DNA of 64,000 nucleotides. It comes from Gemmatimonadaceae bacterium (lineage in GTDB: Bacteria; Gemmatimonadota; Gemmatimonadetes; Gemmatimonadales; Gemmatimonadaceae). Under the pieces are notes generated by a model, which made no database searches, had not been told where the DNA came from, and was given only the letters and a program-made list of their open reading frames with translations. This document shows, one piece after another, positions 1-64,000 of the stretch. The stretch covers positions 62,001-126,000 of the forward strand of contig JBBJNV010000006.1 in assembly GCA_037721215.1 (NCBI GenBank), written 5' to 3'. The position numbers and the translations under genes were made by a program. Each line of letters opens with the position of its first letter. Position 1 is the first letter of the stretch.

Positions 1-1
1 A

Positions 2-136
2 CCCGCTTGGTCGCGAAGCGCGACTCATCCCGAACGCGGCGACGTCACTCTCGATGATCTGCTCGCGATTTACGCCGATCATGGCGCAAAGCACGTTGGA
101 CAGATTACCAGGTTGAGGGAACGACGGGGTTGGTGA
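2..136 (+). CDS. DinB-like protein, C-terminal fragment
   Basis: An open frame enters from the left edge and stops at TGA 134-136, leaving 44 residues. The tail includes DDLLAIYADHGAKHVGQI and ends LRERRGW. This is the usual last helix of DinB/YfiT-like four-helix proteins, where a His a few residues before a QI pair belongs to the metal site. These proteins are often thiol- or metal-dependent transferases or damage-inducible proteins of unknown role. It ends 12 bp before the histidine kinase gene. Only the tail is visible, so the family call rests on a short motif. Confidence 0.6.
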   Translation, partial: PAWSRSATHPERGDVTLDDLLAIYADHGAKHVGQITRLRERRGW

Positions 137-148
137 GGCACGCGTAGC

Positions 149-1894
149 ATGCAGTTGCCGGCAATTTCGCCGATGGAGCACCGCAAACTGGTTCGATCTT
201 TCAGATTGCTGCCGCTGTTGCTGGGCACCGTAGTTCTGGTCGCCGGTTGTCTGGCCCTGCTCGGATGGGCTTTTGGCATCGCTGCCCTGAAAGGCGAGTG
301 GAGCGGAGGGATTCCAATGCTTCCGCTGTCGGGGGTGTCATTTGCAATAGCCGGCACCGCGCTCCTGCTGGCCCAGTACACGGACGTGCGGTGGTCGATG
401 ATCGCTTCGAGAATCCTCGCTGTGGTCGTCGGCGGGATCGCGCTCGTCACACTTGCCGAGTATGCGTTCAGCATCCCATTCGGGCTGCATACAACGCTCT
501 TCCACGACGAAGTGGTAAGCTCCGATGCGCGCGCCTCCGGCCGCATGGCCCTCAATACAGCGTTCGTTTTTCTGATCTGCTCAGCGGGTCTTGTCCTGCT
601 GCAACGCGACCGCGAATCGCGGAGGATGAGTTCCCAGTTCCTCGCGACATTGATGCTTATCATCTCATTTCTCGCGCTCATCGGGTACACTTTCGGCGTA
701 CGGAATTTCTACAGTTTCCAGATGCTGTCGGGGATGTCGCTCTACTCTGCAATCACGTTCACTCTGCTGGGTGTCGGACTGTTGTTCTCGCAGCTGGATC
801 GCGGTGTGCCTGCACTTCTCATGGACCCTGGGGCAGCGGGCTTTGTGGCCCGGAGGCTGATACCCGGCACACTTGTTCTTCCCATCGTGTTCACTCTCCT
901 GCGGGTAGCCGGAGAGAACAACGGACTGTTCGACAGCAACCTCGGCGCGTCGTTTGTGGTTGTAGCGGAAATGGTCGCGTTTTTGCTGCTTATCGGGTGG
1001 AGTGCTCGTGTGCTGCGATCGACAGATCGGACACGGGCTGATCTCTATGTGCGCGAGCAGAAAGCGCATGAAGCTTCCGAACGGGCGCGAGCCGATGCCG
1101 AAGCGGCGACGACGCAGGCGATGGCGGCGCGTGCCGAGGCCGAGCGCGCGAACGGCGCCAAGAGCGATTTCCTGGCGGTGATGTCGCACGAACTGCGTAC
1201 ACCGCTCGCTGCAATCATGGGTTATCAGGAACTACTGGCCGATGGGATTACCGGCCCGGTCAATGAGCAGCAGACGCAGCAGCTGGGTAGAATCAAGGTG
1301 AGCGCGCGGCACCTGCTGTCCCTGATCGATGAGATCCTCACCTTCACACGACTCGATGCAGGGCAGGAAACTCTTACGATAGAACCCGCCGATCTTCGTA
1401 GTCTGATCGACGACTCCGTGGAAATCGTCGAGCCCCTGGCGAGGGCCAGGCGTCTCGATCTACAGGCGGTGAAACCGCTTGTCGAAACAATTATCCAGAC
1501 TGACGCCACCAAGGTCAGGCAGATGCTCGTAAATCTGCTTTCGAATGCAGTAAAGTTCACCGAGGAAGGCAGCGTGAGGGTGATGGGTGAAGTCCGCGGC
1601 GATCAGGTAGTTCTGGTTGTATCGGACACGGGCCCTGGCATCGACTCCGAGCACCATCATAAAATCTTCGAGCCCTTCTGGCAGGTCGAGCAGAAGGCCA
1701 CGCGGCGCACTACCGGTACGGGGCTCGGACTCACCGTGACGCGCAGGCTTGCCAATCTCATGGGCGGAGACATCACCGTGCTGAGCACTGCTGGAAGCGG
1801 AACCTCTTTCACCATTATCCTGCCGGCCAAGGTCGTTCCTCTGTCCGTGACGCGCCCGCGAGCCACTCCGTTGCGCGGGATAGCTCCGGTTTGA
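149..1894 (+). CDS. Membrane-bound sensor histidine kinase
   Basis: This 581-residue protein has about eight hydrophobic segments in the first 290 residues, a short Ala/Glu-rich coiled coil (about 300-335), a HisKA domain with SHELRTP (phospho-His at residue 347), and a C-terminal HATPase domain. The ATPase shows the N box (NLLSNAVKF), the G1 box (DTGPGI) and the G2 box (GTGLGL). The membrane part is not a named sensor domain I recognise, and it has no large periplasmic loop, so it may sense a membrane-associated signal. No cognate response regulator is adjacent; the next gene is a peptidase. The ATG at 149 is the first good start after the upstream stop. Confidence 0.9.
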   Translation: MQLPAISPMEHRKLVRSFRLLPLLLGTVVLVAGCLALLGWAFGIAALKGEWSGGIPMLPLSGVSFAIAGTALLLAQYTDVRWSMIASRILAVVVGGIALVTLAEYAFSIPFGLHTTLFHDEVVSSDARASGRMALNTAFVFLICSAGLVLLQRDRESRRMSSQFLATLMLIISFLALIGYTFGVRNFYSFQMLSGMSLYSAITFTLLGVGLLFSQLDRGVPALLMDPGAAGFVARRLIPGTLVLPIVFTLLRVAGENNGLFDSNLGASFVVVAEMVAFLLLIGWSARVLRSTDRTRADLYVREQKAHEASERARADAEAATTQAMAARAEAERANGAKSDFLAVMSHELRTPLAAIMGYQELLADGITGPVNEQQTQQLGRIKVSARHLLSLIDEILTFTRLDAGQETLTIEPADLRSLIDDSVEIVEPLARARRLDLQAVKPLVETIIQTDATKVRQMLVNLLSNAVKFTEEGSVRVMGEVRGDQVVLVVSDTGPGIDSEHHHKIFEPFWQVEQKATRRTTGTGLGLTVTRRLANLMGGDITVLSTAGSGTSFTIILPAKVVPLSVTRPRATPLRGIAPV

Positions 1895-1971
1895 TCGACC
1901 GGTCACACCTGACTGCCGCCGAAGTTCGTCCAGTCTCTTTCCTGCGGCTATCCACCACTTACCCGTGGTTA

Positions 1972-3405
1972 ATGTCTACTCACTTTTCCTCCGTCATCAT
2001 TCGCCGTGCAGTTCTCGTTGCCAGTGTCGCGTGGCTGACGGCATTCGCCGAGCCGCTCGCGGGCCAGCAACCTTCGGAGCCGGGATCAACGCCCATTGCC
2101 GACAGCTACCGGGCGGTGGCGAACCGGTTGATTGATGCGGCGCTCGGTGACAGTGCGGCCTGGAGCCGTACCGCGCGCCTCACTGATACGTTCGGCCACC
2201 GGCTGAGCGGATCGCAAGCGCTCGAATCTGCACTGGACTGGATCATTGGCGAGATGAAGCGGGATGGACTCGAGAACGTGCGCGGTGAACCGGTGATGGT
2301 TCCGCACTGGGTACGCGGGGAAGAGTCGGCGCACCTCCTGAAGCCCCGCGCGCAGAAGCTTCACATGATCGGACTGGGACGGAGCGTTGGGACACCGCGT
2401 GGCGGAATCACGGCGCTTGTCATTGTCGTCACCAGCTTCGCTGATCTCGAAGCACGTGCATCCGAAGCGAAAGGGAAGATTGTGCTGTTCGACGTTCCGT
2501 TCACCAGCTACGGCGAAACGGTTCGCTATCGGGGCGGTGCGGCCTCAGCGGCAGCGAGGGCAGGCGCGCGGGCTGCGCTCGTCCGGAGCGTCGCATCGTT
2601 TTCCATTCAGAGCCCGCATACCGGCGCCATGAACTATGACACAACCGTTGCGCGCATTCCCGCTGCCGCGTTGAGCGTTGAAGACGCCATGATGCTGCAT
2701 CGAATGAGTGACCGGGGCGAGCAGATCGTCCTGACCCTCAGGATGGATGCGAAGACTCTCCCCGATGCACGGTCGCGGAATGTCGTCGCCGAGATCGTCG
2801 GGAGGGAGAAGCCGGAAGAGATTGTAGTGCTTGGCGGTCACATCGATTCATGGGATGTAGGGCAGGGGGCCATGGACGATGCGGGCGGGAGTGTTGCCGC
2901 CTGGGAAGCGGTGCGGCTGATGAAGAAGCTCGGACTGAGGCCGCGCCGAACGGTGCGGGTGGTGCTGTGGACGAACGAGGAGAACGGACTGCGGGGTGCA
3001 ACCGCATACCGCGACGCCCACGTGAATGAACTTGCCCGACATGTGATGGCGATGGAATCGGATAACGGTGTTTTCAAGCCAAGCGGAGTGAGTGTGGGCA
3101 GCACGCCGGCAGGGGTGGCGATGGCGCGCGACATTGCGTCGCTGTTGTCGCGATTTGGCGCGGCCTCGGCGGTGCCGGGCGGTCCGCAGGCTGACATCGG
3201 GCCACTCTACGCGGCTGGGGTGCCGTCTGTCGCGCCGGTAGTGGACGGGTCCCGCTATTTCTGGTATCACCACAGCGCAGGCGATACGATGGACAAGCTG
3301 AATCCAAGGGAAGTCGCCGAGTGCGTGGCGCTTATGGCAGTGATGGCCTACGTGATTGCCGACATGCCTGAAACGCTGCCGCGGGCGGTTCCGCCGGCTT
3401 CCTAG
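1972..3405 (+). CDS. Secreted M28 family zinc peptidase (carboxypeptidase Q-like)
   Basis: From ATG 1972 the protein is 477 residues and begins with a signal peptide (hydrophobic VLVASVAWLTAF, then a cleavage region before GQQ). A longer TTG start at 1891 would overlap the kinase and put a non-hydrophobic tail in front of that signal, so I prefer 1972. A PA-like insert lies in the middle. The catalytic part contains GGHIDSWDVGQGAMDD (zinc His290, bridging Asp302), NEENG (Glu pair), MESDNG and a late YHHSAGDT His. This ligand set and the SWDVGQGAMDD wording match eukaryotic plasma glutamate carboxypeptidase. It probably removes residues from peptides outside the cytoplasm. Its stop shares a CTAG with the stop of the converging nnrD gene. 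Confidence 0.9.
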   Translation: MSTHFSSVIIRRAVLVASVAWLTAFAEPLAGQQPSEPGSTPIADSYRAVANRLIDAALGDSAAWSRTARLTDTFGHRLSGSQALESALDWIIGEMKRDGLENVRGEPVMVPHWVRGEESAHLLKPRAQKLHMIGLGRSVGTPRGGITALVIVVTSFADLEARASEAKGKIVLFDVPFTSYGETVRYRGGAASAAARAGARAALVRSVASFSIQSPHTGAMNYDTTVARIPAAALSVEDAMMLHRMSDRGEQIVLTLRMDAKTLPDARSRNVVAEIVGREKPEEIVVLGGHIDSWDVGQGAMDDAGGSVAAWEAVRLMKKLGLRPRRTVRVVLWTNEENGLRGATAYRDAHVNELARHVMAMESDNGVFKPSGVSVGSTPAGVAMARDIASLLSRFGAASAVPGGPQADIGPLYAAGVPSVAPVVDGSRYFWYHHSAGDTMDKLNPREVAECVALMAVMAYVIADMPETLPRAVPPAS

Positions 3406-4334
3406 ATTCCGTTCATGATCGCGGGGATCTCGGCGAGCAGCTCCCGGGCTAGAAATCCGGTTCTGCCCATCTTTTTCGCAAGCGCATTTCCCGCCGCTCC
3501 GTGCAGAAAGACTGCCCATGCCGCGGCGTGAAGCGGATCGGTTCCGCGGGCCAGAAGCCCGGCGACAATTCCGGCAAGGGTATCGCCCGAGCCAGAGGTG
3601 GCGAGTCCAACATCACCACCGTCGTACCTGCACACACTGCCATCAGGTGCAGCGATGATTGTATGGGAGCCCTTAAGAACCACCACTGCCCGCATGGTGA
3701 TGGCTGCATCGCGTGCCGCCGCACCTGGGTCGCGATCGATCTCCGCCTTGTCCATTCCGAGCATAGCGGCCATCTCGCCCGCGTGAGGCGTCAGGACAAT
3801 CCTCCCGTCGAGGCGATGGAGCAGGCTGGCGTGCTCTGACAGTCCCGTGAGCGCAGCGGCGTCGAGGACCACGGCCGGACCATCAACCCGGGCAAGGAAC
3901 AGCGCGACGAGACGTCCGGTCTCGACATCGTTGGGCATGCCTGGCCCAATCAGGGTCGCATCGCTGACATTGGAGTGCTCGATGACCTTTGCCAGCGATT
4001 GCCTCCTGATTCCTCCAGCCGCTGTCTCGTCGAGACCGATTGACATCGACTCAGGAACGCTAACGCCAATGAACGGCGCGACCGTGTGGGTGCTGGCGAT
4101 CTGCAGTTTCCCGGCGCCGGCGCGCAACGCCGCAATGCCGGCGAGGACGACCGCGCCGGGGATGGCGTTGCTGCCGCCGACGATTAGAACCCGGCCGCGC
4201 GCCTCCTTGTCGTCATTGCCCCCTGCGGAGGGCAATGACCACCTGCGAAGCTGTGCACGGGTGATTCGGGTCCGAGTGCCTTTATTTGGCGGCAATTGTC
4301 GCATCGGGCCTGGATGTGACAGGTGCTCCGGCAT
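3402..4334 (-). CDS. nnrD: ADP-dependent NAD(P)H-hydrate dehydratase
   Basis: NnrD repairs hydrated NADH/NADPH (NADHX, NADPHX) using ADP or ATP in the cytoplasm. The 310-residue protein is of the ribokinase-like YjeF C-terminal type: GRVLIVGGSNAIPGA near the N-terminus, LTPHAGEMA in the middle, VLKGSHTIIA, and the anion-hole/catalytic motif TSGSGDTLAGIVAGLLARG. The epimerase domain (NnrE) often fused to it is absent, so this is the stand-alone form. It overlaps the end of the upstream phosphatase gene, suggesting cotranscription. An internal ATG at 4304 would shorten the overlap to 23 bp and is an equally good start; neither has a clear ribosome site. Confidence 0.88.
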   Translation of the reverse strand: MPEHLSHPGPMRQLPPNKGTRTRITRAQLRRWSLPSAGGNDDKEARGRVLIVGGSNAIPGAVVLAGIAALRAGAGKLQIASTHTVAPFIGVSVPESMSIGLDETAAGGIRRQSLAKVIEHSNVSDATLIGPGMPNDVETGRLVALFLARVDGPAVVLDAAALTGLSEHASLLHRLDGRIVLTPHAGEMAAMLGMDKAEIDRDPGAAARDAAITMRAVVVLKGSHTIIAAPDGSVCRYDGGDVGLATSGSGDTLAGIVAGLLARGTDPLHAAAWAVFLHGAAGNALAKKMGRTGFLARELLAEIPAIMNGI

Positions 4335-5052
4335 CTTCCAGAGGGGCCACGAAGTTGAATACCTGCAAACTCAGTTTGCCCCGCGGCTTGGCCGCGTCAT
4401 CGTACTCGTATGAAGTAACCGAGCAGTTGGCTACTTCGTTTGCGCGGTCGATTGCAAGGATCTGCTCTTCCGTCATGTGCTCGAGCAGATAGCGCATGCA
4501 GAGCACGACCACCGAATGGCAAACGAGGAGTACGCGCTCCCCGCAATACTCCCGCGAAATCATCTCGATTGCACTGCGAAGCCGCAGTATCACATCACAC
4601 CAGCTCTCGCCACCCGGCGGGCGATGATAGAACTTGCCGAGCAGCCGGCGAAATTCGGCTTGATCAGGATGATACGACTTGATTCCGATGCTGGTGAGCC
4701 GGTCGAGAATTCCGAATTCCTTCTCGCGCAGGCGCTCGTCGACAACAAGGGAAAAACGATCGTGACTGAAGCCCGCGGACGATGCAATGATTGCCGCTGT
4801 GTTGCGAGCTCGCAGATACGGAGATGTGAGAACGACGGTAGGCTGTTGGGCCTGTGGGAGCGCCGCGAACCATCGGCCGAGGGCCATCGACTGCTGCTCG
4901 CCCAGCGGCGAAAGGGGAACATCGACATCCCTTGTGTCGATGTCGATGGTGTCGTCGCCAGCCAGCATCGCTGCCTCGCGGGCGACGTTCCCGGCCGACT
5001 CGCCGTGGCGAACTATGTATAAGAGGTCAGGCCAGATCTGGGAGTTGGGCAC
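4282..5052 (-). CDS. Histidine phosphatase superfamily protein
   Basis: This 256-residue cytoplasmic protein carries the branch 1 histidine phosphatase signature YIVRHGESAGN, in which the His is phosphorylated during catalysis. Other active-site pieces are the acid-base Glu region REKEFG, the Arg in LTSPYLRARNTAAI, and the second His in VLLVCHSVVV. The substrate cannot be read from sequence; relatives include phosphoglycerate mutases, phosphosugar phosphatases and broad-range phosphatases. The length and the PGGESWCDVILR motif resemble the phosphoglycerate mutase-like branch. It lies just upstream of nnrD on the same strand and overlaps it. Confidence 0.85.
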   Translation of the reverse strand: MPNSQIWPDLLYIVRHGESAGNVAREAAMLAGDDTIDIDTRDVDVPLSPLGEQQSMALGRWFAALPQAQQPTVVLTSPYLRARNTAAIIASSAGFSHDRFSLVVDERLREKEFGILDRLTSIGIKSYHPDQAEFRRLLGKFYHRPPGGESWCDVILRLRSAIEMISREYCGERVLLVCHSVVVLCMRYLLEHMTEEQILAIDRANEVANCSVTSYEYDDAAKPRGKLSLQVFNFVAPLEDAGAPVTSRPDATIAAK

Positions 5053-5144
5053 GGAGAAAGCCGGTCAGGGGAGATACCAACGCTGAAGGGCGGTGCATGA
5101 TGCGCGCACCGCCCCTCGATCCGCTTACTACATTCGGTTGGCCG

Positions 5145-6677
5145 TCATACGAGCGGCTTGTACCGGAAGCCGGCAACGCCGGTCTTTGGGCTCTTGATGC
5201 GGAATTCCTTGCTGCCCTTTCCCGAAACCGGGCCAACCGGCACGGTTTCGGTGAAAATCACGCTACCTTTTGAATCGAGGAAATCAACGCTCATAGTGAA
5301 CGACTTCGAAGCAGCCGCCCGGTTCTCGACGGTACCGACGAGCGTGGTGCCATCGTTGTTACGCGAAAACTCGGTGAATGCCACCTTGACTGGCATCTTC
5401 TCGGCCTTGCTGTTGTAGAGAACGAGCGAATCGGTGTAAGCATTCTTGAGCTTTGGCACCTTCGCCGCATTCATCATTCCCCGATACATGAAAGCGTAAA
5501 GCATCCAGTTGTCGGGGTTGCTCGGGTCGAGTGCAAGAAGCTTGGAGACCACCGGGCCCACTTTGCCAAATTCGTCAATCGCCAGGTAGCTGGCCGCCAG
5601 ATTGTTGAGGGCATCGCGCTGGTAGGGGTTGCGGGCAACGACGGCCGCAAATAACTGCGCGGCTTCTTTCGGACGCTTGCTCTGCGACGCGACGACACCG
5701 GCCTGCAGCAGCGCACTCTCGCCGAATTTCGACGGCTCGGCGAGCATCGGAGCGTACAACTTCGGAATGGAAGCGCTGTCGCCCGCGGCTATGTACAGTT
5801 TGGCAAGACTGGCAACGGCGGTCATTCCCTTGATTTCGTTGGTCGAGCCCGCCATAACCGCATTCCATGCGGTGATCGCTTCCCGAGCGAGTGTCCGCTT
5901 CTCCGCTCCTGAAGCCGCTTCGGAACGAAGCGTGGCTGTCGCCGCAACGTCATACAGCATCTGACCGCGGACATCGGCGTACGCCGTATCGGTTCCGGCG
6001 GCGCTCAGGGTTTTTCTGGCGTACTCGAGCATTGCCGGATAATTCTTCCGGCTCTTTTCGACGCTGGCCATTACTGAATACGCGTAAGGCGACGTGCGGT
6101 CGAGAGTCAACGAGCGGCGGGCGAAAATCTCCGCTGAGTCGAGCTGGTTGACATTGAGCGCATTGATTGCGGCGTTGGTGACCGCGAGCCACGGTTTCTG
6201 CTGGCGAAACGGGCCAACGAACGATGCGCATGCAGCTGAGCTTTGCTCGACGACGGTGAGTGCCGAATCGGTGGCAGCGTAGAGATCGATCGTCGCCGTG
6301 GGATTGACCGTGTGACCAATCGTCGAGCGCACGGCGATCGGGTTGATTCCGGGCTGCTCGAGCAGTAACAGGTACGCGGAGCCGAGCAGGTACGCGCGGC
6401 CAACCGGGTTTTCAGTCTTGATTCCAGGGGCATTGAGCAGGCCGACAATGGTCCGGAGTTCCTTCCCGGGGTCTCCCCCTTTCAGCGCGGCCTGCGCCTG
6501 CGCCATCGCAAGAGTAGCGCGGGCGACATTCTGGCCTTTGTTCTGATCGATTTCGCAGACGGGCCCAGCGGCTGCTGCGGGAGCTGCCGAAGTTTGTGCG
6601 AACGCCGGCGTCGACGACGCGAATGAGGATGCAAGCAGGGCGGCACCTGCGAACAGACTCGTCTGATATGCTCTCAT
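5145..6677 (-). CDS. Secreted tetratricopeptide-like repeat protein
   Basis: This 510-residue protein has a clear signal peptide ending near TPAFAQ. The body is helical with repeat-like pairs (residues about 170-390), for example a unit containing AKLYIAAGDSASIPKLYAPM and another containing LNNLAASYLAIDEFGKVGPV. These fit degenerate TPR units. The last 90 residues (about 420-510) look like a small beta domain (SFTMSVDFLDSKGSVIF), similar to the FxLyD type. I chose ATG 6677 because AGGAG lies six bases upstream; the TTG at 6683 would directly abut it. The role is unknown. It is probably an exported scaffold for protein contacts. Confidence 0.75.
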   Translation of the reverse strand: MRAYQTSLFAGAALLASSFASSTPAFAQTSAAPAAAAGPVCEIDQNKGQNVARATLAMAQAQAALKGGDPGKELRTIVGLLNAPGIKTENPVGRAYLLGSAYLLLLEQPGINPIAVRSTIGHTVNPTATIDLYAATDSALTVVEQSSAACASFVGPFRQQKPWLAVTNAAINALNVNQLDSAEIFARRSLTLDRTSPYAYSVMASVEKSRKNYPAMLEYARKTLSAAGTDTAYADVRGQMLYDVAATATLRSEAASGAEKRTLAREAITAWNAVMAGSTNEIKGMTAVASLAKLYIAAGDSASIPKLYAPMLAEPSKFGESALLQAGVVASQSKRPKEAAQLFAAVVARNPYQRDALNNLAASYLAIDEFGKVGPVVSKLLALDPSNPDNWMLYAFMYRGMMNAAKVPKLKNAYTDSLVLYNSKAEKMPVKVAFTEFSRNNDGTTLVGTVENRAAASKSFTMSVDFLDSKGSVIFTETVPVGPVSGKGSKEFRIKSPKTGVAGFRYKPLV

Positions 6678-6870
6678 GAACAACTCCTACGGTGAAAGAC
6701 GCGGGAGCCCGGCTCGCCGGCGACGGTACGATACTGGCGACAACGGCTCGCGAAAGGATACTAATATACCCGCGCACAGGGATCGTTCCAGCGTTTCACC
6801 GGGCTGTGATTCCTCCTGAAACCACCAGTGGCATAATGATGCGAAGAATTGTGCAGACAGGCAGATAAGA

Positions 6871-7494
6871 GTGCTCCGTGATTCGCGTCATCGAGAAGCC
6901 ACAGCACATCTTGCATTCGTTGACCCCGTGATGGGGGAAGTCATTGCAAGAGTAGGGAGATGCACGCTCGATGTGAGAAATGAAGGCACCCACTTCGATG
7001 CGCTCATCAGATCCATCGTGTATCAACAGCTATCGGGCAAGGCCGCGGCAACCATTCACGGACGGGTGGTTGGGCTCATCGGCGAGGGTGGGTCTCCGGT
7101 TCCTCACACCATTCTCTCGACCACGCACGAAGCACTGCGCGCTGTTGGGCTGTCCAGTCAGAAAGCGAGCTATGTCCGAAACCTTGCTCAGCATGTGATC
7201 GACGGATCGCTGCCGATCGAGTCACTGCACAACCTCACTGATGAGGAGATAATTCACGCGCTGGTCCAGGTGAAAGGCATCGGACGCTGGAGCGCGCAGG
7301 TGTTCATGATGTTCAGGCTCGGCCGGCCGGACGTGCTGCCGGAGCTGGACCTCGGGATACAGAAAGGAATCCAGAAGGCGTACCGGATGAGAAAGCCCCC
7401 CACTCCGAAGCAGGTCCTGGCGCGCGGGAAAAGGTGGGCGCCTTACCGCACGGTAGGAGCCTGGTACATGTGGAGAATTCTGGACGTGGAATGA
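6871..7494 (+). CDS. DNA-3-methyladenine glycosylase, AlkA-type HhH-GPD protein
   Basis: This 207-residue protein removes alkylated bases in base excision repair. It has the helix-hairpin-helix KGIGRWSAQVFMMF and the following catalytic-Asp segment LPELDLGIQKG, and an N-terminal portion with VYQQLSGKAAATI. Both are typical of the short bacterial AlkA form without the N-terminal TBP-like domain of E. coli AlkA. The GTG start at 6871 has only a weak AAGA upstream, and no better in-frame start exists before the conserved DPVMGEVI. It is divergent from the secreted repeat protein gene across a 193-bp intergenic region. Confidence 0.9.
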   Translation: MLRDSRHREATAHLAFVDPVMGEVIARVGRCTLDVRNEGTHFDALIRSIVYQQLSGKAAATIHGRVVGLIGEGGSPVPHTILSTTHEALRAVGLSSQKASYVRNLAQHVIDGSLPIESLHNLTDEEIIHALVQVKGIGRWSAQVFMMFRLGRPDVLPELDLGIQKGIQKAYRMRKPPTPKQVLARGKRWAPYRTVGAWYMWRILDVE

Positions 7495-7527
7495 ACTGCC
7501 TCGCCGTTGAATCATTATTGTTAGTCA

Positions 7528-8049
7528 ATGCCAATCACCCAATTCGAAACCCTTCCTGATTCGTCCCGCGTCTGGGTCTATGGCGCCAGCGCCGATGTGG
7601 ATGCGCGTGGTGCGGAGGCTTTGCTTAGGCATACAGATGATTACCTCGGAAGCTGGAAGGCCCATGGTGCGCCTCTGACCTCGGGCCGCGACTGGAGCGA
7701 AAACCGCTTTCTCACCATTGCGGTGGATCAGAACCGTGAGGGCGCTTCGGGTTGTTCAATCGACGGGTTGTTCCGAACTCTGAAGAACATCGAACCCGAA
7801 ATCGGCGCGCAGCTCGTCACGAGCGGACTAATCTACTTTCGTTCGAATGACTCGAACGTGCATGCCGTCACGCGCGACGAATTCTCCGAGCTCAGCGCGG
7901 CCGGAAGGGTCAATGGCGATACGGAAGTATTCGATACGTCAGTCGTCACCTTGGGTGAATGGCGCGGACGGTTCAAGTCCCGGGCCGCCGATTCATGGCA
8001 TCACTCGCTGATGCATGAGCGTATCCTGAGCGGTGAAACGAACGGGTGA
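7528..8049 (+). CDS. Conserved protein of unknown function (ASGCSID family)
   Basis: This 173-residue soluble protein has no signal peptide. Recognisable pieces are SRVWVYGASADVD near the start, a W-HGAPL segment, a hydrophobic strand followed by VDQNREGASGCSIDGL, and a C-terminal acidic region with FDTSVVTLGEWR. I recall similar small proteins in Bacteroidota carrying SRxWIYQ and ASGCSID, often labelled ABC transporter ATPase although they have no Walker motifs; nor does this one. The invariant-looking Cys in GCSID could be functional. It overlaps the yjbQ-like gene by 4 bp (GTGA), so the two are probably translationally coupled and may work together. Confidence 0.75.
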   Translation: MPITQFETLPDSSRVWVYGASADVDARGAEALLRHTDDYLGSWKAHGAPLTSGRDWSENRFLTIAVDQNREGASGCSIDGLFRTLKNIEPEIGAQLVTSGLIYFRSNDSNVHAVTRDEFSELSAAGRVNGDTEVFDTSVVTLGEWRGRFKSRAADSWHHSLMHERILSGETNG

Positions 8050-8468
8050 AGACCCACACTTCGTATCTGACATTCAACACGAAAAAGCGGCAGGAGATCA
8101 TCGACATCACCGACGATGTCGAAGCGTGTCGCGCTGCAGCCGGCATCGACGACGGATTCGTGCTGGTGTCGGCAATGCACATCTCGGCGTCGGTATTCGT
8201 GAACGACCACGAGCCGAATCTGTGGAAGGACATTCTTGACTGGCTCGAGACCCGGGTGGCACCGTGGTCGCCGGATGAATACAGGCACAACAGCGGAACC
8301 GGTGAGGACAACGCAGCGGCACATTTGAGGTCGCTGACAATCGGGCATGAAGTGATAGTTCCCGTAACCAGAGGCAAGCTCGACTTCGGCCCATGGCAGC
8401 GCGTGTTTTATGGTGAATGGGACGGAAGGCGGCCGAAACGGGTGGTGATCAAGGCAATGGGGGTGTAG
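8046..8468 (+). CDS. YjbQ / UPF0047 family protein
   Basis: This 140-residue protein matches the YjbQ family (secondary thiamine-phosphate synthase-type annotation). The family hallmarks are a strand-rich start (FNTKKRQEIIDITDDV), GFVLVSAMHISASVFVND with the conserved His, HNSGTGEDNAAAHLRSLTIG, and the end segment LDFGPWQRVFYGEWDG. Some family members have weak thiamine-phosphate synthase activity, but the physiological reaction is not settled. The start is GTG 8046, inside the TGA of the upstream gene, and the pair forms a compact operon. Confidence 0.88.
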   Translation: MKTHTSYLTFNTKKRQEIIDITDDVEACRAAAGIDDGFVLVSAMHISASVFVNDHEPNLWKDILDWLETRVAPWSPDEYRHNSGTGEDNAAAHLRSLTIGHEVIVPVTRGKLDFGPWQRVFYGEWDGRRPKRVVIKAMGV

Positions 8469-8492
8469 CAGCGGCGGCAGTAGGATTCAACC

Positions 8493-8930
8493 TCATGCTC
8501 TCAGATAATCTGCGCGCCAGTTCTTCACCTCCCGCTTGATATCCGCCGACTTCTGGAACTCACCGGCGAGCGTACGACGGACGAGGTCAGTTAACTCATT
8601 GTCAGACGCAAAGCGTAGTGCAATAAGCTGAGACGGTGTCAGATCGTCCACCCGGCCGCGGAGATCCTCCGGAAGAATGCGGGAGAGTCGCAGGCGTTCC
8701 TCGAGTCGGATCACACGATCCTGAACTCGTATCGAATGGCCGCGAATTGCCAGGGCAACCAGCACCAGTGCCACCGCCACAAACAACTGCCATAGCGTCA
8801 CCCCACCGGGATTCTGAATGAGAACCCAGACGGCGTAAAGCGCGTTGAGCACCAGCACGGTCGCGCCAACCAGGTAGAGCGCAGGCGGCCGGCGGGTGTG
8901 AGTGGCGTAAGTCTGCTCCTGCTGCGCCAT
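8493..8930 (-). CDS. DUF6526 family membrane protein
   Basis: This 145-residue protein begins with QTYATHTRRPPALYL, followed by two transmembrane helices (about residues 18-38 and 45-63) and a cytoplasmic tail with RLEERLRLSRILPEDLRGRV. The NHxR-like opening, two helices and RxxDRxIRLEERLR are what I know from DUF6526 proteins. No function is established. The tail reads as helical and charged, ending NWRADYLRA. The gene stands alone on this strand; the sufE gene upstream is separated by 51 bp and could share its transcript. Confidence 0.8.
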   Translation of the reverse strand: MAQQEQTYATHTRRPPALYLVGATVLVLNALYAVWVLIQNPGGVTLWQLFVAVALVLVALAIRGHSIRVQDRVIRLEERLRLSRILPEDLRGRVDDLTPSQLIALRFASDNELTDLVRRTLAGEFQKSADIKREVKNWRADYLRA

Positions 8931-8981
8931 CGCTGACTCCAGAAAAGTTAGTGAAAAAATTCTTCGGCCGAATGACTGCGT

Positions 8982-9467
8982 CTACGATCCAGCGCGAGCA
9001 TCGGACGCGCTCACCCCGATGCCTGCATCCGCTTCCGCGGCATAGCGCTTCAACCGTCCAATCATGGCATTGAGACCAACTTCGCGGGCGCCAAGTCCGA
9101 TACTTTCCATGAGAGTGCGAACGAAATCGGACGGAATGGCCAGCGTGGTCGACGGCGGCTGGCCGTTCACGGCACCGAAGACAATCGCCAGGACGGCAGC
9201 GATCGTCGGCGACTGGCGCGCATTGAGGTCGGCGTGAAAATACATCCTGCCGTCGACCATCTCAGGGATGATATCAACGCGAGTCTGGCATTCGGGGACG
9301 TTAAACTCCGCGCGATCGAGGCCCTTGAGGCGCTCAGGCAACGGCTCGAGCTTTTTCGAATACTGAACGAGCGCCTGCATCTTTTCTTCGCGCGCCATCG
9401 AGCGGAAAAGCCTCAGTACACGGTCAATGGATGGGGGGAGGGCGACTGATGCGGTCTGGTCCATCAT
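8982..9467 (-). CDS. sufE: SufE-like Fe-S cluster sulfur acceptor
   Basis: SufE accepts persulfide sulfur from the SufS cysteine desulfurase and passes it to the SufBCD scaffold. The 161-residue protein has the family layout: LLRLFRSM-type helix, LPERLKGLDRAEFNVPECQT with the active Cys in VPECQT, FHADLNARQSPTIAAVLAIVFGAVNGQ, and a C-terminal helix with LMESIGLG. The C-terminal third, including MIGRLKRYAAEAD, matches the end of SufE. No sufS or sufBCD gene is nearby. It is divergent from the OsmC gene; the 91 bp between must hold both promoters, but I see no convincing boxes. Confidence 0.88.
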   Translation of the reverse strand: MMDQTASVALPPSIDRVLRLFRSMAREEKMQALVQYSKKLEPLPERLKGLDRAEFNVPECQTRVDIIPEMVDGRMYFHADLNARQSPTIAAVLAIVFGAVNGQPPSTTLAIPSDFVRTLMESIGLGAREVGLNAMIGRLKRYAAEADAGIGVSASDARAGS

Positions 9468-9558
9468 GCAATCTAGCCGGGCCCGCGAAATGTCTGGAAT
9501 GGCACGAAACTCTCATTGGCTGCATTGTCACCTCAACATTCAAACACCAGGGAACAGA

Positions 9559-9987
9559 ATGCCAACGCGTAAAGCGAGTGCGAAGTGGGAAGGCGGTATG
9601 AAAGGCGGGAAGGGCAGCTTCAATGGCGAGAGCGGAGCAATCACCGGCCAGTACAACTTTGGATCCCGGTTCGAAAACGGAACCGGCTCCAATCCCGAGG
9701 AGCTGCTGGCTGCTGCCGAGGCTGCATGCTTCAGCATGGCTCTGAGTGGAAGTCTCGAAAGAAACGGGACGCCGGCAACGAGTGTTGACACCAGCGCCGC
9801 GTGTACGGTGGAGAAATCCGGCGACGGATTCGCGATTACCCGTATGAAGCTCGACGTCTCAGCGTCGGTGCCAGATATCGACGACGCGAAATTTCAGGAA
9901 ATTGCGAATGCAACCCTTACCGGCTGCCCGGTATCGAAAGCGTTCAAGGGAAACATGGATATCGAGCTGGACGCGCGGCTCGTGTGA
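9559..9987 (+). CDS. OsmC family peroxiredoxin
   Basis: OsmC/Ohr proteins reduce organic hydroperoxides with two cysteines. From ATG 9559 (AGGGA five bases upstream) the protein is 142 residues, the usual length; a longer frame upstream to 9427 would overlap sufE and adds nothing conserved. The peroxidatic Cys lies in AAEAACFSMALS and the second Cys in LTGCPVSKAF. The opening RKASAKWEGGMKGGKGSF and the SNPEELLAAAEA segment place it with OsmC rather than Ohr. It probably protects against peroxide stress alongside the neighbouring Fe-S gene sufE. Confidence 0.93.
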   Translation: MPTRKASAKWEGGMKGGKGSFNGESGAITGQYNFGSRFENGTGSNPEELLAAAEAACFSMALSGSLERNGTPATSVDTSAACTVEKSGDGFAITRMKLDVSASVPDIDDAKFQEIANATLTGCPVSKAFKGNMDIELDARLV

Positions 9988-10002
9988 TCGGCCCGTTGCG
10001 TG

Positions 10003-11499
10003 TTACGCAGGCCTGGCCCAGCCGGGCTTTGCGTCGCACGCATCGCAGTTCCCGCAGGTCCAACCGGGCGCATCCTGTTCGCCGAAGTGCTCGAGAATGA
10101 ATTTTGTGCGGCATTGAGTGGTCTGACAGAATTCGATGATGGTGCGAAGTTTCCGCTGATCGTTGGCCCGCCGCTCCTCGTAATCGTGGAGGTCCGCGCT
10201 CAGATCGACTGAAGTAAGGTTGCCCTGCAGTCGTTGCCAGCGCCCGCCACGATGCTCCCGCACGAGGCCATGCCGCTTGAGAAGCGCGAACACGATCTTC
10301 GCTTTCCGCTGCGTGACTTCTGTAATCGTTGTGATATCATCCAGCGCGACCGGCGTATCGAGCGGATATTTCTCGAGCGCCAGGGCAACGAGCGCCGCCT
10401 CTGCGACCTCGGGGTATTTGCCGCCCAGAAAATAGGATTGTATTCGCCGGTCTTCTACCCTGTAGAGCATCGTGCATGTCGCCGGCAATCCATCGCGCCC
10501 GGCTCGCCCGGCTTCCTGATAGTAGGCCTCTATCGAGCCCGGGAAATGATAGTGAACAACAAACCTGATCTCCTGCTTGTCGATTCCCAATCCGAAAGCA
10601 TTGGTGGCGATGATCGCTTTGAGTTTCCCGCTCATGAATGCGTTCTGAACCGCTTTTCTGTCGGCTGCCGTGCGCTTTCCGTGATACAGTCCAATGTCGA
10701 AGTGGTCGCAGAACTGCCGGTGGAGGCGTTCCGCTTCCTTAACGGTCGCAACGTAAATGACCCCGGACCCCTCCTCCTCGGCGAGAATCTGCCCGACAAT
10801 TGTGTCCTTGATGTTGTCATTTACAGTACGCCTCACCTCGAATCTCAGGTTCGGGCGCGCGAAACCGGTGATGGTGATGTGTGGCTCGTGCATGCCGAGG
10901 CTGCGCGCGATGTCGTCCTGTACCTCCTGAGTGGCGGTAGCAGTAAGCGCGAGTATCGGCGGGCGGCCAAGCCGCTTTGCGATCGAGCCAAGGCTCAGAT
11001 AATCGGGCCGGAAATCATGGCCCCACTGGCTGACACAATGGGCTTCGTCAATCACGAACAGACTTACCGTGCGGCTCAGCAGCCGGTCGAAGAATTCGCG
11101 ATCCTTGAACCGCTCAGGCGTGAGGTAGAGCAGCGCTCCTTCGCCAGCGGATATCTGGCGCTGCGCTTCGCGAGTCTCGAGCGAAGACAGGTGCGAGTGC
11201 ATCGCGACTGCGTCGACACCTTGCGCGGAAAGCTTGTCCTGCTGGTCTTTCATCAAGGCAATCAATGGACTCACCACTATAGTAAGTCCCGGCAATGCCA
11301 GCGCCGCGAGCTGGTAGACGATCGACTTGCCGCTGCCGGTTGGCATGACGACGAGCGCATCATGGCCAGCAAGAAGCGCCTCGATGGGGCCCCATTGGCC
11401 GGTTCGGAAATCGGTATGGCCGAAGCGCTCGCGAAGCAGTACGCGAGCGGCCACCCGGGACACCTTTTTTCCCATATCGGCGTGTCTGGCAGGAACCAT
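10003..11499 (-). CDS. recQ: RecQ family ATP-dependent DNA helicase
   Basis: This 498-residue 3'-5' helicase has the superfamily 2 motifs in order: RERFGHTDFRTGQ (Q/motif 0), MPTGSGKSIVYQ (Walker A), VIDEAHCVSQWGHDFRPDY (DEAH and the RecQ aromatic-rich loop), LTATAT (motif III), HYHFPGSIEAYYQEAGRAGRDG (motifs V-VI). The RecQ-Ct zinc site is visible at the end as four cysteines, the last three in WTCGNCDAC. It lacks an HRDC domain, so it is the short RecQ form. A second ATG at 11475 is an alternative start that drops eight residues. It works in replication-fork and recombination repair. Confidence 0.93.
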   Translation of the reverse strand: MVPARHADMGKKVSRVAARVLLRERFGHTDFRTGQWGPIEALLAGHDALVVMPTGSGKSIVYQLAALALPGLTIVVSPLIALMKDQQDKLSAQGVDAVAMHSHLSSLETREAQRQISAGEGALLYLTPERFKDREFFDRLLSRTVSLFVIDEAHCVSQWGHDFRPDYLSLGSIAKRLGRPPILALTATATQEVQDDIARSLGMHEPHITITGFARPNLRFEVRRTVNDNIKDTIVGQILAEEEGSGVIYVATVKEAERLHRQFCDHFDIGLYHGKRTAADRKAVQNAFMSGKLKAIIATNAFGLGIDKQEIRFVVHYHFPGSIEAYYQEAGRAGRDGLPATCTMLYRVEDRRIQSYFLGGKYPEVAEAALVALALEKYPLDTPVALDDITTITEVTQRKAKIVFALLKRHGLVREHRGGRWQRLQGNLTSVDLSADLHDYEERRANDQRKLRTIIEFCQTTQCRTKFILEHFGEQDAPGWTCGNCDACDAKPGWARPA

Positions 11500-11575
11500 T
11501 CCGCAGCACCATGGCGAACTGCCGCTTTGCCATAGCTAACCGGCAGGGCTGGTCGTCGCGTACTAGCTTTGCGCA

Positions 11576-12748
11576 GTGAAAAAGGACACTCTCGCGGGAA
11601 AATCGCGGCTCTTTGCAATCGTTGCTCCCGGGCTGGAGCAAATACTGCTACGCGAACTTCAGGAGATAGGAGTGCGGCCCGGCAAGGTCATCCCCGGCGG
11701 GGTGTCATTCGACGGGTCACTCAACCAGCTGCGACTGGTAAATCTCTGGTCCCGGGTTGCCAGCCGGGTGCTGGTCAGGGTGGACGAGTTTCACGCCAAC
11801 AGTTTCCATGAGCTCGAGCGACGCGCAAAGAGGGTTTCCTGGAAACGGTTTGCGACGACTGGGCAATCGGTGCACTTTCGCGTCACGTGCCGCAAATCGC
11901 GGCTCTACCATTCGGACGCTGTCACGGAACGGCTCGCAGCGGCGGTCGACACTCAGCTCGGCGGCTCTGTCGCAGCGGGGATTGCGGGTGCAGAAGCGGA
12001 AGACGAGCTGGACGACTCGGACGCGGCCAGCGATTCTCAGCTGTTCGTAGTGCGCATTGTCAACGATGTGTGCACGATCAGCGCGGATAGCTCGGGGGCG
12101 TTACTTCATCGTCGCGGCTACCGGCAGGCGGTCGCAAAAGCGCCGCTTCGTGAGACTCTGGCGGCGGCGATGCTCATCGGCAGCGGCTGGGATCGCGAGT
12201 CACCGCTGGTGGATCCAATGTGCGGTTCCGGCACAATCGCCATCGAAGCAGCGCTGATGGCACGGCAAATGGCACCCGGAGCTGGTCGTCGATTCGCGTT
12301 CCAGAACTGGCCCGCGCATGACGCATCTGCGTGGCAGCATACAGTCGCCCGCGCGCGTGGTTCAGCGCTCCCCAGGGCAGAGATTTCAATCGTGGCCTCC
12401 GACCGGGACGATGGGGCAGTGGCTGCAGCCCGGGCGAACGCGGAACGAGCCGGGGTGAGCGGAGACATCGATATATCGGCAGATGCCATCTCGGATGCCA
12501 GGATCCCGGATATTCCCGGCTGGATTGTCACCAATCCGCCGTACGGGCTGAGGTTAGGTGAATCCGGTTCACTGAAAAATCTCTATTCTCAGCTCGGGAA
12601 CGTCGTGCGACAGAAGACGGGATACCGGTTTGCAATGCTTTCCGCGGACAAGGCGCTCGAAGCGCAAATGCGGTTACAACTCTCAGATGTCTTTCGGACG
12701 AAAAACGGGGGCATACCGGTTCGGCTGATGGCCGGGAAAGTTTCGTGA
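11576..12748 (+). CDS. THUMP domain class I RNA methyltransferase (RlmL/TrmN-like)
   Basis: This 390-residue protein has a THUMP-type N-terminal part (AIVAPGLEQILLRELQEIG, then the VSWKRFATTGQSVHFRVTCRKSRLYHSDAV region) and a C-terminal SAM-dependent methyltransferase. The latter shows VDPMCGSGTIAIEAALMA, a D-rich SAM loop (VASDRDDGAVAAARANAERAG) and the catalytic TNPPYGLRLGE, an NPPY motif used for N-methylation of a base. Relatives methylate 23S rRNA guanine (RlmL N-terminal half) or tRNA guanosine (TrmN/Trm14); I cannot choose between them. The start is GTG 11576. It is divergent from recQ. Confidence 0.88.
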   Translation: MKKDTLAGKSRLFAIVAPGLEQILLRELQEIGVRPGKVIPGGVSFDGSLNQLRLVNLWSRVASRVLVRVDEFHANSFHELERRAKRVSWKRFATTGQSVHFRVTCRKSRLYHSDAVTERLAAAVDTQLGGSVAAGIAGAEAEDELDDSDAASDSQLFVVRIVNDVCTISADSSGALLHRRGYRQAVAKAPLRETLAAAMLIGSGWDRESPLVDPMCGSGTIAIEAALMARQMAPGAGRRFAFQNWPAHDASAWQHTVARARGSALPRAEISIVASDRDDGAVAAARANAERAGVSGDIDISADAISDARIPDIPGWIVTNPPYGLRLGESGSLKNLYSQLGNVVRQKTGYRFAMLSADKALEAQMRLQLSDVFRTKNGGIPVRLMAGKVS

Positions 12749-12792
12749 TTCGTTGTCCTTGCGTCATCCTGATATCGTGGACGCTATAGCTT

Positions 12793-12880
12793 TACTGGCG
12801 TACTGCGAGGATCTGCTCCACTCCAGTATGCCGGCCTGTAGTACCGGGAGTGAACGTATGGAAATAAAAGACGGTACTAC
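12793..12880 (+). other. Hairpin-forming leader upstream of the poly-HAMP kinase gene
   Basis: Two inverted repeats are visible in the 249-bp gap before the large kinase gene. One is TACTGG (12793-12798) with CCAGTA (12823-12828). The other is GTAGTACCG (12838-12846) with CGGTACTAC (12872-12880), nine perfect pairs around a 25-nt A-rich loop. If transcribed they would form a structured 5' leader about 120-200 nt before the GTG start. They resemble no riboswitch class that I know. A regulator-binding site is an alternative. Confidence 0.4.
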
Positions 12881-12997
12881 TCTTGTATGCATTGGCGGGT
12901 TTCGTTGCTTCGCGGCGCAGGACACGGTAATCCTTCGCACGACTCCCGGGCCCGGGCGTAGGCGCGGCTGGTAAAAAACAATCGTTCAGGAGATGCC

Positions 12998-15900
12998 GTG
13001 GAAATCGGCGATTCAATCGATATTCAGGAAGAAACCGAGATCCCGTCGAAACGACCGCGGCGTGACACGCAGAGTCCCGGGGCCAGTAAAGGCGATGGGG
13101 ATGGCACTCAATCTGCGCGCAGGAAATCCGCCTCGGCCAGCCAGACGCGGCGAGGTCGCAACGGCAACGGCGGTGGATCGAGAGGAAGCAGCCTTGATCT
13201 AGGAGAGCTGCTCGACGCATTAAAGGATCTCCGCGACGGTGATTTTTCGGTAAGGCTGCCTGGCTCTGCCGACCCGGTGATAGACGAAATCGCGAGCGCC
13301 TTCAATGGAATCGCCGAGCGTAACGAAAGGCTTGCGTCTGAGGCAGTACGGGTGAGCACGACGATCGGGCGAGAAGGACAGATGAATGAGCGCGCCTCGA
13401 TCGGACGGGCCACTGGCGGATGGGCGACCATTACCAGCTCGATCAATGCGCTCATCACCGATCTCGTGTCACCTACAACGGAAGTCGCGAGAGTGCTGAC
13501 CGCCGTCGCCGAGGGCGACCTGCAGCAGAAGATGACGCTCGAGATCGACGGCAAATCCGTCCAGGGTGAATTTCTGCGCATCGGCACCACCGTAAACACG
13601 CTCGTCGATCAACTCGGTGCGTTTGCATCGGAAGTAACGCGGGTAGCGCGCGAAGTGGGCACCGAGGGACGACTGGGCGGCCAGGCGAACGTGCCCGGTG
13701 TTGGCGGAACGTGGAAGGATCTCACCGACAACGTGAATTTCATGGCGAGCAATCTCACCGGGCAGGTGAGAAACATTGCCGACGTTACGACCGCGGTTGC
13801 GAAGGGAGATCTCTCGAGAAAGATCACCGCCGACGCGAAGGGCGAGATTCTCGAGCTCAAGAACACCATCAACACGATGGTCGATCAGCTGAGCGGATTC
13901 TCGTCGGAAGTGACACGGGTTGCGCGTGAGGTAGGTACAGAGGGGAAACTCGGCGGACAGGCAAGCGTCCCCGGAATTGCAGGCACCTGGAAGGATCTCA
14001 CGGACAACGTGAACACCCTCGCGGGAAATCTCACCAGTCAGGTGCGCAACATCGCCGACGTCACGACCGCCGTCGCGCGCGGCGATCTGTCACGCAAGAT
14101 CACGGTCGAAGCGCGAGGCGAGACCCTCGAGCTTAAAAGCACCATCAACACGATGGTGGATCAGCTCAGCGGATTTGCCGCCGAGGTGACGAGAGTTGCC
14201 CGCGAAGTCGGCACCGAAGGAAAGCTCGGCGGACAGGCAAACGTCCCGGGGGTGGCGGGTACATGGAAGGATCTCACGGACAACGTCAACTTCATGGCCA
14301 GCAATCTCACCGGGCAGGTGAGAAACATCGCCGATGTGACGACCGCCGTCGCCAGAGGTGATCTTGGCCGGAAGATCACTGCTGACGCTCAGGGTGAAAT
14401 GCTCGAGCTGAAGAACACCATCAATACGATGGTTGACCAGCTGTCGGCATTCTCATCCGAAGTTACACGGGTTGCGAAAGAAGTCGGAACCGAGGGAAGT
14501 CTTGGCGGGCAGGCGGAAGTACCGGGTGTCGCCGGAACGTGGAAGGACCTCACCGACAACGTGAACACACTGGCCGGAAACCTTACCAGCCAGATCCGCA
14601 ACATTGCCGACGTTACGACCGCGGTGGCGAAGGGAGATTTGTCGCGGAAAATCACTGTCGACGTTCAGGGTGAGATACTGGAGCTGAAGAACACCATCAA
14701 CGCGATGGTGGATTCACTCAGAATTTTCGCTGGCGAAGTGACGCGTGTTGCCAAGGAAGTTGGAACGGAAGGGAAGCTGGGTGGACAGGCTGAAGTTCCC
14801 GACGCCGCCGGCACCTGGAAGGATCTGACGGACAACGTGAATTTCATGGCGAGCAATCTCACCGGGCAGGTGAGAAACATTGCCGACGTCACGACCGCCG
14901 TTGCCCGGGGTGACCTGAGCAGGAAGATTACCGCTGACGCGAAAGGCGAGATCCTCGAGCTCAAGAACACCATCAACATCATGGTGGACCAGCTCTCGGG
15001 TTTTGCTGCGGAGGTAACGCGGGTTGCGCGCGAAGTGGGAACCGAGGGCAAGCTGGGGGGACAGGCGAATGTCCCGGGCGTCGGGGGAACCTGGAAGGAT
15101 CTCACCGACAACGTGAACACTCTGGCAGGGAATCTCACCAGTCAGGTGCGAAACATTGCCGACGTGACGACCGCCGTGGCGAAGGGAGATCTCAGCCGCA
15201 AGATCACCGTTGAAGTGCGTGGCGAAACGCTCGAGCTGAAGGACACCATCAACACGATGGTGGATCAGCTCAGCGCTTTTGCCGATGAAGTGACACGCGT
15301 TGCCCGCGAGGTGGGCACTGAAGGACGGCTCGGCGGTCAGGCGAACGTGCCTGGTGTCGCCGGAACGTGGAAGGATCTCACGGATAACGTGAACACGCTG
15401 GCCGGGAACCTTACGAGCCAGATCCGTAACATCGCCGATGTGACGACGGCTGTCGCGAAGGGAGATCTATCGCGAAAGATCACGGTGGATGTCAAAGGTG
15501 AGATCCTCGCGCTCAAGAACACCATCAACACGATGGTCGACTCTCTTGGGGGACTTGCGGGCGAGGTGACGCGCGTTGCGCGTGAGGTGGGCACGGAAGG
15601 GCGGCTGGGTGGCCAGGCAAACGTCCCTGGTGTAGCCGGCACGTGGAAGGATCTGACCGAGAACGTGAATTTCATGGCGAGCAATCTCACCGGGCAGGTG
15701 AGAAATATTGCCGACGTGACCACCGCAGTGGCGCGTGGTGACCTGTCTCGCAAGATGACCGTGGACGTGAAGGGCGAGATACTCGAGCTGAAAAACACGA
15801 TCAACATCATGGTCGACCAGCTCTCCGCGTTTTCATCCGAGGTGACACGCGTCGCCAAGGAAGTCGGCACCGAAGGCAATCTCGGCGGACAGGCGGAAGT

Positions 15901-18900
15901 GCCCGGGGTTGCCGGGACCTGGAAGGACCTTACCGACAACGTAAACACGCTGGCAGGGAACCTTACCGGTCAGATCCGCAACATCGCTCTCGTCACGACG
16001 GCAGTTGCCCGTGGTGACCTGTCGCAGAAGATCACGGTCGAAGTCCGCGGAGAAATTCTCGAGCTCAAGGACACCATCAACGCGATGGTGGACTCTCTCA
16101 GAATTTTCGCGGACGAGGTGACACGTGTCGCGAAGGAAGTGGGAACAGAGGGCAAGCTGGGTGGCCAGGCCGAGGTGCCGAATGCAGACGGAACGTGGCG
16201 TGCGCTCACCGATAACGTGAATGCAATGGCCAACAGCTTGACGCTGCAGGTGCGCGCCATCGCGAACGTGGCGACGGCGGTTACGCGTGGCGATCTGTCG
16301 AGACAGATCACTGTCGAGGCGCAGGGCGAGCTCGACGAGCTCAAGGGCAACCTCAATCAGATGATCGCGAATCTGAAGGATACGACCGAAAAGAATACCG
16401 AACAGGACTGGCTCAAGACCAACCTGGCGAAATTCTCGCGCATGATGCAGGGTCAGAAGGATCTGACGGCAGTTTCCAAGCTCATCATGTCCGAGCTCAC
16501 CCCTCTGGTGTCTGCACACCACGGGGCGTTTTACATAATGGAACAAGATGACAACGTGGCGGTGCTCAAACTCATTGCGAGCTACGCATACAAGGAACGG
16601 AAGCACGTCGGCAATCGCTTCCTGCTCGGCGAGGGGCTCGTCGGTCAGGCGGCACTCGAGAAAAAACCGATCCTGCTGACGAGCGTACCTGAAGACTACA
16701 TCAGGATAACGTCAGGCCTTGGCGAGGCGCCGCCGCGAAATATTCTTGTCCTCCCGATCCTTTTCGAGGGTGAGGTCAAGGCAGTGGTCGAGCTGGCTTC
16801 GTTCCTTCCGTTCAGCCAGATCCATCAGCTCTTTCTCGATCAGCTTGCAGAGACTGTCGGAGTAGTGCTCAACATGATCTCGGCGAACATGCGTACGAGT
16901 GAACTGCTCGAGCAGTCCCAAAATCTCACGCAGGAGCTCCAGAGCCAGTCGCAGGAGCTCAAGCAGCAGCAGGAAGAGCTGAAGAAATCCAACTCGGATC
17001 TGGAAACGCAGGCAAAAACTTTGCGGAGCTCCGAGGAATTGTTGCGCGATCAGCAGGTGGAGTTGCAACAGGTCAACGAGGAGCTGGAGGAAAAGGCTTC
17101 TCTGCTAGCGGAGCAGAACCGGAAAGTGGAGCAGAAAAACGACGAAGTGGAGGCGGCACGACTGTCGTTGGAGGAGAAGGCGGAGCAGCTGGCATTGAGC
17201 TCCAAGTACAAGTCCGAGTTTCTCGCCAACATGTCTCACGAGCTGCGCACGCCACTCAACAGCCTGCTGATTCTGTCGAAGCTGCTGAACGACAACAAGG
17301 ATGGCAACCTCACGCCAAAGCAGGTCGAATTCGCTCACACCATTTACTCGTCGGGCAGCGATCTCCTGTCGCTCATCAACGACGTGCTGGACCTTTCGAA
17401 GGTCGAGGCCGGCAAGATGGAGGTTTCGGTGAGCGAGGTTACGATCGAGGAGATTGGTGGATCTCTCGACCGTGGCTTCCGGCCGATCGCGGATCAGAAA
17501 GGCCTCGACTTCAAGTTCGATGTGCACCCCGACGCGCCCTCGACGATCATCACCGATGGACAGAGAGTGGAGCAGGTGCTCAAGAACCTGCTGTCGAACG
17601 CGTTCAAGTTCACGTCTGCGGGAGGAGTCACGCTTTCAGTACGGAGAGCGGACAAGACCCGGCGGTTCCTGAATCCTGCTCTCGACGCCGCTGCAGGTGT
17701 GATTGCCTTTGCGGTGATCGATACGGGAGTCGGCATTCCCACCGACAAGCAGCGACTGATCTTCGAGGCGTTTCAGCAGGCCGATGGAACTACGAGCCGG
17801 AAGTTTGGCGGAACCGGGCTCGGACTTTCCATAAGCCGGGAGATTGCACGGTTGCTGGGCGGTGAGATCCGCGTTGAGAGCACGCCGGACAAGGGCAGCA
17901 CATTCACTTTGTTTCTTCCCCTCAAGCTTCAGGAATCCGAATCCGACGCAACGCGCGGGTCGCGGTTGACTGCCATGGATGTGGTCGACGCTCCCCGCGG
18001 ACCAAAAAGGTCTCAACCATCCACATGGCGTCCGACACCATCGCAGAGCACGCAGGTTCAGACTGCCCGCCCGTCGAGTCCGTCGAGTCCGTCAGGTCCA
18101 TCGGGTCCGACGCCGGTGTCGTCGCACGTAGTCGGCGACCGTCGGGCAAAACAATACATCGTCGAGGATGATCACGAATCGATAGAACCCGGCGACCGCG
18201 CTGTGCTCATCGTCGAGAACGATGCGAATTTCGCGAAGATTCTTCTGGGTATGGCGAGGGATAAGGGGTTCAAGGGAATTGTGGCGCTCGAGGGGGACAG
18301 CGGACTTGCAGCGGCGCATGAGTATCGTCCTGACGCGATAACGCTGGATATCGACATGCCGGGGATGGACGGGTGGAAGGTGCTGGAACGGCTAAAACAT
18401 CATCCAAACACGCGGCACATTCCTGTACACATCATCACCGGGGTCGAACGCCGGCAGCAGGGCCTCAAGGCCGGGGCGCTTGCCTACCTCGAGAAACCCG
18501 TCACCCAGGAAGCGCTCGATGATGCGTTCTCCAGGATCGCAACGTTCATCGAAGACGTTCCAAAACATCTCCTGGTCGTCGAGGATGATCAGGGACAGCG
18601 TGATGCCATCGTCGAGCTGATCGCTCACGAGGACGTCGAAATCACCGCTGTCGAAACGGCCGCTGCGGCATTTTCGGAGCTGGCGTCCAACAAGCACTAT
18701 GACTGCGTCGTGCTCGATCTCGGATTGCAGGGCATGAGCGGTTTCGACTTCCTGGAACAGGTGAAATCCAACCCGGCCATGACGGATCTTCCGATCATCG
18801 TTTACACCGGCAAGGAGCTCACTCAAGCCGAGGAGACAAAGATCAAGAAGTACGCGGAAACGATCATCGTGAAAGATGTGAAATCTCCCGAGCGGCTGCT

Positions 18901-19369
18901 CGATGAGACAGCCCTGTTTCTTCATCGCGTCGAAGCAAAGCTCCCGGAGCAGAAGCGAAAGATGCTGGAGCAGTTACATGACGCAGACGCCGTGATCAGC
19001 GACAAGCGGGTACTGGTCGTGGACGATGACGTTCGGAACATCTTTTCGCTGACGAGCGTTCTCGAGGATCACGGGATGAACGTGAGGTTTGCCGAGAACG
19101 GCAAGGATGCTCTTGCGGCTCTCGAAGAAAACCCGGATGTGGACGTGATACTGATGGATGTGATGATGCCGGAGATGGATGGTTACGAAACGACCAGGGC
19201 GATCCGCAACATGCCTGAATTCAAATCGCTTCCGATTATTGCGCTTACCGCGAAGGCAATGAAGGGCGACAGAGAAAAATGCATTGCCGCCGGCGCCTCT
19301 GACTATATCACCAAACCGGTGGACACCGGCCAGCTCATATCACTGTTGCGCGTGTGGCTCTACAAGTAG
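12998..19369 (+). CDS. Soluble poly-HAMP hybrid histidine kinase with GAF and three receivers
   Basis: This 2123-residue protein has no transmembrane segment. Order: a basic, Ser/Gly-rich N-terminus (1-70); one to two divergent HAMP units (about 75-210); ten 92-residue di-HAMP repeats (about 212-1131); a GAF domain (about 1165-1310); a long Gln/Glu/Leu coiled coil (about 1310-1400); HisKA with SHELRTP (His1414); HATPase ([18 protein letters not shown]); a Pro/Ser linker; and three receivers near 1735, 1858 and 2004 with acceptor Asp in LDIDMP, LDLGLQ and MDVMMP. The 92-residue HAMP repeats recall fungal class III kinases (Nik1/Os-1) and bacterial relatives. GTG 12998 follows AGGAGA by four bases. 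CheR, CheB and a receiver-kinase follow and overlap, so it is probably the core of a soluble signalling complex. Confidence 0.95.
13631..16390 (+). repeat. Ten tandem 276-bp repeats encoding di-HAMP units
   Basis: The codons for EVTRVA(R/K)EVGTEG recur every 276 bp starting at 13631 and 13907, ten copies in all. Each copy encodes 92 residues with the landmarks [29 protein letters not shown] and [12 protein letters not shown]. Copies keep exact length with no frameshift. The tenth is the most diverged ([20 protein letters not shown]). Two flavours alternate after [14 protein letters not shown] and TLAGNLTSQ. Confidence 0.95.
18070..18112 (+). repeat. Short 9-bp minisatellite in the kinase-receiver linker
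   Basis: Imperfect tandem copies of GTCGAGTCC / GTCAGGTCC / ATCGGGTCC encode a flexible Ser-Pro-Gly linker ([12 protein letters not shown]) between the ATPase domain and the first receiver of the large kinase. The length of such a tract can change by replication slippage in steps of three residues without breaking the frame. Confidence 0.7.
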
Positions 19370-20229
19370 ACCGGACCGTTCCGACTGCCGCCGCGGACGT
19401 TTCCCCGTACGACGCGGAGCTCGAGCGGATAGAAATCGAGCTGCTGCTGGAGGGCGTCTACCGGCAATATGGATTCGACTTTCGCGCCTATGCCTACGCG
19501 TCCATCAGACGCCGGTTGTGGAAGAGAATCGAAGCCGAAGGGCTGGCGACGGTAAGTGCGCTGCAGGATCGCGTGTTACACGAGCCCCAGATGATGGAGA
19601 GGCTGTTACTTGACCTCTCCATCAACGTGACGGCGATGTTTCGCGATCCCACGTTCTACCGCGCGTTCCGCCAGCATGTGGTGCCCCTCCTCCGTACGTA
19701 CCCATTTATCCGCATATGGCACGCGGGCTGTGCGACCGGAGAAGAAGTCTATTCGATGGCCATCCTTCTCCAGGAGGAGGGCCTGTACGAGCGGTGCCGG
19801 CTTTACGCGACCGATATCAATGAAGTGGTCCTGCAGAAAGCAAAGGAAGGAATTTTCCCGGTGGACAGGATGCAGGAGTACACCGAGAACTACATTGCCG
19901 CCGGCGGGAAGAAGGCTTTCTCTGATTATTATCTCGCGAAGTACGGTGGGGCCCTTTTCGATCCGTCTTTGACGAAGAACGTCGTTTTTTCGCTCCACAA
20001 CCTCGTGACCGACAGGTCGTTCAGCGAGTTCAATGTGATTCTCTGCCGCAACGTCATGATCTATTTTGACAAGGCACTGCAGGGAAAGGTGCATAGGCTC
20101 TTTTATGAAAGTCTCGCGATGTTTGGAATTCTGGCGGTCGGCAACAGGGAGTCGCTTCGGTTTTCGCCCCACGAGGACCGCTATGAGCAGATCAACGGTC
20201 CGGACAAGATCTACCGGAAGGCGCGGTGA
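19354..20229 (+). CDS. CheR-type protein-glutamate methyltransferase
   Basis: CheR enzymes methylate glutamate side chains of signalling proteins with SAM. The 291-residue protein has the alpha-helical N-terminal domain ([17 protein letters not shown]) and the SAM-binding domain with [37 protein letters not shown] and [14 protein letters not shown]. It starts at GTG 19354 inside the end of the kinase gene (16-bp overlap) and abuts the CheB gene, so the three are translated together. There is no chemoreceptor, CheA or CheW in the window, so the substrate is probably a component of this kinase cluster rather than a classic chemoreceptor. Confidence 0.92.
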
Positions 20230-20822
20230 TGCAGCAGCCGTCCATCGTTGTGATAGGCGCGTCATGGGGCGGGCTCGCCGCACTGAGCATGCTCCTCGGC
20301 GCACTGCCATCCGATTTCGGAGTTCCGCTGGCTGTGGTGCAGCATCGCAGCAGGCACGCCGACAATCTCCTGGCGGGGCTTCTGCAGGACGCCACGTCAC
20401 TTCGTGTCGTGGATGCGGAAGATAAAGAGCCGCTGGAACCTCGCTGTATCTACGTCGCGCCAGCCAACTACCACATGCTCGTCGACCTTGGGCATTTAAC
20501 GCTTACCACCGATCCGCTGGTGCGATTCAGCCGACCATCAATTGACGTCACATTTTTCTCCGCCGCCGATACTTATCCGTTCTCGACGATCGGCGTCGTT
20601 CTGACGGGCGCCAACGACGACGGGTCCCGCGGCCTTCGTCATATCGTCGATCGTGGTGGCAAAGCGATAATTCAGGATCCGTCCAGCGCCGAGAGTCCGG
20701 TGATGCCCGAAGCGGCACGCCGGGCTGTTCCGGAGGCGGACGTAGTGCCGCTCCCCCAGCTGGCAAAGCATCTTGTCTCGATGGTCACCGGCGCTGCTGC
20801 CATACCGGGCGGGAAGCGATAA
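20229..20822 (+). CDS. CheB-type methylesterase, catalytic domain only
   Basis: This 197-residue protein is the CheB esterase domain without the usual N-terminal receiver. The catalytic triad is readable: Ser in GASWGG, His in VVQHRS and Asp in LTGANDDGSRG. Other family marks are YVAPANYHMLVD and SRPSIDVTFFSAA. ATG 20229 is preferred over GTG 20226 because GGAAGG lies about seven bases upstream. Its start overlaps the CheR stop and its stop overlaps the next gene (TAATG). Without a receiver it cannot be switched by direct phosphorylation, so control must come through partners. It probably reverses the CheR modification. Confidence 0.93.
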   Translation: MQQPSIVVIGASWGGLAALSMLLGALPSDFGVPLAVVQHRSRHADNLLAGLLQDATSLRVVDAEDKEPLEPRCIYVAPANYHMLVDLGHLTLTTDPLVRFSRPSIDVTFFSAADTYPFSTIGVVLTGANDDGSRGLRHIVDRGGKAIIQDPSSAESPVMPEAARRAVPEADVVPLPQLAKHLVSMVTGAAAIPGGKR

Positions 20823-22126
20823 TGCCGGACGATCCGCGGGTCAGCCTGCTTCTCGTCGACGATCGACCTGAAAACCTTCTTGCCCTCGAGGCCATACTCG
20901 AACCGCTTGGCCAGATACTCGTCCATGCGCATTCCGGGGCCGAGGCACTCAAATCGGTTCTTCAGCACGAGTTTGCGGCCATACTCCTTGATGTTCAAAT
21001 GCCGGATATGAACGGCTTCGACGTCGCGCAGATCATCAAGTCGCGGGAAAGGTCGCGATTTGTCCCGATCATTTTCCTCAGCGCCATCAGCAAGGAAGAC
21101 GCGTACGTCTTCAAGGGTTACTCGATGGGCGCGGTGGATTACGTCTTCAAGCCATTCAACCCCGACGTCCTGCGATCGAAAGTCGCCGTGTTCGTCGACC
21201 TCTTTCTCAAACAGCAACAGATCAAGGAACAGGCGGAGCTCCTCGCCGACAGCGAGAAGCGCGAGCTGGAACTCCAGCACCGCGCCGAGCTTCTCGAGGC
21301 AGAGGCAAAGTCAGCCGCACAGCTCACCGAACTCAACAACCAGCTGCACTCCCGGCAGAAAGAGCTCGAGCAGGCAATGGGTGTCCGAAACAGGTTTTAC
21401 GCATCGATGAGCCACGAGCTGCGGACACCGATCAACGCAGTGATCGGCTACAGCACCCTTCTGATAGACAACATCTACGGTCCGCTGAACGAAAAGCAGA
21501 CCGAAGGCCTGCAGCGCACATTGAAAGCTGCGCGCCATCTTCTGGAGCTGGTAAACGACGTGCTCGATCTTTCGAAAATCGAAGCGGGAAAGATCGAGCT
21601 TGCTCTACAGCCGGTTCATGTCACTCATCTGATTGAAGATTTGTTTGTCACCGTTCGCCCTCTTGCCGACGAGCATGGTACAGAGCTCACTTTCGAGCAT
21701 CCTCCGGAAGCCGTCTCGATCATCACGGACCCTCGCCGCGTCCGTCAGATTCTTCTCAATCTTCTGTCGAATGCGATCAAGTTCGGCGAGAAAAAGCCTA
21801 TCCGCGTCGATTGCGCAAAGCTGGATGGCGGGGGCGTCTCGATTTCAGTAACCGACCAGGGCGAGGGGATCACCGAGGACGATCAGCTGCGCGTCTTCGA
21901 GGAGTTCGTGCAGGTATCGCCCACCCAGCATCTGGGTACTGGTCTCGGCCTGCCTATCTCTCGCAGACTGGCCACGCTCCTGGATGGCACCCTGGAACTG
22001 AAGTCGGTTCCGGGCGAAGGGAGCACGTTCCGGTTGGTCCTGCCGGCTGAAGGCCGACCAAAGGTTCTCGAAATTGAAGATAAACCGGTTGAGACAGTGG
22101 GCCAGGCCGGCGAGCGAGTGGCATAG
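20822..22126 (+). CDS. Receiver-histidine kinase hybrid (REC-HisKA-HATPase)
   Basis: This 434-residue soluble protein begins with a receiver (LLLVDDRPENL, acceptor Asp in LLDVQMPDMNG, Lys in YVFKPF), then a coiled coil (about 135-190), HisKA with [16 protein letters not shown], and HATPase (NLLSNAIKFGE, DQGEGI, GTGLGLPISRRL). An N-terminal receiver on a kinase suits phosphorelay from another kinase, probably the large poly-HAMP protein upstream. The start overlaps the CheB stop by one base (TAATG). The same HELRTP-coiled-coil arrangement is seen in the membrane kinase at 149-1894. Confidence 0.93.
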   Translation: MPDDPRVSLLLVDDRPENLLALEAILEPLGQILVHAHSGAEALKSVLQHEFAAILLDVQMPDMNGFDVAQIIKSRERSRFVPIIFLSAISKEDAYVFKGYSMGAVDYVFKPFNPDVLRSKVAVFVDLFLKQQQIKEQAELLADSEKRELELQHRAELLEAEAKSAAQLTELNNQLHSRQKELEQAMGVRNRFYASMSHELRTPINAVIGYSTLLIDNIYGPLNEKQTEGLQRTLKAARHLLELVNDVLDLSKIEAGKIELALQPVHVTHLIEDLFVTVRPLADEHGTELTFEHPPEAVSIITDPRRVRQILLNLLSNAIKFGEKKPIRVDCAKLDGGGVSISVTDQGEGITEDDQLRVFEEFVQVSPTQHLGTGLGLPISRRLATLLDGTLELKSVPGEGSTFRLVLPAEGRPKVLEIEDKPVETVGQAGERVA

Positions 22127-22183
22127 ACCCTGCCTCTACATGATGTCTGGCCGCGTGCCGCGGCCGTCAATTCAGGAGGATAC

Positions 22184-22714
22184 ATGGTTTCATTCAGCAA
22201 GTTCTTACTGGTCCCCGCAGCCATTTTGACAGTCGCCTGCGGACGCGAAGACAGCAAAAGCAACATCGATGAGGCCCTGAATGCGGACCTGACCCTCGCG
22301 GCGCAAGCGCGGCCCTATATGGCGATGGATAGCGTTTCTGCTGCAGAGCGGGCCTACGCTTCGCAGGGAATTGCCCCGCTGGGCTATGCTGCGGCGCCGG
22401 TTGCTTACGCAGCGCCGGTTCGGGAGAGAATCGTTTATCGTGACCGTCCGGTAGCGAGGCGGAGCAGCAGCCGGTCGTCGGGCTCGTCCCGCGCCTCGGG
22501 ATCGCGCTCGTCCGGGACATATTCTGCCCCTGCCCCGCGGCGGACTACCATTGTAAAGCACACCAAGCGTGACGCTGCGATTGGCGCAGCTGCTGGAGCC
22601 GTGATCGGCGCAACGACCAGCCGTGACAAGGTCAAGGGTGCCGTTATTGGTGGTGTTGCCGGAGCAGTCCTGGGTGGCGTCATCGGCAACAACGTGGACG
22701 TCCAGCGCCGTTAA
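22184..22714 (+). CDS. Glycine-zipper lipoprotein
   Basis: This 176-residue protein starts at ATG 22184 after a strong AGGAGG. It has a lipoprotein signal with lipobox LTVACG (Cys about residue 19). The middle is Ala/Tyr- then Arg/Ser-rich (RSSSRSSGSSRASGSRSSG), a low-complexity basic tract. The end is a YMGG-type glycine zipper (AAIGAAAGAVIGATTSRDKV, then AVIGGVAGAVLGG), two Gly-spaced helices that can pack in or on membranes. It is probably an outer-membrane or periplasmic envelope protein. It follows the receiver-kinase by 57 bp and is closed by a strong terminator. Confidence 0.85.
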   Translation: MVSFSKFLLVPAAILTVACGREDSKSNIDEALNADLTLAAQARPYMAMDSVSAAERAYASQGIAPLGYAAAPVAYAAPVRERIVYRDRPVARRSSSRSSGSSRASGSRSSGTYSAPAPRRTTIVKHTKRDAAIGAAAGAVIGATTSRDKVKGAVIGGVAGAVLGGVIGNNVDVQRR

Positions 22715-22734
22715 GCCAACCGGTTTCCCTGTGC

Positions 22735-22756
22735 GCTCCGAGCCTTTTAGCGGAGC
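22735..22756 (+). other. Stem-loop in the 3' region of the glycine-zipper gene
   Basis: GCTCCG (22735-22740), a 10-base loop and CGGAGC (22751-22756) pair perfectly, and the stem extends outward with a small bulge through flanking CCCTGT and ACGGGG. No T-run follows, so it is not itself an intrinsic terminator. It precedes the terminator at 22791. Confidence 0.55.
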
Positions 22757-22790
22757 ACGGGGTGAGAATCCGGAAGTGCAGGACACACCA

Positions 22791-22821
22791 ACGCCTCGTA
22801 CCTGATGTACGGGGCGTTTTT
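22791..22821 (+). terminator. Intrinsic terminator
   Basis: ACGCCTCGTAC (22791-22801) pairs with GTACGGGGCGT (22807-22817) around the loop CTGAT, with one wobble pair, and is followed by a run of five T (22817-22821). It closes the plus-strand signalling and glycine-zipper transcripts before the next gene. Confidence 0.85.
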
Positions 22822-22981
22822 GTGTCAAATTGGCAGTGCCCCGAGCCGCCCCCCCAAATCGCAACAATGAGAGTTGCGGATCTGACTTGTCTCAGTGTCC
22901 GGCAGATCTGTCCACTTTTTGTGACAAAGCGGTGCCAGGTTTCCCCTTGTGTACCCGTGAACCAAGCCCTACGATGGGACT

Positions 22982-23440
22982 GTGACGAGGGAACTTTCAA
23001 ATATTTTTGCCCTTTGTGTCGGCCGCCATCCGATGTTGAGCGACCACTACGCGCGGTATTTCCAGGCTATTGGATTTTCGACTCGAGCGGCAACGGGGCT
23101 TGCCGACGCAGTAACGGCGGCAAGCAACAGAGCCCCGGACATCGTGATCTGCGATTATGAGCTGCTGGCAACGCTGTCTCTCAACTGCTGGGAGAATGAC
23201 GCGCTCCTTTCGCGGACGGCTGTCATTGCCGTAAGCCTATCGAGGCGCCCGGACGAAGCGCACCTGCTGGATGTAAACGGCATTGCGGGGTTTCTGTATC
23301 TGCCAACGCTTCAGCGGGAAATGGCGCAGCGGATTCTGACCGCTGCGTCGCCTTCTTCGTGCTCCAGCGGAAATGCATCGGCAGCAGCCGCGTTGCCTCT
23401 GGGTCACTCGAACAGGTCGCGCAGCCAGATACTTGAATGA
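22982..23440 (+). CDS. Degenerate receiver-like protein
   Basis: This 152-residue soluble protein starts at GTG 22982. It has a CheY-like strand-helix pattern: IFALCVGRHPMLSDHYARYF (strand 1/helix 1), DIVICDYE (strand 3 with an Asp at the acceptor place), TAVIAVSLS (strand 4) and GIAGFLYLP (strand 5). The acidic pair after strand 1 is replaced by GRH and the conserved Lys of strand 5 is missing, so normal Mg-dependent phosphorylation is doubtful. The last 30 residues are Ser/Ala-rich and disordered. Its stop overlaps the MOSC gene start (ATGA). The fold call is inferred from pattern alone. Confidence 0.65.
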   Translation: MTRELSNIFALCVGRHPMLSDHYARYFQAIGFSTRAATGLADAVTAASNRAPDIVICDYELLATLSLNCWENDALLSRTAVIAVSLSRRPDEAHLLDVNGIAGFLYLPTLQREMAQRILTAASPSSCSSGNASAAAALPLGHSNRSRSQILE

Positions 23441-24150
23441 CGCCTGGCGTCGAAGCGGGCCGGGTGGTGGCACTCTGGCGCTACCCGGTCAAGTCGATGC
23501 TCGGCGAGCCGCTGCAGGCGGTGGATGTTTCCTGGAACGGCCTGGCCGGCGACCGCCGATGGGCGTTCGTCCAGAACGACAAGGGCCGAAGTGGCTTCCC
23601 GTGGCTGACAATCCGGGAGCGGCCGGATATGTGGCGCTTCCGGCCATGGTTCTCGGACCCCGACCGCCCGGACACATCCCCCACGATGGTACGGACGCCC
23701 CACGGTCGCGATCTCGAAACAGTCGACCCCGAGCTGGCCGCCGCACTCGGCGGCGGCGTGCGCGCGATCAAGCATGACCTCGGAGTATTCGACACCATGC
23801 CCCTCGCGCTCATGACTATTCAGACAGTCGCTGCACTCAGTCGCCTCGTCGGGCGCGAACTCGACATCCAGCGCTTCCGGCCCAACCTCATCATCGATGC
23901 ATCGCGGGGAGCGCCTTACTCTGAGGACTCCTGGGTTGGACGAGTGCTGCATGTTGGAGGGATGACAATGCGCGTCGACAAGCGGGACAAGCGGTGTGTG
24001 ATGGTCAACGTCGATCCGCTGACGATAGAGAGAGACCCGGCGATCCTCCGAGCTATTGCCCAGAAGCGCGAGGCATGCCTTGGCGTGTATGGATCGACAG
24101 TTCAACCCGGCCGGGTTGCGCTGGGCGATCCGGTCATCCTCAACGAGTGA
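23437..24150 (+). CDS. MOSC domain protein
   Basis: MOSC domains carry a sulfur or molybdenum-cofactor transfer function in MoCo sulfurases and mARC/YiiM-like proteins. The 237-residue protein has the N-terminal beta-barrel piece (VVALWRYPVKSMLGEPL, NGLAGDRRWAFV) and a MOSC core (LDIQRFRPNLIID, SWVGRVLHVGGMTMRVDKRDKRCVM). The conserved Cys falls in DKRCVMVNVDP, where persulfide carriers have it. ATG 23437 overlaps the upstream stop. The substrate is unknown; no molybdopterin genes are nearby. Confidence 0.88.
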   Translation: MTPGVEAGRVVALWRYPVKSMLGEPLQAVDVSWNGLAGDRRWAFVQNDKGRSGFPWLTIRERPDMWRFRPWFSDPDRPDTSPTMVRTPHGRDLETVDPELAAALGGGVRAIKHDLGVFDTMPLALMTIQTVAALSRLVGRELDIQRFRPNLIIDASRGAPYSEDSWVGRVLHVGGMTMRVDKRDKRCVMVNVDPLTIERDPAILRAIAQKREACLGVYGSTVQPGRVALGDPVILNE

Positions 24151-24215
24151 ACAGCCGCGGGTACTGATGTCGGCTGCGCTCTTCGTTCGCCCGCCGCCAG
24201 CGTTAAATTAGAAAA

Positions 24216-26978
24216 ATGTCGAGCGATCCGATTACGAGCGTTTTCAATGACGGGTACATCGCCGAGATGTACGAGTCATACCTTGGCGATCGTGCAGCGG
24301 TCGACGAATCATGGCGTCAGTTTTTCCGGTTTGCCGAATCGCTTACCGCCGGTAAGCCACAGCAAGCCGGCACAGCGCTGTTGAAAAAAGCCGCCGCTGC
24401 TGCAGCCCTCGTTGATTCCATTCGTGCGTTCGGACATCTTGCCGCCGAGATTGACCCGCTTGGTAACCGGCCGCCGGGCACGCCGGAGCTGACGCTTGAG
24501 TTCCACGGCCTGACCGAGGGGGATCTCGCGGCAATTCCAGGCGAGGTGTTGCGATCTTCCGAACCAACCGCAGCGGACGTCGTTTCGCGGCTCCGATCGC
24601 TCTACTCGAGTAATATCGGATTTGAGTTCGATCACCTTGGCCAGGCCAGCGAGCGCGAGTGGATCAAGGATCAGATCGAAGAAGGACGATTGAACGAGCC
24701 CTTGAGCGCCGATGAAAACAAGGCAGTGCTTCGGCGGCTGACTGAAGTCGACGGCCTCGAGCGATTCCTCGGCCGCGCATACCAGGGCTACAAGCGCTTC
24801 TCTATCGAAGGCACGGACATGCTCGTGCCAATGCTCGATGCCGCAATCGAAAGTTCCGCGGGGGAAGGCGCGACAGAGCTGACGATCGCCATGGCGCATC
24901 GCGGACGGATCAATGTTCTCGCTCATGTGCTGGGCAAACCGTACAAGACAATTTTTGGCGAATTCGAAGGGAAACACGCTTCGAGTACTGCCGAGAGTGA
25001 AACGGGTGACGTGAAATATCACCTCGGTGCGACGGGGAAGCGGAAGGTTGGCGGGCGCGAAGTCGTGGTGTCGCTCATTCCGAACCCGAGCCATCTGGAG
25101 TTCGCCAACCCTGTGTTGCAGGGAGTTGCACGGGCACGACAGGCAATTATCGCCGGCGGCGGTGAACGCGACGAGTCAGCCGTGGTACCGGTCTGCATAC
25201 ATGGCGATGCTGCGTTTCCCGGGGAGGGAGTGGTCGCCGAGACGTTCAATATGTCGAGGCTGAACGGGTATCGCGTGGGTGGGACTCTTCATATTATCGC
25301 CAACAATCAGGTCGGTTTTACTACTGATCCTGTCGACGCGCGATCGACGCACTACGCCAGCGATCTTGCGAAAGGATTTGAAGTTCCAATTGTTCATGTG
25401 AATGCCGAAGATGCGGGTGCCTGCATCCGTGTGATGCGGCTAGGCGTCGCTTATCGCGCCAGGTTCGGCAAGGATTTTCTGGTGGATCTGGTTGGCTACC
25501 GCCGGCATGGCCATAATGAAACCGACGAGCCGGCGTTCACGCAGCCCGCCATGTACACGCAGATTCGCACGCATCCGACGCCTCGTGCGGTTTGGGGGGC
25601 ACGGCTCGTTACGGAGGGCATCGTGACGGATGTCGACGTGCAGGCGCTGGATAGCGAGATCGCTGAAAAGTTCGAGAGAATCCAGACCGGTGCGACGCCG
25701 AGCGACGGAGAGAAACCCGTTGACGGTGAGCGAATCGTCGGGGAACCACCGTCTGATGCGGCACCCGAGGCAGGGCACGCGCCGCGGTCGGAGCAGCTCG
25801 TCGCGCTGAACGAACAGTTACTCAGCTGGCCCAGGGACTTCAAACCCAACAGCCGGCTGGCGAAAACACTGCTGCGGCGCCGCGAGGCAATGGGCGGAGC
25901 GGCCAGCATCGACTGGGGTCATGCAGAAACGCTCGCGTTTGCCTCACTGCTCGTCGATGGGGTGACCGTGCGGCTCACCGGGCAGGACGTGGAGCGCGGT
26001 ACGTTTTCGCACCGTCAATCAGTTCTGCACGACGCCGACACTGGCGAGACTCACATTCCGTTGCAACATCTACCGGAAGCGAAAGCCCGATTCGAGATCC
26101 ACAACAGTCCGTTGTCCGAGACGGCGGTGCTCGGATTCGAGTACGGATTCAGCACCGCAATGCGGCAGTCGCTGGTGCTGTGGGAAGCGCAATTCGGGGA
26201 CTTTGTGAACGTCGCGCAGCCGATAATCGATCAGTTCATCATTTCGGATCGTGCGAAATGGGGGCAGAATTCGGGTATCGTCCTGCTTCTGCCGCACGGA
26301 TATGAGGGGCAGGGACCCGAGCATTCCAGTGCGCGGCTCGAGCGTTTTCTGCAGTCGTGCGCAGAGGGGAACATGACGGTGGCTTACCTGTCCACCCCGG
26401 CACAGTACTATCACGCCCTGCGGCGTCAGGCGGTGGCGGGGCGGAGGCGGCCGCTGGTGCTGATGCAGCCGAAAAGTCTGTTGAGGCTACCGGAGGCGGC
26501 ATCGAAGCTCACCGATCTTGCCGATGTCGGGTTCCTGCCGGTGATTGACGATCCCGTTGCCTCGCTCGACCGGGAAGCGGTGACGAGGCTCGTCTTCTGC
26601 ACGGGCAAGATTTATTACGATCTCGCGGCCCGGCGAGCGCCTCACGTCGCGCTTGTCCGTGTGGAGGAGCTTTATCCGTGGCCGCACGAGGATGTCGCCA
26701 GGATTGTTGATCTTTACCCTTCGGCCGAAGAAGTGGTGTGGGCTCAGGAAGAGCCAAAGAACATGGGTGGGTGGACTTACGTGTCGCCGCGGCTCAGAGT
26801 GTCGACTGGTAATGCGATGATCGTCCGGTACTCGGGCCGTCCTGATCGGGCCAGTCCGGCTGAAGGTTATGCGTCTGCGCACAAGATCGAGCAGGAGCGG
26901 GTCGTTGCCGAGGTCGTGGCGCCGGTGCAGGCTCTGGCCGGTTCACGTCGGCGCGGTATGGAGTCGAGCAGAACCTGA
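24216..26978 (+). CDS. sucA: 2-oxoglutarate dehydrogenase E1 component
   Basis: This thiamine-diphosphate enzyme decarboxylates 2-oxoglutarate and passes succinyl to the E2 lipoyl domain in the TCA cycle. The 920-residue protein has the N-terminal E1 recruitment segment (IAEMYESYLGDRAAVDESWRQFF), the substrate/TPP regions MAHRGRINVLAHVLGKP, IHGDAAFPGEGVVAETFN with IIANNQVGFTT (residues about 330-370), YRRHGHNETDEPAFTQP, the pyrimidine-binding domain (FSHRQSVLHD, EYGFSTA) and the C-terminal domain with LVRVEELYPWP. No E2 (sucB) or E3 is adjacent. The acyltransferase domain fused in actinobacterial Kgd is absent. Confidence 0.95.
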   Translation: MSSDPITSVFNDGYIAEMYESYLGDRAAVDESWRQFFRFAESLTAGKPQQAGTALLKKAAAAAALVDSIRAFGHLAAEIDPLGNRPPGTPELTLEFHGLTEGDLAAIPGEVLRSSEPTAADVVSRLRSLYSSNIGFEFDHLGQASEREWIKDQIEEGRLNEPLSADENKAVLRRLTEVDGLERFLGRAYQGYKRFSIEGTDMLVPMLDAAIESSAGEGATELTIAMAHRGRINVLAHVLGKPYKTIFGEFEGKHASSTAESETGDVKYHLGATGKRKVGGREVVVSLIPNPSHLEFANPVLQGVARARQAIIAGGGERDESAVVPVCIHGDAAFPGEGVVAETFNMSRLNGYRVGGTLHIIANNQVGFTTDPVDARSTHYASDLAKGFEVPIVHVNAEDAGACIRVMRLGVAYRARFGKDFLVDLVGYRRHGHNETDEPAFTQPAMYTQIRTHPTPRAVWGARLVTEGIVTDVDVQALDSEIAEKFERIQTGATPSDGEKPVDGERIVGEPPSDAAPEAGHAPRSEQLVALNEQLLSWPRDFKPNSRLAKTLLRRREAMGGAASIDWGHAETLAFASLLVDGVTVRLTGQDVERGTFSHRQSVLHDADTGETHIPLQHLPEAKARFEIHNSPLSETAVLGFEYGFSTAMRQSLVLWEAQFGDFVNVAQPIIDQFIISDRAKWGQNSGIVLLLPHGYEGQGPEHSSARLERFLQSCAEGNMTVAYLSTPAQYYHALRRQAVAGRRRPLVLMQPKSLLRLPEAASKLTDLADVGFLPVIDDPVASLDREAVTRLVFCTGKIYYDLAARRAPHVALVRVEELYPWPHEDVARIVDLYPSAEEVVWAQEEPKNMGGWTYVSPRLRVSTGNAMIVRYSGRPDRASPAEGYASAHKIEQERVVAEVVAPVQALAGSRRRGMESSRT

Positions 26979-27063
26979 CTCGCAGTTTCCGAATCACGCC
27001 GCTGGGTGATTCACGGTGCTGGATGTCGGACAGCGGGGCAGGTTTCTCAAACACGAAGAGAAC

Positions 27064-29403
27064 ATGACGCGAGCAGTCCTTGCTCTTTTTGCATTGATGG
27101 TGATGGCTGCGCCGCGATCCCTGTTCTCCCGGGAACGCGGCGCGGTTGCGTGGGGAACAGTGGGGTCGGAATGGGAAACCGACGCGCGTCGCGTGCTGGT
27201 AATCGGTGCACATCCTGATGATGAGGATACGCAGCTGATCGCCTGGCTACAGCGCGGCGGCCGCGCCGAAACGGCTTATCTGTCACTCACTCGTGGCGAT
27301 GGCGGCCAGAATCTGATTGGAAATGAGCTGGGCGAGGCGCTGGGAATAATCCGCACCGAGGAGCTGCTCGCGGCGAGGCGTGTCGACGGCGCGCACCAGT
27401 TCTTTACGAGAGCATACGATTTTGGTTTTTCCAAGAATGCAGCTGAAACCTTTGCGCACTGGCCCAGAGATTCTCTGCTCAACGATGTCGTCAAAGTCGT
27501 TCGCGCGTTCAGGCCGCATGTCATCGTATCGATTTTCTCTGGTACACCGCGTGACGGACATGGCCAGCACCAGGTATCCGGCATCATCACCAGGGAAGTG
27601 TACCAGGTGGCGTCGGATACTATAAAGTTCCCGGCGAACAGGTTTGGACCGGCGTGGTCTCCCCTAAAGCTGTATCAGGCGGCGCGCTTCGCGCCCGACG
27701 CGGCCACGCTTCGCTTCAATGTCGGCGAATACAACTCAGCGTTGGGCAGATCGTATGCAGAGATTGCCGGTGAGAGCCGGTCTCAGCACAAGTCTCAGGG
27801 TTTCGGAAGTCTGCAGCGGAAAGGGGTCGTGTGGGACTATTTGCGCCGCGAGCAGAGCCGGGTAAACGAGAGTTCTGACGCCAAAACAGAACAAGGCATT
27901 TTCGACGGACTCGAGGGCATTCCAGCAGCAGGTTCCGCGGGTGACGCCGCTGGCGCGATCACAGCAGCGGGGGTTGCGGTGGAGGCAATTGCCGACCGGC
28001 GGCACCTGGCATTGGGCGACAGCGCCAACGTTACTGTGACCGTGTTCAACCGGTCTCGATCACCGGTCTCCATTCCGCGTTCTGCAGGCGACAGCAATGG
28101 TGGGTCCGGTACGATGATTGTGGTTGCATCGGACAGCAGCTATCGGTGGATGACATACGTGCGGGGCGTGCCAATCACCCAGCCGTGGTGGCTCGCCGTT
28201 CCAAGACGGGGAGATCTCTTCGCGCCCCCTATCGGCGTGATATCGGAAGACGAGCGCGAGAAAAGTGAGTGGCTGCGGGTGCCGGTCTCAATTGCCGGTG
28301 CAGCTCCGGTCGAGGTGCGTGTCCCCATCGTGTTCCGCTTCGCCGACGCAATTCGGGGGGAAGTGCAACGTCCACTCGCGGTAACTCCCTCCATCAGTGT
28401 GGCCCTTGATCGGCCGGTCGAGATATCGAGAGCCAGTGCGCCTCTCGACAAGTTTTTCAACGTAACGCTCCGGTCGGCATTGATGCGAAGGCAGCCGGTT
28501 ACGGTGTCGCTGGTGCTGCCGGCCGGACTGACGGCCGATTCAGCGTCGAGAGTAGTGCCCCTGGATTCTGGAGGCACGAGAACGATCAGCTTTCGAGTGC
28601 GGGGCCGCCTTGCCGCCGGCGTTCACGTGATCAGCGCTACTGCATCGATGAATGGGACCACATACAATTCCGGATTCGTGCCGATCGATTACGAGCACAT
28701 CACTCCGCAGCGGCAGTACCGGCGTGCAGAAGTGCGAATGGCGACTATCGACGTCGCTGTTCCCGCAAATTTGCGTGTTGCCTATGTCCCTGGTGTCGGT
28801 GACAACGTGGCGCCGGCACTCGCGCAGCTTGGCATCCCGGTGACGGTGGTCGAGGCAGCCTCGATACCCACCGTCGATCTGTCTCGCTTCACGGCGGTCG
28901 TCGTCGGGCCCCGCGCCTACGAATCAAACCGGGAGCTGATAAGCAATAATCCATATCTTCTCGACTTCGCCATGCGCGGAGGCACATTGGTCGTTCAATT
29001 CGGTCAATACGAAATGATGCGGGAAGGGGTCATGCCGTATCCGATCACCATCACCCGGCCTCACGATCGCGTTACCGAGGAAAACGTTCCTGTCACCATC
29101 CTCGATGCGGGCTCGCCTGCGCTGGGCTATCCTAACCGCATTACCAGTTCCGATTTCGACGGCTGGGTTCAGGAGCGGGGACTGTACATGCCCCGTACAT
29201 TCGACGCGCGGTATCGTCCGCTGCTCGCGATGAATGATCCGGGGGAAGCCGCTAACCGCGGAGCCGTGCTCATCACTCCGTACGGGAGGGGGATGTACAT
29301 CTATACAACGCTGGCATTTTTCAGACAGTTGCCGGTTGGAGTCACCGGCGCAACACGCCTGTTCGTGAATCTTCTTTCCATGAAGGGAGAAAGGGCGCGA
29401 TGA
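27064..29403 (+). CDS. Secreted PIG-L family deacetylase with Ig-like and amidotransferase-like domains
   Basis: From ATG 27064 the protein is 779 residues with a signal-like N-terminus (AVLALFALMVMAAP). The PIG-L zinc site is clear: IGAHPDDED near residue 45, with GHGQHQ as the late His motif, so it should hydrolyse an N-acetyl group on a sugar or glycolipid. After about residue 300 come beta-sandwich segments (VTVTVFNRSRSPVSIP; MRRQPVTVSLVLPAGLTA) of the NEW3/Ig type, and a C-terminal Rossmann-like region (VTVVEAASIPTVDLSRF; RGGTLVVQFGQYE) like ThuA/class I amidotransferase folds. The stop overlaps the next gene (ATGA). It may release or modify a saccharide or siderophore-like ligand outside the cell. 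Confidence 0.88.
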   Translation: MTRAVLALFALMVMAAPRSLFSRERGAVAWGTVGSEWETDARRVLVIGAHPDDEDTQLIAWLQRGGRAETAYLSLTRGDGGQNLIGNELGEALGIIRTEELLAARRVDGAHQFFTRAYDFGFSKNAAETFAHWPRDSLLNDVVKVVRAFRPHVIVSIFSGTPRDGHGQHQVSGIITREVYQVASDTIKFPANRFGPAWSPLKLYQAARFAPDAATLRFNVGEYNSALGRSYAEIAGESRSQHKSQGFGSLQRKGVVWDYLRREQSRVNESSDAKTEQGIFDGLEGIPAAGSAGDAAGAITAAGVAVEAIADRRHLALGDSANVTVTVFNRSRSPVSIPRSAGDSNGGSGTMIVVASDSSYRWMTYVRGVPITQPWWLAVPRRGDLFAPPIGVISEDEREKSEWLRVPVSIAGAAPVEVRVPIVFRFADAIRGEVQRPLAVTPSISVALDRPVEISRASAPLDKFFNVTLRSALMRRQPVTVSLVLPAGLTADSASRVVPLDSGGTRTISFRVRGRLAAGVHVISATASMNGTTYNSGFVPIDYEHITPQRQYRRAEVRMATIDVAVPANLRVAYVPGVGDNVAPALAQLGIPVTVVEAASIPTVDLSRFTAVVVGPRAYESNRELISNNPYLLDFAMRGGTLVVQFGQYEMMREGVMPYPITITRPHDRVTEENVPVTILDAGSPALGYPNRITSSDFDGWVQERGLYMPRTFDARYRPLLAMNDPGEAANRGAVLITPYGRGMYIYTTLAFFRQLPVGVTGATRLFVNLLSMKGERAR

Positions 29404-30545
29404 ATACCGACATGCTGAATCTGCCACGAAGACGCGAAGGCATGAAGTCATGGCGGCGGAACGAAGAAGGCAGGCGCATGCCGCTCAGTGGATGCCTGCG
29501 TCGTTCGTCAGAAAAGTTGCGACTGGCGATAACGATTGCGACGGGACTCGTCACAATCTCCTGCAGCAGTGACGAGCGAACGGTTCTTACTGTGTATTCT
29601 CCGCACGGTAAGGATCTGCTTGGATATTTCGAGCAGGGATTCGAAAAAGCGAATCCCACTATCGACGTGCAGTGGGTCGACATGGGATCCCAGGAAGTCC
29701 TCGACCGCGTGAGGGCCGAAGCGGCAAATCCGCAGGCAGATATCTGGTTCGGTGCGCCGGCTGAGGCATTTGACCGCGCGACGAAAGAGAACCTGCTCCA
29801 GCCGTATATCCCCACATGGTCGAACTCGGTGAGCGTCGAAGGACGTGACGGTGGCGATCACTGGTACGGTACGTATCTGACGCCGGAAGTCATCGGATAC
29901 AACACAGCCGCAGTATCGCGTGCTGACGCGCCAAAGGACTGGGATGATGTGCTCGATCCGAAATGGAAGGGAAAGATTCTCATCCGCGACCCGATCGCCT
30001 CGGGCACGATGCGGGCGATTTTCGGAGCCATCATCGCCCGCTCAGTAGCACGGACGGGCTCGCCGGAGCAGGGGTATGCGTGGCTGCGCAAACTCGACGC
30101 GAATACACGTGAATACGTACTCAATCCCACCATTCTGTACCAGAAGCTCGGCAGGCAGGAAGGCGTCATTACACTTTGGGACATGCCGGATATCGCGACG
30201 TTGCAGCAACGTCTCAAGATTCCGGTGGATTATGTCATTCCGTCGAGCGGAACACCGCTGCTGGTAGACGGCATCGCGGTGGTTCGCGGAACGGAACGCA
30301 TGAAAGAGGCGCAGCTGTACTACGAGTTCGTCACAACTCCCGAGGCACTCATCGCCTCGGCGGACAAGTTTCTGCGAATACCTGCCCGCACCGACATTCC
30401 CGCCGCCTCGCTGCCGAAGTGGATTCAGGATGCGAAGGCGAAGATCAAGCCGATGCCTGTAGACCGGAAAGTGATGGCCGAAAATCTGAACGACTGGATG
30501 AAGTACTGGGACGCGAATATCAGGAACAGCGGACGCAATAAGTGA
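29400..30545 (+). CDS. ABC transporter substrate-binding lipoprotein, ferric iron type
   Basis: This 381-residue protein (355 from the better start, ATG 29478) has a lipobox (VTISCSS) and a periplasmic-binding-protein body with VLTVYSPHGKDLLGYFEQGF, WVDMGSQEVLDRVRAEAANP, ADIWFGAPAEAF, YNTAAVSRADAPKDWDDVLD and GKILIRDPIASGTMRAIFGA. These match the AfuA/FbpA-like class that binds ferric iron or other small ligands. Its GTGA stop-start overlap with the ATPase gene and the two-domain permease further on make a complete FbpABC-style importer. The first 26 residues from ATG 29400 (charged, MKSWRRNEEGRR) look like an accidental extension, so the translation start is probably 29478. Confidence 0.87.
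   Translation: MNTDMLNLPRRREGMKSWRRNEEGRRMPLSGCLRRSSEKLRLAITIATGLVTISCSSDERTVLTVYSPHGKDLLGYFEQGFEKANPTIDVQWVDMGSQEVLDRVRAEAANPQADIWFGAPAEAFDRATKENLLQPYIPTWSNSVSVEGRDGGDHWYGTYLTPEVIGYNTAAVSRADAPKDWDDVLDPKWKGKILIRDPIASGTMRAIFGAIIARSVARTGSPEQGYAWLRKLDANTREYVLNPTILYQKLGRQEGVITLWDMPDIATLQQRLKIPVDYVIPSSGTPLLVDGIAVVRGTERMKEAQLYYEFVTTPEALIASADKFLRIPARTDIPAASLPKWIQDAKAKIKPMPVDRKVMAENLNDWMKYWDANIRNSGRNK
29423..29472 (+). repeat. Possible intergenic repeat captured in the N-terminal extension
   Basis: The bases CCACGAAGACGCGAAGGCAT at 29423, followed by GAAG-rich sequence, resemble a CCACGAAGACACGAAGGC repeat I know from some environmental genomes. It sits between the PIG-L gene stop and the probable true start of the lipoprotein gene. 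The family assignment is from memory and unverified. Confidence 0.3.
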
Positions 30546-31609
30546 GTGACGGCGGCGGCGCGCTGGCGCTGCGCGGAATCACCCGCCGCTTTGGGGAGCA
30601 TGCAGCCGTCGACAATGTTTCGCTCGATATTCCCGCAGGAGAGCTGCTGGCACTAATAGGCGCGTCCGGCTCCGGAAAAACAACGACGCTGAGAATTACC
30701 GCGGGATACGAAACACCGGACGCGGGTCAGGTATTGCTGGACGGCAGGGATATCACGTCACTGCCGCCGCAGAAACGCGGATTCGGAATGGTGTTTCAGC
30801 ATTACGCGCTGTTTCCACACATGCCTGTCGAGGAGAATGTGGCGTTTGGGCTCGAGGCTCGGGGCGTGGACCGCACGACCCGTCTCGCCCGTGCCCGCGA
30901 GGTGCTGGAATCAGTTGGGTTGGGCGGGGCCGGTAAACGAGGCATTCAGTCGCTGTCCGGAGGAGAACAGCAGCGGGTTGCACTTGCCCGGGCACTGGTG
31001 ATCGAGCCCAGTGTTCTGCTCCTCGACGAGCCTTTGTCCAACCTGGATCCGACACTGAGGCAGAGCACGCGCGACGAGCTGCGATCGATGCTGCACCGGG
31101 TCGGAGTGCCGGCGTTATTCGTGACGCACGATCAGGAGGATGCGTTCGCGATCGCCGACAGGATCGCTCTGCTCCGGAAGGGAAGGCTCCTTCAGATTGG
31201 CAGATCCGATGATCTCTACGACCGGCCGGAATCGCTCGAAGTAGCGCGGTTCATAGGACGGGCGACAATTCTGCCGGGCGAAGAGCTGGGAGAGCGGGTG
31301 GCGGTCACGGTGGGTGGACGCCGAATGGAATTCGCGGCAACGCGTTCGCAGGCGAGCAATGGCCAGAGGGGCCGGCCGCTCGTCGTTTTCCGTCCAGATG
31401 CTCTCGACCTCGATTCTTCGGAGAACCACGACACATGGCGCGGCCAGGTGGTCGACCGCCGTTTCACAGGGGGAAGTGCAATCTATAAAGTGAAGCTTGC
31501 AGACGACGTCACTGTTGAGGTCGCTTCGCCGAAGATGGGGTTGCGCGAAGGGGACACGACGGGAGTAAGGGTGATTCGCGAGCCGTTGCCAGTGGTATAT
31601 GGTGACTGA
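30542..31609 (+). CDS. ABC transporter ATP-binding protein, ferric iron/spermidine type
   Basis: This 355-residue ATPase powers the importer. The Walker A is GASGSGKTT (residues 40-48), the Q-loop VFQHYALFPHM, the signature LSGGEQQRVALARAL (near 138), Walker B VLLLDEPLSNLDP and the H-loop VTHDQ. A C-terminal TOBE-like beta domain (about 250-355) is typical of the FbpC/PotA/CysA branch. The GTG start overlaps the binding-protein stop by 4 bp. The absence of the FbpC-type C-terminal iron-sensing motif cannot be judged by eye. The ferric ligand is inferred from the binding protein. Confidence 0.9.
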   Translation: MSDGGGALALRGITRRFGEHAAVDNVSLDIPAGELLALIGASGSGKTTTLRITAGYETPDAGQVLLDGRDITSLPPQKRGFGMVFQHYALFPHMPVEENVAFGLEARGVDRTTRLARAREVLESVGLGGAGKRGIQSLSGGEQQRVALARALVIEPSVLLLDEPLSNLDPTLRQSTRDELRSMLHRVGVPALFVTHDQEDAFAIADRIALLRKGRLLQIGRSDDLYDRPESLEVARFIGRATILPGEELGERVAVTVGGRRMEFAATRSQASNGQRGRPLVVFRPDALDLDSSENHDTWRGQVVDRRFTGGSAIYKVKLADDVTVEVASPKMGLREGDTTGVRVIREPLPVVYGD

Positions 31610-31672
31610 GGCGATGAAACTCCCGTCGGGTTTGCGCGTGACTGATCGCTGCGATAAGGCCGTTGTTTTCGC

Positions 31673-33325
31673 GTGAGTAGTCGCGCGTCCCGGAGCAACT
31701 GGTTGCTTGCGTTTCCGGTTCTGGTGTTGCTGATGTGGACCGTGGCGTTTCCCAATATCGCCGTCATTGCCGGCAGCTTTGAAAACGGCCTCGGCCACTG
31801 GCGTGAATTCCTGGCCAGCCCCTCAGACCGCGAAGCGCTTACAACAAGCATCGTGATCTCGCTGGCGTCCGTCGTGGCGTCGCTGATGATCGGAGTTCCC
31901 CTCGCGTTTCTGCTGAGTCGCTTTGAGTTTCCGGGAAGAAAGGTTCTCCGCGGGGTGGCAACCCTTCCGGCAGCTCTGCCTCCACTGGTCGGAGTGATTG
32001 CATTTCTATTCCTCTACGGCGAAAGCGGCATTGTAACGCGCACCGTGCAGACAATCTTTGGAATGGACGAGGCGCCCTGGAGACTCACTGGCGTGTGGGC
32101 GATCATCTTCGTGCACGCGTACACCATGTATGTCTACGTGTTTCTGTTCGTGTCGGCCGGGCTCGAACGATTCGACACCACTCTCGACGAAGCGGCCTCA
32201 GGGCTCGGGGCGAGCTCATGGACCAGGTTGCGGCGCGTGACACTTCCTCTTCTGACGCCCGCATTGGCGGGGTCGATGCTGCTCGTGTTCATGACCTCCC
32301 TCGGATCATTCTCGGCGCCGTATGTCTTTGGCGGCGGGATCAGAGTGCTGTCCACCCAGATCGTCGCATCGAAGCTCAACGGTTCGCTGGGGCTCGCATA
32401 TGTGGAGACGACTGTTCTCGCGATCAGCGCGGTGGCGGGCCTGGCGTTATTCCGGTGGCTCGAACGAAAGCGAAAATACACATCATCCGGAAAGGGAAGC
32501 GCAACCAGAAAGGCTGTCGGCTCGCGGCGGGCCGCGGTGATCGCGGCCGTAATGGCCGCCGTCGTGGTAGTAGTGCTTATCCTTCCGCATCTGATGGTAG
32601 TACTGGTGTCATTCGCTGTCGATGGCGCATGGACCACTCAGGTTCTGCCTCCACAATACACACTCGATAACTACCGGCAGTTGTTTACTGATCCCCAGTT
32701 GTGGCGACCGATAGTCAACAGTGTTTCGATGGCGACGGTGGCCACGGCAGCGAACGTTGTGGTCTGTTCTGTAGCGGCTTATCTCATCGTTCTGCGCAAG
32801 TTCAACGGGAGGCGGCTGCTCGAAGTTCTGGTGGCACTGCCGTGGGCGATACCGGCTACGGCCATTGCGCTTGGACTGGCGGCGACCTTCAACAGGAACG
32901 ATCCCGGAGCAGGACGAGTCCTGCTGGTGGGTACGTTCTGGATCCTGCCGCTGGCGTACTTCATCAGAGGGATTCCACTCGTGTCGACGGCGGTCGAGGG
33001 TTCATTGAGACAGCTCGATCCGTCGCTCGAGGACGCCGCACGTGGCCTTGGGGCTTCATGGTGGCTGACGATGAAACGCGTGGTGCTTCCGGCCGCTCGC
33101 CCCGGCCTGGTGGCTGGAGCCCTGCTTGCTGCTGTTACAGCCGTCGGTGAGTTCGTCGCCGGAGTCGTTCTGTACACGCACGCGAACAGACCGATATCGA
33201 TAGAGATTCTCGCGCAGCTCCGTGCACTCGCGTTTGGCACCGCAGCGTCGTACAGTGTGCTGCTGATCGTACTGGTGCTGATCATGACGTTCGCCGCACG
33301 CGGTCTCGAGGAGCGAATGGCGTAG
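31673..33325 (+). CDS. ABC transporter permease with two fused transmembrane domains (FbpB-like)
   Basis: This 550-residue protein has about 12 transmembrane helices in two copies of the binding-protein-dependent permease domain. Each half has an EAA-loop motif: FDTTLDEAASGLGASSWTRL (first) and LDPSLEDAARGLGASWWLTM (second). This fused layout is the standard for FbpB/SfuB ferric permeases. The start is GTG 31673, 63 bp after the ATPase gene; the stop is one base before the MATE gene ATG, so at least four genes are one transcript. Confidence 0.9.
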   Translation: MSSRASRSNWLLAFPVLVLLMWTVAFPNIAVIAGSFENGLGHWREFLASPSDREALTTSIVISLASVVASLMIGVPLAFLLSRFEFPGRKVLRGVATLPAALPPLVGVIAFLFLYGESGIVTRTVQTIFGMDEAPWRLTGVWAIIFVHAYTMYVYVFLFVSAGLERFDTTLDEAASGLGASSWTRLRRVTLPLLTPALAGSMLLVFMTSLGSFSAPYVFGGGIRVLSTQIVASKLNGSLGLAYVETTVLAISAVAGLALFRWLERKRKYTSSGKGSATRKAVGSRRAAVIAAVMAAVVVVVLILPHLMVVLVSFAVDGAWTTQVLPPQYTLDNYRQLFTDPQLWRPIVNSVSMATVATAANVVVCSVAAYLIVLRKFNGRRLLEVLVALPWAIPATAIALGLAATFNRNDPGAGRVLLVGTFWILPLAYFIRGIPLVSTAVEGSLRQLDPSLEDAARGLGASWWLTMKRVVLPAARPGLVAGALLAAVTAVGEFVAGVVLYTHANRPISIEILAQLRALAFGTAASYSVLLIVLVLIMTFAARGLEERMA

Positions 33326-33326
33326 C

Positions 33327-34826
33327 ATGGCGCAACCCGGACCGGAACATCCGGAGGCAGTGGACAAAGTTGCGGTACAGTCCGGCACCGCCGCCGAATC
33401 TGCGCCTCCAACGTCGCGAACCGGTGGCCGTTACGACCGATCGATCGTCGAGGGACCACTAACCGCCGCGGTATGGAAAGTGGCATGGCCTACCATGCTG
33501 ACCAATATCATTGGCGGTCTTCAGGGAATCATCGATCACGTGCTCGTAGGGCACCTCGTTGGTTTCAACGGCAATGCCGCAATCGGCGTCGCGTTTCAGA
33601 TATTCATCGTTGTCATCGTTTTCATCATGTCCGTATTCACCGGCATGAGCGTGCTCGTCGCGCGGTTTGCGGGAGCAGGTGAGGAAGACAAGGTCGACCG
33701 AACCGTTTATCAGGCATTCCTCACCGCGATCGGTATTTCACTGGTGATCATGGCGCCTGTTGGGTACTTCGGCTCACCCGCGCTGCTCGACCTCGTCAAC
33801 GCTGCTCCCGCGGTGAAAGCTGAAGCGCTGCCGTTTCTCCGCATCATGTTCATGTTCAGCAGTGGCATGCTCGTTTTCTACATGCTCAGTGGAGCGCTGC
33901 GCTCCGCGGGCGACGCGCGCACACCGATGGTGCTCGGCATCGCGATGACGGTGCTGAATATTTTATTGAACGTCGTGTTTATCAGTGGACTGGGGCCCAT
34001 CCCTGCTTTTGGTACTGCCGGCGCCGCGATGGGGACGTCAATCGCCGCTGGCCTTGTCGCGCTTTATTCGGTGTTCAAGCTCTGGCATGGGGGATGGGTG
34101 GTGCGCTTCCCACGCGGAGGCAGCCTCGCTCCTGACTGGGCGATCATCAAGTCGCTTTTCCGATACGGCCTTCCCACTGGTGTGCAGGGGATTGCGATGA
34201 ATGTCGGAGGTGTGTTGATGATGGCGTTCATCGGTTCTCTGGCTCAAAGTGCGGCGGCGCAGGCGGCGTTTGCGGTGTCGTATTCGCAGCTGTTTTCCTT
34301 CATCACCTGGACGTCGATCGGGCTGATGGGAGCCGCAGCGACTGTAGCGGGGCAAAACCTGGGCGCGGGCAAGCCAGACCGGGCCGATCAGGCGGTGCAC
34401 GTGGCCGCCCGTATCGCCATCGGTGGAGCCGCATTTGTCGGGATATTTTTCTTCTTCTTTCCGGAACAGCTACTCGCTGTTTTCAGCATGAATGAGCCGG
34501 CTGTAGTGGCTATCGGCACGCAGCTTCTTCGCGTTCTCAGCATTTCCGGATTCTTCATTGCCGTCGCGCTCACCTACACCGGTGGTCTGCAGGGAACCGG
34601 GGATACGAAGAGCCCGCTATATATCTCGATCATCTCCCAGGTCGTCTTTCCGCTCGGTATCTGCTTCGTGATTCAGAGAACGGGTACGCTGGATCCAATC
34701 GACATATGGGTTGCCATCCTCGTCGGCCACGCAATCCGTTGCGCGTTGAGCGTGCTGCGATTCAATCAGGGAAGATGGCGCGGCATTGTCGTTGATATTG
34801 GTGCGCGGGCGGAACCCGGAGCGTGA
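33327..34826 (+). CDS. MATE family cation-drug antiporter
   Basis: This 499-residue membrane protein has about 12 helices and the MATE layout. Visible marks are AWPTMLTNIIGGLQGIIDHVLVG in helix 1, SVFTGMSVLVARFAGAG, GALRSAGDARTPMVLGI in the first half, and the mirrored VAGQNLGAGKPDRADQAVH and GGLQGTGDTKSPLYISI in the second half. A Pro/Ser/Thr-rich N-terminal tail of about 35 residues precedes helix 1. It directly follows the iron-type importer and may export a product tied to it, such as a siderophore. Multidrug export is the general expectation. It converges on the ZIP gene with a 7-bp gap. Confidence 0.9.
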   Translation: MAQPGPEHPEAVDKVAVQSGTAAESAPPTSRTGGRYDRSIVEGPLTAAVWKVAWPTMLTNIIGGLQGIIDHVLVGHLVGFNGNAAIGVAFQIFIVVIVFIMSVFTGMSVLVARFAGAGEEDKVDRTVYQAFLTAIGISLVIMAPVGYFGSPALLDLVNAAPAVKAEALPFLRIMFMFSSGMLVFYMLSGALRSAGDARTPMVLGIAMTVLNILLNVVFISGLGPIPAFGTAGAAMGTSIAAGLVALYSVFKLWHGGWVVRFPRGGSLAPDWAIIKSLFRYGLPTGVQGIAMNVGGVLMMAFIGSLAQSAAAQAAFAVSYSQLFSFITWTSIGLMGAAATVAGQNLGAGKPDRADQAVHVAARIAIGGAAFVGIFFFFFPEQLLAVFSMNEPAVVAIGTQLLRVLSISGFFIAVALTYTGGLQGTGDTKSPLYISIISQVVFPLGICFVIQRTGTLDPIDIWVAILVGHAIRCALSVLRFNQGRWRGIVVDIGARAEPGA

Positions 34827-34833
34827 AGCAGCA

Positions 34834-36147
34834 TTACTTGATCACTATCCCAGTCACATAGAGCGTCAGCATTCCCGCGAGCACACCGGCAAACGTTACC
34901 AGCGGCGCGGATCGCTCGCCCGTCTCCTTCCACAGCATGTTCCGGCCGATCGACCACGCGACCTGAAAGACCGCGCCCGCGCCGATCGACAGGAACAACA
35001 CCGCGAGCGCCTGCGAAGAAACCAGCCCGCCTATCCACGCGCCAATTATCGCGGGCGCGCCGCCGATCAATCCAAGCAGTGCAAGTGATCGCAGTGATGG
35101 GCGGTCCTTCGCGATCGGGACGACGATCCCCAACCCTTCGGTGATGTTCTGAATGATGAATCCCACCACCAGAAACGTTCCGAGCGCCGCGGCACCGACG
35201 CTGTATGCAGCGCCGATGGCGAGCCCCTCGCCAAGGTTGTGAAGACCGATTCCAACGGCGACCACCACCGCCAGCGACATGCGCTGTCCCGATTCGCTCC
35301 GCGTAACGCTCTGCTGATGGCGTCCGATTGCGTCGAGCAGCAGCCACGTTCCGACGATGCCGATGCCGACAATTCCGGTTCCCTGAAACGCGCCGCCGAG
35401 CAGCCCGCCAATCTCAAGCGCTTCAACTGTTGCGTCGAGCCCGAGATAGATGAGCAGTCCCACCGTCGCCGCCATGAGAAATGTCATCGTCCGCGGTCCA
35501 AGCTCGCGAAGCAACGGCAGCCAGAACATGCCGAGCAGGATCGGGATCACTCCTACGTAGAGCCCAATGAGCGTGAAGCTCCAGAGCGTCGAGCCAGTCG
35601 TTGTGGCAGTGATGGCCGCGACTTCGATGGCAGTGGTGAATGCCACCGAATTGCTGGACAGTACCGCGATGTCGTAGGCCTCGCCATGAACCCAGGCATA
35701 GTTGAGCGTCAAGGTTGCACCGCCCAGTCGCGCGACATCGCGGCTCGGAGTAATTGCAAATGGCCAGATGGCGTCGTTGATGTTGACCTGAGCGACCCTT
35801 ATCGCCTGGGGGCTGGTGTTGCGGAGATGGATCCGGATTATTCCGGGGGTGAGCTCCGTCCGTCCGAACTGCACACTCTCGATCGGCGCGGCGGGTGTGA
35901 CGTTGAGACCGGCTCCACTCGTGTAGACGAATAGGGCGATGACTACGCCGAGCAGGAGCAGTGGCGCGAAGAACAGCAACAGTTTCGCGGATCGGGTGCG
36001 TCCTATCCGGCCAGTTCGTGCCGGCGCGCCAGTGGTGGTTGTTGTGTCCGACCTGTCCGATGTGTCCGATTGGCCCGATGCGGCCGGTTGGCCCGATGCG
36101 TCCGGTGTGTGCACAGTCCGCGGACCCGCCGCAGTCGCCGGCGTCAT
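34834..36147 (-). CDS. ZIP family metal transporter with an N-terminal extracytoplasmic beta domain
   Basis: This 437-residue protein begins with a Thr/Ser/Asp/Pro-rich cytoplasmic tail (about 1-52), a transmembrane helix (about 54-77, LLFFAPLLLLGVVIALFVY), and then a beta-rich extracytoplasmic domain (about 85-175: VQFGRTELTPGIIRIHLRNT, RVAQVNINDAIWPF). After that comes an eight-helix ZIP body with the metal-site motif GIGLHNLGEGLAIG and the partner IIQNITEGLGIVVPIA. Known ZIPs lack such a fused domain. ATG 36147 overlaps the oxidase stop (ATGA). As part of the operon it probably moves divalent metal, Fe2+, Mn2+ or Zn2+; direction is inferred as uptake. Confidence 0.88.
   Translation of the reverse strand: MTPATAAGPRTVHTPDASGQPAASGQSDTSDRSDTTTTTGAPARTGRIGRTRSAKLLLFFAPLLLLGVVIALFVYTSGAGLNVTPAAPIESVQFGRTELTPGIIRIHLRNTSPQAIRVAQVNINDAIWPFAITPSRDVARLGGATLTLNYAWVHGEAYDIAVLSSNSVAFTTAIEVAAITATTTGSTLWSFTLIGLYVGVIPILLGMFWLPLLRELGPRTMTFLMAATVGLLIYLGLDATVEALEIGGLLGGAFQGTGIVGIGIVGTWLLLDAIGRHQQSVTRSESGQRMSLAVVVAVGIGLHNLGEGLAIGAAYSVGAAALGTFLVVGFIIQNITEGLGIVVPIAKDRPSLRSLALLGLIGGAPAIIGAWIGGLVSSQALAVLFLSIGAGAVFQVAWSIGRNMLWKETGERSAPLVTFAGVLAGMLTLYVTGIVIK
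36044..36108 (-). repeat. Minisatellite-like tract in the ZIP N-terminal tail
   Basis: Degenerate repeats of a TCCGA/CCCGATGCG unit (plus-strand view) cover about 65 bp. They encode the Ser/Asp/Gly/Gln-rich tail before the first helix, with ASGQ and SD(T/R) steps. Slippage there would alter the length of a tail outside the conserved domains. Confidence 0.55.
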
Positions 36148-37202
36148 GCCGAAACTTCGAACACGCCGGTCCATCCCAGCTCGGCGAATTCTGTCTTGTG
36201 GGCGTGGAACATGTAGCGCCCGGGATGCTTGTAGCTGAACTCCAGTATTCCCCGCTGGCCCTGCATCAGTGCGATGGTATCGGTGAACTCGGCGGGCGTG
36301 AGACTCGTGCCGGTCGGGAAGTAGTGAAAGAAGTTCGCGTGAAGATGAAACGAGTTGGCGATGTCGTACTCCAGTATGTTGACGAGGTAAACGCGCACCT
36401 TCTCGCCGACTCGGAGTGTGATGGGGTGTTTGCCGTGATCGTAATGAAAGGGAATTCCGTTGACGAGATAGAAATCGTTGGCCCCGTCGAAATCGACATC
36501 GTATCCGGCCATGACCATCACCATCTCACGATCGACCGCAGGCCTTCCTCCCTTTGGATCGATGATGAAAGTGCCGTAGAGCCCTTTCGCAATGTGTTTG
36601 GCGAGTGGCGCGGTGTGGCAATGGTAGAGGTGAAGCCCGAACGGTTCGGCGTCGAATTCATAGGTGTGACGACCGCCTGGCTGAACGACTCCGGACTGCA
36701 TGTCGAACACGCCGTCGACGAGCCCCGGGTGGACACCGTGGAAATGGGTACTGTGCGGATGATCGCTGGCGTTGACCATGGTGATGCGCACGCGGTCGCC
36801 TTCGGTTACCCGGATAGTCGGACCCGGAATGCGGCCGTTGTAGGTCCACGCCGCGAACTCGACCCCGGGCACGATCTCGATGGTCTGGTTCTGCGCGACG
36901 AGATTGTATTCGCGGAGAGTCTGGCCGCTGGGAAGCGTGCTGACTTTTCCGCCGTCGAAGTCGGTGAGCATCGCGGTCGGATTAAACCCGTTTTTCGCGT
37001 GATCCACTTCTCCGACCACGGTCGGCATCACATGGGTGCCCGGCTCGGGCCCCGTTGTATGGGTCCCGGCGCCAAGTGACTCGACGCCCTGCGCAAACCC
37101 GCCCTGAGTTATGCCGAGGGCAGCGGCACCAATGAGGCCAGTGCCTCCGATGCCTGCCCTGACGAAACCACGTCGCGAAATCGCCTGAGAGTCCTCAGTC
37201 AT
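36144..37202 (-). CDS. Tat-exported two-domain multicopper oxidase
   Basis: This 352-residue protein starts at ATG 37202 and has a twin-arginine signal (SRRGFVRAG). It has two cupredoxin domains. All eight His of the trinuclear site are visible: THFHG, YHCHTAPLAKH, SFHLHANFF and FHAHKTEF. The type 1 site is only in domain 1 (Cys and His of HCHTAPLAKH, then the partner near KGLYG); domain 2 has no Cys. This is the two-domain, type-1-in-domain-1 arrangement seen in some laccase-like oxidases and in NirK relatives. It probably oxidises a metal (Fe2+, Mn2+ or Cu+) in the periplasm. Its 8-bp overlap with the barrel gene and 4-bp overlap with the ZIP gene show coupling. Confidence 0.9.
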   Translation of the reverse strand: MTEDSQAISRRGFVRAGIGGTGLIGAAALGITQGGFAQGVESLGAGTHTTGPEPGTHVMPTVVGEVDHAKNGFNPTAMLTDFDGGKVSTLPSGQTLREYNLVAQNQTIEIVPGVEFAAWTYNGRIPGPTIRVTEGDRVRITMVNASDHPHSTHFHGVHPGLVDGVFDMQSGVVQPGGRHTYEFDAEPFGLHLYHCHTAPLAKHIAKGLYGTFIIDPKGGRPAVDREMVMVMAGYDVDFDGANDFYLVNGIPFHYDHGKHPITLRVGEKVRVYLVNILEYDIANSFHLHANFFHYFPTGTSLTPAEFTDTIALMQGQRGILEFSYKHPGRYMFHAHKTEFAELGWTGVFEVSA

Positions 37203-38061
37203 CGCTACCGCCATCGCGAGTCCGGGTGAACGAATGCTCGAAGCTCACATAGAAAAACAGCGAGCGCTCGCCTCGGCTCGTACCGATCCCAAATGGAATC
37301 GCAATCCCGGGGACGATCTGAAGACCAGACGGAAGATTAATAGCGCCGCGAAGTCCCGGAGCCAGGACCAGCTCGTTAGTTCGGGCGTTGCCGCCGTCCT
37401 CAAGTAGTGCATCGGTGCTGGTGTAGGCGAGTTCGAGCATGAAATTCAACGCTGGCCTCGCAAGCCAGATCAGGCTTTGTCCGGCGTTGAAGCTCATCGT
37501 GGGGCCGCGGTCTCCGCTGGCATTCTCCGCTGACGGCGTGTACGTCGTCCCGGCATTGAAATGGGTTACCACTGTCGGCGAAATCATCGCGCTCACTGGG
37601 AGATTGAACTGCGCGCCCGCGCCGCCAGATCCGCGTCCGGTCCGCACTTCGCCGGTCGGGATCAACAGGGATAGCCGGGGAGCTACGGCGAGCATATGGT
37701 CGCGGCCGGTTGGCAACTGGTACCGGTAGTTGAGCCCGATGTCCCCCACTCCCGTGTTGAGCGGAGATCCATTTCGTTCGACAGGCAGCGTGTAGCTCAG
37801 TTGATGCCGCTGGCTGAACAGCGGCCACTCCTGGGTGAAGCTATATGCCCAGGATTTTCCGTCTCTGTCGAGGGAAAAGGTGTTGATATGCTGCACGACG
37901 CCGGCGGGCTGGTTGTAGGCCTCCTCGATGAGGAAGCTATTGTCCTGGATCGGCGTGGGAGATTCCGGAGGTGGACCGGGCTGTTGAGCACCAATCGAAC
38001 TGGTGAACGCCACGCCGAGGGTGAGGATCCACTTTGTGGTCTGTGCGCTACCGAATGTCAT
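37195..38061 (-). CDS. Outer-membrane beta-barrel protein of unknown function
   Basis: This 288-residue protein has a signal peptide ending near SSIGAQ. The rest alternates polar and hydrophobic residues in short strands (INTFSLDR, AYSFTQEWPL, HQLSYTLPV, GLNYRYQL, APRLSLLIPT, FMLELAYTS, FYVSFEHSF), the pattern of a 10-14-stranded barrel. The GVGDIGLNYRYQLP and ARPALNFMLELAYT wording resembles the transporter family near Phenol_MetA_deg (PF13557). It is the first gene of the operon with the multicopper oxidase and ZIP transporter. It may be the metal or ligand pore of the outer membrane. The substrate is unknown. Confidence 0.8.
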   Translation of the reverse strand: MTFGSAQTTKWILTLGVAFTSSIGAQQPGPPPESPTPIQDNSFLIEEAYNQPAGVVQHINTFSLDRDGKSWAYSFTQEWPLFSQRHQLSYTLPVERNGSPLNTGVGDIGLNYRYQLPTGRDHMLAVAPRLSLLIPTGEVRTGRGSGGAGAQFNLPVSAMISPTVVTHFNAGTTYTPSAENASGDRGPTMSFNAGQSLIWLARPALNFMLELAYTSTDALLEDGGNARTNELVLAPGLRGAINLPSGLQIVPGIAIPFGIGTSRGERSLFFYVSFEHSFTRTRDGGSDD

Positions 38062-38105
38062 TTGATGAGGAAATCCGCAAGAAGGATTCAGGACGAGGTT
38101 AGAGA

Positions 38106-38127
38106 TAAGTTAGGATATCCTAACTTA
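38106..38127. promoter_or_regulatory. Perfect 22-bp palindrome, candidate DtxR/MntR-family operator
   Basis: Each arm reads TAAGTTAGGAT and the two are exact reverse complements with no spacer. The core TTAGGATATCCTAA resembles the TTAGG...CCTAA half-sites of DtxR/IdeR operators. It overlaps the -10 box of the metal operon promoter, so a bound regulator would block RNA polymerase. No DtxR-type gene is in this window. Confidence 0.75.
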
Positions 38128-38140
38128 AGCGTAATGTCAA
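38112..38140 (-). promoter_or_regulatory. Sigma70-like promoter of the barrel-oxidase-ZIP operon
   Basis: On the minus strand, TTGACA (38140-38135) is followed after 17 bp by TATCCT (38117-38112), a perfect -35 and a 4/6 match to the -10. The predicted start lies about 45 bp before the barrel ATG. The -10 is embedded in the 22-bp palindrome. Confidence 0.7.
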
Positions 38141-38161
38141 TACTGAATCGATGCTCTCCGG

Positions 38162-39370
38162 CTAAGCCGCCGTCTCCCCGGCAACCACCTTCGGCTTGGA
38201 AGTTCGGCGACCATCGTCCACATGCATCCCCAGAAACACCGTCCCAAGCACCAATACCGCCGACGTAAAAAACGGCACCCCCCGGCCAAACTGATCGTAC
38301 GCGAACCCCGCCCAGAGCGGAATGATTATCCGCGAAATTCCCCCATAGGTTTGCTGAACGCCCATATACAATCCCCTCTCGCTCGCAGATATCACCTTCG
38401 TCAGCAGCGACGTAACACATGGGAAAGTGAACGCGGTCCCCAGCGGAAGAAGCGCAATGGCTACCGCCAGAACGAAGAAGTTCCCGGCCAGCGGAACCGC
38501 CGTGAGGCCAGCGGCCAGCAGCACCAGCCCGATCCGCGAAAGCTTCGCCTCCCCGAACCTGTCAACCGCACGGCCCAGCACGCCAATCCGCGTGATCACC
38601 GAGATCAGCCCGATATACGTAAAGAAGATCCAGACCCGCTGCTCACCGATACCGAACTGATCCGAGAGAAACAGCGCCATGATCGCGGTGATTCCCGAAA
38701 AAGCCCCCATCGCGATTGCATAGATCAAGATCAGACGCGGGCCCGGATCGCCGGCATGCCTTACCACCGAGAGAATCGCCTCCCTCGACGCACCCGGCTT
38801 CTTCTCCGAGTTTCGCGCGTCTTCCATATCGCGTGATTCACTCAGATATCGCCAGGCGAACACCATGTTCACGAGGCAGAGAGCCGCTGCCATCAGCCCA
38901 GGCCCACTCCGTCCGGCGAGCAATGCCACTGAGCCAATCGGCGGCCCGAGTGCAACACCGAAATTTGTGGCCGCCGACAACCAGCCGAGCGCCTTGGCCC
39001 GGTTCTGCGGTTCGGTCGCATCGGCGACATATGCCTGGATCACGCCTACCGTTCCGCCACCCGCACCCTGCACGACGCGCGATAGCAGCAGCAGCCACAG
39101 CGAGTCGGCAAACGCAAAGACGATATAAGCGAGTGCGGCCGAGCCGAGCCCCACGAGCAAGGCCGGACGCCTGCCATACCGATCCGAAAACTTTCCCCAG
39201 AGTGGCGCGCTCAGCAGCTGGGCGGCGGTGAATGCCACCACCAGTACCGTCACCGCCAGCGAGCCCGCCCCCAGCTCGCGCGCGTAGTACGGCATGAGTG
39301 GGATCACCATCAACAGCCCCACCATGTCAACGAAGGCGGTGATGATGAGGATGAACAGCTTCCTGAACAT
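38162..39370 (-). CDS. MFS transporter, TetA-like (TCR/DHA1 type)
   Basis: This 402-residue protein has about 12 helices. The motif between helices 2 and 3 is WGKFSDRYGRRPALLVG, and LSRVVQGAGGGTVGVIQAYVAD is in helix 4. This is the tetracycline/drug exporter branch rather than a sugar importer. It starts three bases after the second nucleoside permease stop, so it belongs to that operon. It could export a purine or analogue that would otherwise accumulate. That is inference from placement only. Confidence 0.88.
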   Translation of the reverse strand: MFRKLFILIITAFVDMVGLLMVIPLMPYYARELGAGSLAVTVLVVAFTAAQLLSAPLWGKFSDRYGRRPALLVGLGSAALAYIVFAFADSLWLLLLSRVVQGAGGGTVGVIQAYVADATEPQNRAKALGWLSAATNFGVALGPPIGSVALLAGRSGPGLMAAALCLVNMVFAWRYLSESRDMEDARNSEKKPGASREAILSVVRHAGDPGPRLILIYAIAMGAFSGITAIMALFLSDQFGIGEQRVWIFFTYIGLISVITRIGVLGRAVDRFGEAKLSRIGLVLLAAGLTAVPLAGNFFVLAVAIALLPLGTAFTFPCVTSLLTKVISASERGLYMGVQQTYGGISRIIIPLWAGFAYDQFGRGVPFFTSAVLVLGTVFLGMHVDDGRRTSKPKVVAGETAA

Positions 39371-39373
39371 CAG

Positions 39374-40243
39374 CTACTCTCCCGTCTTTCCCAACGCGGC
39401 CGGCGGAACTGCCCGGCCTACCACTCCCGCGAGTGCAATGATGGTGAGGACATAGGGAATCATCTCGACGAATTGCGACGCAATGATCTCATTCCCCTGA
39501 AGCTGAATCTGCAGTGTCTCCGCCGCCGCGAACAACAGGCAGGCGAGCGCCGCACGTATGGGGTCCCATCTACCGAAGATCACCGCTGCGACGGCGATAA
39601 ATCCGCGACCAGCGGTCATCTGATCGGTAAACTGATGCTGGTCGAGAGCGAGGAAAACGCCACCGAGCGCGGCGAGCATCCCCGATAACGCAACAGCGAC
39701 GTAACGCACCCGCCCGACGCTGATACCGACGCTCTCGGCCGCTTCCGGATGTTCGCCAACAGCGCGTACCCGTAGCCCATAAGGTGTGCGGTAAATGAGA
39801 AACGCGAGCAGCGGAGCGACAATCAGCCCCAGCCATAGCAGCGGATTGTCGAATCCCCGTGCGCTGACATTGGTTCTGAACCCGTCGATGCGGGGCGAAT
39901 TGGACGAGCTATCGAATGCAAGCTTGAGAAAAAACCTCGTCACTCCAATTGCAAGGAGATTGACCGCAATTCCGGTAACAACCTGATCGGCACGAAAGCG
40001 AATGGTAGCAAGCGCGTGGATAAGTCCGAATATCAGGCCTCCCAGGATACCACAGAGAAGCCCGATCCAGACACTGCCCGAATAGAACGATCCAAGTGTC
40101 GCTGAGAACGCGCCGGTGAGCATGTAGCCTTCGAGCGATAGCGTGATGATACCGGCCCGCTCAGCGACAACTCCACCGCTCGCCGCAAACAGGTACGGAA
40201 CCGCTATACGCAGCGTCTGAGTTATGAAATCGAAGGGATTCAC
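39374..40243 (-). CDS. ABC permease of a BMP-type nucleoside importer (second)
   Basis: This 289-residue membrane protein has eight to nine helices and matches the YufQ/NupQ/RnsD branch (GVVAERAGIITLSLEGYMLTG; GERAG- and LEGYM-type start; AVGEHPEAAESVGISVGRVR). It pairs with the larger permease upstream to form the heterodimeric channel. ATG 40243 overlaps the preceding stop by four bases. The neighbours define the substrate class as nucleoside-like. Confidence 0.9.
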   Translation of the reverse strand: MNPFDFITQTLRIAVPYLFAASGGVVAERAGIITLSLEGYMLTGAFSATLGSFYSGSVWIGLLCGILGGLIFGLIHALATIRFRADQVVTGIAVNLLAIGVTRFFLKLAFDSSSNSPRIDGFRTNVSARGFDNPLLWLGLIVAPLLAFLIYRTPYGLRVRAVGEHPEAAESVGISVGRVRYVAVALSGMLAALGGVFLALDQHQFTDQMTAGRGFIAVAAVIFGRWDPIRAALACLLFAAAETLQIQLQGNEIIASQFVEMIPYVLTIIALAGVVGRAVPPAALGKTGE

Positions 40244-41304
40244 GCAGCAGCCGGCTTACGAGTCAGCCGCAGTACGCGGCGGACTTCAGGGACAGACATG
40301 GCAACGGCGAGGATGACTACTCCCTGAAGTACCTCGACCATCTGCTTGGGGACAAACGCATGGATGGCCAATCCACCCTGCGAAAGTGTGGCGAAGAACA
40401 GCGCCGCGAGTACTACTCCGAGCGGATGGTTTCGTCCAACGAGGGCGACCGCTATCCCCAGGAATCCCGCACCACCGGCCAACCCGTCTTCGTAGTAATG
40501 CTTGTAGCCAAGGACGTAATTGATGCCCCCAAGCCCTGCCAGAACGCCGGAAAGAGCCAGCGTCCTGAACCACGTCCGGCCAACGTTCACTCCGCCGTAC
40601 TCCGCTGCGTCGGGCTGCAGTCCGACCGCGCGGAGCTCAAATCCACCTCGGCTCCGGAACAGAAAATACCAGACCCCTGCCGCCGCAATGAGCGCAACGA
40701 CAATGCTGAGATTGGCCGCCGATCCGTGGAACGCAGGAATGAACGAGTCCAGTCGCGAGATCGAGCCGGCTTCAATTGCCGGTGTATGAAGAGTCTCCGG
40801 CACATGCAGATGGTTGGCGATGATCCAATTGAGCAGCGCTAGCACGATGAAATTGAGCATGATCGTGACGATGACTTCATGCGCGCCAAACCTGACCTTC
40901 AGAAATCCCGGCACTGCACCGACTATTCCCCCGCCTACTGCCGCAGCAAACATGCAGAGGGGAATCGCAACGATCCATGGAATCGCCGGTGACAGAACGA
41001 GGCCCATCATCGCAGCGAGAAATGCTCCGGCCGCCAGCTGACTTTCTGCGCCGACGTTGAATAACCCGGCGCGAATGCCGATTGATACCGCAAGTCCCGT
41101 AAAAATGAGCGTTGTTGCCTTGTACAAAACCTGACCCAGGCCGTAGGCATTGCCCCACGTGCCTTCGAGCAGCAGACGATAAACCGTTGCCGGCGACTGG
41201 CCGTAGCTCATGATCAGCAGATCGCCGCAGATGAGCGCGACGAGGAGCGCAACCAGCGGCGGGTACAGCGCTTCCTCCAGTTGCTCGCGAAACCGGGATG
41301 TCAC
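40240..41304 (-). CDS. ABC permease of a BMP-type nucleoside importer (first)
   Basis: This 354-residue protein has about ten helices. It carries LFNVGAESQLAAGAFLAAM (the NVGAEGQ-like signature of the YufP/NupP branch) and AVGLQPDAAEYGGVNVGRTW, which corresponds to a motif in the partner permease. A charged cytoplasmic start (SRFREQLEEALYPPL) precedes helix 1. It overlaps both neighbours by four bases. Confidence 0.9.
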   Translation of the reverse strand: MTSRFREQLEEALYPPLVALLVALICGDLLIMSYGQSPATVYRLLLEGTWGNAYGLGQVLYKATTLIFTGLAVSIGIRAGLFNVGAESQLAAGAFLAAMMGLVLSPAIPWIVAIPLCMFAAAVGGGIVGAVPGFLKVRFGAHEVIVTIMLNFIVLALLNWIIANHLHVPETLHTPAIEAGSISRLDSFIPAFHGSAANLSIVVALIAAAGVWYFLFRSRGGFELRAVGLQPDAAEYGGVNVGRTWFRTLALSGVLAGLGGINYVLGYKHYYEDGLAGGAGFLGIAVALVGRNHPLGVVLAALFFATLSQGGLAIHAFVPKQMVEVLQGVVILAVAMSVPEVRRVLRLTRKPAAA

Positions 41305-42899
41305 GCCACCGACTCCTTTTTCGCTCCGATCATGTACTCGCCGAGTAAGTCTGCAGAGGCGTCGGCCGCACCGATAACTGTTGCGAACCTGCCGCGGTAC
41401 ATGACGGCAATTCTATCGGCAAGCGCGAGCACCTCATTGAGTTCTGCCGAGACCAGCAGTATCGCCTTTCCGGCAGCGCGCGCTTCGCGCAGGCGCGAGT
41501 GGATGAACTCGATTGCCCCCACGTCGACACCGCGGGTGGGTTGGGAGGCAAGCAGCACTGAGAACCGCCGCCCCATCTCCCTTGCCACCACCACCTTCTG
41601 CTGATTTCCGCCGGAAAGTGATCGAGCCCGAAGTTCAGCGGAAGGCGGTCGAATGTCGAATGCCTCGATTTGAGCCTTGGCATTGCCCGCGATGCGGCCT
41701 TCATCGAGAATCCCGCGCCGGGCGAACTCATGCTGCCGGCCCAGCACGAGATTGTCAGCGACGGAGTAGTCGAGGATGAGGCCGCGACGATGCCGGTCTT
41801 CGGGAATGTGCGAAAGGCCTGCTTCGCGGCGTTGCCCGACATTGTCGAATGTCACATCGCGTCCACCCAGCCGTATACTTCCCGATTCGACGGCACGCAA
41901 TCCGGCAAGAGCTTCGATCAGTTCGGTCTGACCGTTGCCTTCCACTCCGGCGATTCCCAGTATCTCACCGGGCATCACCGAGAACGTCAGGCCGTCCACC
42001 TCGCACGTCCCGCGTGAACCCCGGACTACGAGATCAGTGACATTCAGGGCGGAAGACGAACCGGTAATTATGTGGGTTCCCTTATGATCTCCGATTGCCC
42101 CGGGAGCATTCCCCTCGCTCATTTCCTGACGCGTCGAGAGCGCCACCTCCCGGCCGACCATCGCTTTTGCAATCTGAGCGGGTGTCGTCGAGCCGGTCGC
42201 GAGCCGGTCGACAGTTTCGCCGCTACGCATGACTGTAATGACATCCGAGATGTCGACGACCTCGTCAAGCCGATGGGTGATGAGAACGATGGTGCTACCT
42301 GCGTCCCTGAGCCGGCGCAGGACTACCCACAAGTCACGAACTTCCGGCGGTGAGAGAACCGCAGTAGGCTCGTCGAGAACGAGAATCTTCGCCCCTCTGA
42401 ACAACGTCTTGAGAATTTCCACCCGTTGCGCTTCACCCACGGACAGCTCGGCGACCTTCTGGTCCGCGCGCACGGCCAGCCCCGTCTCCTTGCTCAGCGT
42501 CTCGACCTCAGCGACCGCCCACGCATTGTCGAATCGCAAACCTTTTACCGGCTCCTGGCCGAGCACTACGTTTTCAGCCACAGTGAGGCTGGGGACAAGC
42601 ATGAAATGCTGATGCACTACTCCAATTCCAGCGGCGATCGCCTCGCTGGTGGTCCAGCCCGTGACATCCCTGCCCTCGATTTCCAGCGTCCCTGCATCCG
42701 GCTTCTGGAGGCCACCGAGAATCCGCATCAGTGTGGACTTGCCGGCACCGTTCTCGCCGACCAGCGCGTGAATCTCGCCCTTCAGAACCTCCAGCGAAGC
42801 GCCTCGATTCGCGCGCACGGATCCGAAAGACTTGTCGATGCCCCGCATCAGAATGGCCGGAACCTGTTTTTCCGGAGATCCGGCCGGCTGAGATGTCAT
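41301..42899 (-). CDS. ABC ATPase with two nucleotide-binding domains (nucleoside importer)
   Basis: This 532-residue protein has two ATPase domains. The first has GENGAGKSTLMRILGG and LSVGEAQRVEILKTLF (signature with VGE) and VLDEPTAVLSPPEV. The second has GVEGNGQTELIEALAG (degenerate Walker A), SLSGGNQQKVVVAREM and a weak Walker B region (QPTRGVDVG). The degenerate second site is normal for RbsA/NupO-like ATPases. It couples to the two permeases and the BMP lipoprotein for uptake of purine or pyrimidine nucleosides. Overlaps of four bases tie it to both sides. Confidence 0.93.
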   Translation of the reverse strand: MTSQPAGSPEKQVPAILMRGIDKSFGSVRANRGASLEVLKGEIHALVGENGAGKSTLMRILGGLQKPDAGTLEIEGRDVTGWTTSEAIAAGIGVVHQHFMLVPSLTVAENVVLGQEPVKGLRFDNAWAVAEVETLSKETGLAVRADQKVAELSVGEAQRVEILKTLFRGAKILVLDEPTAVLSPPEVRDLWVVLRRLRDAGSTIVLITHRLDEVVDISDVITVMRSGETVDRLATGSTTPAQIAKAMVGREVALSTRQEMSEGNAPGAIGDHKGTHIITGSSSALNVTDLVVRGSRGTCEVDGLTFSVMPGEILGIAGVEGNGQTELIEALAGLRAVESGSIRLGGRDVTFDNVGQRREAGLSHIPEDRHRRGLILDYSVADNLVLGRQHEFARRGILDEGRIAGNAKAQIEAFDIRPPSAELRARSLSGGNQQKVVVAREMGRRFSVLLASQPTRGVDVGAIEFIHSRLREARAAGKAILLVSAELNEVLALADRIAVMYRGRFATVIGAADASADLLGEYMIGAKKESVA

Positions 42900-43933
42900 C
42901 GAGTACTGGGCACCTTGATGCGGCCGGCGATGATGTCCTGCCGGAGCTGTTCCACACGCGCGCGGGCCGCGTCGGGTATCAACGCCTTGTTGCGATCGTC
43001 GTAAACGTAACCGACGCCATCCTCAGCAAGTCCGAATGAGTAGATGCCGCCCTTGAAGCTGCCGTTCTGCACTCTCTTGATGGCATCGTAAACCGATGCG
43101 TCTACGCCCTTGATCATGGACGTGAGAACGTGGCCGGGAGCATCGTCGTTCTGGTCCGAATCCACACCGATGGCAAGCCTGTTTTTCATGCGCGCCGCTT
43201 CGAATACTCCAAGACCGGTTGAACCTGATGCATGAAAAATCACGTTCACACCGGACTGATACTGGCTCAGCGCGAGCTCTTTGCCTTTCGTCGGATTCTT
43301 GAATGCCTCGGGAGTGACTCCAGCGTACTGCGCAATCACCGTGCAATCGGGACAGACCGCTTTGACCCCGGCGCGGTATCCCGCCTCGAACTTGTGGATG
43401 AGAGGGATATCCATGCCCCCTACAAATCCGATTTTTTTGGAGTTTCCAGCCAGTGCGGCGAGTGCACCGACGAGAAAGGAGCCCTCCTCCTCGCGAAACT
43501 TGAGCGCCGCGACGTTCGGCGGGGGCGGGATGATGTTTCCCTTGTCGTCGAACGCCAGGGCGTAATCGACTCCGGCAAACGCGACCGCAGGATACTCTTT
43601 TGCGAGCGTCGTGATATCGTCCGTAAAAATGAAGCCGACGCCAATCACCAGATCCATGCCTTCGGCCGCAAGGAGACGTAGCCCTGCCTCCCTGTCCGAC
43701 CCATCGCCCGGCTCGATGAACCGGATATTGGGGCCGAGCTCCTTCAGTGCGCTGTCGGCGCCCTTGTAGGCACCATCGTTGAACGATTTGTCACCCCGGC
43801 CGCCGACGTCCAGCACGATACCGACGTCGGTCGCCCCGGGCTTGCTGATGTCGGCAACTCCACGGCCTCCGGCGAACAGAAGCGCGGTATGTACGAGGGC
43901 AAGCGCGAGGGCGACTGCAAAAAGTTTCTTCAT
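42896..43933 (-). CDS. BMP family substrate-binding protein (PnrA/BmpA-like)
   Basis: This 345-residue secreted protein has an N-terminal signal (LFAVALALALVHTALLF). The body has the BMP pattern: VGIVLDVGGRGDKSFNDGAYKG (the D-GGxxDKSFN motif that contacts the base), GVGFIFTDDITTLAKEYP, AFAGVDYAL, FREEEGSFLVGALAAL, GFVGGMDIPLIHKFEAGYRAG, VIFHASGSTGLGVFEAA and IGVDSDQNDDAP. These are the nucleoside-binding features of Treponema PnrA/TmpC and Borrelia BmpA. No lipobox Cys is in the signal, so it may be soluble or anchored by its uncleaved signal. It is the first gene of the importer operon, divergent from nadB. Confidence 0.9.
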   Translation of the reverse strand: MKKLFAVALALALVHTALLFAGGRGVADISKPGATDVGIVLDVGGRGDKSFNDGAYKGADSALKELGPNIRFIEPGDGSDREAGLRLLAAEGMDLVIGVGFIFTDDITTLAKEYPAVAFAGVDYALAFDDKGNIIPPPPNVAALKFREEEGSFLVGALAALAGNSKKIGFVGGMDIPLIHKFEAGYRAGVKAVCPDCTVIAQYAGVTPEAFKNPTKGKELALSQYQSGVNVIFHASGSTGLGVFEAARMKNRLAIGVDSDQNDDAPGHVLTSMIKGVDASVYDAIKRVQNGSFKGGIYSFGLAEDGVGYVYDDRNKALIPDAARARVEQLRQDIIAGRIKVPSTR

Positions 43934-44019
43934 GCAGAGTGATATTCGCCCACCGGACGTTCCCCTGCAAGGCAGAGCAGCCCCTTTCTATCGGCAACAG
44001 GCCACCGTTGATTTCAGCC

Positions 44020-45531
44020 ATGGCAGAGCGCATTCGAACACGTTTTCTCGTTGTGGGAAGCGGAGTTGCCGGACTGCATACGGCGTGGCGTGCGTCGGCG
44101 GATGACGATGTGATGGTGCTTACCAAAAGATCGCTTTTCGACAGCGCAACCGCGTATGCACAGGGCGGCATTGCGGCCGCTCTAGGCGCCGGAGATTCAC
44201 CGGAGCTGCACCGCAAGGACACCCTTGCCGCAGGGGCGGCGCTCTGCGACGCGAAAGCGGTCGAGATCCTGGTGGAAGAAGGGCCGGCAAGAGTACGAGA
44301 GCTTCACACCGCGGGCGCTGATTTCGACCTCGAGCCCGGCGGTGGATTCAAGCTGGGGCGGGAAGCCGCGCATTCACGCCGGAGAATCGTTCACGCGCAC
44401 GGCGATCAGACAGGCGCCGAGGTCGCGCGTACCCTCATCGAGCGGGTCAGGGGCAGCAGACGCGTCGAGGTTCTGGAACGAACGCGCGTCCTGGACCTGA
44501 TCGTGAGTGATGGAATATGCCGCGGAATCCGGGCCATGAAATCGGGTGTACCGATTGAAATCATCGCTGACGCCACCGTTCTCGCCACAGGCGGCTGTGG
44601 CCAGGTTTACAAGTACACTACCAATCCGCAGGTGGCGACGGGGGACGGTTTCGCAATCGCGCACCGTGCCGGTGTCCGGCTGGCCGATATGGAGTTCGTG
44701 CAGTTTCATCCAACGGCACTTGAGACCCCGGAGAATCCGCTTGCCCTCGTTTCCGAGGCGGTGCGTGGCGAAGGGGCAGTGCTGGTAAACGATGACGGCG
44801 TCCGGTTCATGCTCAAGCGGCACAAGCTTGCTGAGCTCGCACCGAGAGACGTCGTGGCGCGGGAAATCTTCCGGGAGCGCGCGAAGGGCCGTGGAGTATG
44901 GCTCGATGCGCGCCATCTGAAGAGCTCGTTCAGGAAGCGGTTCCCGGGCATCTTTGCATTGTGCAAGGCGCGCGGAATCGACGCCTCGAAGGAGCTCATC
45001 CCCGTGATTCCAGCCGCCCACTACATGATGGGGGGAATAGTCACCGATCTGATTGGACGTTCGAGTCTTTCGCGCCTTTACGCCTGCGGTGAGGTGTCGC
45101 GCACGGGGGTGCACGGCGCCAACCGTCTCGCGTCCAACTCACTGCTCGAGGGCCTGGTCTTCGCAGAACGTGTTGCCCGGGATCTCATTGCAACACCGGT
45201 ATTGAAGGGTGTCCCGAGGAAAAAATCCTGGGACGCCCCACCACTAGACGATCGCGGCGCGGCGCAGGTGGCAGCAGACGACGTCCGGAGCGTGATGTGG
45301 GAGCATGCCGGAATCAATCGTACCGCGAAGGGCTTGCGCGCCTGCATCGGCCTGCTGGCGGCGATCGAAAAACGATTGCCCGCCGGAGCCACCGAAGAAG
45401 CAAATCTCATCGACACCGCCCGTCTCATCACCGAGGCGGCGCTGCTGAGACGGGAGTCGAGGGGCGGTCATTTCAGAACCGACTTTCCCCATGCCAAGCG
45501 CAAATGGCGCGGTCGTCACATAGAATGGTAG
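44020..45531 (+). CDS. nadB: L-aspartate oxidase
   Basis: NadB oxidises L-aspartate to iminoaspartate with FAD, the first step of bacterial NAD synthesis. From ATG 44020 the protein is 503 residues. The FAD-binding start is FLVVGSGVAGLHTAWRA, then SLFDSATAYAQGGIAAALG, the catalytic region TGGCGQVYKYTTNP, FVQFHPTAL, ARGIDASKELIPVIPAAHYMMGG and GVHGANRLASNSLLEGLVF. A longer ATG at 43939 would add 27 residues lying in the promoter region toward the importer operon. nadA begins two bases after the stop. Confidence 0.95.
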   Translation: MAERIRTRFLVVGSGVAGLHTAWRASADDDVMVLTKRSLFDSATAYAQGGIAAALGAGDSPELHRKDTLAAGAALCDAKAVEILVEEGPARVRELHTAGADFDLEPGGGFKLGREAAHSRRRIVHAHGDQTGAEVARTLIERVRGSRRVEVLERTRVLDLIVSDGICRGIRAMKSGVPIEIIADATVLATGGCGQVYKYTTNPQVATGDGFAIAHRAGVRLADMEFVQFHPTALETPENPLALVSEAVRGEGAVLVNDDGVRFMLKRHKLAELAPRDVVAREIFRERAKGRGVWLDARHLKSSFRKRFPGIFALCKARGIDASKELIPVIPAAHYMMGGIVTDLIGRSSLSRLYACGEVSRTGVHGANRLASNSLLEGLVFAERVARDLIATPVLKGVPRKKSWDAPPLDDRGAAQVAADDVRSVMWEHAGINRTAKGLRACIGLLAAIEKRLPAGATEEANLIDTARLITEAALLRRESRGGHFRTDFPHAKRKWRGRHIEW

Positions 45532-45532
45532 G

Positions 45533-46552
45533 ATGATGACAACTGTTACCGGTAACGACGTCGGGGGGCTCCAGGCCGAGATCAAGGCGCTTGCCCGTCA
45601 CCGAAACGCGGTGATTCTCGCGCATAACTACGAGCGTCCTGAGGTGCAGGACGTCGCTGACTACGTCGGGGACTCGCTCGGCCTGAGCCGCGAGGCCGCC
45701 AAGACGAGCGCCGACATCATCGTGTTCTGCGGCGTGCACTTCATGGCGGAAACGGCGGCAATTCTGTCGCCGGCGAAGCAGGTGTTGCTGCCGGACATGG
45801 CAGCCGGTTGCTCGCTCGCGGCAACAATCGACGGCGACCAGCTTCGTGAATGGAAAGCCGAGCATCCCGGTGCGGTAGTAGTGTCGTACGTGAACACGAC
45901 TGCTGACGTGAAAGCGGAGAGTGACTACTGCTGCACCTCGGGCAATGCCGTAGAGATCGTGAACTCGATCGCGGCCGATACGGAAATTCTTTTTCTCCCG
46001 GACATGTTCCTTGGCGCCCACGTACGCCGCGTTACCGGCAGGCAGAACATGCATGTGTGGATGGGCGAATGTCACGTTCACGCGGGCATCGATCCCGAGC
46101 ATATCAGTCTTCGCAGGGCGGAATATCCCGGTGCGGAATTCCTGATCCATCCGGAGTGCGGCTGCGCGACGAGCACGGTCGAAGCGGTGTCGGCGGGGGA
46201 CATCGACCCGGAAGGAATTCAGATCCTTTCGACGGAAGGGATGATCAACCGGCCGAAGATATCGGACGCGAGCGAGTTCATAGTCGCGACGGAAGTTGGA
46301 ATATTGCATCGGCTGAGGCGTGAGAATCCGACAAAGACTTTCATTCCGGCGAGCGAGCTGGCGGTGTGCGCCTACATGAAGGTGACGACGTTGCCCAAGG
46401 TTCTGCGCTCGCTCGAGCGGCTGGAGCATCGCATCGAGGTCGCTCCGGCAACTGCGGCCAGAGCGCGAAAGGCAATCGAGCGAATGGTGGCGATAGGCGG
46501 CAACACGCCGCTGTCACTGAAACCGGAAACGACCGAGGATCCCGGCGAGTGA
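45533..46552 (+). CDS. nadA: Quinolinate synthase
   Basis: NadA condenses iminoaspartate with dihydroxyacetone phosphate to quinolinate, using a [4Fe-4S] cluster. The 339-residue protein has AVILAHNYERPEVQDVADYVGDSLGLS, then FCGVHFMAETAAIL, LPDMAAGCSLA, the CCTSGNAVE region and HPECGCATS. Cluster cysteines are at the AAGCSL, CCTSGN and HPECGC spots. It lies between nadB and nadC, giving the classic order. A second ATG three bases in (45536) is an equally possible start. Confidence 0.95.
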   Translation: MMTTVTGNDVGGLQAEIKALARHRNAVILAHNYERPEVQDVADYVGDSLGLSREAAKTSADIIVFCGVHFMAETAAILSPAKQVLLPDMAAGCSLAATIDGDQLREWKAEHPGAVVVSYVNTTADVKAESDYCCTSGNAVEIVNSIAADTEILFLPDMFLGAHVRRVTGRQNMHVWMGECHVHAGIDPEHISLRRAEYPGAEFLIHPECGCATSTVEAVSAGDIDPEGIQILSTEGMINRPKISDASEFIVATEVGILHRLRRENPTKTFIPASELAVCAYMKVTTLPKVLRSLERLEHRIEVAPATAARARKAIERMVAIGGNTPLSLKPETTEDPGE

Positions 46553-47457
46553 CTCAGCGGAGCCGGCGCATTGCACTGCTGGCGGAGCGTGGTTTCGTGG
46601 CCGCGGGTGCGCTGCGCTTTCCATATGCGAGGCTGATGACATCCACGATCGTGCGCGAGGCACTTGAAGAAGATGCGGCCGACAACGACATCACTTCAAT
46701 CGCAACGGTAGTCTCTGACCGGCGCGCGCGCTGCACGGTGGTGGCTCGCGAGGGCGGCATCATCGCCGGTATTCCGCTCGCTCGCGAGGCGTTCAAGCAG
46801 CGCAACCCGAGGGCGGCAGTGCGCCATACGGTGAAAGACGGAGGGCGGGCTGAAGCGGGCACGCAGGTGCTGTTTATCACCGGTCATGCGCGCGGATTAC
46901 TCTCGGCGGAACGTGTCGCCCTGAATTTCATGCAGCGCCTGTCCGGTGTCGCCACGCTCACCGCTCAGTTCGTGAATGCTGTCCAGGGGACGGGTGCGCG
47001 GATTCTGGATACACGGAAGACAACACCCGGGTGGCGCAGGCTCGAGAAATACGCGGTCCGCGCGGGTGGCGGTATGAATCATCGGATGGACCTCGCCGCG
47101 GCGGTGCTGATCAAAGACAATCACCTGGCTTCATTAGATGGTCAGATCGCGATGGCGGTGAAGCGGGCTCGTGATGTTGCGCCGGCGGACACTCCTGTTG
47201 AAGTGGAGTGCGACAGGATCGAGCAGGTGCTTGACGCGATTGGTGCGGAGGCGGAAATCATCATGCTCGACAACATGAGTGTGGAGGACATGCGCGAGGC
47301 CGTGGAACTGATCGATGGCCGCGCTGTCACTGAAGCGTCGGGCGGGGTGACACTCGATACGGTGCGCGGGATTGCGAAAACGGGGGTTGACTGGATCTCA
47401 GTGGGAGCCCTCACACACTCGGCGAAAGCGCTGGACCTGGGCCTGGATTTCGAGTGA
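46549..47457 (+). CDS. nadC: Nicotinate-nucleotide pyrophosphorylase (carboxylating)
   Basis: NadC converts quinolinate and PRPP to nicotinate mononucleotide, CO2 and pyrophosphate, completing the three-gene pathway. From GTG 46549 it is 302 residues. Marks are LEEDAADNDITS, FMQRLSGVATLTAQFV, ILDTRKTTPGWRRLEKYAVRAGGGMNHR (PRPP/quinolinate contacts), LIKDNHLA, EVECDR, IIMLDNMS, EASGGV and ISVGALTHSA. The GTG overlaps the nadA stop by 4 bp; GTG 46597 and ATG 46636 are other possible starts. Residues before LEEDAADND (RFPYARLMTSTIVREA) fit a normal NadC N-terminus, which argues against 46636. Confidence 0.94.
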   Translation: MTQRSRRIALLAERGFVAAGALRFPYARLMTSTIVREALEEDAADNDITSIATVVSDRRARCTVVAREGGIIAGIPLAREAFKQRNPRAAVRHTVKDGGRAEAGTQVLFITGHARGLLSAERVALNFMQRLSGVATLTAQFVNAVQGTGARILDTRKTTPGWRRLEKYAVRAGGGMNHRMDLAAAVLIKDNHLASLDGQIAMAVKRARDVAPADTPVEVECDRIEQVLDAIGAEAEIIMLDNMSVEDMREAVELIDGRAVTEASGGVTLDTVRGIAKTGVDWISVGALTHSAKALDLGLDFE

Positions 47458-47501
47458 CCTGAACTGCGTCTGCTCCGTTAAGGATTCCTATCGCTAACGT
47501 A

Positions 47502-48461
47502 TTGATTTCCGCGGTCCTTTACTCCGGGATAATACTCGCCTTCCTCGGCATTATTATGGCGATCAGGCCGATTCGTCGTTTCGGGTTTCGAATGCGACGA
47601 CAAGGCGTTGCCGTCCTCGTTGGTGGAGTTTGCTTCGTGATGGCAGCTTATTTTCTCCCAGCTCACGAACAGCGCATTACTGACCCAGTCACCCGCCTCG
47701 ACGAGTTCGTGCCCGTCTGGGAATTCAGCGAGTTCCACGAGATAAAAATTGCGGCTCCTCCTGAGCGCGTGTACGCAGCAGTCAAAAGCGTCCAGGCTGA
47801 CGAGATAGCGCTGTTCAACGCGCTTACGTGGATCCGCCGTGGCGGCCGGGAACTGCCGGAAAGCGTTCTCAACGCAGGAGTGCAGAAACCATTGCTCGAT
47901 GTAGCCACTCAAAGCAATTTCATCTGGCTCGCCGATGAAGCGCCACGGGAGCTGGTGATTGGCACGATCATCGCCGCGCCTCCCCGTGTTGCACGAGACC
48001 TGACACCCGCATTGTTCCGCAAGCGAGTATCGCACCGGCTTACACTTGCCGCCATGAACTTTGCGGTGCATCCCGACGGTTCCGGCGGGTCGATCGTGTC
48101 GACCGAAACGCGAGTGCATGCCAACAATCCCGCTTCGCGTCGCGCCTTTGCGGTGTACTGGCGATTGATCTATCCGGGAAGTGCCGTTATCCGCCGCATG
48201 TGGCTTCGTGCAGTCGAACGCCGGGCAATGGCGCCGGTGCGAATGTCAAAGGATTGCATCCACCACGAAATATCCCTTCGCCTCACGTACCGCGCCGGCA
48301 ACTGCCAAACGCGTCTCATCAATCGTCTCAGACACCCCGCCGAGCATCTCGCGGCTGGCGCGAAAGCGCATTCCCGACTCCACGCAGAAGAGATCGCACA
48401 TCGACAGCTCGCGCTCAGTGTCCTTCAGCCCATTCGTGTGAATCAGACGTTGCGTGCGTGA
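47502..48461 (+). CDS. SRPBCC-like membrane protein reading into the antisense of the next gene
   Basis: This 319-residue frame starts at TTG 47502, with AAGGA about 17 bases before, so the start is uncertain. It has two N-terminal helices (about 1-19 and 36-50), then a periplasmic-like domain with FHEIKIAAPPERVYAAVKSV, LFNALTWIRRGG, VGTIIAAPP-type strands, MNFAVHPDG and STETRVHANNPASRRAFAVYW. The opening and strand order fit the START/SRPBCC fold, which binds lipids or hydrophobic ligands. The domain appears to end near residue 245; the last 73 residues (from about 48246) are low in hydrophobics and lie opposite the acyl-CoA dehydrogenase C-terminus. Function is unknown. Confidence 0.65.
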   Translation: MISAVLYSGIILAFLGIIMAIRPIRRFGFRMRRQGVAVLVGGVCFVMAAYFLPAHEQRITDPVTRLDEFVPVWEFSEFHEIKIAAPPERVYAAVKSVQADEIALFNALTWIRRGGRELPESVLNAGVQKPLLDVATQSNFIWLADEAPRELVIGTIIAAPPRVARDLTPALFRKRVSHRLTLAAMNFAVHPDGSGGSIVSTETRVHANNPASRRAFAVYWRLIYPGSAVIRRMWLRAVERRAMAPVRMSKDCIHHEISLRLTYRAGNCQTRLINRLRHPAEHLAAGAKAHSRLHAEEIAHRQLALSVLQPIRVNQTLRA

Positions 48462-50015
48462 AATCACGCATGCAGTAGCCAGCAGCTCGATGGCCATGTT
48501 GGCCAGCCGTTCGAGCACGAGCTGCCTGTCGACAATATCGCTGCGGTGTTTCATGATCGCCCTGTCCGTCGCGACCTTCAGCTCGGCGACGTGCTTCTCG
48601 AAATACTCCTTGTGCTTCCTGAGGCGAGGGTGCAGAACTGCATCGAGGGTCGCAGTTGCGCCCAGACGGCTGCGAATGCGCGAGGTGGCGTAACCGCTGA
48701 GGAGCCCGAGATTGCGCAATGGTCGCCGCAACGCCGTGCCTACTTCCTTTAGTGACTCCGCCGGACCCTGTACGCCGTTCAGCGCAATGAACAGGCGGAG
48801 CACTTCATTCGCACCTTCGAAGATCCGGTTGATCCTCGCGTCACGGAGCAGCCTTTCATACGGGTATGGCTTGACGAAACCGCGGCCCCCCGCGACCTGC
48901 ACCATCTCGTCGGTCGCTTCCCAGATCAGCTCGCTTGCGAAGACCTTTGCGCATGCGGCCTCGAGTGAGAAATCCGTTTCCGCGGAGCGGTCGGCAAGCG
49001 ACGCAAGTACGCCAAGCATCGAGTCGCTCGCGTAGGCGGCGGCAGCAAGGTGGGCCATCTTGCGCTGCGTGATCTCGAAGTGTGCGAGCGGATGGCCGAA
49101 CTGAATCCGTTGTTCGGCATACGTCGCCATCTCGCTCACCATGCGTTTCGCTCCTCCGGTACAGCCGGCGGCAAGCGTCAGACGACCTGCATTCAGTACA
49201 TGCACCGCAACCGTAAACCCCTTTCCCACCGAACCGAGCACATGGTCCGCAGGCACTTCGAGGTTTTCGTAGAGCAGCTCCGCCTGGGTCGAACCACGAA
49301 TACCCAGTTTCTGTACAGTTCCCAAAACCTTGAAGCCCGGCATGTCCGGCCGAATGATGAATGCTGTTGACCGCATCACCATCTCGCCGCGACGCTCGAC
49401 CGGGGTCTGCGCAAAGGTGGCGATCACGCCCGCGCGATGACCGTTGCCGATCCATATCTTGTGGCCATCCAGAATCCATTGGCTCCCATCGGAATGCAGG
49501 CGAGCCGTAGTTCTGATGTTCTGCGCGTCCGACCCCGTTTCCGGTTCAGTGAGAGCATATGCGGCGAGTGTATCCCCGCGGGCGAGCATGGGGAGATACC
49601 GTTCCTTTTGCTCGTCGTTGCCATACAGAACAATTGCCTTCGATCCAAGGCCGCAGTGAACCCCAACCAGAACCGCCACTGACGAATCGATGGCGGAGAT
49701 GTGCTCGAATACCCTGGCCCATGCAGTAGCTGAGAGCTCGAGCCCTCCGTATTGCTTCGGTATGGTAAGTCCGAGCATCCCGGTACGGCCGAGCTCGCTG
49801 ATGACATCGTCGCTGATACTTTCTTCGTCATCGAACCGGCTGGGGTCGATGAGGCCGGAGTCATGCATCCTGTCGAGGTCGGCAATGAGGCGACTTACCA
49901 GCTTCGATTCGGCGGGATCGCGATCTTGGAGTGGCGGGGGGAAGGGAAACAGCAGCGAGTCGTGAACTACGCCGGCGAAAACTCCGCGCGTAAACGACGG
50001 TTTTATGTCATTCAC
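48246..50015 (-). CDS. Acyl-CoA dehydrogenase (VLCAD/ACAD9-like)
   Basis: This FAD enzyme introduces the 2,3-double bond in long-chain acyl-CoA. The 589-residue length includes a C-terminal extension of about 180 residues beyond the usual 380-residue core, as in VLCAD and ACAD9. Core marks: MLGLTIPKQYGGLELSATAW, YALTEPETGSDAQNIRTTA, WIGNGHRAG, LGIRGSTQAELLYENLEVP, RIQFGHPLAHFEITQRKMA, QVAGGRGFVKPYPYERLLRD, INRIFEGANEVLRLFIAL, with the catalytic Glu in FEGANE. The C-terminal helices would bind membranes in the human relative. The start ATG overlaps the stop of the upstream two-helix gene. Confidence 0.93.
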   Translation of the reverse strand: MNDIKPSFTRGVFAGVVHDSLLFPFPPPLQDRDPAESKLVSRLIADLDRMHDSGLIDPSRFDDEESISDDVISELGRTGMLGLTIPKQYGGLELSATAWARVFEHISAIDSSVAVLVGVHCGLGSKAIVLYGNDEQKERYLPMLARGDTLAAYALTEPETGSDAQNIRTTARLHSDGSQWILDGHKIWIGNGHRAGVIATFAQTPVERRGEMVMRSTAFIIRPDMPGFKVLGTVQKLGIRGSTQAELLYENLEVPADHVLGSVGKGFTVAVHVLNAGRLTLAAGCTGGAKRMVSEMATYAEQRIQFGHPLAHFEITQRKMAHLAAAAYASDSMLGVLASLADRSAETDFSLEAACAKVFASELIWEATDEMVQVAGGRGFVKPYPYERLLRDARINRIFEGANEVLRLFIALNGVQGPAESLKEVGTALRRPLRNLGLLSGYATSRIRSRLGATATLDAVLHPRLRKHKEYFEKHVAELKVATDRAIMKHRSDIVDRQLVLERLANMAIELLATACVISRTQRLIHTNGLKDTERELSMCDLFCVESGMRFRASREMLGGVSETIDETRLAVAGAVREAKGYFVVDAIL

Positions 50016-50461
50016 GCAGTATCGGCCTGCCGGCGAAGCCAGCGCCAGTGCGTCACGAACAGAGCCGTCGCGATCAGTATCATAAGAACGCTGGAAACCA
50101 GTGACCGCATTGCACGAAACTTCACATGAGCGGATTGGTCGCTGCGCTCGTCATCGAACATCCGTCGGAGTTCGGCATCGCTGTACGCTGGTCTTGCGGG
50201 GGCACCGACGGTGTCGGGTACCATTGGCACCATCGTCGGCGCCGGGCGTTGGCGCGACCAGCGCTGTTCTCCACGATCCCGTTTGTAGTTCTCGAACGAG
50301 GTCAGGGAAACGCTGCCCGTCCCATACTGATCCGCGCGCAACGGCTCGCTCATATCGAACACGGCATCAATCAGTCGGTTCGCGGAGATAAGCAACGTCA
50401 CAACTGCAATGAGGCACACGGCATAGCCGTACATCTGCGCAATTCTGCCCGAACGTTCCAT
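50012..50461 (-). CDS. Small two-helix membrane protein, unknown
   Basis: From ATG 50461 this 149-residue protein has a helix near the start (YAVCLIAVVTLLISANRLIDAVF), a 70-residue polar middle (RSRQRPAP-type, APARPAYSDAELRRMFDDE) and a second helix (LVSSVLMILIATALFVTHWRWLRR). A longer frame to 50644 would overlap the YyaL gene and is unlikely. The stop-start ATGA overlap with the acyl-CoA dehydrogenase points to coupling, so it may anchor or modulate that enzyme at the membrane. I recognise no named family. Confidence 0.7.
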   Translation of the reverse strand: MERSGRIAQMYGYAVCLIAVVTLLISANRLIDAVFDMSEPLRADQYGTGSVSLTSFENYKRDRGEQRWSRQRPAPTMVPMVPDTVGAPARPAYSDAELRRMFDDERSDQSAHVKFRAMRSLVSSVLMILIATALFVTHWRWLRRQADTA

Positions 50462-50483
50462 GCGCTTTCTCCGCGATCGAGGG

Positions 50484-52568
50484 TCAGATGGGGATGCGGC
50501 CCGCGGCTTCGAGCTGGCCAGCGAGAACCGCCGGGTCTGTCGCAGGTTCGTCGCACGTGTACGACCGGCACACGTACGCTGTTGCCTTGCCCGAATGCGC
50601 CTCTCGTCCCTCCATGAGCGCAATGCCGGTGCCTGCATCGGCACCCCCCGCCAGAATCAGCGAGGGAACGTAGTGACTGGCGACTTCGTGCTCCAGCAGC
50701 TTGAAGCTCCTGTCGTTTCGATCCCCTGTGATTGCCACTTCCACCGCGCCATGGACAGCCATGTCCGCTGCGCCGAGCAGATGGCCGAACGAGCCTGGAT
50801 GCTGCGTGAGGAAGCTGGCGAGCGTTTCGATCACAAACGTGGCGCGCCTCCGCATCTCCGGATCGTGACGCAGCTCCGAAAGCGTGAGCAGCAGATCCAC
50901 AGCGAGCGATGTGCCCGAAGGGATGGCATTGTCGGTGACTTCACGCGGCCGGGTGATGAGCGGTTCGGCATCGCGCGCGGTGTCGAAGAAGGCGCCAAGG
51001 TCTTCGTCCCAGAACCATTCGATCATCGATCCCGCGATCGCCGTCGCGCGCTCGATCCAGACCGCGTCGAACGTCAGTTCGTAGAGCGCCACGAAGCCGA
51101 GCGCCACGGCCGCGTGGTCTTCGAGAAAGCCGCCGATTCGGGATTCACCGTTCTTATGCGAACGCATCACACGCCCGTCCCGCACCAGCTCCCGCAAAAG
51201 AAATTCGCCGTTATTGATCGCGAGCCGGGTGAAGGTGGCGTTTTCGAATGCCCGTGCAGCGGTCGCGAGTCCACGGAGCATCAGCCCGTTCCATCCCGCC
51301 AGAATCTTGTCATCGAGGCCGGGCCAGACTCTCTTCGCACGCACATCGTACAACTTTGTTCTGGCGTCATCCAGCGTGCATTCGAACTGAGGCAGCGGCG
51401 TGCCCGCGCGTGCAGCCATCGAGGCACGATCGGCGCGGACGTTGAGGATGTTGGCGCCCTCGAAATTGCCACCGGGGGTAACGCCGTAGTATGAGGTTAC
51501 GGCGGGCGAATCAGTGCCGAGCAGTGCGTCCAGCTCCTGCTGGCTCCAGACATAAAATTTGCCTTCGTGGCCTTCGCTGTCCGCATCGAGTGACGAAAAA
51601 AAGCCCCCTTCCGGCGATGTCATCTCCCGCGCGAGCCACTCCACCGTCTCTTCGGTTACGCGCTTCACCTCGGCATCGCCGGTAGCCTGCCAGAGGTGCG
51701 CACCGAACCGCACGAGAAGCGCGTTGTCGTAGAGCATTTTCTCGAAGTGGGGAACAAGCCAGATCGCGTCGACCGTGTACCTGTGGAAACCGCCGCCGAT
51801 CTGGTCGTAGATACCGCCGCGGGCCATTTTAAGAAACGAATCGTGGGCGATCTCCAGCGCGTACTCGGTGCCGGTGCGCGTACCGTACCGCAGCAGAAAA
51901 TCGAGAGTCATGGTCTGCGGAAACTTGGGAGCGCCGTCGAACCCCCCATGGCGCACATCGTGCCGCCGGGCGATGCCCCGATACGCGAGGTCGAGAGTAT
52001 GGGGATTGACCGGTCCTTCGCTCCGGGCCTGCATCCGCGACGCGCTGTAGATCTCGCCAAGCTGCGCCGATGTCGCGGCGATACTATCCCTCTTGTTTGC
52101 GTAGGCATCGGCGACAGAATTGAGCACGCGGGTGAACGACGGCATGCCCTGTCGCTCCTGCGGAGGAAAGTATGTGCCCCCGTAGAATGGGGTTCCCTCC
52201 GGCGTGAGAAACATCGTCATCGGCCACCCGCCATGGCCGGTGAGAGCCTGAACCGCCTGCATGTAGATGCCGTCGAGATCCGGCCGTTCCTCCCTGTCCA
52301 CCTTGATATTGATGAATCGCTCGTTCATGACAGCCGCGGTCGCCTCGTCCTCGAACGACTCGTGCGCCATGACGTGACACCAGTGACAGGCGGCATATCC
52401 TATACTCAGCAGAATCGGCTTGTCATCAGTTTTCGCCCTTTCGAGGGCCTCGGTTCCCCACGGGTACCAGTCAACCGGATTCGCCGCATGCTGCAGCAGG
52501 TACGGACTGGTCTCTTTCGACAGCCTGTTCAGCTTCATGGGGTCGCTCTGCCCGGCCGGTGTTGCCAT
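50484..52568 (-). CDS. YyaL-type thioredoxin-fold and glycosidase-like protein (SSP411/DUF255)
   Basis: This 694-residue protein begins with a thioredoxin-fold domain that includes [45 protein letters not shown] with [20 protein letters not shown] and [24 protein letters not shown]. The rest is an alpha/alpha toroid like N-acylglucosamine epimerases, with [26 protein letters not shown] and [13 protein letters not shown]. This is the spermatogenesis-associated protein 20 / YyaL family, found widely but with no agreed reaction. The ATG at 52538 ([15 protein letters not shown]) is an alternative start. It is divergent from the M20 dipeptidase gene. Confidence 0.9.
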
Positions 52569-52887
52569 GCTGTCAGTATACTCAAACCGCGCGGACGCGC
52601 GCTCGCCTGGCGCTTGTTATGTGCTGCTACTGCGGATCGAGGACAACAAACGGGGCGGACTGCGGACGAACTGCGGATTCTAACTGCTGACAAGGGCAAC
52701 GAAAGCCGCCGGCCATCAGCCCGCTGTGATCGCCGTCAGCTTCCAGCCCACTGCGGTGTACTGCGGACTGCCCAAGGCCCGGCCCCTGTCCGAAGTTCGC
52801 AGTAGGTTTCCCAATTCGCAGTCAGTCAGCAGTCCGGGTTCGGTCAGCCCTGAGTCCGCAGTCACACCCCCCAATCCGCCCCCAAAT
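52569..52887. repeat. Repeat-rich divergent intergenic region
   Basis: This 319-bp gap between the YyaL and dipeptidase genes contains no plausible gene. It holds repeated ACTGCGG words (at 52629, 52659, 52670, 52750 and 52760) and the reverse-oriented CGCAGT words (at about 52798, 52817 and 52856), so the two sets could fold on each other. Part of it reads as a frame fused to the dipeptidase but has no conserved content. I see no clear -10/-35 pair. Confidence 0.6.
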
Positions 52888-54276
52888 ATGCCTGCACAGA
52901 ATTCGACGGATCTCAATGCATTTCTCGAGCAGAACGACGCTCGCATCATGGACGAGCTTTTCGACTTTCTGCGCATCCCGAGCGTAAGTGCAAAATCGGA
53001 TCACAATGCCGACACTGCGCGTGCCGCCGAATGGGTCCGGGCCTCGCTCGCGAAGGCGGGGCTGAAAGCCGCCACTCATCAGACCGCGGGGCATCCGGTG
53101 GTCGTTGGTGAATGGCGAGGCGCACCCGGTGCGGCGACGGTCCTTGTTTATGGCCACTACGACGTCCAACCCGCAGAGCCGATCGAGCTGTGGACATCGC
53201 CGCCGTTCGAGCCGACCGTGCGCGACGGAAAAATCTTCGCCCGGGGATCGGTTGACGATAAAGGACAGCTCTTCCTCCACATCAAGGCGCTGGAAGCACA
53301 CCTCACCACGCGCGGCAAGCTCCCGGTGAACGTAATCGTACTGCTGGAAGGGGAGGAGGAAGTGGGCAGCGAGCATCTCTCTGAGTTCATCACCCGGCAC
53401 AAGGACCTGCTTGCCGCCGACGCTGTCGTGATTTCCGACTCGGCGATGTTTGCGCCCGGGCAGCCATCGATTCTGTCGTCACTTCGCGGACTCGCGTACT
53501 TCGAGATCAACGTCACCGGTCCCGCTACAGACCTGCATTCCGGCAGTTACGGCGGCGCGGTGGTCAATCCGGCAATGGCGCTCGCGCGCATTCTCGCCAC
53601 TCTCCACGATGACAAAGGCCATATCGCCATCGACGGCTTCTATGACAACGTCCGCGAGTGGGAGCCCGAAATCCGCGAACAGATGCGCAATCTTCCATTC
53701 GACCCGGAGCATTTCCGGAGCGAAACGGGTGCCAGCGCGCTCGGCGGCGAAAAGGATTTCACGATCCTAGAGCAGCTGTGGGCGCGGCCGACGTGCGAGG
53801 TGAACGGGCTTCTCAGCGGGTACACCGGCGAGGGCGCAAAAACCGTACTCCCGTCCAAGGCGATGGCAAAAGTCAGTTGTCGTCTGGTACCCGATCAGAG
53901 CCCCGAGGAAATCGAGAAGCTCATGAAAGCGCACGTCGCAAGAGTTGCCCCGAAAGGGGTTACCGCTACCGCGATGCATCTTCACGGCGGCCGGCCGTGG
54001 CGCGCGGAGCTGACCGGACCGCTTTACGATGCAGCACGCCGCGCCCTGGCGACTGCGTTCGACAAGGAGCCGGTCATCGTCGGGGAAGGAGGCTCCATCC
54101 CGGTTGTTGGAGACTTTCAACGAATACTTGGTACGCCTGTTCTGCTCGTTGGATTCGGGCTTCCGGGCGAGAATGCACACGCGCCTGACGAATGGATGAG
54201 CGAGGAAAATTTCCGGATCGGGATGCGGGCGATGGCGGCATTCTGGGATGAGTACGCGCGGGCGGAAACTACCTGA
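52888..54276 (+). CDS. M20 family dipeptidase
   Basis: This 462-residue cytoplasmic metallopeptidase has the dinuclear zinc set of the M20 family: His90 and Asp92 in VYGHYDVQPAEP, the bridging Asp of GSVDDKGQL, the Glu pair in LLEGEEEVGS, Asp in VVISDSAMF and His near the end in GENAHAPDEW. The length and lid domain (INVTGPATDLHSGSYGG) match the CNDP/PepV-like dipeptidase branch. It cleaves dipeptides or similar amides. ATG 52888 is chosen because the conserved domain begins 30 residues later and the upstream frame is repeat-derived. It converges on the DUF4173 gene with an 8-bp overlap. Confidence 0.92.
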   Translation: MPAQNSTDLNAFLEQNDARIMDELFDFLRIPSVSAKSDHNADTARAAEWVRASLAKAGLKAATHQTAGHPVVVGEWRGAPGAATVLVYGHYDVQPAEPIELWTSPPFEPTVRDGKIFARGSVDDKGQLFLHIKALEAHLTTRGKLPVNVIVLLEGEEEVGSEHLSEFITRHKDLLAADAVVISDSAMFAPGQPSILSSLRGLAYFEINVTGPATDLHSGSYGGAVVNPAMALARILATLHDDKGHIAIDGFYDNVREWEPEIREQMRNLPFDPEHFRSETGASALGGEKDFTILEQLWARPTCEVNGLLSGYTGEGAKTVLPSKAMAKVSCRLVPDQSPEEIEKLMKAHVARVAPKGVTATAMHLHGGRPWRAELTGPLYDAARRALATAFDKEPVIVGEGGSIPVVGDFQRILGTPVLLVGFGLPGENAHAPDEWMSEENFRIGMRAMAAFWDEYARAETT

Positions 54277-55801
54277 CGACGATCGGAGTGCGGGGTGGCG
54301 GTCTGCGCTGCCCGGTGGCCACACCGATGCTGATGAGCGCGTTTCGTGCGGCCGAGCGGCCCTGGTTCCATTCGAACCAGTGCCGTTCGGTGAGCTGTTG
54401 GCTGTACTCGTAGCGAAGTCGCACCTCACTCCGAAGCTGAGTGCGGATTGGCTCGGGTAAAGTCGGCAATGCGGCAACGATCGCCGGGATCGCGTTCGGG
54501 GAGAGCTGTCCCGTGAGATAGACCAGATCGAGTTTCCCGGTTGTCGAAAACCGCGCGATATTTTCACGGGCGATCCAGGCCTCGTGGTTCCAGTATATCA
54601 TCACCACAAACGCCGCGAGCGCAGCGGCAGCCGACCGCCGGAATACCCGCGCCGACTGCATCTCGCGCCGGATTTCCAGTGTCAGCACCGCGAGAGTCAC
54701 CGCCACGACCAGCATGTAAACCTGCGCATATAACCGCGCCGTGGTGAATCCGTAGGCGGCTTCATACAGTGATACGCGATGGAATGCGGAGCCAAGCAGA
54801 ATGAGCACCGCCGCGATCACAGCGAGCGTGATCGCCCGCAACAGGCCATCGCGACGGCCTTTCTGGCCATAACGCTCCGAAAGCAGAATCAACAGGACAG
54901 CAGACGTGGCGACAACGGTCAGCTCGCCGAAGCCACGCCGCGCATACTCGGCGAATGTTACCCCTGAGCCAGCCGTGGCCGGTGAATTACCGAAGAGGTA
55001 GCTCACCTGAACGGCGAGGAAGAGCCAGAACAGGGCGGCCACGCTTGACAGCAGGATGAATCGCTCGGTTTCGCCGAGCCAGCGAGTGACGCTTTCGGGT
55101 CCCTTTGGAGCGACCGTCATGGCCGCGTCGCCCTGGCTGGAATTGCCTCGCGCGGCGTATCCGTAAGTTCCGAGAACTATCGACAGCAACGCGACGAAGA
55201 ATATCGTGCGGGGTACGAACGCCCAGCTTGAAAGGATCCGTTCCGCCGCATCCCGCCACCCGGCAAACATCGGGTCGGCGCCAGCGAGAAGCAGCGCGAA
55301 GAAGAGAATGACCGGAGCCGTGATGGCCAGGCCCTTGAGTGCGGACCGGGCGCGATTCGAACGAACGATGCGTGTCGCATCGACTGCGCGTGCCAGGGAT
55401 TCCACAACTGCACGCGCGCCTGCCAGAAACGGGGCGGTGATCACGAATGCGGCGGATATGCGCTCGAGCCGCGGATCGACGGCGAGGAGCATGGTCACTG
55501 ACAACAGCAGGGTGACGGCAAGGAAGATCATCGCGTGCATGAATGGATCTGCCGTGAAGACGGCGGCCGTTGCAATGATCACCCCCGTAATGGCGGCCGC
55601 GGCAGGGATCCGGTGGACGCCGATGCCGAAAGTCCTGAGGATAGCGGCAAGTCCAGTAACCGACGCAAGGGTCCAGAAGGGCCAGTTTACTCCCGGCAGG
55701 GCATCGTAGATGATCCAGGTGCCGAGTCCGGCGACGGCTGCCGCCGCCGCCCAGACGATTCCCGCATTTCCTCCCACACGTTCCGTCAGCCCCGTACTCA
55801 C
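54269..55801 (-). CDS. DUF4173 family membrane protein
   Basis: This 510-residue protein has about 12 hydrophobic segments. The DUF4173 marks are FLAVQVSYLFGN followed by GVTFAEYARRGFGELTVVA and then FTTARLYAQVYMLVVAV. The C-terminal 100 residues are polar and extracytoplasmic or cytoplasmic. Function is unknown; members often sit next to a small winged-helix regulator, which is not seen here. GTG 55801 follows GGGAG by seven bases. A promoter and an inverted repeat lie directly upstream. Confidence 0.85.
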   Translation of the reverse strand: MSTGLTERVGGNAGIVWAAAAAVAGLGTWIIYDALPGVNWPFWTLASVTGLAAILRTFGIGVHRIPAAAAITGVIIATAAVFTADPFMHAMIFLAVTLLLSVTMLLAVDPRLERISAAFVITAPFLAGARAVVESLARAVDATRIVRSNRARSALKGLAITAPVILFFALLLAGADPMFAGWRDAAERILSSWAFVPRTIFFVALLSIVLGTYGYAARGNSSQGDAAMTVAPKGPESVTRWLGETERFILLSSVAALFWLFLAVQVSYLFGNSPATAGSGVTFAEYARRGFGELTVVATSAVLLILLSERYGQKGRRDGLLRAITLAVIAAVLILLGSAFHRVSLYEAAYGFTTARLYAQVYMLVVAVTLAVLTLEIRREMQSARVFRRSAAAALAAFVVMIYWNHEAWIARENIARFSTTGKLDLVYLTGQLSPNAIPAIVAALPTLPEPIRTQLRSEVRLRYEYSQQLTERHWFEWNQGRSAARNALISIGVATGQRRPPPRTPIVVR

Positions 55802-55831
55802 CCGTTGTCTCCCGTTGATCGTGACAAGGGA

Positions 55832-55861
55832 AATATCGGGGATTTTACTCTAATCTGTCAA
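55832..55861 (-). promoter_or_regulatory. Sigma70-like promoter of the DUF4173 gene
   Basis: On the minus strand TTGACA (55861-55856) is followed after 18 bp by GATATT (55837-55832), four of six bases of the -10 consensus. This gives a 5' leader of about 25 nt, and the ribosome site GGGAG precedes the GTG start. Confidence 0.6.
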
Positions 55862-55862
55862 G

Positions 55863-55881
55863 TACTTTAAAATACAAAGTA
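55863..55881. promoter_or_regulatory. Inverted repeat upstream of the DUF4173 promoter
   Basis: TACTTT (55863-55868) and AAAGTA (55876-55881) flank a 7-bp spacer. It lies immediately upstream of the -35 box, where an activator or a repressor could bind. A TACTTTG-like dyad with a similar spacer would suit a winged-helix dimer, but none is encoded nearby. Confidence 0.5.
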
Positions 55882-55918
55882 ACCCAACAAGGTTGATTGG
55901 AACCTTACCCAGCAGCTG

Positions 55919-58900
55919 CTAGAACCTCCACTCCCGGATCAGGAATAGCCCGAACACGCTCGTCGTCGTGGGCTGCTGAAGAGCGAGCGTCGGATCGCGC
56001 AGCAGATATCGCGGCTGGAAAGTCGCTTCCGCGCTGTAGCCCCTCAACCCCGCAAAACGGTGTTGCACCTGCAGACCCGGACGCTTGAGTGCGTCGGGAT
56101 CGGGCCGCACCTGGAACGCCAGGAACGTGTTCGACCTGTAGTACTTGCCGAATTCGATCTCGGTGCCCCTGAGAAACCCACCGACATCGGTCTGGATATC
56201 CGCCGGCGCGATGTTGAAAACATCGGCGCCGAGTGAACGGGCTGCCTCGCCTGCCAGTTGATCGGCAAATACGCCGAGCGCGACGGAGGCGAGCTGCTGG
56301 CTTGCCAGTGCTGCGCCGGCGCCGATGACGTTGCCGCCACTGCCTAACCCGGCACCCTCCAGCTGCACGAGTGACGATGACGAACGGCCGAACGCGAGGT
56401 AGGCAAGCAGATCGCTCTGAGGGATTGGCGGCTGGGCGTCACTCTGTAGTGAAATGTTCGGATTGCGAAGCGTACCGCCGATCAGGATTTCGACATTGAT
56501 GGCCTCTCGCGCGGGAAGCCGCACCTCGTAGGCACCAGTCACCTGCAGCGTGGGATTCAGCTCTCCGGAATTCACGAAAGTCGCGGAGCCTCGCCTGATG
56601 TCGAAGCGTTTCGAAAGGAAGACGTACTCGCCTCGCTCGCTCAGCAGTACTCCATCCAGCACCAGCGATTGCTTGGCGCGGTTGACGTGAATGGCGAGAT
56701 CGCCGTCGCTGTACACTTCGATGTTGAAATCCGGGGAGCGGACAAAAACGTCGCGATCGACGCGCAGGTCGACGTCCATCCGCAAGTTAGCAAGCAGTGG
56801 TGACTGACCGGGGAACAGCTCACGGTTGCCCAGTACCGCGGTGTCGAGAACGGAGAACAACGCCGGATCGTTCTGGCCAATGAGCTTCTTGCCTTCGGAC
56901 TCCGGTACATACAGCACGCCTTTGCGGACGCGGAGGTTACCGGCGACGTGGGTGTTGTCGAACGGCCCCTTGATGGAAACGTTGATGTTCGCGGTGAGCT
57001 TTCCGTTGTGGTTATCAAGCAGCCTCGCATTGTCGGCGACCAGCCGAAGATCGAATGACGGCGCCCTCAGCGACCCAATGCCGATTCCGCCAGTGAGGGC
57101 GACCTTGCCGCCGCTGTAGGCGACAAGCGAATCGATCACGATCGTATCGCGCAACATCCTGATATTTGCTTCGAGGCCCTTGAGGTCCAGGCCCAGGGGG
57201 ACAAACCGCGCCGATGCGCCATCGAGCGCAAATCGTCCGCTTACCTCCGGGCGGTTCAACGTGCCGGTCACCTTGAAGTCGGCAACCGCACTCCCGCGCA
57301 GATTGGTGACGATCGTGTTGATCTGCGGTACGAGATCGAGCGGCAGACTGTCCGCCTTCACCGCGAGATCTATCTGCCGGTTTGTCGGGAATCGCGATCC
57401 TGTGACCCCTGTCAGTGCCAGATTGATCGGCACCGTACCTTCGGCGTGCATCATCGTTCCCTGTCCTTCACGCATCGCATCCGCGCGGCCCGTGAGCGTC
57501 GCATTGGCGTAGCTCATCACGCCATGGACTTCCGGTAACAACGTTCCGTTGTAGTAAAACCGATGACTGCCGAATGCTCCACTGAAAGTGGGATCGGCCG
57601 CGGTCCCGGCCGCTTTGAGACTGAATGACACAAATCCACGCGCGTCGATGTCACTCTGTGCCAGCGCGATCGCATCCTGAACCTGGAAGTTATCGACCGC
57701 CACTTCGAGGTTTGCCCGGCCCTCTTTCGGAATCAGGCCATCGACGAAAATGCGGCCAGTAGCCTTGTTGCGAAGCTCAAGTTTATCGATATCGACGCCG
57801 GCACTCCCCCAGTGCACAACCGATGGCCCGGTGCTGGTCCATACCGTTGTATCGAATCGAAGCTGAAGCGCATTGAGCCGCGCCTCATTCCGCACCCTGT
57901 CGAGCGTATACTCGGCATTGGCACTGTAGCTGTTCTGATCATCCTGGCGAACGACAAAGGTAACGGTGCCCAGCGGCTTCTGATAATTGACGCGGGTCTC
58001 GACGCTGTCGAGGTTGAAGCCACCAGCGACCACCTCGGCCGCAATAACCCTGACATCCAGTTTCGAACGGGGCGTCAGCGCGTCCGTCCAGGAATACTCA
58101 GCGGTTACCTTCTCAATGGTATTGCCGCGCGCGACGATACTGTCACCACTTGCCGTTCCGCGCGCGCCAAAGTCATGGATGTTTCCAGTGGCGACGCCAT
58201 CCGCCCTCACCGAACCCGACAGTTGCGTTCGGCTCACCACGCGAGGCGTGTCGATTGCAGCCAGCTGGGGCGGGGCGCCTCCAGTTACCGCGCGTTCGAC
58301 CTCGGTATTGTCGTCCTGGCGAGCAGAGTCTGTGCGTGCCCGCGCGGCACGCTGGGCGAGGATCCGGGGACGCGGGGGAACAGCACCTTCCTGCGGGGGC
58401 AGGAGCGACGATAGCCGGGAGAGAGAGTCGATATCGATGTGATACCGAAGCTCTCCGCTCTTTCCGCGCGCAAGTCCGAACGCCCCGCTGGCCGTTGCAA
58501 CACCTTCGGGGATCTCAACTGCGAGCGTATCGATTCTCGCCATTCCGTTGGCGGCAGCGAGCCGAACCGTTGCCGACGTTACGGCAATCGTATCGTAGGT
58601 CGAAGATTGAATGTCGGCGACGAGATTGGTCCGCAGGGTCGCTGGGTCCGTACCTCGGCCATCGGCAGAAACTGTGGCCGTGATCGACGTCTTTGGCGCC
58701 TTCGCGACGATGTTGTTGGCATTGAAGAGCTGCGCCGCGACATCGAGATCGTAACCGATCTCCCGGCTAGCGAGGTCGAGCTTTCCGCGCACGTCGAGCG
58801 AGCCGCCATCAGGAAACGCAAGTGCGGTTCGAACCGCGAGATTCCTCGTTGTACCGGTGAGGCGCACGGGGCCCGTCGCAAGGCCGCGCAGACCCGCCGC

Positions 58901-60490
58901 AGGAAAGAACCGTCCGGCGGTGACCAGCGCGAGCGGATGAACTCTGGCATCGACGTCGAACCATGCATTTGCCATCTGGCCGCCCGGCGCAGCCCGGAAC
59001 GCGCCCGTTCCAGTGATACGGGATGTGCTGCCCCGATCTACAAGCGTGATGTCCGAGCGCGCGGTCATGCGCGATGTCGTCGACCCGTCGAGCGTCGTGG
59101 TTCCACTTACCGTGCCCGTCAGCGGAAGATCCGCAGCGAACTCACGCAACAGGTCAACCTGCACCGGGCGCAGGGTCAGACGCAGGTTGTCAGCGTTGAA
59201 CCGACCCTTCTCGAAACCCATCTGTCCGACGGCTACCACCCGGCTGCGGCCGGAGCGGCGGTCGTCGAATGTCACATCGGCATCGACTTCCATGTCCCGG
59301 AGATTGCCATCGACCTTCGCGCGACCCGCGAGAATTCCCTGCCGGGGCGGGTTGACGGAAGGAAATATCTGCCTCACTAGACGTGTGTTCAGGCCCGTGA
59401 ACCGCACATCGGTATCGTGCAGCGATACCTCTTTGGTCATCGTGACGCCGATCTGACCACGCAGGTGCGAACCTTCGAGCCGGACGTCTGCATTCCGCGC
59501 GACATAAACGCTTGTGTCGCCAACCCAGTCGAGGGCAAAGTCCAGGGTTCCGCTTCCATCAGTGGGCAGCGTTGGATCGATCCAGCGAATGTCGGCAACG
59601 GCGACCGGGTTGGCACGGACCCTCAGCCGGAAATCATTGTTGGCCACGATGTATCGGCCATCGCCGGCAATGCGACTGTTCGGCAATGCGGCATTCAACC
59701 CTTTCCACCATACCGAGTCGCCGTCGATCCGGAATGCACCGCTCAGCGAGCGAACATCAACTGCGGGAGGCTTGAACGGCTCGGCGATTGTACTCAGGGA
59801 TGCCACCTCGACGAGCCGGTGCTTGAAGTCCGGATGCTGCCAGCGCAACAACGGCAGTGAAGCATTGACACGGTGGAACCGCATGACCTTCTGATGCCCA
59901 CCCGGGACCTTTTCGAGCAACAACCGTCCCTCCGGACTCAACGACCTTCGGAGCGCGTCCTCTGCTTCAGCGCCGGTGAGCCGGGCATCCGGCGCCCAGG
60001 GAGACTTGACGGTGATATCGCCGTCGATCAGGGTGACGTCGGTAAGCCTGATGAAGTCGCCCCATCCGGCCTTCTTCGGGCCTCCCGGTTTCGTTGTGTC
60101 GGGAGGAAGAATGCGGTCGTAATTCCACTTGCCACCTGGCAAGCGGTTGATCACGATCACCGGCCTCAGCAGTCGCACATTGTCGAAATCGATGCGCTTC
60201 GATGCGAGCGAGCCCAGACGATAACGCGCCCGCGCTCCGTCGGCCTTCACAAACGGTTCACCCGCGCTGTCGGTGATGCTCAGTCCGTGGAGGGTGAATC
60301 CCTTGAGAAGATTTCCGCTCACGCTGTCGACCCTGAGGATCCCGTGAACGTTGCCTTGGATGCCACCTACGACGCGCCTTTGCACCTGTCGTCGTCCCCA
60401 GTCAGTATTGGTGGCGACATACACCGCGAGGACCGCGAGCAGGGCAATCGAAGTCACCACTGCGAGCACTCGAGCCACGACCTTGAGCAT
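55919..60490 (-). CDS. tamB: TamB-like translocation and assembly module protein
   Basis: This 1523-residue protein has one N-terminal helix (VVARVLAVVTSIALLAVLAVY) and a very long beta-rich body, then the C-terminal DUF490 (TamB_C) region of about 400 residues (from about 1120), with LVADNARLLDNHNGKLTANI, EGKKLIGQNDPALF, LNPTLQVTGAYEVRLPA and SDLLAYLAFGRSSSSLVQL. TamB spans the periplasm as a hydrophobic groove that carries phospholipids or helps barrel insertion, working with TamA. The stop of the TamA-like gene and this gene's ATG share the end base at 60490 (TGATG-type overlap). Confidence 0.9.
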   Translation of the reverse strand: MLKVVARVLAVVTSIALLAVLAVYVATNTDWGRRQVQRRVVGGIQGNVHGILRVDSVSGNLLKGFTLHGLSITDSAGEPFVKADGARARYRLGSLASKRIDFDNVRLLRPVIVINRLPGGKWNYDRILPPDTTKPGGPKKAGWGDFIRLTDVTLIDGDITVKSPWAPDARLTGAEAEDALRRSLSPEGRLLLEKVPGGHQKVMRFHRVNASLPLLRWQHPDFKHRLVEVASLSTIAEPFKPPAVDVRSLSGAFRIDGDSVWWKGLNAALPNSRIAGDGRYIVANNDFRLRVRANPVAVADIRWIDPTLPTDGSGTLDFALDWVGDTSVYVARNADVRLEGSHLRGQIGVTMTKEVSLHDTDVRFTGLNTRLVRQIFPSVNPPRQGILAGRAKVDGNLRDMEVDADVTFDDRRSGRSRVVAVGQMGFEKGRFNADNLRLTLRPVQVDLLREFAADLPLTGTVSGTTTLDGSTTSRMTARSDITLVDRGSTSRITGTGAFRAAPGGQMANAWFDVDARVHPLALVTAGRFFPAAGLRGLATGPVRLTGTTRNLAVRTALAFPDGGSLDVRGKLDLASREIGYDLDVAAQLFNANNIVAKAPKTSITATVSADGRGTDPATLRTNLVADIQSSTYDTIAVTSATVRLAAANGMARIDTLAVEIPEGVATASGAFGLARGKSGELRYHIDIDSLSRLSSLLPPQEGAVPPRPRILAQRAARARTDSARQDDNTEVERAVTGGAPPQLAAIDTPRVVSRTQLSGSVRADGVATGNIHDFGARGTASGDSIVARGNTIEKVTAEYSWTDALTPRSKLDVRVIAAEVVAGGFNLDSVETRVNYQKPLGTVTFVVRQDDQNSYSANAEYTLDRVRNEARLNALQLRFDTTVWTSTGPSVVHWGSAGVDIDKLELRNKATGRIFVDGLIPKEGRANLEVAVDNFQVQDAIALAQSDIDARGFVSFSLKAAGTAADPTFSGAFGSHRFYYNGTLLPEVHGVMSYANATLTGRADAMREGQGTMMHAEGTVPINLALTGVTGSRFPTNRQIDLAVKADSLPLDLVPQINTIVTNLRGSAVADFKVTGTLNRPEVSGRFALDGASARFVPLGLDLKGLEANIRMLRDTIVIDSLVAYSGGKVALTGGIGIGSLRAPSFDLRLVADNARLLDNHNGKLTANINVSIKGPFDNTHVAGNLRVRKGVLYVPESEGKKLIGQNDPALFSVLDTAVLGNRELFPGQSPLLANLRMDVDLRVDRDVFVRSPDFNIEVYSDGDLAIHVNRAKQSLVLDGVLLSERGEYVFLSKRFDIRRGSATFVNSGELNPTLQVTGAYEVRLPAREAINVEILIGGTLRNPNISLQSDAQPPIPQSDLLAYLAFGRSSSSLVQLEGAGLGSGGNVIGAGAALASQQLASVALGVFADQLAGEAARSLGADVFNIAPADIQTDVGGFLRGTEIEFGKYYRSNTFLAFQVRPDPDALKRPGLQVQHRFAGLRGYSAEATFQPRYLLRDPTLALQQPTTTSVFGLFLIREWRF

Positions 60491-62715
60491 CAGAAAGCTT
60501 CGCCGATCGACAAATGCAGCGTCACCCTGTCGAGCACTCCGCGAAAGCCGCTGCGGAATGGATCGAACAGGCGACTCTTACTGAGCGTGACCAGGCGGGT
60601 TTCGCCGGCAACTGTAGACTCGGTGACGACAGGAAGGGTTTCAGCAGCACCCGGATTGATACCAATATCGACGCGAATCGGTCCGACCGGAGACCGATAG
60701 CGCACACCAAACCCGGGAGTAACTGCTGCCTTGCTTTTTGGGAGCAACGGGTTGGTTCGCTGAGAGACGTAAGCGCCGTCGATGAAGGCTGCCCCGACAA
60801 CGACGTCTTTCCAGAGCGGGAAACGCATCTCGGCGCTTCCTTCCGCAATGATGTTACCACCGAGCGGTCGCGGCTCGAAATCGCGGTTGCGAAGTCCCGG
60901 TGCATTGGGATTGCAGCTTCCTATAGGAGCAGCAGGGCCACATGCGCCGCCGCTCGAATCCCGGCGCAGTATCGATGCCGGAATCGTCAAGACACGCGGG
61001 CCAAGCTGGTTTTCTCCGAATCCGCGAACCGATCGTGATCCCCCCGCGTAGAACCGCTTCCTCGGATGCAGGATCTCGGTGTCACTATCCACCAGCCCCA
61101 CCGCTGCGGCAGTCCCGGACAGCGCGTTTACCCAGCCCAGTCGCAGATGTCCCGCAGCGGTTCCACGTTTTCGTATCTGGAAATACCGGGCGAAATCCGC
61201 GCTTGCCCGGTTGTAGCGGAAGTCCGATCCCGTAACCAGTGAAGCGTGCTCAGCGTCGACTGTTCCACGATACCCGCGGTTAGGCGTGAAAGGATCGTTA
61301 GCGCGGTTTGCCGTTGCCGTCAGAGTGAACGGCGACAGCCGCTGCCTGCCGCCAAGCGCCTGAATCGTGGGCGGATCACAGACGCCGTAATTGACGCAGA
61401 AGTAGACATCGCCCGCATCCGTCTGAGTGATCTCGAACCGGTAATTCGCACTCACCGGCAGTGACGGTGACACCTCTCTCGTGAAGGTCGCACTCGTGCC
61501 AAAACCCTTGTCGACGAAGATACCAGGGGCGATTCGGCGGTGAGTGAACAAGCTGAGCGCGATTTCATTTTCGGTTGCCTTGAACCACGGCTGCCGGACG
61601 TTGATGCTCGCGTTGTAGGTCGGAGCGAAGTACCGCGCGCGATCGCTGCCGAAATTCACCGTCGACCTGCGGAAGATGAAGCGTCCCGAGAGTGAGTTAG
61701 CGAGCAGATTGCCAACCGCGCCCTGTACGTCCAGCCGCCGTGCGCCGCCGAAAAAATTGTAGTTGGTGTAGCGCCCTTCCGCCTGGAAGAAATCGACCGT
61801 GTTGAAGCCGGTGCTGATGCGCGCCTCGCGAAGCGGGGCCTCCTGAACCGTGACGAGGATTACTTTCGCTGAATCTCCCTGCCGCGGAATTTCGATTGCC
61901 GCCCGCCGGAACAGGTTCGATTCGTAGAGCGCCCGCTGGCTCCGGAGCAGCTCCGGCCGGCGAAAAATGTCGCCGGGGTTGAGGGACATCGATTTCATGA
62001 TCGTCCGCGTGCTGATCTTCTCGTTCCCGACGATGAGAATATCCGAAATCGTGGACCTCCACTTCGGATCGATCTCGAGGGCGACCGTGGCCCGGTTCGC
62101 CTCTGCATCCACGACGATCGTCGTATCCACGATGGCATCGGAATATCCCCTGTCCCACAGCTGCTGCTGAAGAAAGACAACGCTCGAATCGACTCGCAGC
62201 AGGTTCAGCGGTGTGCCTTTTGACAACGCCAGCCGTTTCGCGACTTCTTCGTCGCTGAGAACCCGCTTCGTCTGAGTTACGGTAATGTCCGAAACGAGCG
62301 TCGGCGGGCCCTCCACCACGTTGAACGTGACGGCAACGTCATTCTTTCCGCGTGGAGTGACGACCGTATCGACCTGAGCGTCGCGGTACCCGCGCTTGAA
62401 ATAGAAGACACGTATGCGAAGCGGATCCCGCTCGAACTCTTTTCGGTCGAGATATTGCCGGCGGTAAAAATACCGGGATTTGCTGATCCAGCAGACCGGC
62501 GTGAGGACGACGGTTACACAACGCGACGCGTCGGTTGCGATGCTCGCCTTGAGTTCCTGCTGCTCAACGGCGTTGACGCCATTGAGCTTGAGACTGACAA
62601 CCTCGGGATCGGAGGCAGGCGTCTTCCCGGCTGCGGACTGCGCCCAGAGCGACAACGGCGCTGACAGCACCAGCACCGTAGCTGCGAAAAGCAAGCGGGA
62701 CCGCGCAGACTTCAT
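60490..62715 (-). CDS. tamA: TamA/BamA-like outer-membrane protein with POTRA domains
   Basis: From ATG 62715 this 741-residue protein has a signal peptide (LLFAATVLVLSAPLSLWAQ), about three POTRA-like modules (residues about 35-330: LRIRVFYFKRGYRDAQVDTV, TQTKRVLSDEEVAKRLALSK, IVGNEKISTRTIMKSMSLNP) and a 16-stranded barrel with GRYTNYNFFGGARRLDVQ, FYAGGSRSVRGFGENQLGP and the C-terminal LHLSIGEAF, whose final Phe is the barrel signal. The three POTRAs and tamB partner favour TamA over BamA. The RGFG motif of lid-loop 6 is present. It is followed directly by tamB; rho is 36 bp upstream on the same strand. Confidence 0.9.
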   Translation of the reverse strand: MKSARSRLLFAATVLVLSAPLSLWAQSAAGKTPASDPEVVSLKLNGVNAVEQQELKASIATDASRCVTVVLTPVCWISKSRYFYRRQYLDRKEFERDPLRIRVFYFKRGYRDAQVDTVVTPRGKNDVAVTFNVVEGPPTLVSDITVTQTKRVLSDEEVAKRLALSKGTPLNLLRVDSSVVFLQQQLWDRGYSDAIVDTTIVVDAEANRATVALEIDPKWRSTISDILIVGNEKISTRTIMKSMSLNPGDIFRRPELLRSQRALYESNLFRRAAIEIPRQGDSAKVILVTVQEAPLREARISTGFNTVDFFQAEGRYTNYNFFGGARRLDVQGAVGNLLANSLSGRFIFRRSTVNFGSDRARYFAPTYNASINVRQPWFKATENEIALSLFTHRRIAPGIFVDKGFGTSATFTREVSPSLPVSANYRFEITQTDAGDVYFCVNYGVCDPPTIQALGGRQRLSPFTLTATANRANDPFTPNRGYRGTVDAEHASLVTGSDFRYNRASADFARYFQIRKRGTAAGHLRLGWVNALSGTAAAVGLVDSDTEILHPRKRFYAGGSRSVRGFGENQLGPRVLTIPASILRRDSSGGACGPAAPIGSCNPNAPGLRNRDFEPRPLGGNIIAEGSAEMRFPLWKDVVVGAAFIDGAYVSQRTNPLLPKSKAAVTPGFGVRYRSPVGPIRVDIGINPGAAETLPVVTESTVAGETRLVTLSKSRLFDPFRSGFRGVLDRVTLHLSIGEAF

Positions 62716-62751
62716 GGATGCCTCAAAGAGCAAGGCGCGGGCCGATTCGGG

Positions 62752-64000
62752 CTAGAGTCCTTCCAGCAGCGCGTCATTGTTGGAAGTGGCCGCGATGCGC
62801 TTGATGAGCCATTCCATCGCCGACGAAGAAGGCATTTGCTGAAGTCCGCGTCTGAGCGTGTACACATGCTCGAGCTGCTCGGGCCTGAAGAGCTTGTCCT
62901 CGCGACGGGTCCCACTGACCGCGACATCGATGGCGGGGAAAATCCGCTTCTCGGCGAGCGACCTGTCGAGCTTGATCTCACAGTTGCCGGTACCCTTGAA
63001 TTCCTCGAAGATCACGTCATCCATCCTCGAGCCGGTCTCGACCAGTGCGGTCGCGATGATGGTGAGCGATCCACCGCCATGCTCCGGAGCGACAGACCGC
63101 GCCGAACCGAAGAAGGCCTTGGGTTTTGCCATTGCCGATGAATCGAGTCCGCCGCTGAGCGTGCGACCCGTTCCCCGTTCGACAGTATTGTATGCACGAG
63201 CCATACGGGTGATGGAGTCGAGGACAATGACCACGTCCTTGCCGAGTTCTACCATTCTGCGGGCGCGCTCGAGAACCATCTCGGTCACGTCGGTGTGCCG
63301 GGCAGCCGGCATGTCGAAGCTCGACGCCACCACTTCGCCGTAACCCCACGTGATCATTTCGCTCACTTCCTCGGGGCGTTCGTCCACGAGCAGCACCAGC
63401 AGAACTGCCTCCGGATGATTGACGGCGACTCCCTCGACTATGGCCTGAAGCAGCATCGTCTTGCCGGCCCGTGCCGGAGCGACAATCAATGCCCGCTGGC
63501 CATATCCAATAGGTGCTATAAGATCAATCGCGCGTCGCGTGAGCTCCGGGCCGCTCTTCGCGGGACGGCCCGTCTCGAGCTTCAGCTTGCGTTCGGGATA
63601 CGACGCCGTGAGGGCGCCGAAATCAGGGCGGCGGGCTGCAAGCGTGGGATCACCGCCATTGATCTGGGTGATCTCGGCGATCACGGTACGGCCGCGGGGA
63701 TCGCGGCCCGTCGTCGCGAACACAGCGTCGCCGCGTCTCAGATTGTACTGCTTCGAGACATGAGGAGGGACGTACGCATCGGAGGGATCCGTGAGGTAGC
63801 TGTTGGCGGCACGGCGGACAAATCCTCCGTCCCGCGATGCTTCGTACCAGCCCGTCGTCTCGCCATCGGGCACGATGGGCCCCATCGCCTGGCGGGGAGG
63901 CTGTTCACGGTGCGCAGGCCGGTTTGTATTGGCGCTGTTGCTGCCGTTGCTGTTGTTGTTACTGCGCCCGCGACCGCGCGGATTGCGTTGATTGCGGCGC
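62752..64000 (-). CDS. rho: Transcription termination factor Rho, C-terminal part (start beyond the window)
   Basis: The frame has no stop up to the right edge, so the N-terminus is missing. Visible: an Arg/Asn/Gly/Ser-rich stretch (RGRGRSNNNSNGSN) in the last 115 bp, then the RNA-binding domain (RRAANSYLTDPSDAYVPPHV, NLRRGDAVFATTGR) and the ATPase: IAPIGYGQRALIVAPARAGKT (Walker A), VLLVDERPEEVSEM, VIVLDSITRMARAYNT and the R-loop region GGLDSSAMAKPKAFFGSAR. The C-terminus is complete. Rho unwinds RNA to end transcription. The stretch before the RNA-binding domain is unlike E. coli Rho and resembles the disordered inserts in some phyla. Confidence 0.95.
   Translation of the reverse strand, partial: RRNQRNPRGRGRSNNNSNGSNSANTNRPAHREQPPRQAMGPIVPDGETTGWYEASRDGGFVRRAANSYLTDPSDAYVPPHVSKQYNLRRGDAVFATTGRDPRGRTVIAEITQINGGDPTLAARRPDFGALTASYPERKLKLETGRPAKSGPELTRRAIDLIAPIGYGQRALIVAPARAGKTMLLQAIVEGVAVNHPEAVLLVLLVDERPEEVSEMITWGYGEVVASSFDMPAARHTDVTEMVLERARRMVELGKDVVIVLDSITRMARAYNTVERGTGRTLSGGLDSSAMAKPKAFFGSARSVAPEHGGGSLTIIATALVETGSRMDDVIFEEFKGTGNCEIKLDRSLAEKRIFPAIDVAVSGTRREDKLFRPEQLEHVYTLRRGLQQMPSSSAMEWLIKRIAATSNNDALLEGL

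Follow-up and report, generated by a model that had tools for sequence, protein, structure and literature searches.

A two-domain multicopper oxidase and a ZIP-family transporter paired across phyla, with a putative MntR-type operator in a Gemmatimonadaceae bacterium

Here we report that a 64,000-nucleotide stretch of a Gemmatimonadaceae genome (contig JBBJNV010000006.1; hereafter the window) carries an operon that may be read as an oxidase-coupled metal-uptake system repressed by an MntR-type (DtxR-family) regulator, a reading to which we give a probability of about 0.55. The putative operator box recurs before the same oxidase-transporter pair in very distant microbes, often by the gene of a manganese-type repressor, which makes widespread metal uptake the most likely explanation. 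Two-domain oxidases beside ZIP genes are common and have even been crystallised, and no tested role was found for them in the literature searched. The conserved MntR-type operator and the MntR neighbours over many phyla point to manganese or iron, not copper.

The open reading frame list of the window holds three overlapping minus-strand genes behind one promoter, with the perfect 22-bp palindrome TAAGTTAGGATATCCTAACTTA covering its -10, all as an earlier note on this DNA had described:

37195..38061, minus strand: outer-membrane beta-barrel channel, 288 aa (from its predicted fold)
36144..37214, minus strand: two-domain multicopper oxidase (MCO) of type-C layout, 356 aa (from domains and copper motifs)
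34834..36147, minus strand (longest ORF to 36174; 446 aa): ZIP-family transporter (from the Zip domain and predicted fold)
38112..38140, minus strand: sigma-70-like promoter TTGACA-17-TATCCT, its -10 inside the operator
38106..38127, no strand assigned: perfect 22-bp palindrome, putative MntR/DtxR-type operator with the core TTAGG-N4-CCTAA

Read from the sequence, the more probable ZIP start is an ATG at 36147 that overlaps the MCO stop codon as ATGA; for the MCO, a second in-frame ATG at 37202 is an alternative start. The promoter (38140-38112, minus strand) is the sole match in 37900-38300, where shuffles average 0.2.

By its motifs the oxidase belongs to the type-C two-domain multicopper oxidases. 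Its only two cupredoxin domains match Cu-oxidase_3 at residues 108-221 and Cu-oxidase_2 at 249-355 of 356; domain 1 contains HFHG and YHCH...H and alone carries the type 1 (T1) Cys-His, domain 2 contains FHLH and FHAH and no Cys, and trinuclear HxH motifs, four in all, lie in both. The T1 axial position is Leu. The protein carries a twin-arginine signal, SRRGFVR, and the Tat motif is present in 80 of the 86 MCOs compared. The closest solved relatives are 3GDC of Arthrobacter sp. FB24 (E 1e-118), with which the protein aligns end to end, and 7RAB/7RAC (E 6e-107); a paper characterising these enzymes was not found in the literature searched. The FB24 plasmid carries a divergent DtxR gene, the MCO and a ZIP gene in a row; there is no barrel in this Gram-positive host.

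Pairing of the oxidase with the transporter is close to universal. A ZIP gene follows the MCO in 79 of 80 loci from a species collection of other genomes, the exception being a contig end, and in every one of the 11 Gemmatimonadota orthologues. The two are adjacent in each of the nine annotated plasmid neighbourhoods opened, which span Actinomycetota, Deinococcota, Cyanobacteriota, Bacillota, Alphaproteobacteria and Halobacteria (a haloarchaeon). The barrel adjoins the pair in 6 of the 11 Gemmatimonadota orthologues, on its upstream side at some loci and on its downstream side at others, and has been added to it only in this phylum. Of the barrel-oxidase-ZIP synteny that the earlier note proposed to look for in relatives, the oxidase-ZIP part is thus conserved and the barrel is a phylum-specific addition; the lack of a conserved neighbourhood that the note named as refuting its reading is not what the relatives show. 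The same note knew of no characterised three-gene set of this kind; the pair itself had already been described in ammonia-oxidising archaea, where MCO1 and ZIP of Nitrososphaera viennensis (NVIE_000600/NVIE_000590) are a hypothetical copper-uptake system and the MCO1 lineage is reported as thaumarchaeal only (Reyes et al. 2020, PMC7785015, which cites Kerou et al. 2016). What is new here is the bacterial breadth, the MntR link with its conserved operator, and the barrel.

The ZIP protein scores just under the Pfam Zip cut-off (E=4e-8; 33.3 vs 35.1 bits), its core fold matches BbZIP (Foldseek E 2e-6), and its matches are to Zip/ZupT and BbZIP, not to permeases of the FTR1 type. The prediction gives one N-terminal transmembrane (TM) helix, an 8-strand beta-sandwich in the periplasm that spans roughly residues 100-185 in the numbering of the 446-aa ORF, and an 8-TM ZIP core. 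The motifs HNxGEG in TM4 and [QH]NxTEG in TM5 are invariant in 61 of 61 proteins but for Q/H and T/S variation, and the acids of an unusual D-x3-E-x2-E motif in TM3 (D247, E251, E254) are conserved as acidic residues in 57-61 of 61. The protein shares with BbZIP the core fold and the M1-type H/E/[QH]/E ligands, and differs in its extra TM helix, its beta-sandwich and its TM3 motif. The BbZIP binuclear site is also missing, the equivalent of D208 being an invariant N343 and the E240 position A, G, V or S, mostly A; some ZIPs lack this site.

The outer-membrane barrel proposed from the sequence agrees with the predicted structure (AF2 pLDDT 84), whose nearest solved folds are the COG4313 channel 4rl8 (Z 22.8) and FapF 5o68 (Z 22.6), and the model thus argues for a genuine outer-membrane channel fold. 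PF13557 (Phenol_MetA_deg) matches weakly in 8 of 15 relatives, and the window protein itself has no Pfam match by sequence. We considered the barrel as a dedicated partner of the pair and rejected this, as homologues also occur elsewhere, standing alone or, four times, near ORFs for Kup-like potassium transporters.

The palindrome occurs once in the window at up to three mismatches (0 of 100 shuffles) and once in the 3.5-Mb genome, and the genome has no exact TTAGG-N4-CCTAA other than the 14-bp core of this palindrome; one-mismatch sites elsewhere in the genome look like chance and were set aside. Upstream of relatives, with the window left out, all 1024 palindromic 5-mer half-sites were scanned with a 4-base gap. 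TTAGG ranked first, with 18 of 78 loci at no more than one mismatch and exact boxes in 9 of 78, against one exact box for the next-best half-site. Summed over whole loci, the motif total is barely above that of control palindromes (31 vs 7-25), and what stands out is only where it lies, at the starts of operons; the case for an operator therefore rests on the unbiased upstream scan. Boxes are also found at L114, L035 and L118 and at Chloroflexota and Deinococcus loci; at L114 a TTGACA-17-TAACCT promoter lies over the box with spacing identical to that in the window. The Sinorhizobium site resembles what we take to be the canonical E. coli MntR box. A palindromic operator that overlaps the promoter and is common to orthologous operons, as found here, is a trait of DtxR/MntR regulons.

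Of 89 loci, 42 have a DtxR/MntR-family gene next to the pair, as do 7 of the 11 Gemmatimonadota orthologues, the order at L009 being dtxR-barrel-MCO-ZIP, and NCBI annotates mntR beside the pair in Sinorhizobium pSinB and in Sulfitobacter. These neighbouring regulators carry the MntR ligands Asp in 43 of 47 and Glu and His in 45-46 of 47; a further MntR position is Glu in 33 of 47 and D, H, Q or a gap in the remainder, and the Cys of iron-type DtxR does not occur there. NRAMP/MntH-type genes are neighbours at nine loci. The earlier guess of a DtxR/MntR-type operator is therefore backed by the cross-phylum scan, by the adjacent regulator genes and by their manganese-type ligands. MntR-type regulators, MntH-like genes by the pair and a palindromic operator on the promoter recall MntR-controlled mntH regulons, but neither the MCO-ZIP pair as a target of such a regulon nor published MntR control of the pair was found in the literature searched.

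This genome has one DtxR-family gene (C20:50514), with the MntR-type ligand set D/E/E/H/H; MntR models match it with a score under the equivalog cut-off. It lies on another contig, beside mntH and not adjacent to the operon, and the mntH-usp-mntR cluster has no TTAGG box within two mismatches (the nearest, at the mntH promoter, has three and was not counted). The regulator on another contig and the lack of a box before mntH count against the uptake reading, and the regulator-operator link in this genome is inferred.

In the uptake model, a repressor loaded with manganese (or iron) would, when the metal is sufficient, sit on TTAGG-N4-CCTAA over the -10 and block transcription, and the operon would be expressed when the metal is scarce. 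The barrel could then provide a solute path across the outer membrane, the Tat-exported, copper-loaded MCO would use O2 to oxidise, in the periplasm, either the metal or a reduced metal that competes with it, and the ZIP would move the metal across the inner membrane, its beta-sandwich being the probable docking module. In this model we infer repression, the direction of transport, oxidase-ZIP docking and the metal. Within oxidase-coupled uptake, manganese would be the somewhat better than even choice, iron a clearly weaker one and copper the least favoured. The usual cargo of a ZIP is M(II), and the benefit of first oxidising the metal to M(III) is not evident, which counts against the uptake reading. 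Pairs in the resistance islands of Rhodococcus and Cytobacillus plasmids, with ArsR and P-type ATPase genes and no DtxR gene, count against uptake under MntR control.

A more specific version, in which cross-domain, MntR-controlled import of manganese (or manganese and iron) has the MCO oxidise the ion outside and pass it, via the beta-sandwich fused to a divergent ZIP, to an acidic pathway for the oxidised ion, is tentative and well short of an even chance. It would be the prokaryotic equivalent of Fet3-Ftr1 with a ZIP as its permease, and Gemmatimonadota would have recruited an outer-membrane channel to it on more than one occasion. For the broader uptake model, too, yeast iron uptake by Fet3-Ftr1 is the working analogy: a multicopper oxidase outside the cytoplasm acts together with a permease, but there the permease is FTR1 and the oxidase has three domains, whereas here they are a ZIP and a two-domain enzyme. 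Should the ZIP receive its metal from the oxidase, prokaryotes would possess an oxidase-coupled importer based on ZIP instead of FTR1, with the uptake of manganese or iron gated by the supply of copper. The manganese/iron hypothesis is open to direct test in culturable Arthrobacter, Deinococcus, Sulfitobacter and Sinorhizobium.

Ferroxidase-coupled iron uptake, with the MCO making Fe(III), an acidic-helix ZIP importing it and an MntR-like regulator sensing iron as well as manganese, is unlikely, though the best of the alternatives. The search of this genome for a Fur-family regulator found none, so the lone DtxR-family protein may serve iron too, and the E-x2-E-type acids in TM3 resemble Ftr1 motifs and were counted in its favour. 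Response to iron as well as manganese is known among DtxR-family repressors, as in TroR of Treponema denticola (PMC2628430), but the ligand set of the regulator is of the manganese type and the permease is a ZIP, not FTR1.

Copper uptake, in which the MCO would turn Cu(I) into Cu(II) for import by the ZIP as proposed for archaeal MCO1-ZIP, seems to us quite improbable. The adjacent MCO1 and ZIP genes of N. viennensis rise under copper limitation (log2 FC 0.81 and 1.33; PMC7785015), a modest response that counts against the manganese/iron reading, and the T1 axial residue of its MCO1 is Leu, as in the window; the paper itself, however, regards the uptake role as unvalidated and notes that MCO1 responses in N. 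maritimus conflict. The likeness is one of gene pairing and T1 ligands (Cys, two His, Leu): a two-domain MCO gene stands beside that of a zinc/iron permease, and uptake by oxidase and permease is proposed, but for copper, with no barrel and, in the text available, no MntR/DtxR link or operator described. A PCu(A)C copper chaperone and a P-type ATPase adjoin the pair in pSinB, yet the regulators by bacterial pairs are of MntR/DtxR type, not copper sensors.

Detoxification of copper or another metal by the MCO and outer-membrane protein, with the ZIP ancillary, is still more doubtful. It would fit the plasmid islands in which the pair accompanies CDF, ArsR and P-type ATPase genes, the Omp-CueO operon known for copper resistance in S. 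meliloti (PMC6266702), and PcoA-PcoB/CopA-CopB, where an MCO and an outer-membrane barrel are likewise encoded together. A putative operator over the -10, however, implies metal repression rather than induction, and the Pco/Cop systems have other barrel and MCO families and no ZIP or MntR-type control. The two-domain MCO is unlike PcoA/CueO and scores 93 bits against the CopA model TIGR01480 (cut-off 479). Identification of the barrel with PcoB/CopB was rejected, there being no PcoB sequence match and a fold Z of 12.4 for PcoB against 22.8 for COG4313.

Laccase-like oxidation of phenols or aromatics, with the barrel as a channel for hydrophobics and the ZIP supplying metal cofactors, draws on the COG4313-like fold, the weak Phenol_MetA_deg match and the differential expression on polyethylene of a Rhodococcus opacus R7 MCO 57% identical to 3GDC, but is very improbable given the near-universal ZIP pairing and frequent MntR pairing, which extend to barrel-less monoderms and archaea.

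The earlier note had described three overlapping minus-strand genes behind a promoter whose -10 is covered by a palindrome, and all of these elements are present in the sequence:

37195-38061, minus strand: predicted outer-membrane beta-barrel channel, 288 aa
36144-37214, minus strand: two-domain multicopper oxidase (MCO)
34834-36147, minus strand: ZIP-family transporter (longest open reading frame to 36174)
38112-38140, minus strand: promoter, TTGACA-17-TATCCT
38106-38127: 22-bp palindrome, core TTAGG-N4-CCTAA

The -10 element, TATCCT, falls within the palindrome TAAGTTAGGATATCCTAACTTA, whose exact core occurred once in a motif search of the whole 3.5-Mb genome. ZIP translation probably begins with the ATG at 36147, whose ATGA overlap with the MCO stop suggests translational coupling of the two genes.

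The neighbourhood on which the earlier proposal depended is conserved. An MCO orthologue (at least 53% identity) is found in 11 of 61 related genomes, the window's included, and is adjoined by a ZIP gene in 11/11, a DtxR-family gene in 7/11 and a barrel gene in 6/11; one locus, L009, is ordered dtxR-barrel-MCO-ZIP. An 84,980-species collection yielded 153 loci, of which the 80 top-ranking were taken, a sample that is confined to the nearer relatives and shares two or three genomes with the 11 above; ZIP lies directly downstream of MCO in 79 of these 80, the remaining locus stopping at a contig edge. Plasmid records extend the pair to Deinococcota, Cyanobacteriota, Bacillota, Alphaproteobacteria and Halobacteria, in every region examined, with some copies carried in metal-resistance islands. 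Signal peptidase II (lspA) adjoins the pair on Rhodococcus pBD2 and Arthrobacter pAD51, the latter also carrying the adjoining thiol-redox genes CcdA, TlpA and VKOR.

A DtxR-family gene adjoins MCO-ZIP in 42 of 89 loci, and is annotated mntR by NCBI in pSinB and Sulfitobacter. The metal-ligand columns of these regulators, taken here as determinants of metal specificity, are of the MntR kind, and the iron-type DtxR Cys is never present. An unbiased scan scored all 1024 palindromic 5-mer half-sites at a 4-base spacing over the operon starts of 78 loci, the window left out. With one mismatch allowed, TTAGG came out on top with 18 loci (runner-up TAAAT, 11), and its exact box was present in 9 loci against at most one for any other half-site. 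Across gaps of 0-10, the top entries were registers of this same box (TTTAG-N6-CTAAA and neighbours). The exact box also lies on the promoter of a Deinococcus plasmid copy; upstream of the pSinB copy is a different palindrome, ATTATAGCACTTGCTATAAT, which we take to resemble the enterobacterial MntR box. In three Chloroflexota loci (L041, L043, L052) a membrane protein of ~230 aa (cluster 15) follows the box, in the last two between box and MCO as apparently the operon's first gene.

Because the only DtxR-family gene of the window's genome lies elsewhere, beside mntH, we assume that the operon is regulated in trans. This MntR-type gene stands in a row with mntH and a UspA-like ORF (contig C20, 44000-53000), and no TTAGG box was found in front of that mntH cluster.

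Given a repressor box over the -10 and a manganese-type regulator, the operon would be switched on when Mn (or Fe) is scarce, and expression under such shortage would point to metal uptake. The pairing of an oxidase with a permease, as in Fet3-Ftr1, suggests by analogy a similar coupling of MCO and ZIP. Overall, we give oxidase-coupled, Mn/Fe-repressed uptake a probability of about 0.55. The MCO-ZIP pair is already known in ammonia-oxidising archaea, and PMC7785015 offers copper as a guess for the archaeal pair. Our search of the open-access literature found no role for the solved MCO relatives and no paper linking MCO-ZIP to MntR, showing its bacterial breadth or including the barrel; within that literature, these three elements are new here.

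The MCO has two cupredoxin domains, the first with HFHG and YHCHTAPLAKHIAKGLYG, the second with FHLH and FHAH and no cysteine; since the Cys-bearing motif is in domain 1, the motifs place the T1 copper there, a type-C layout. The axial position is Leu in the window and Met in several relatives, and the nearest solved structures are 3GDC (Arthrobacter FB24) and 7RAB. An N-terminal twin-arginine motif is present in 80/86 family members; in one Cytobacillus locus tatA directly follows ZIP.

The predicted ZIP structure, one TM helix followed by an eight-strand periplasmic beta-sandwich and a ZIP core matching BbZIP in fold, differs from a plain ZIP. Among 61 members, the motifs HNxGEG and [QH]NxTEG vary little or not at all, the TM3 D-x3-E-x2-E is conserved almost throughout and the BbZIP second-site acids are missing. 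The beta-sandwich of these members contains no conserved His or Cys, making docking a likelier role for it than metal binding.

In the MCO tree the window's clade joins sequences from Chloroflexota, their common clade having an SH-aLRT of 93, and is separate from the remaining Gemmatimonadota orthologues (100*), a grouping that suggests transfer between phyla. Barrels adjoin MCO-ZIP in both Gemmatimonadota MCO clades, lying upstream or downstream of it depending on the genome, and the barrel tree is weakly resolved; this fits, and does not prove, repeated recruitment, which if true would argue that barrel and pair are functionally tied in diderms. By fold, the barrel model (pLDDT 84) comes nearest to the COG4313 channel and FapF. 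Four loci (L139-L142; genomes G005, G018, G033 and G015, respectively) have barrel homologues close to Kup-like potassium transporter ORFs and contain neither MCO nor ZIP; barrels of this kind may be small general channels partnered with various inner-membrane importers.

Two further transporters lie in the window. At 29400-33325 (plus strand) an ABC importer, comprising a solute-binding protein, an ATPase and a fused double permease, is intermediate among ferric, 2-aminoethylphosphonate and polyamine types and under every NCBIfam equivalog cut-off. For the ABC transporter genes at 39374-42899 (minus strand) the closest match is a putative vitamin B6 importer family, again under cut-offs.
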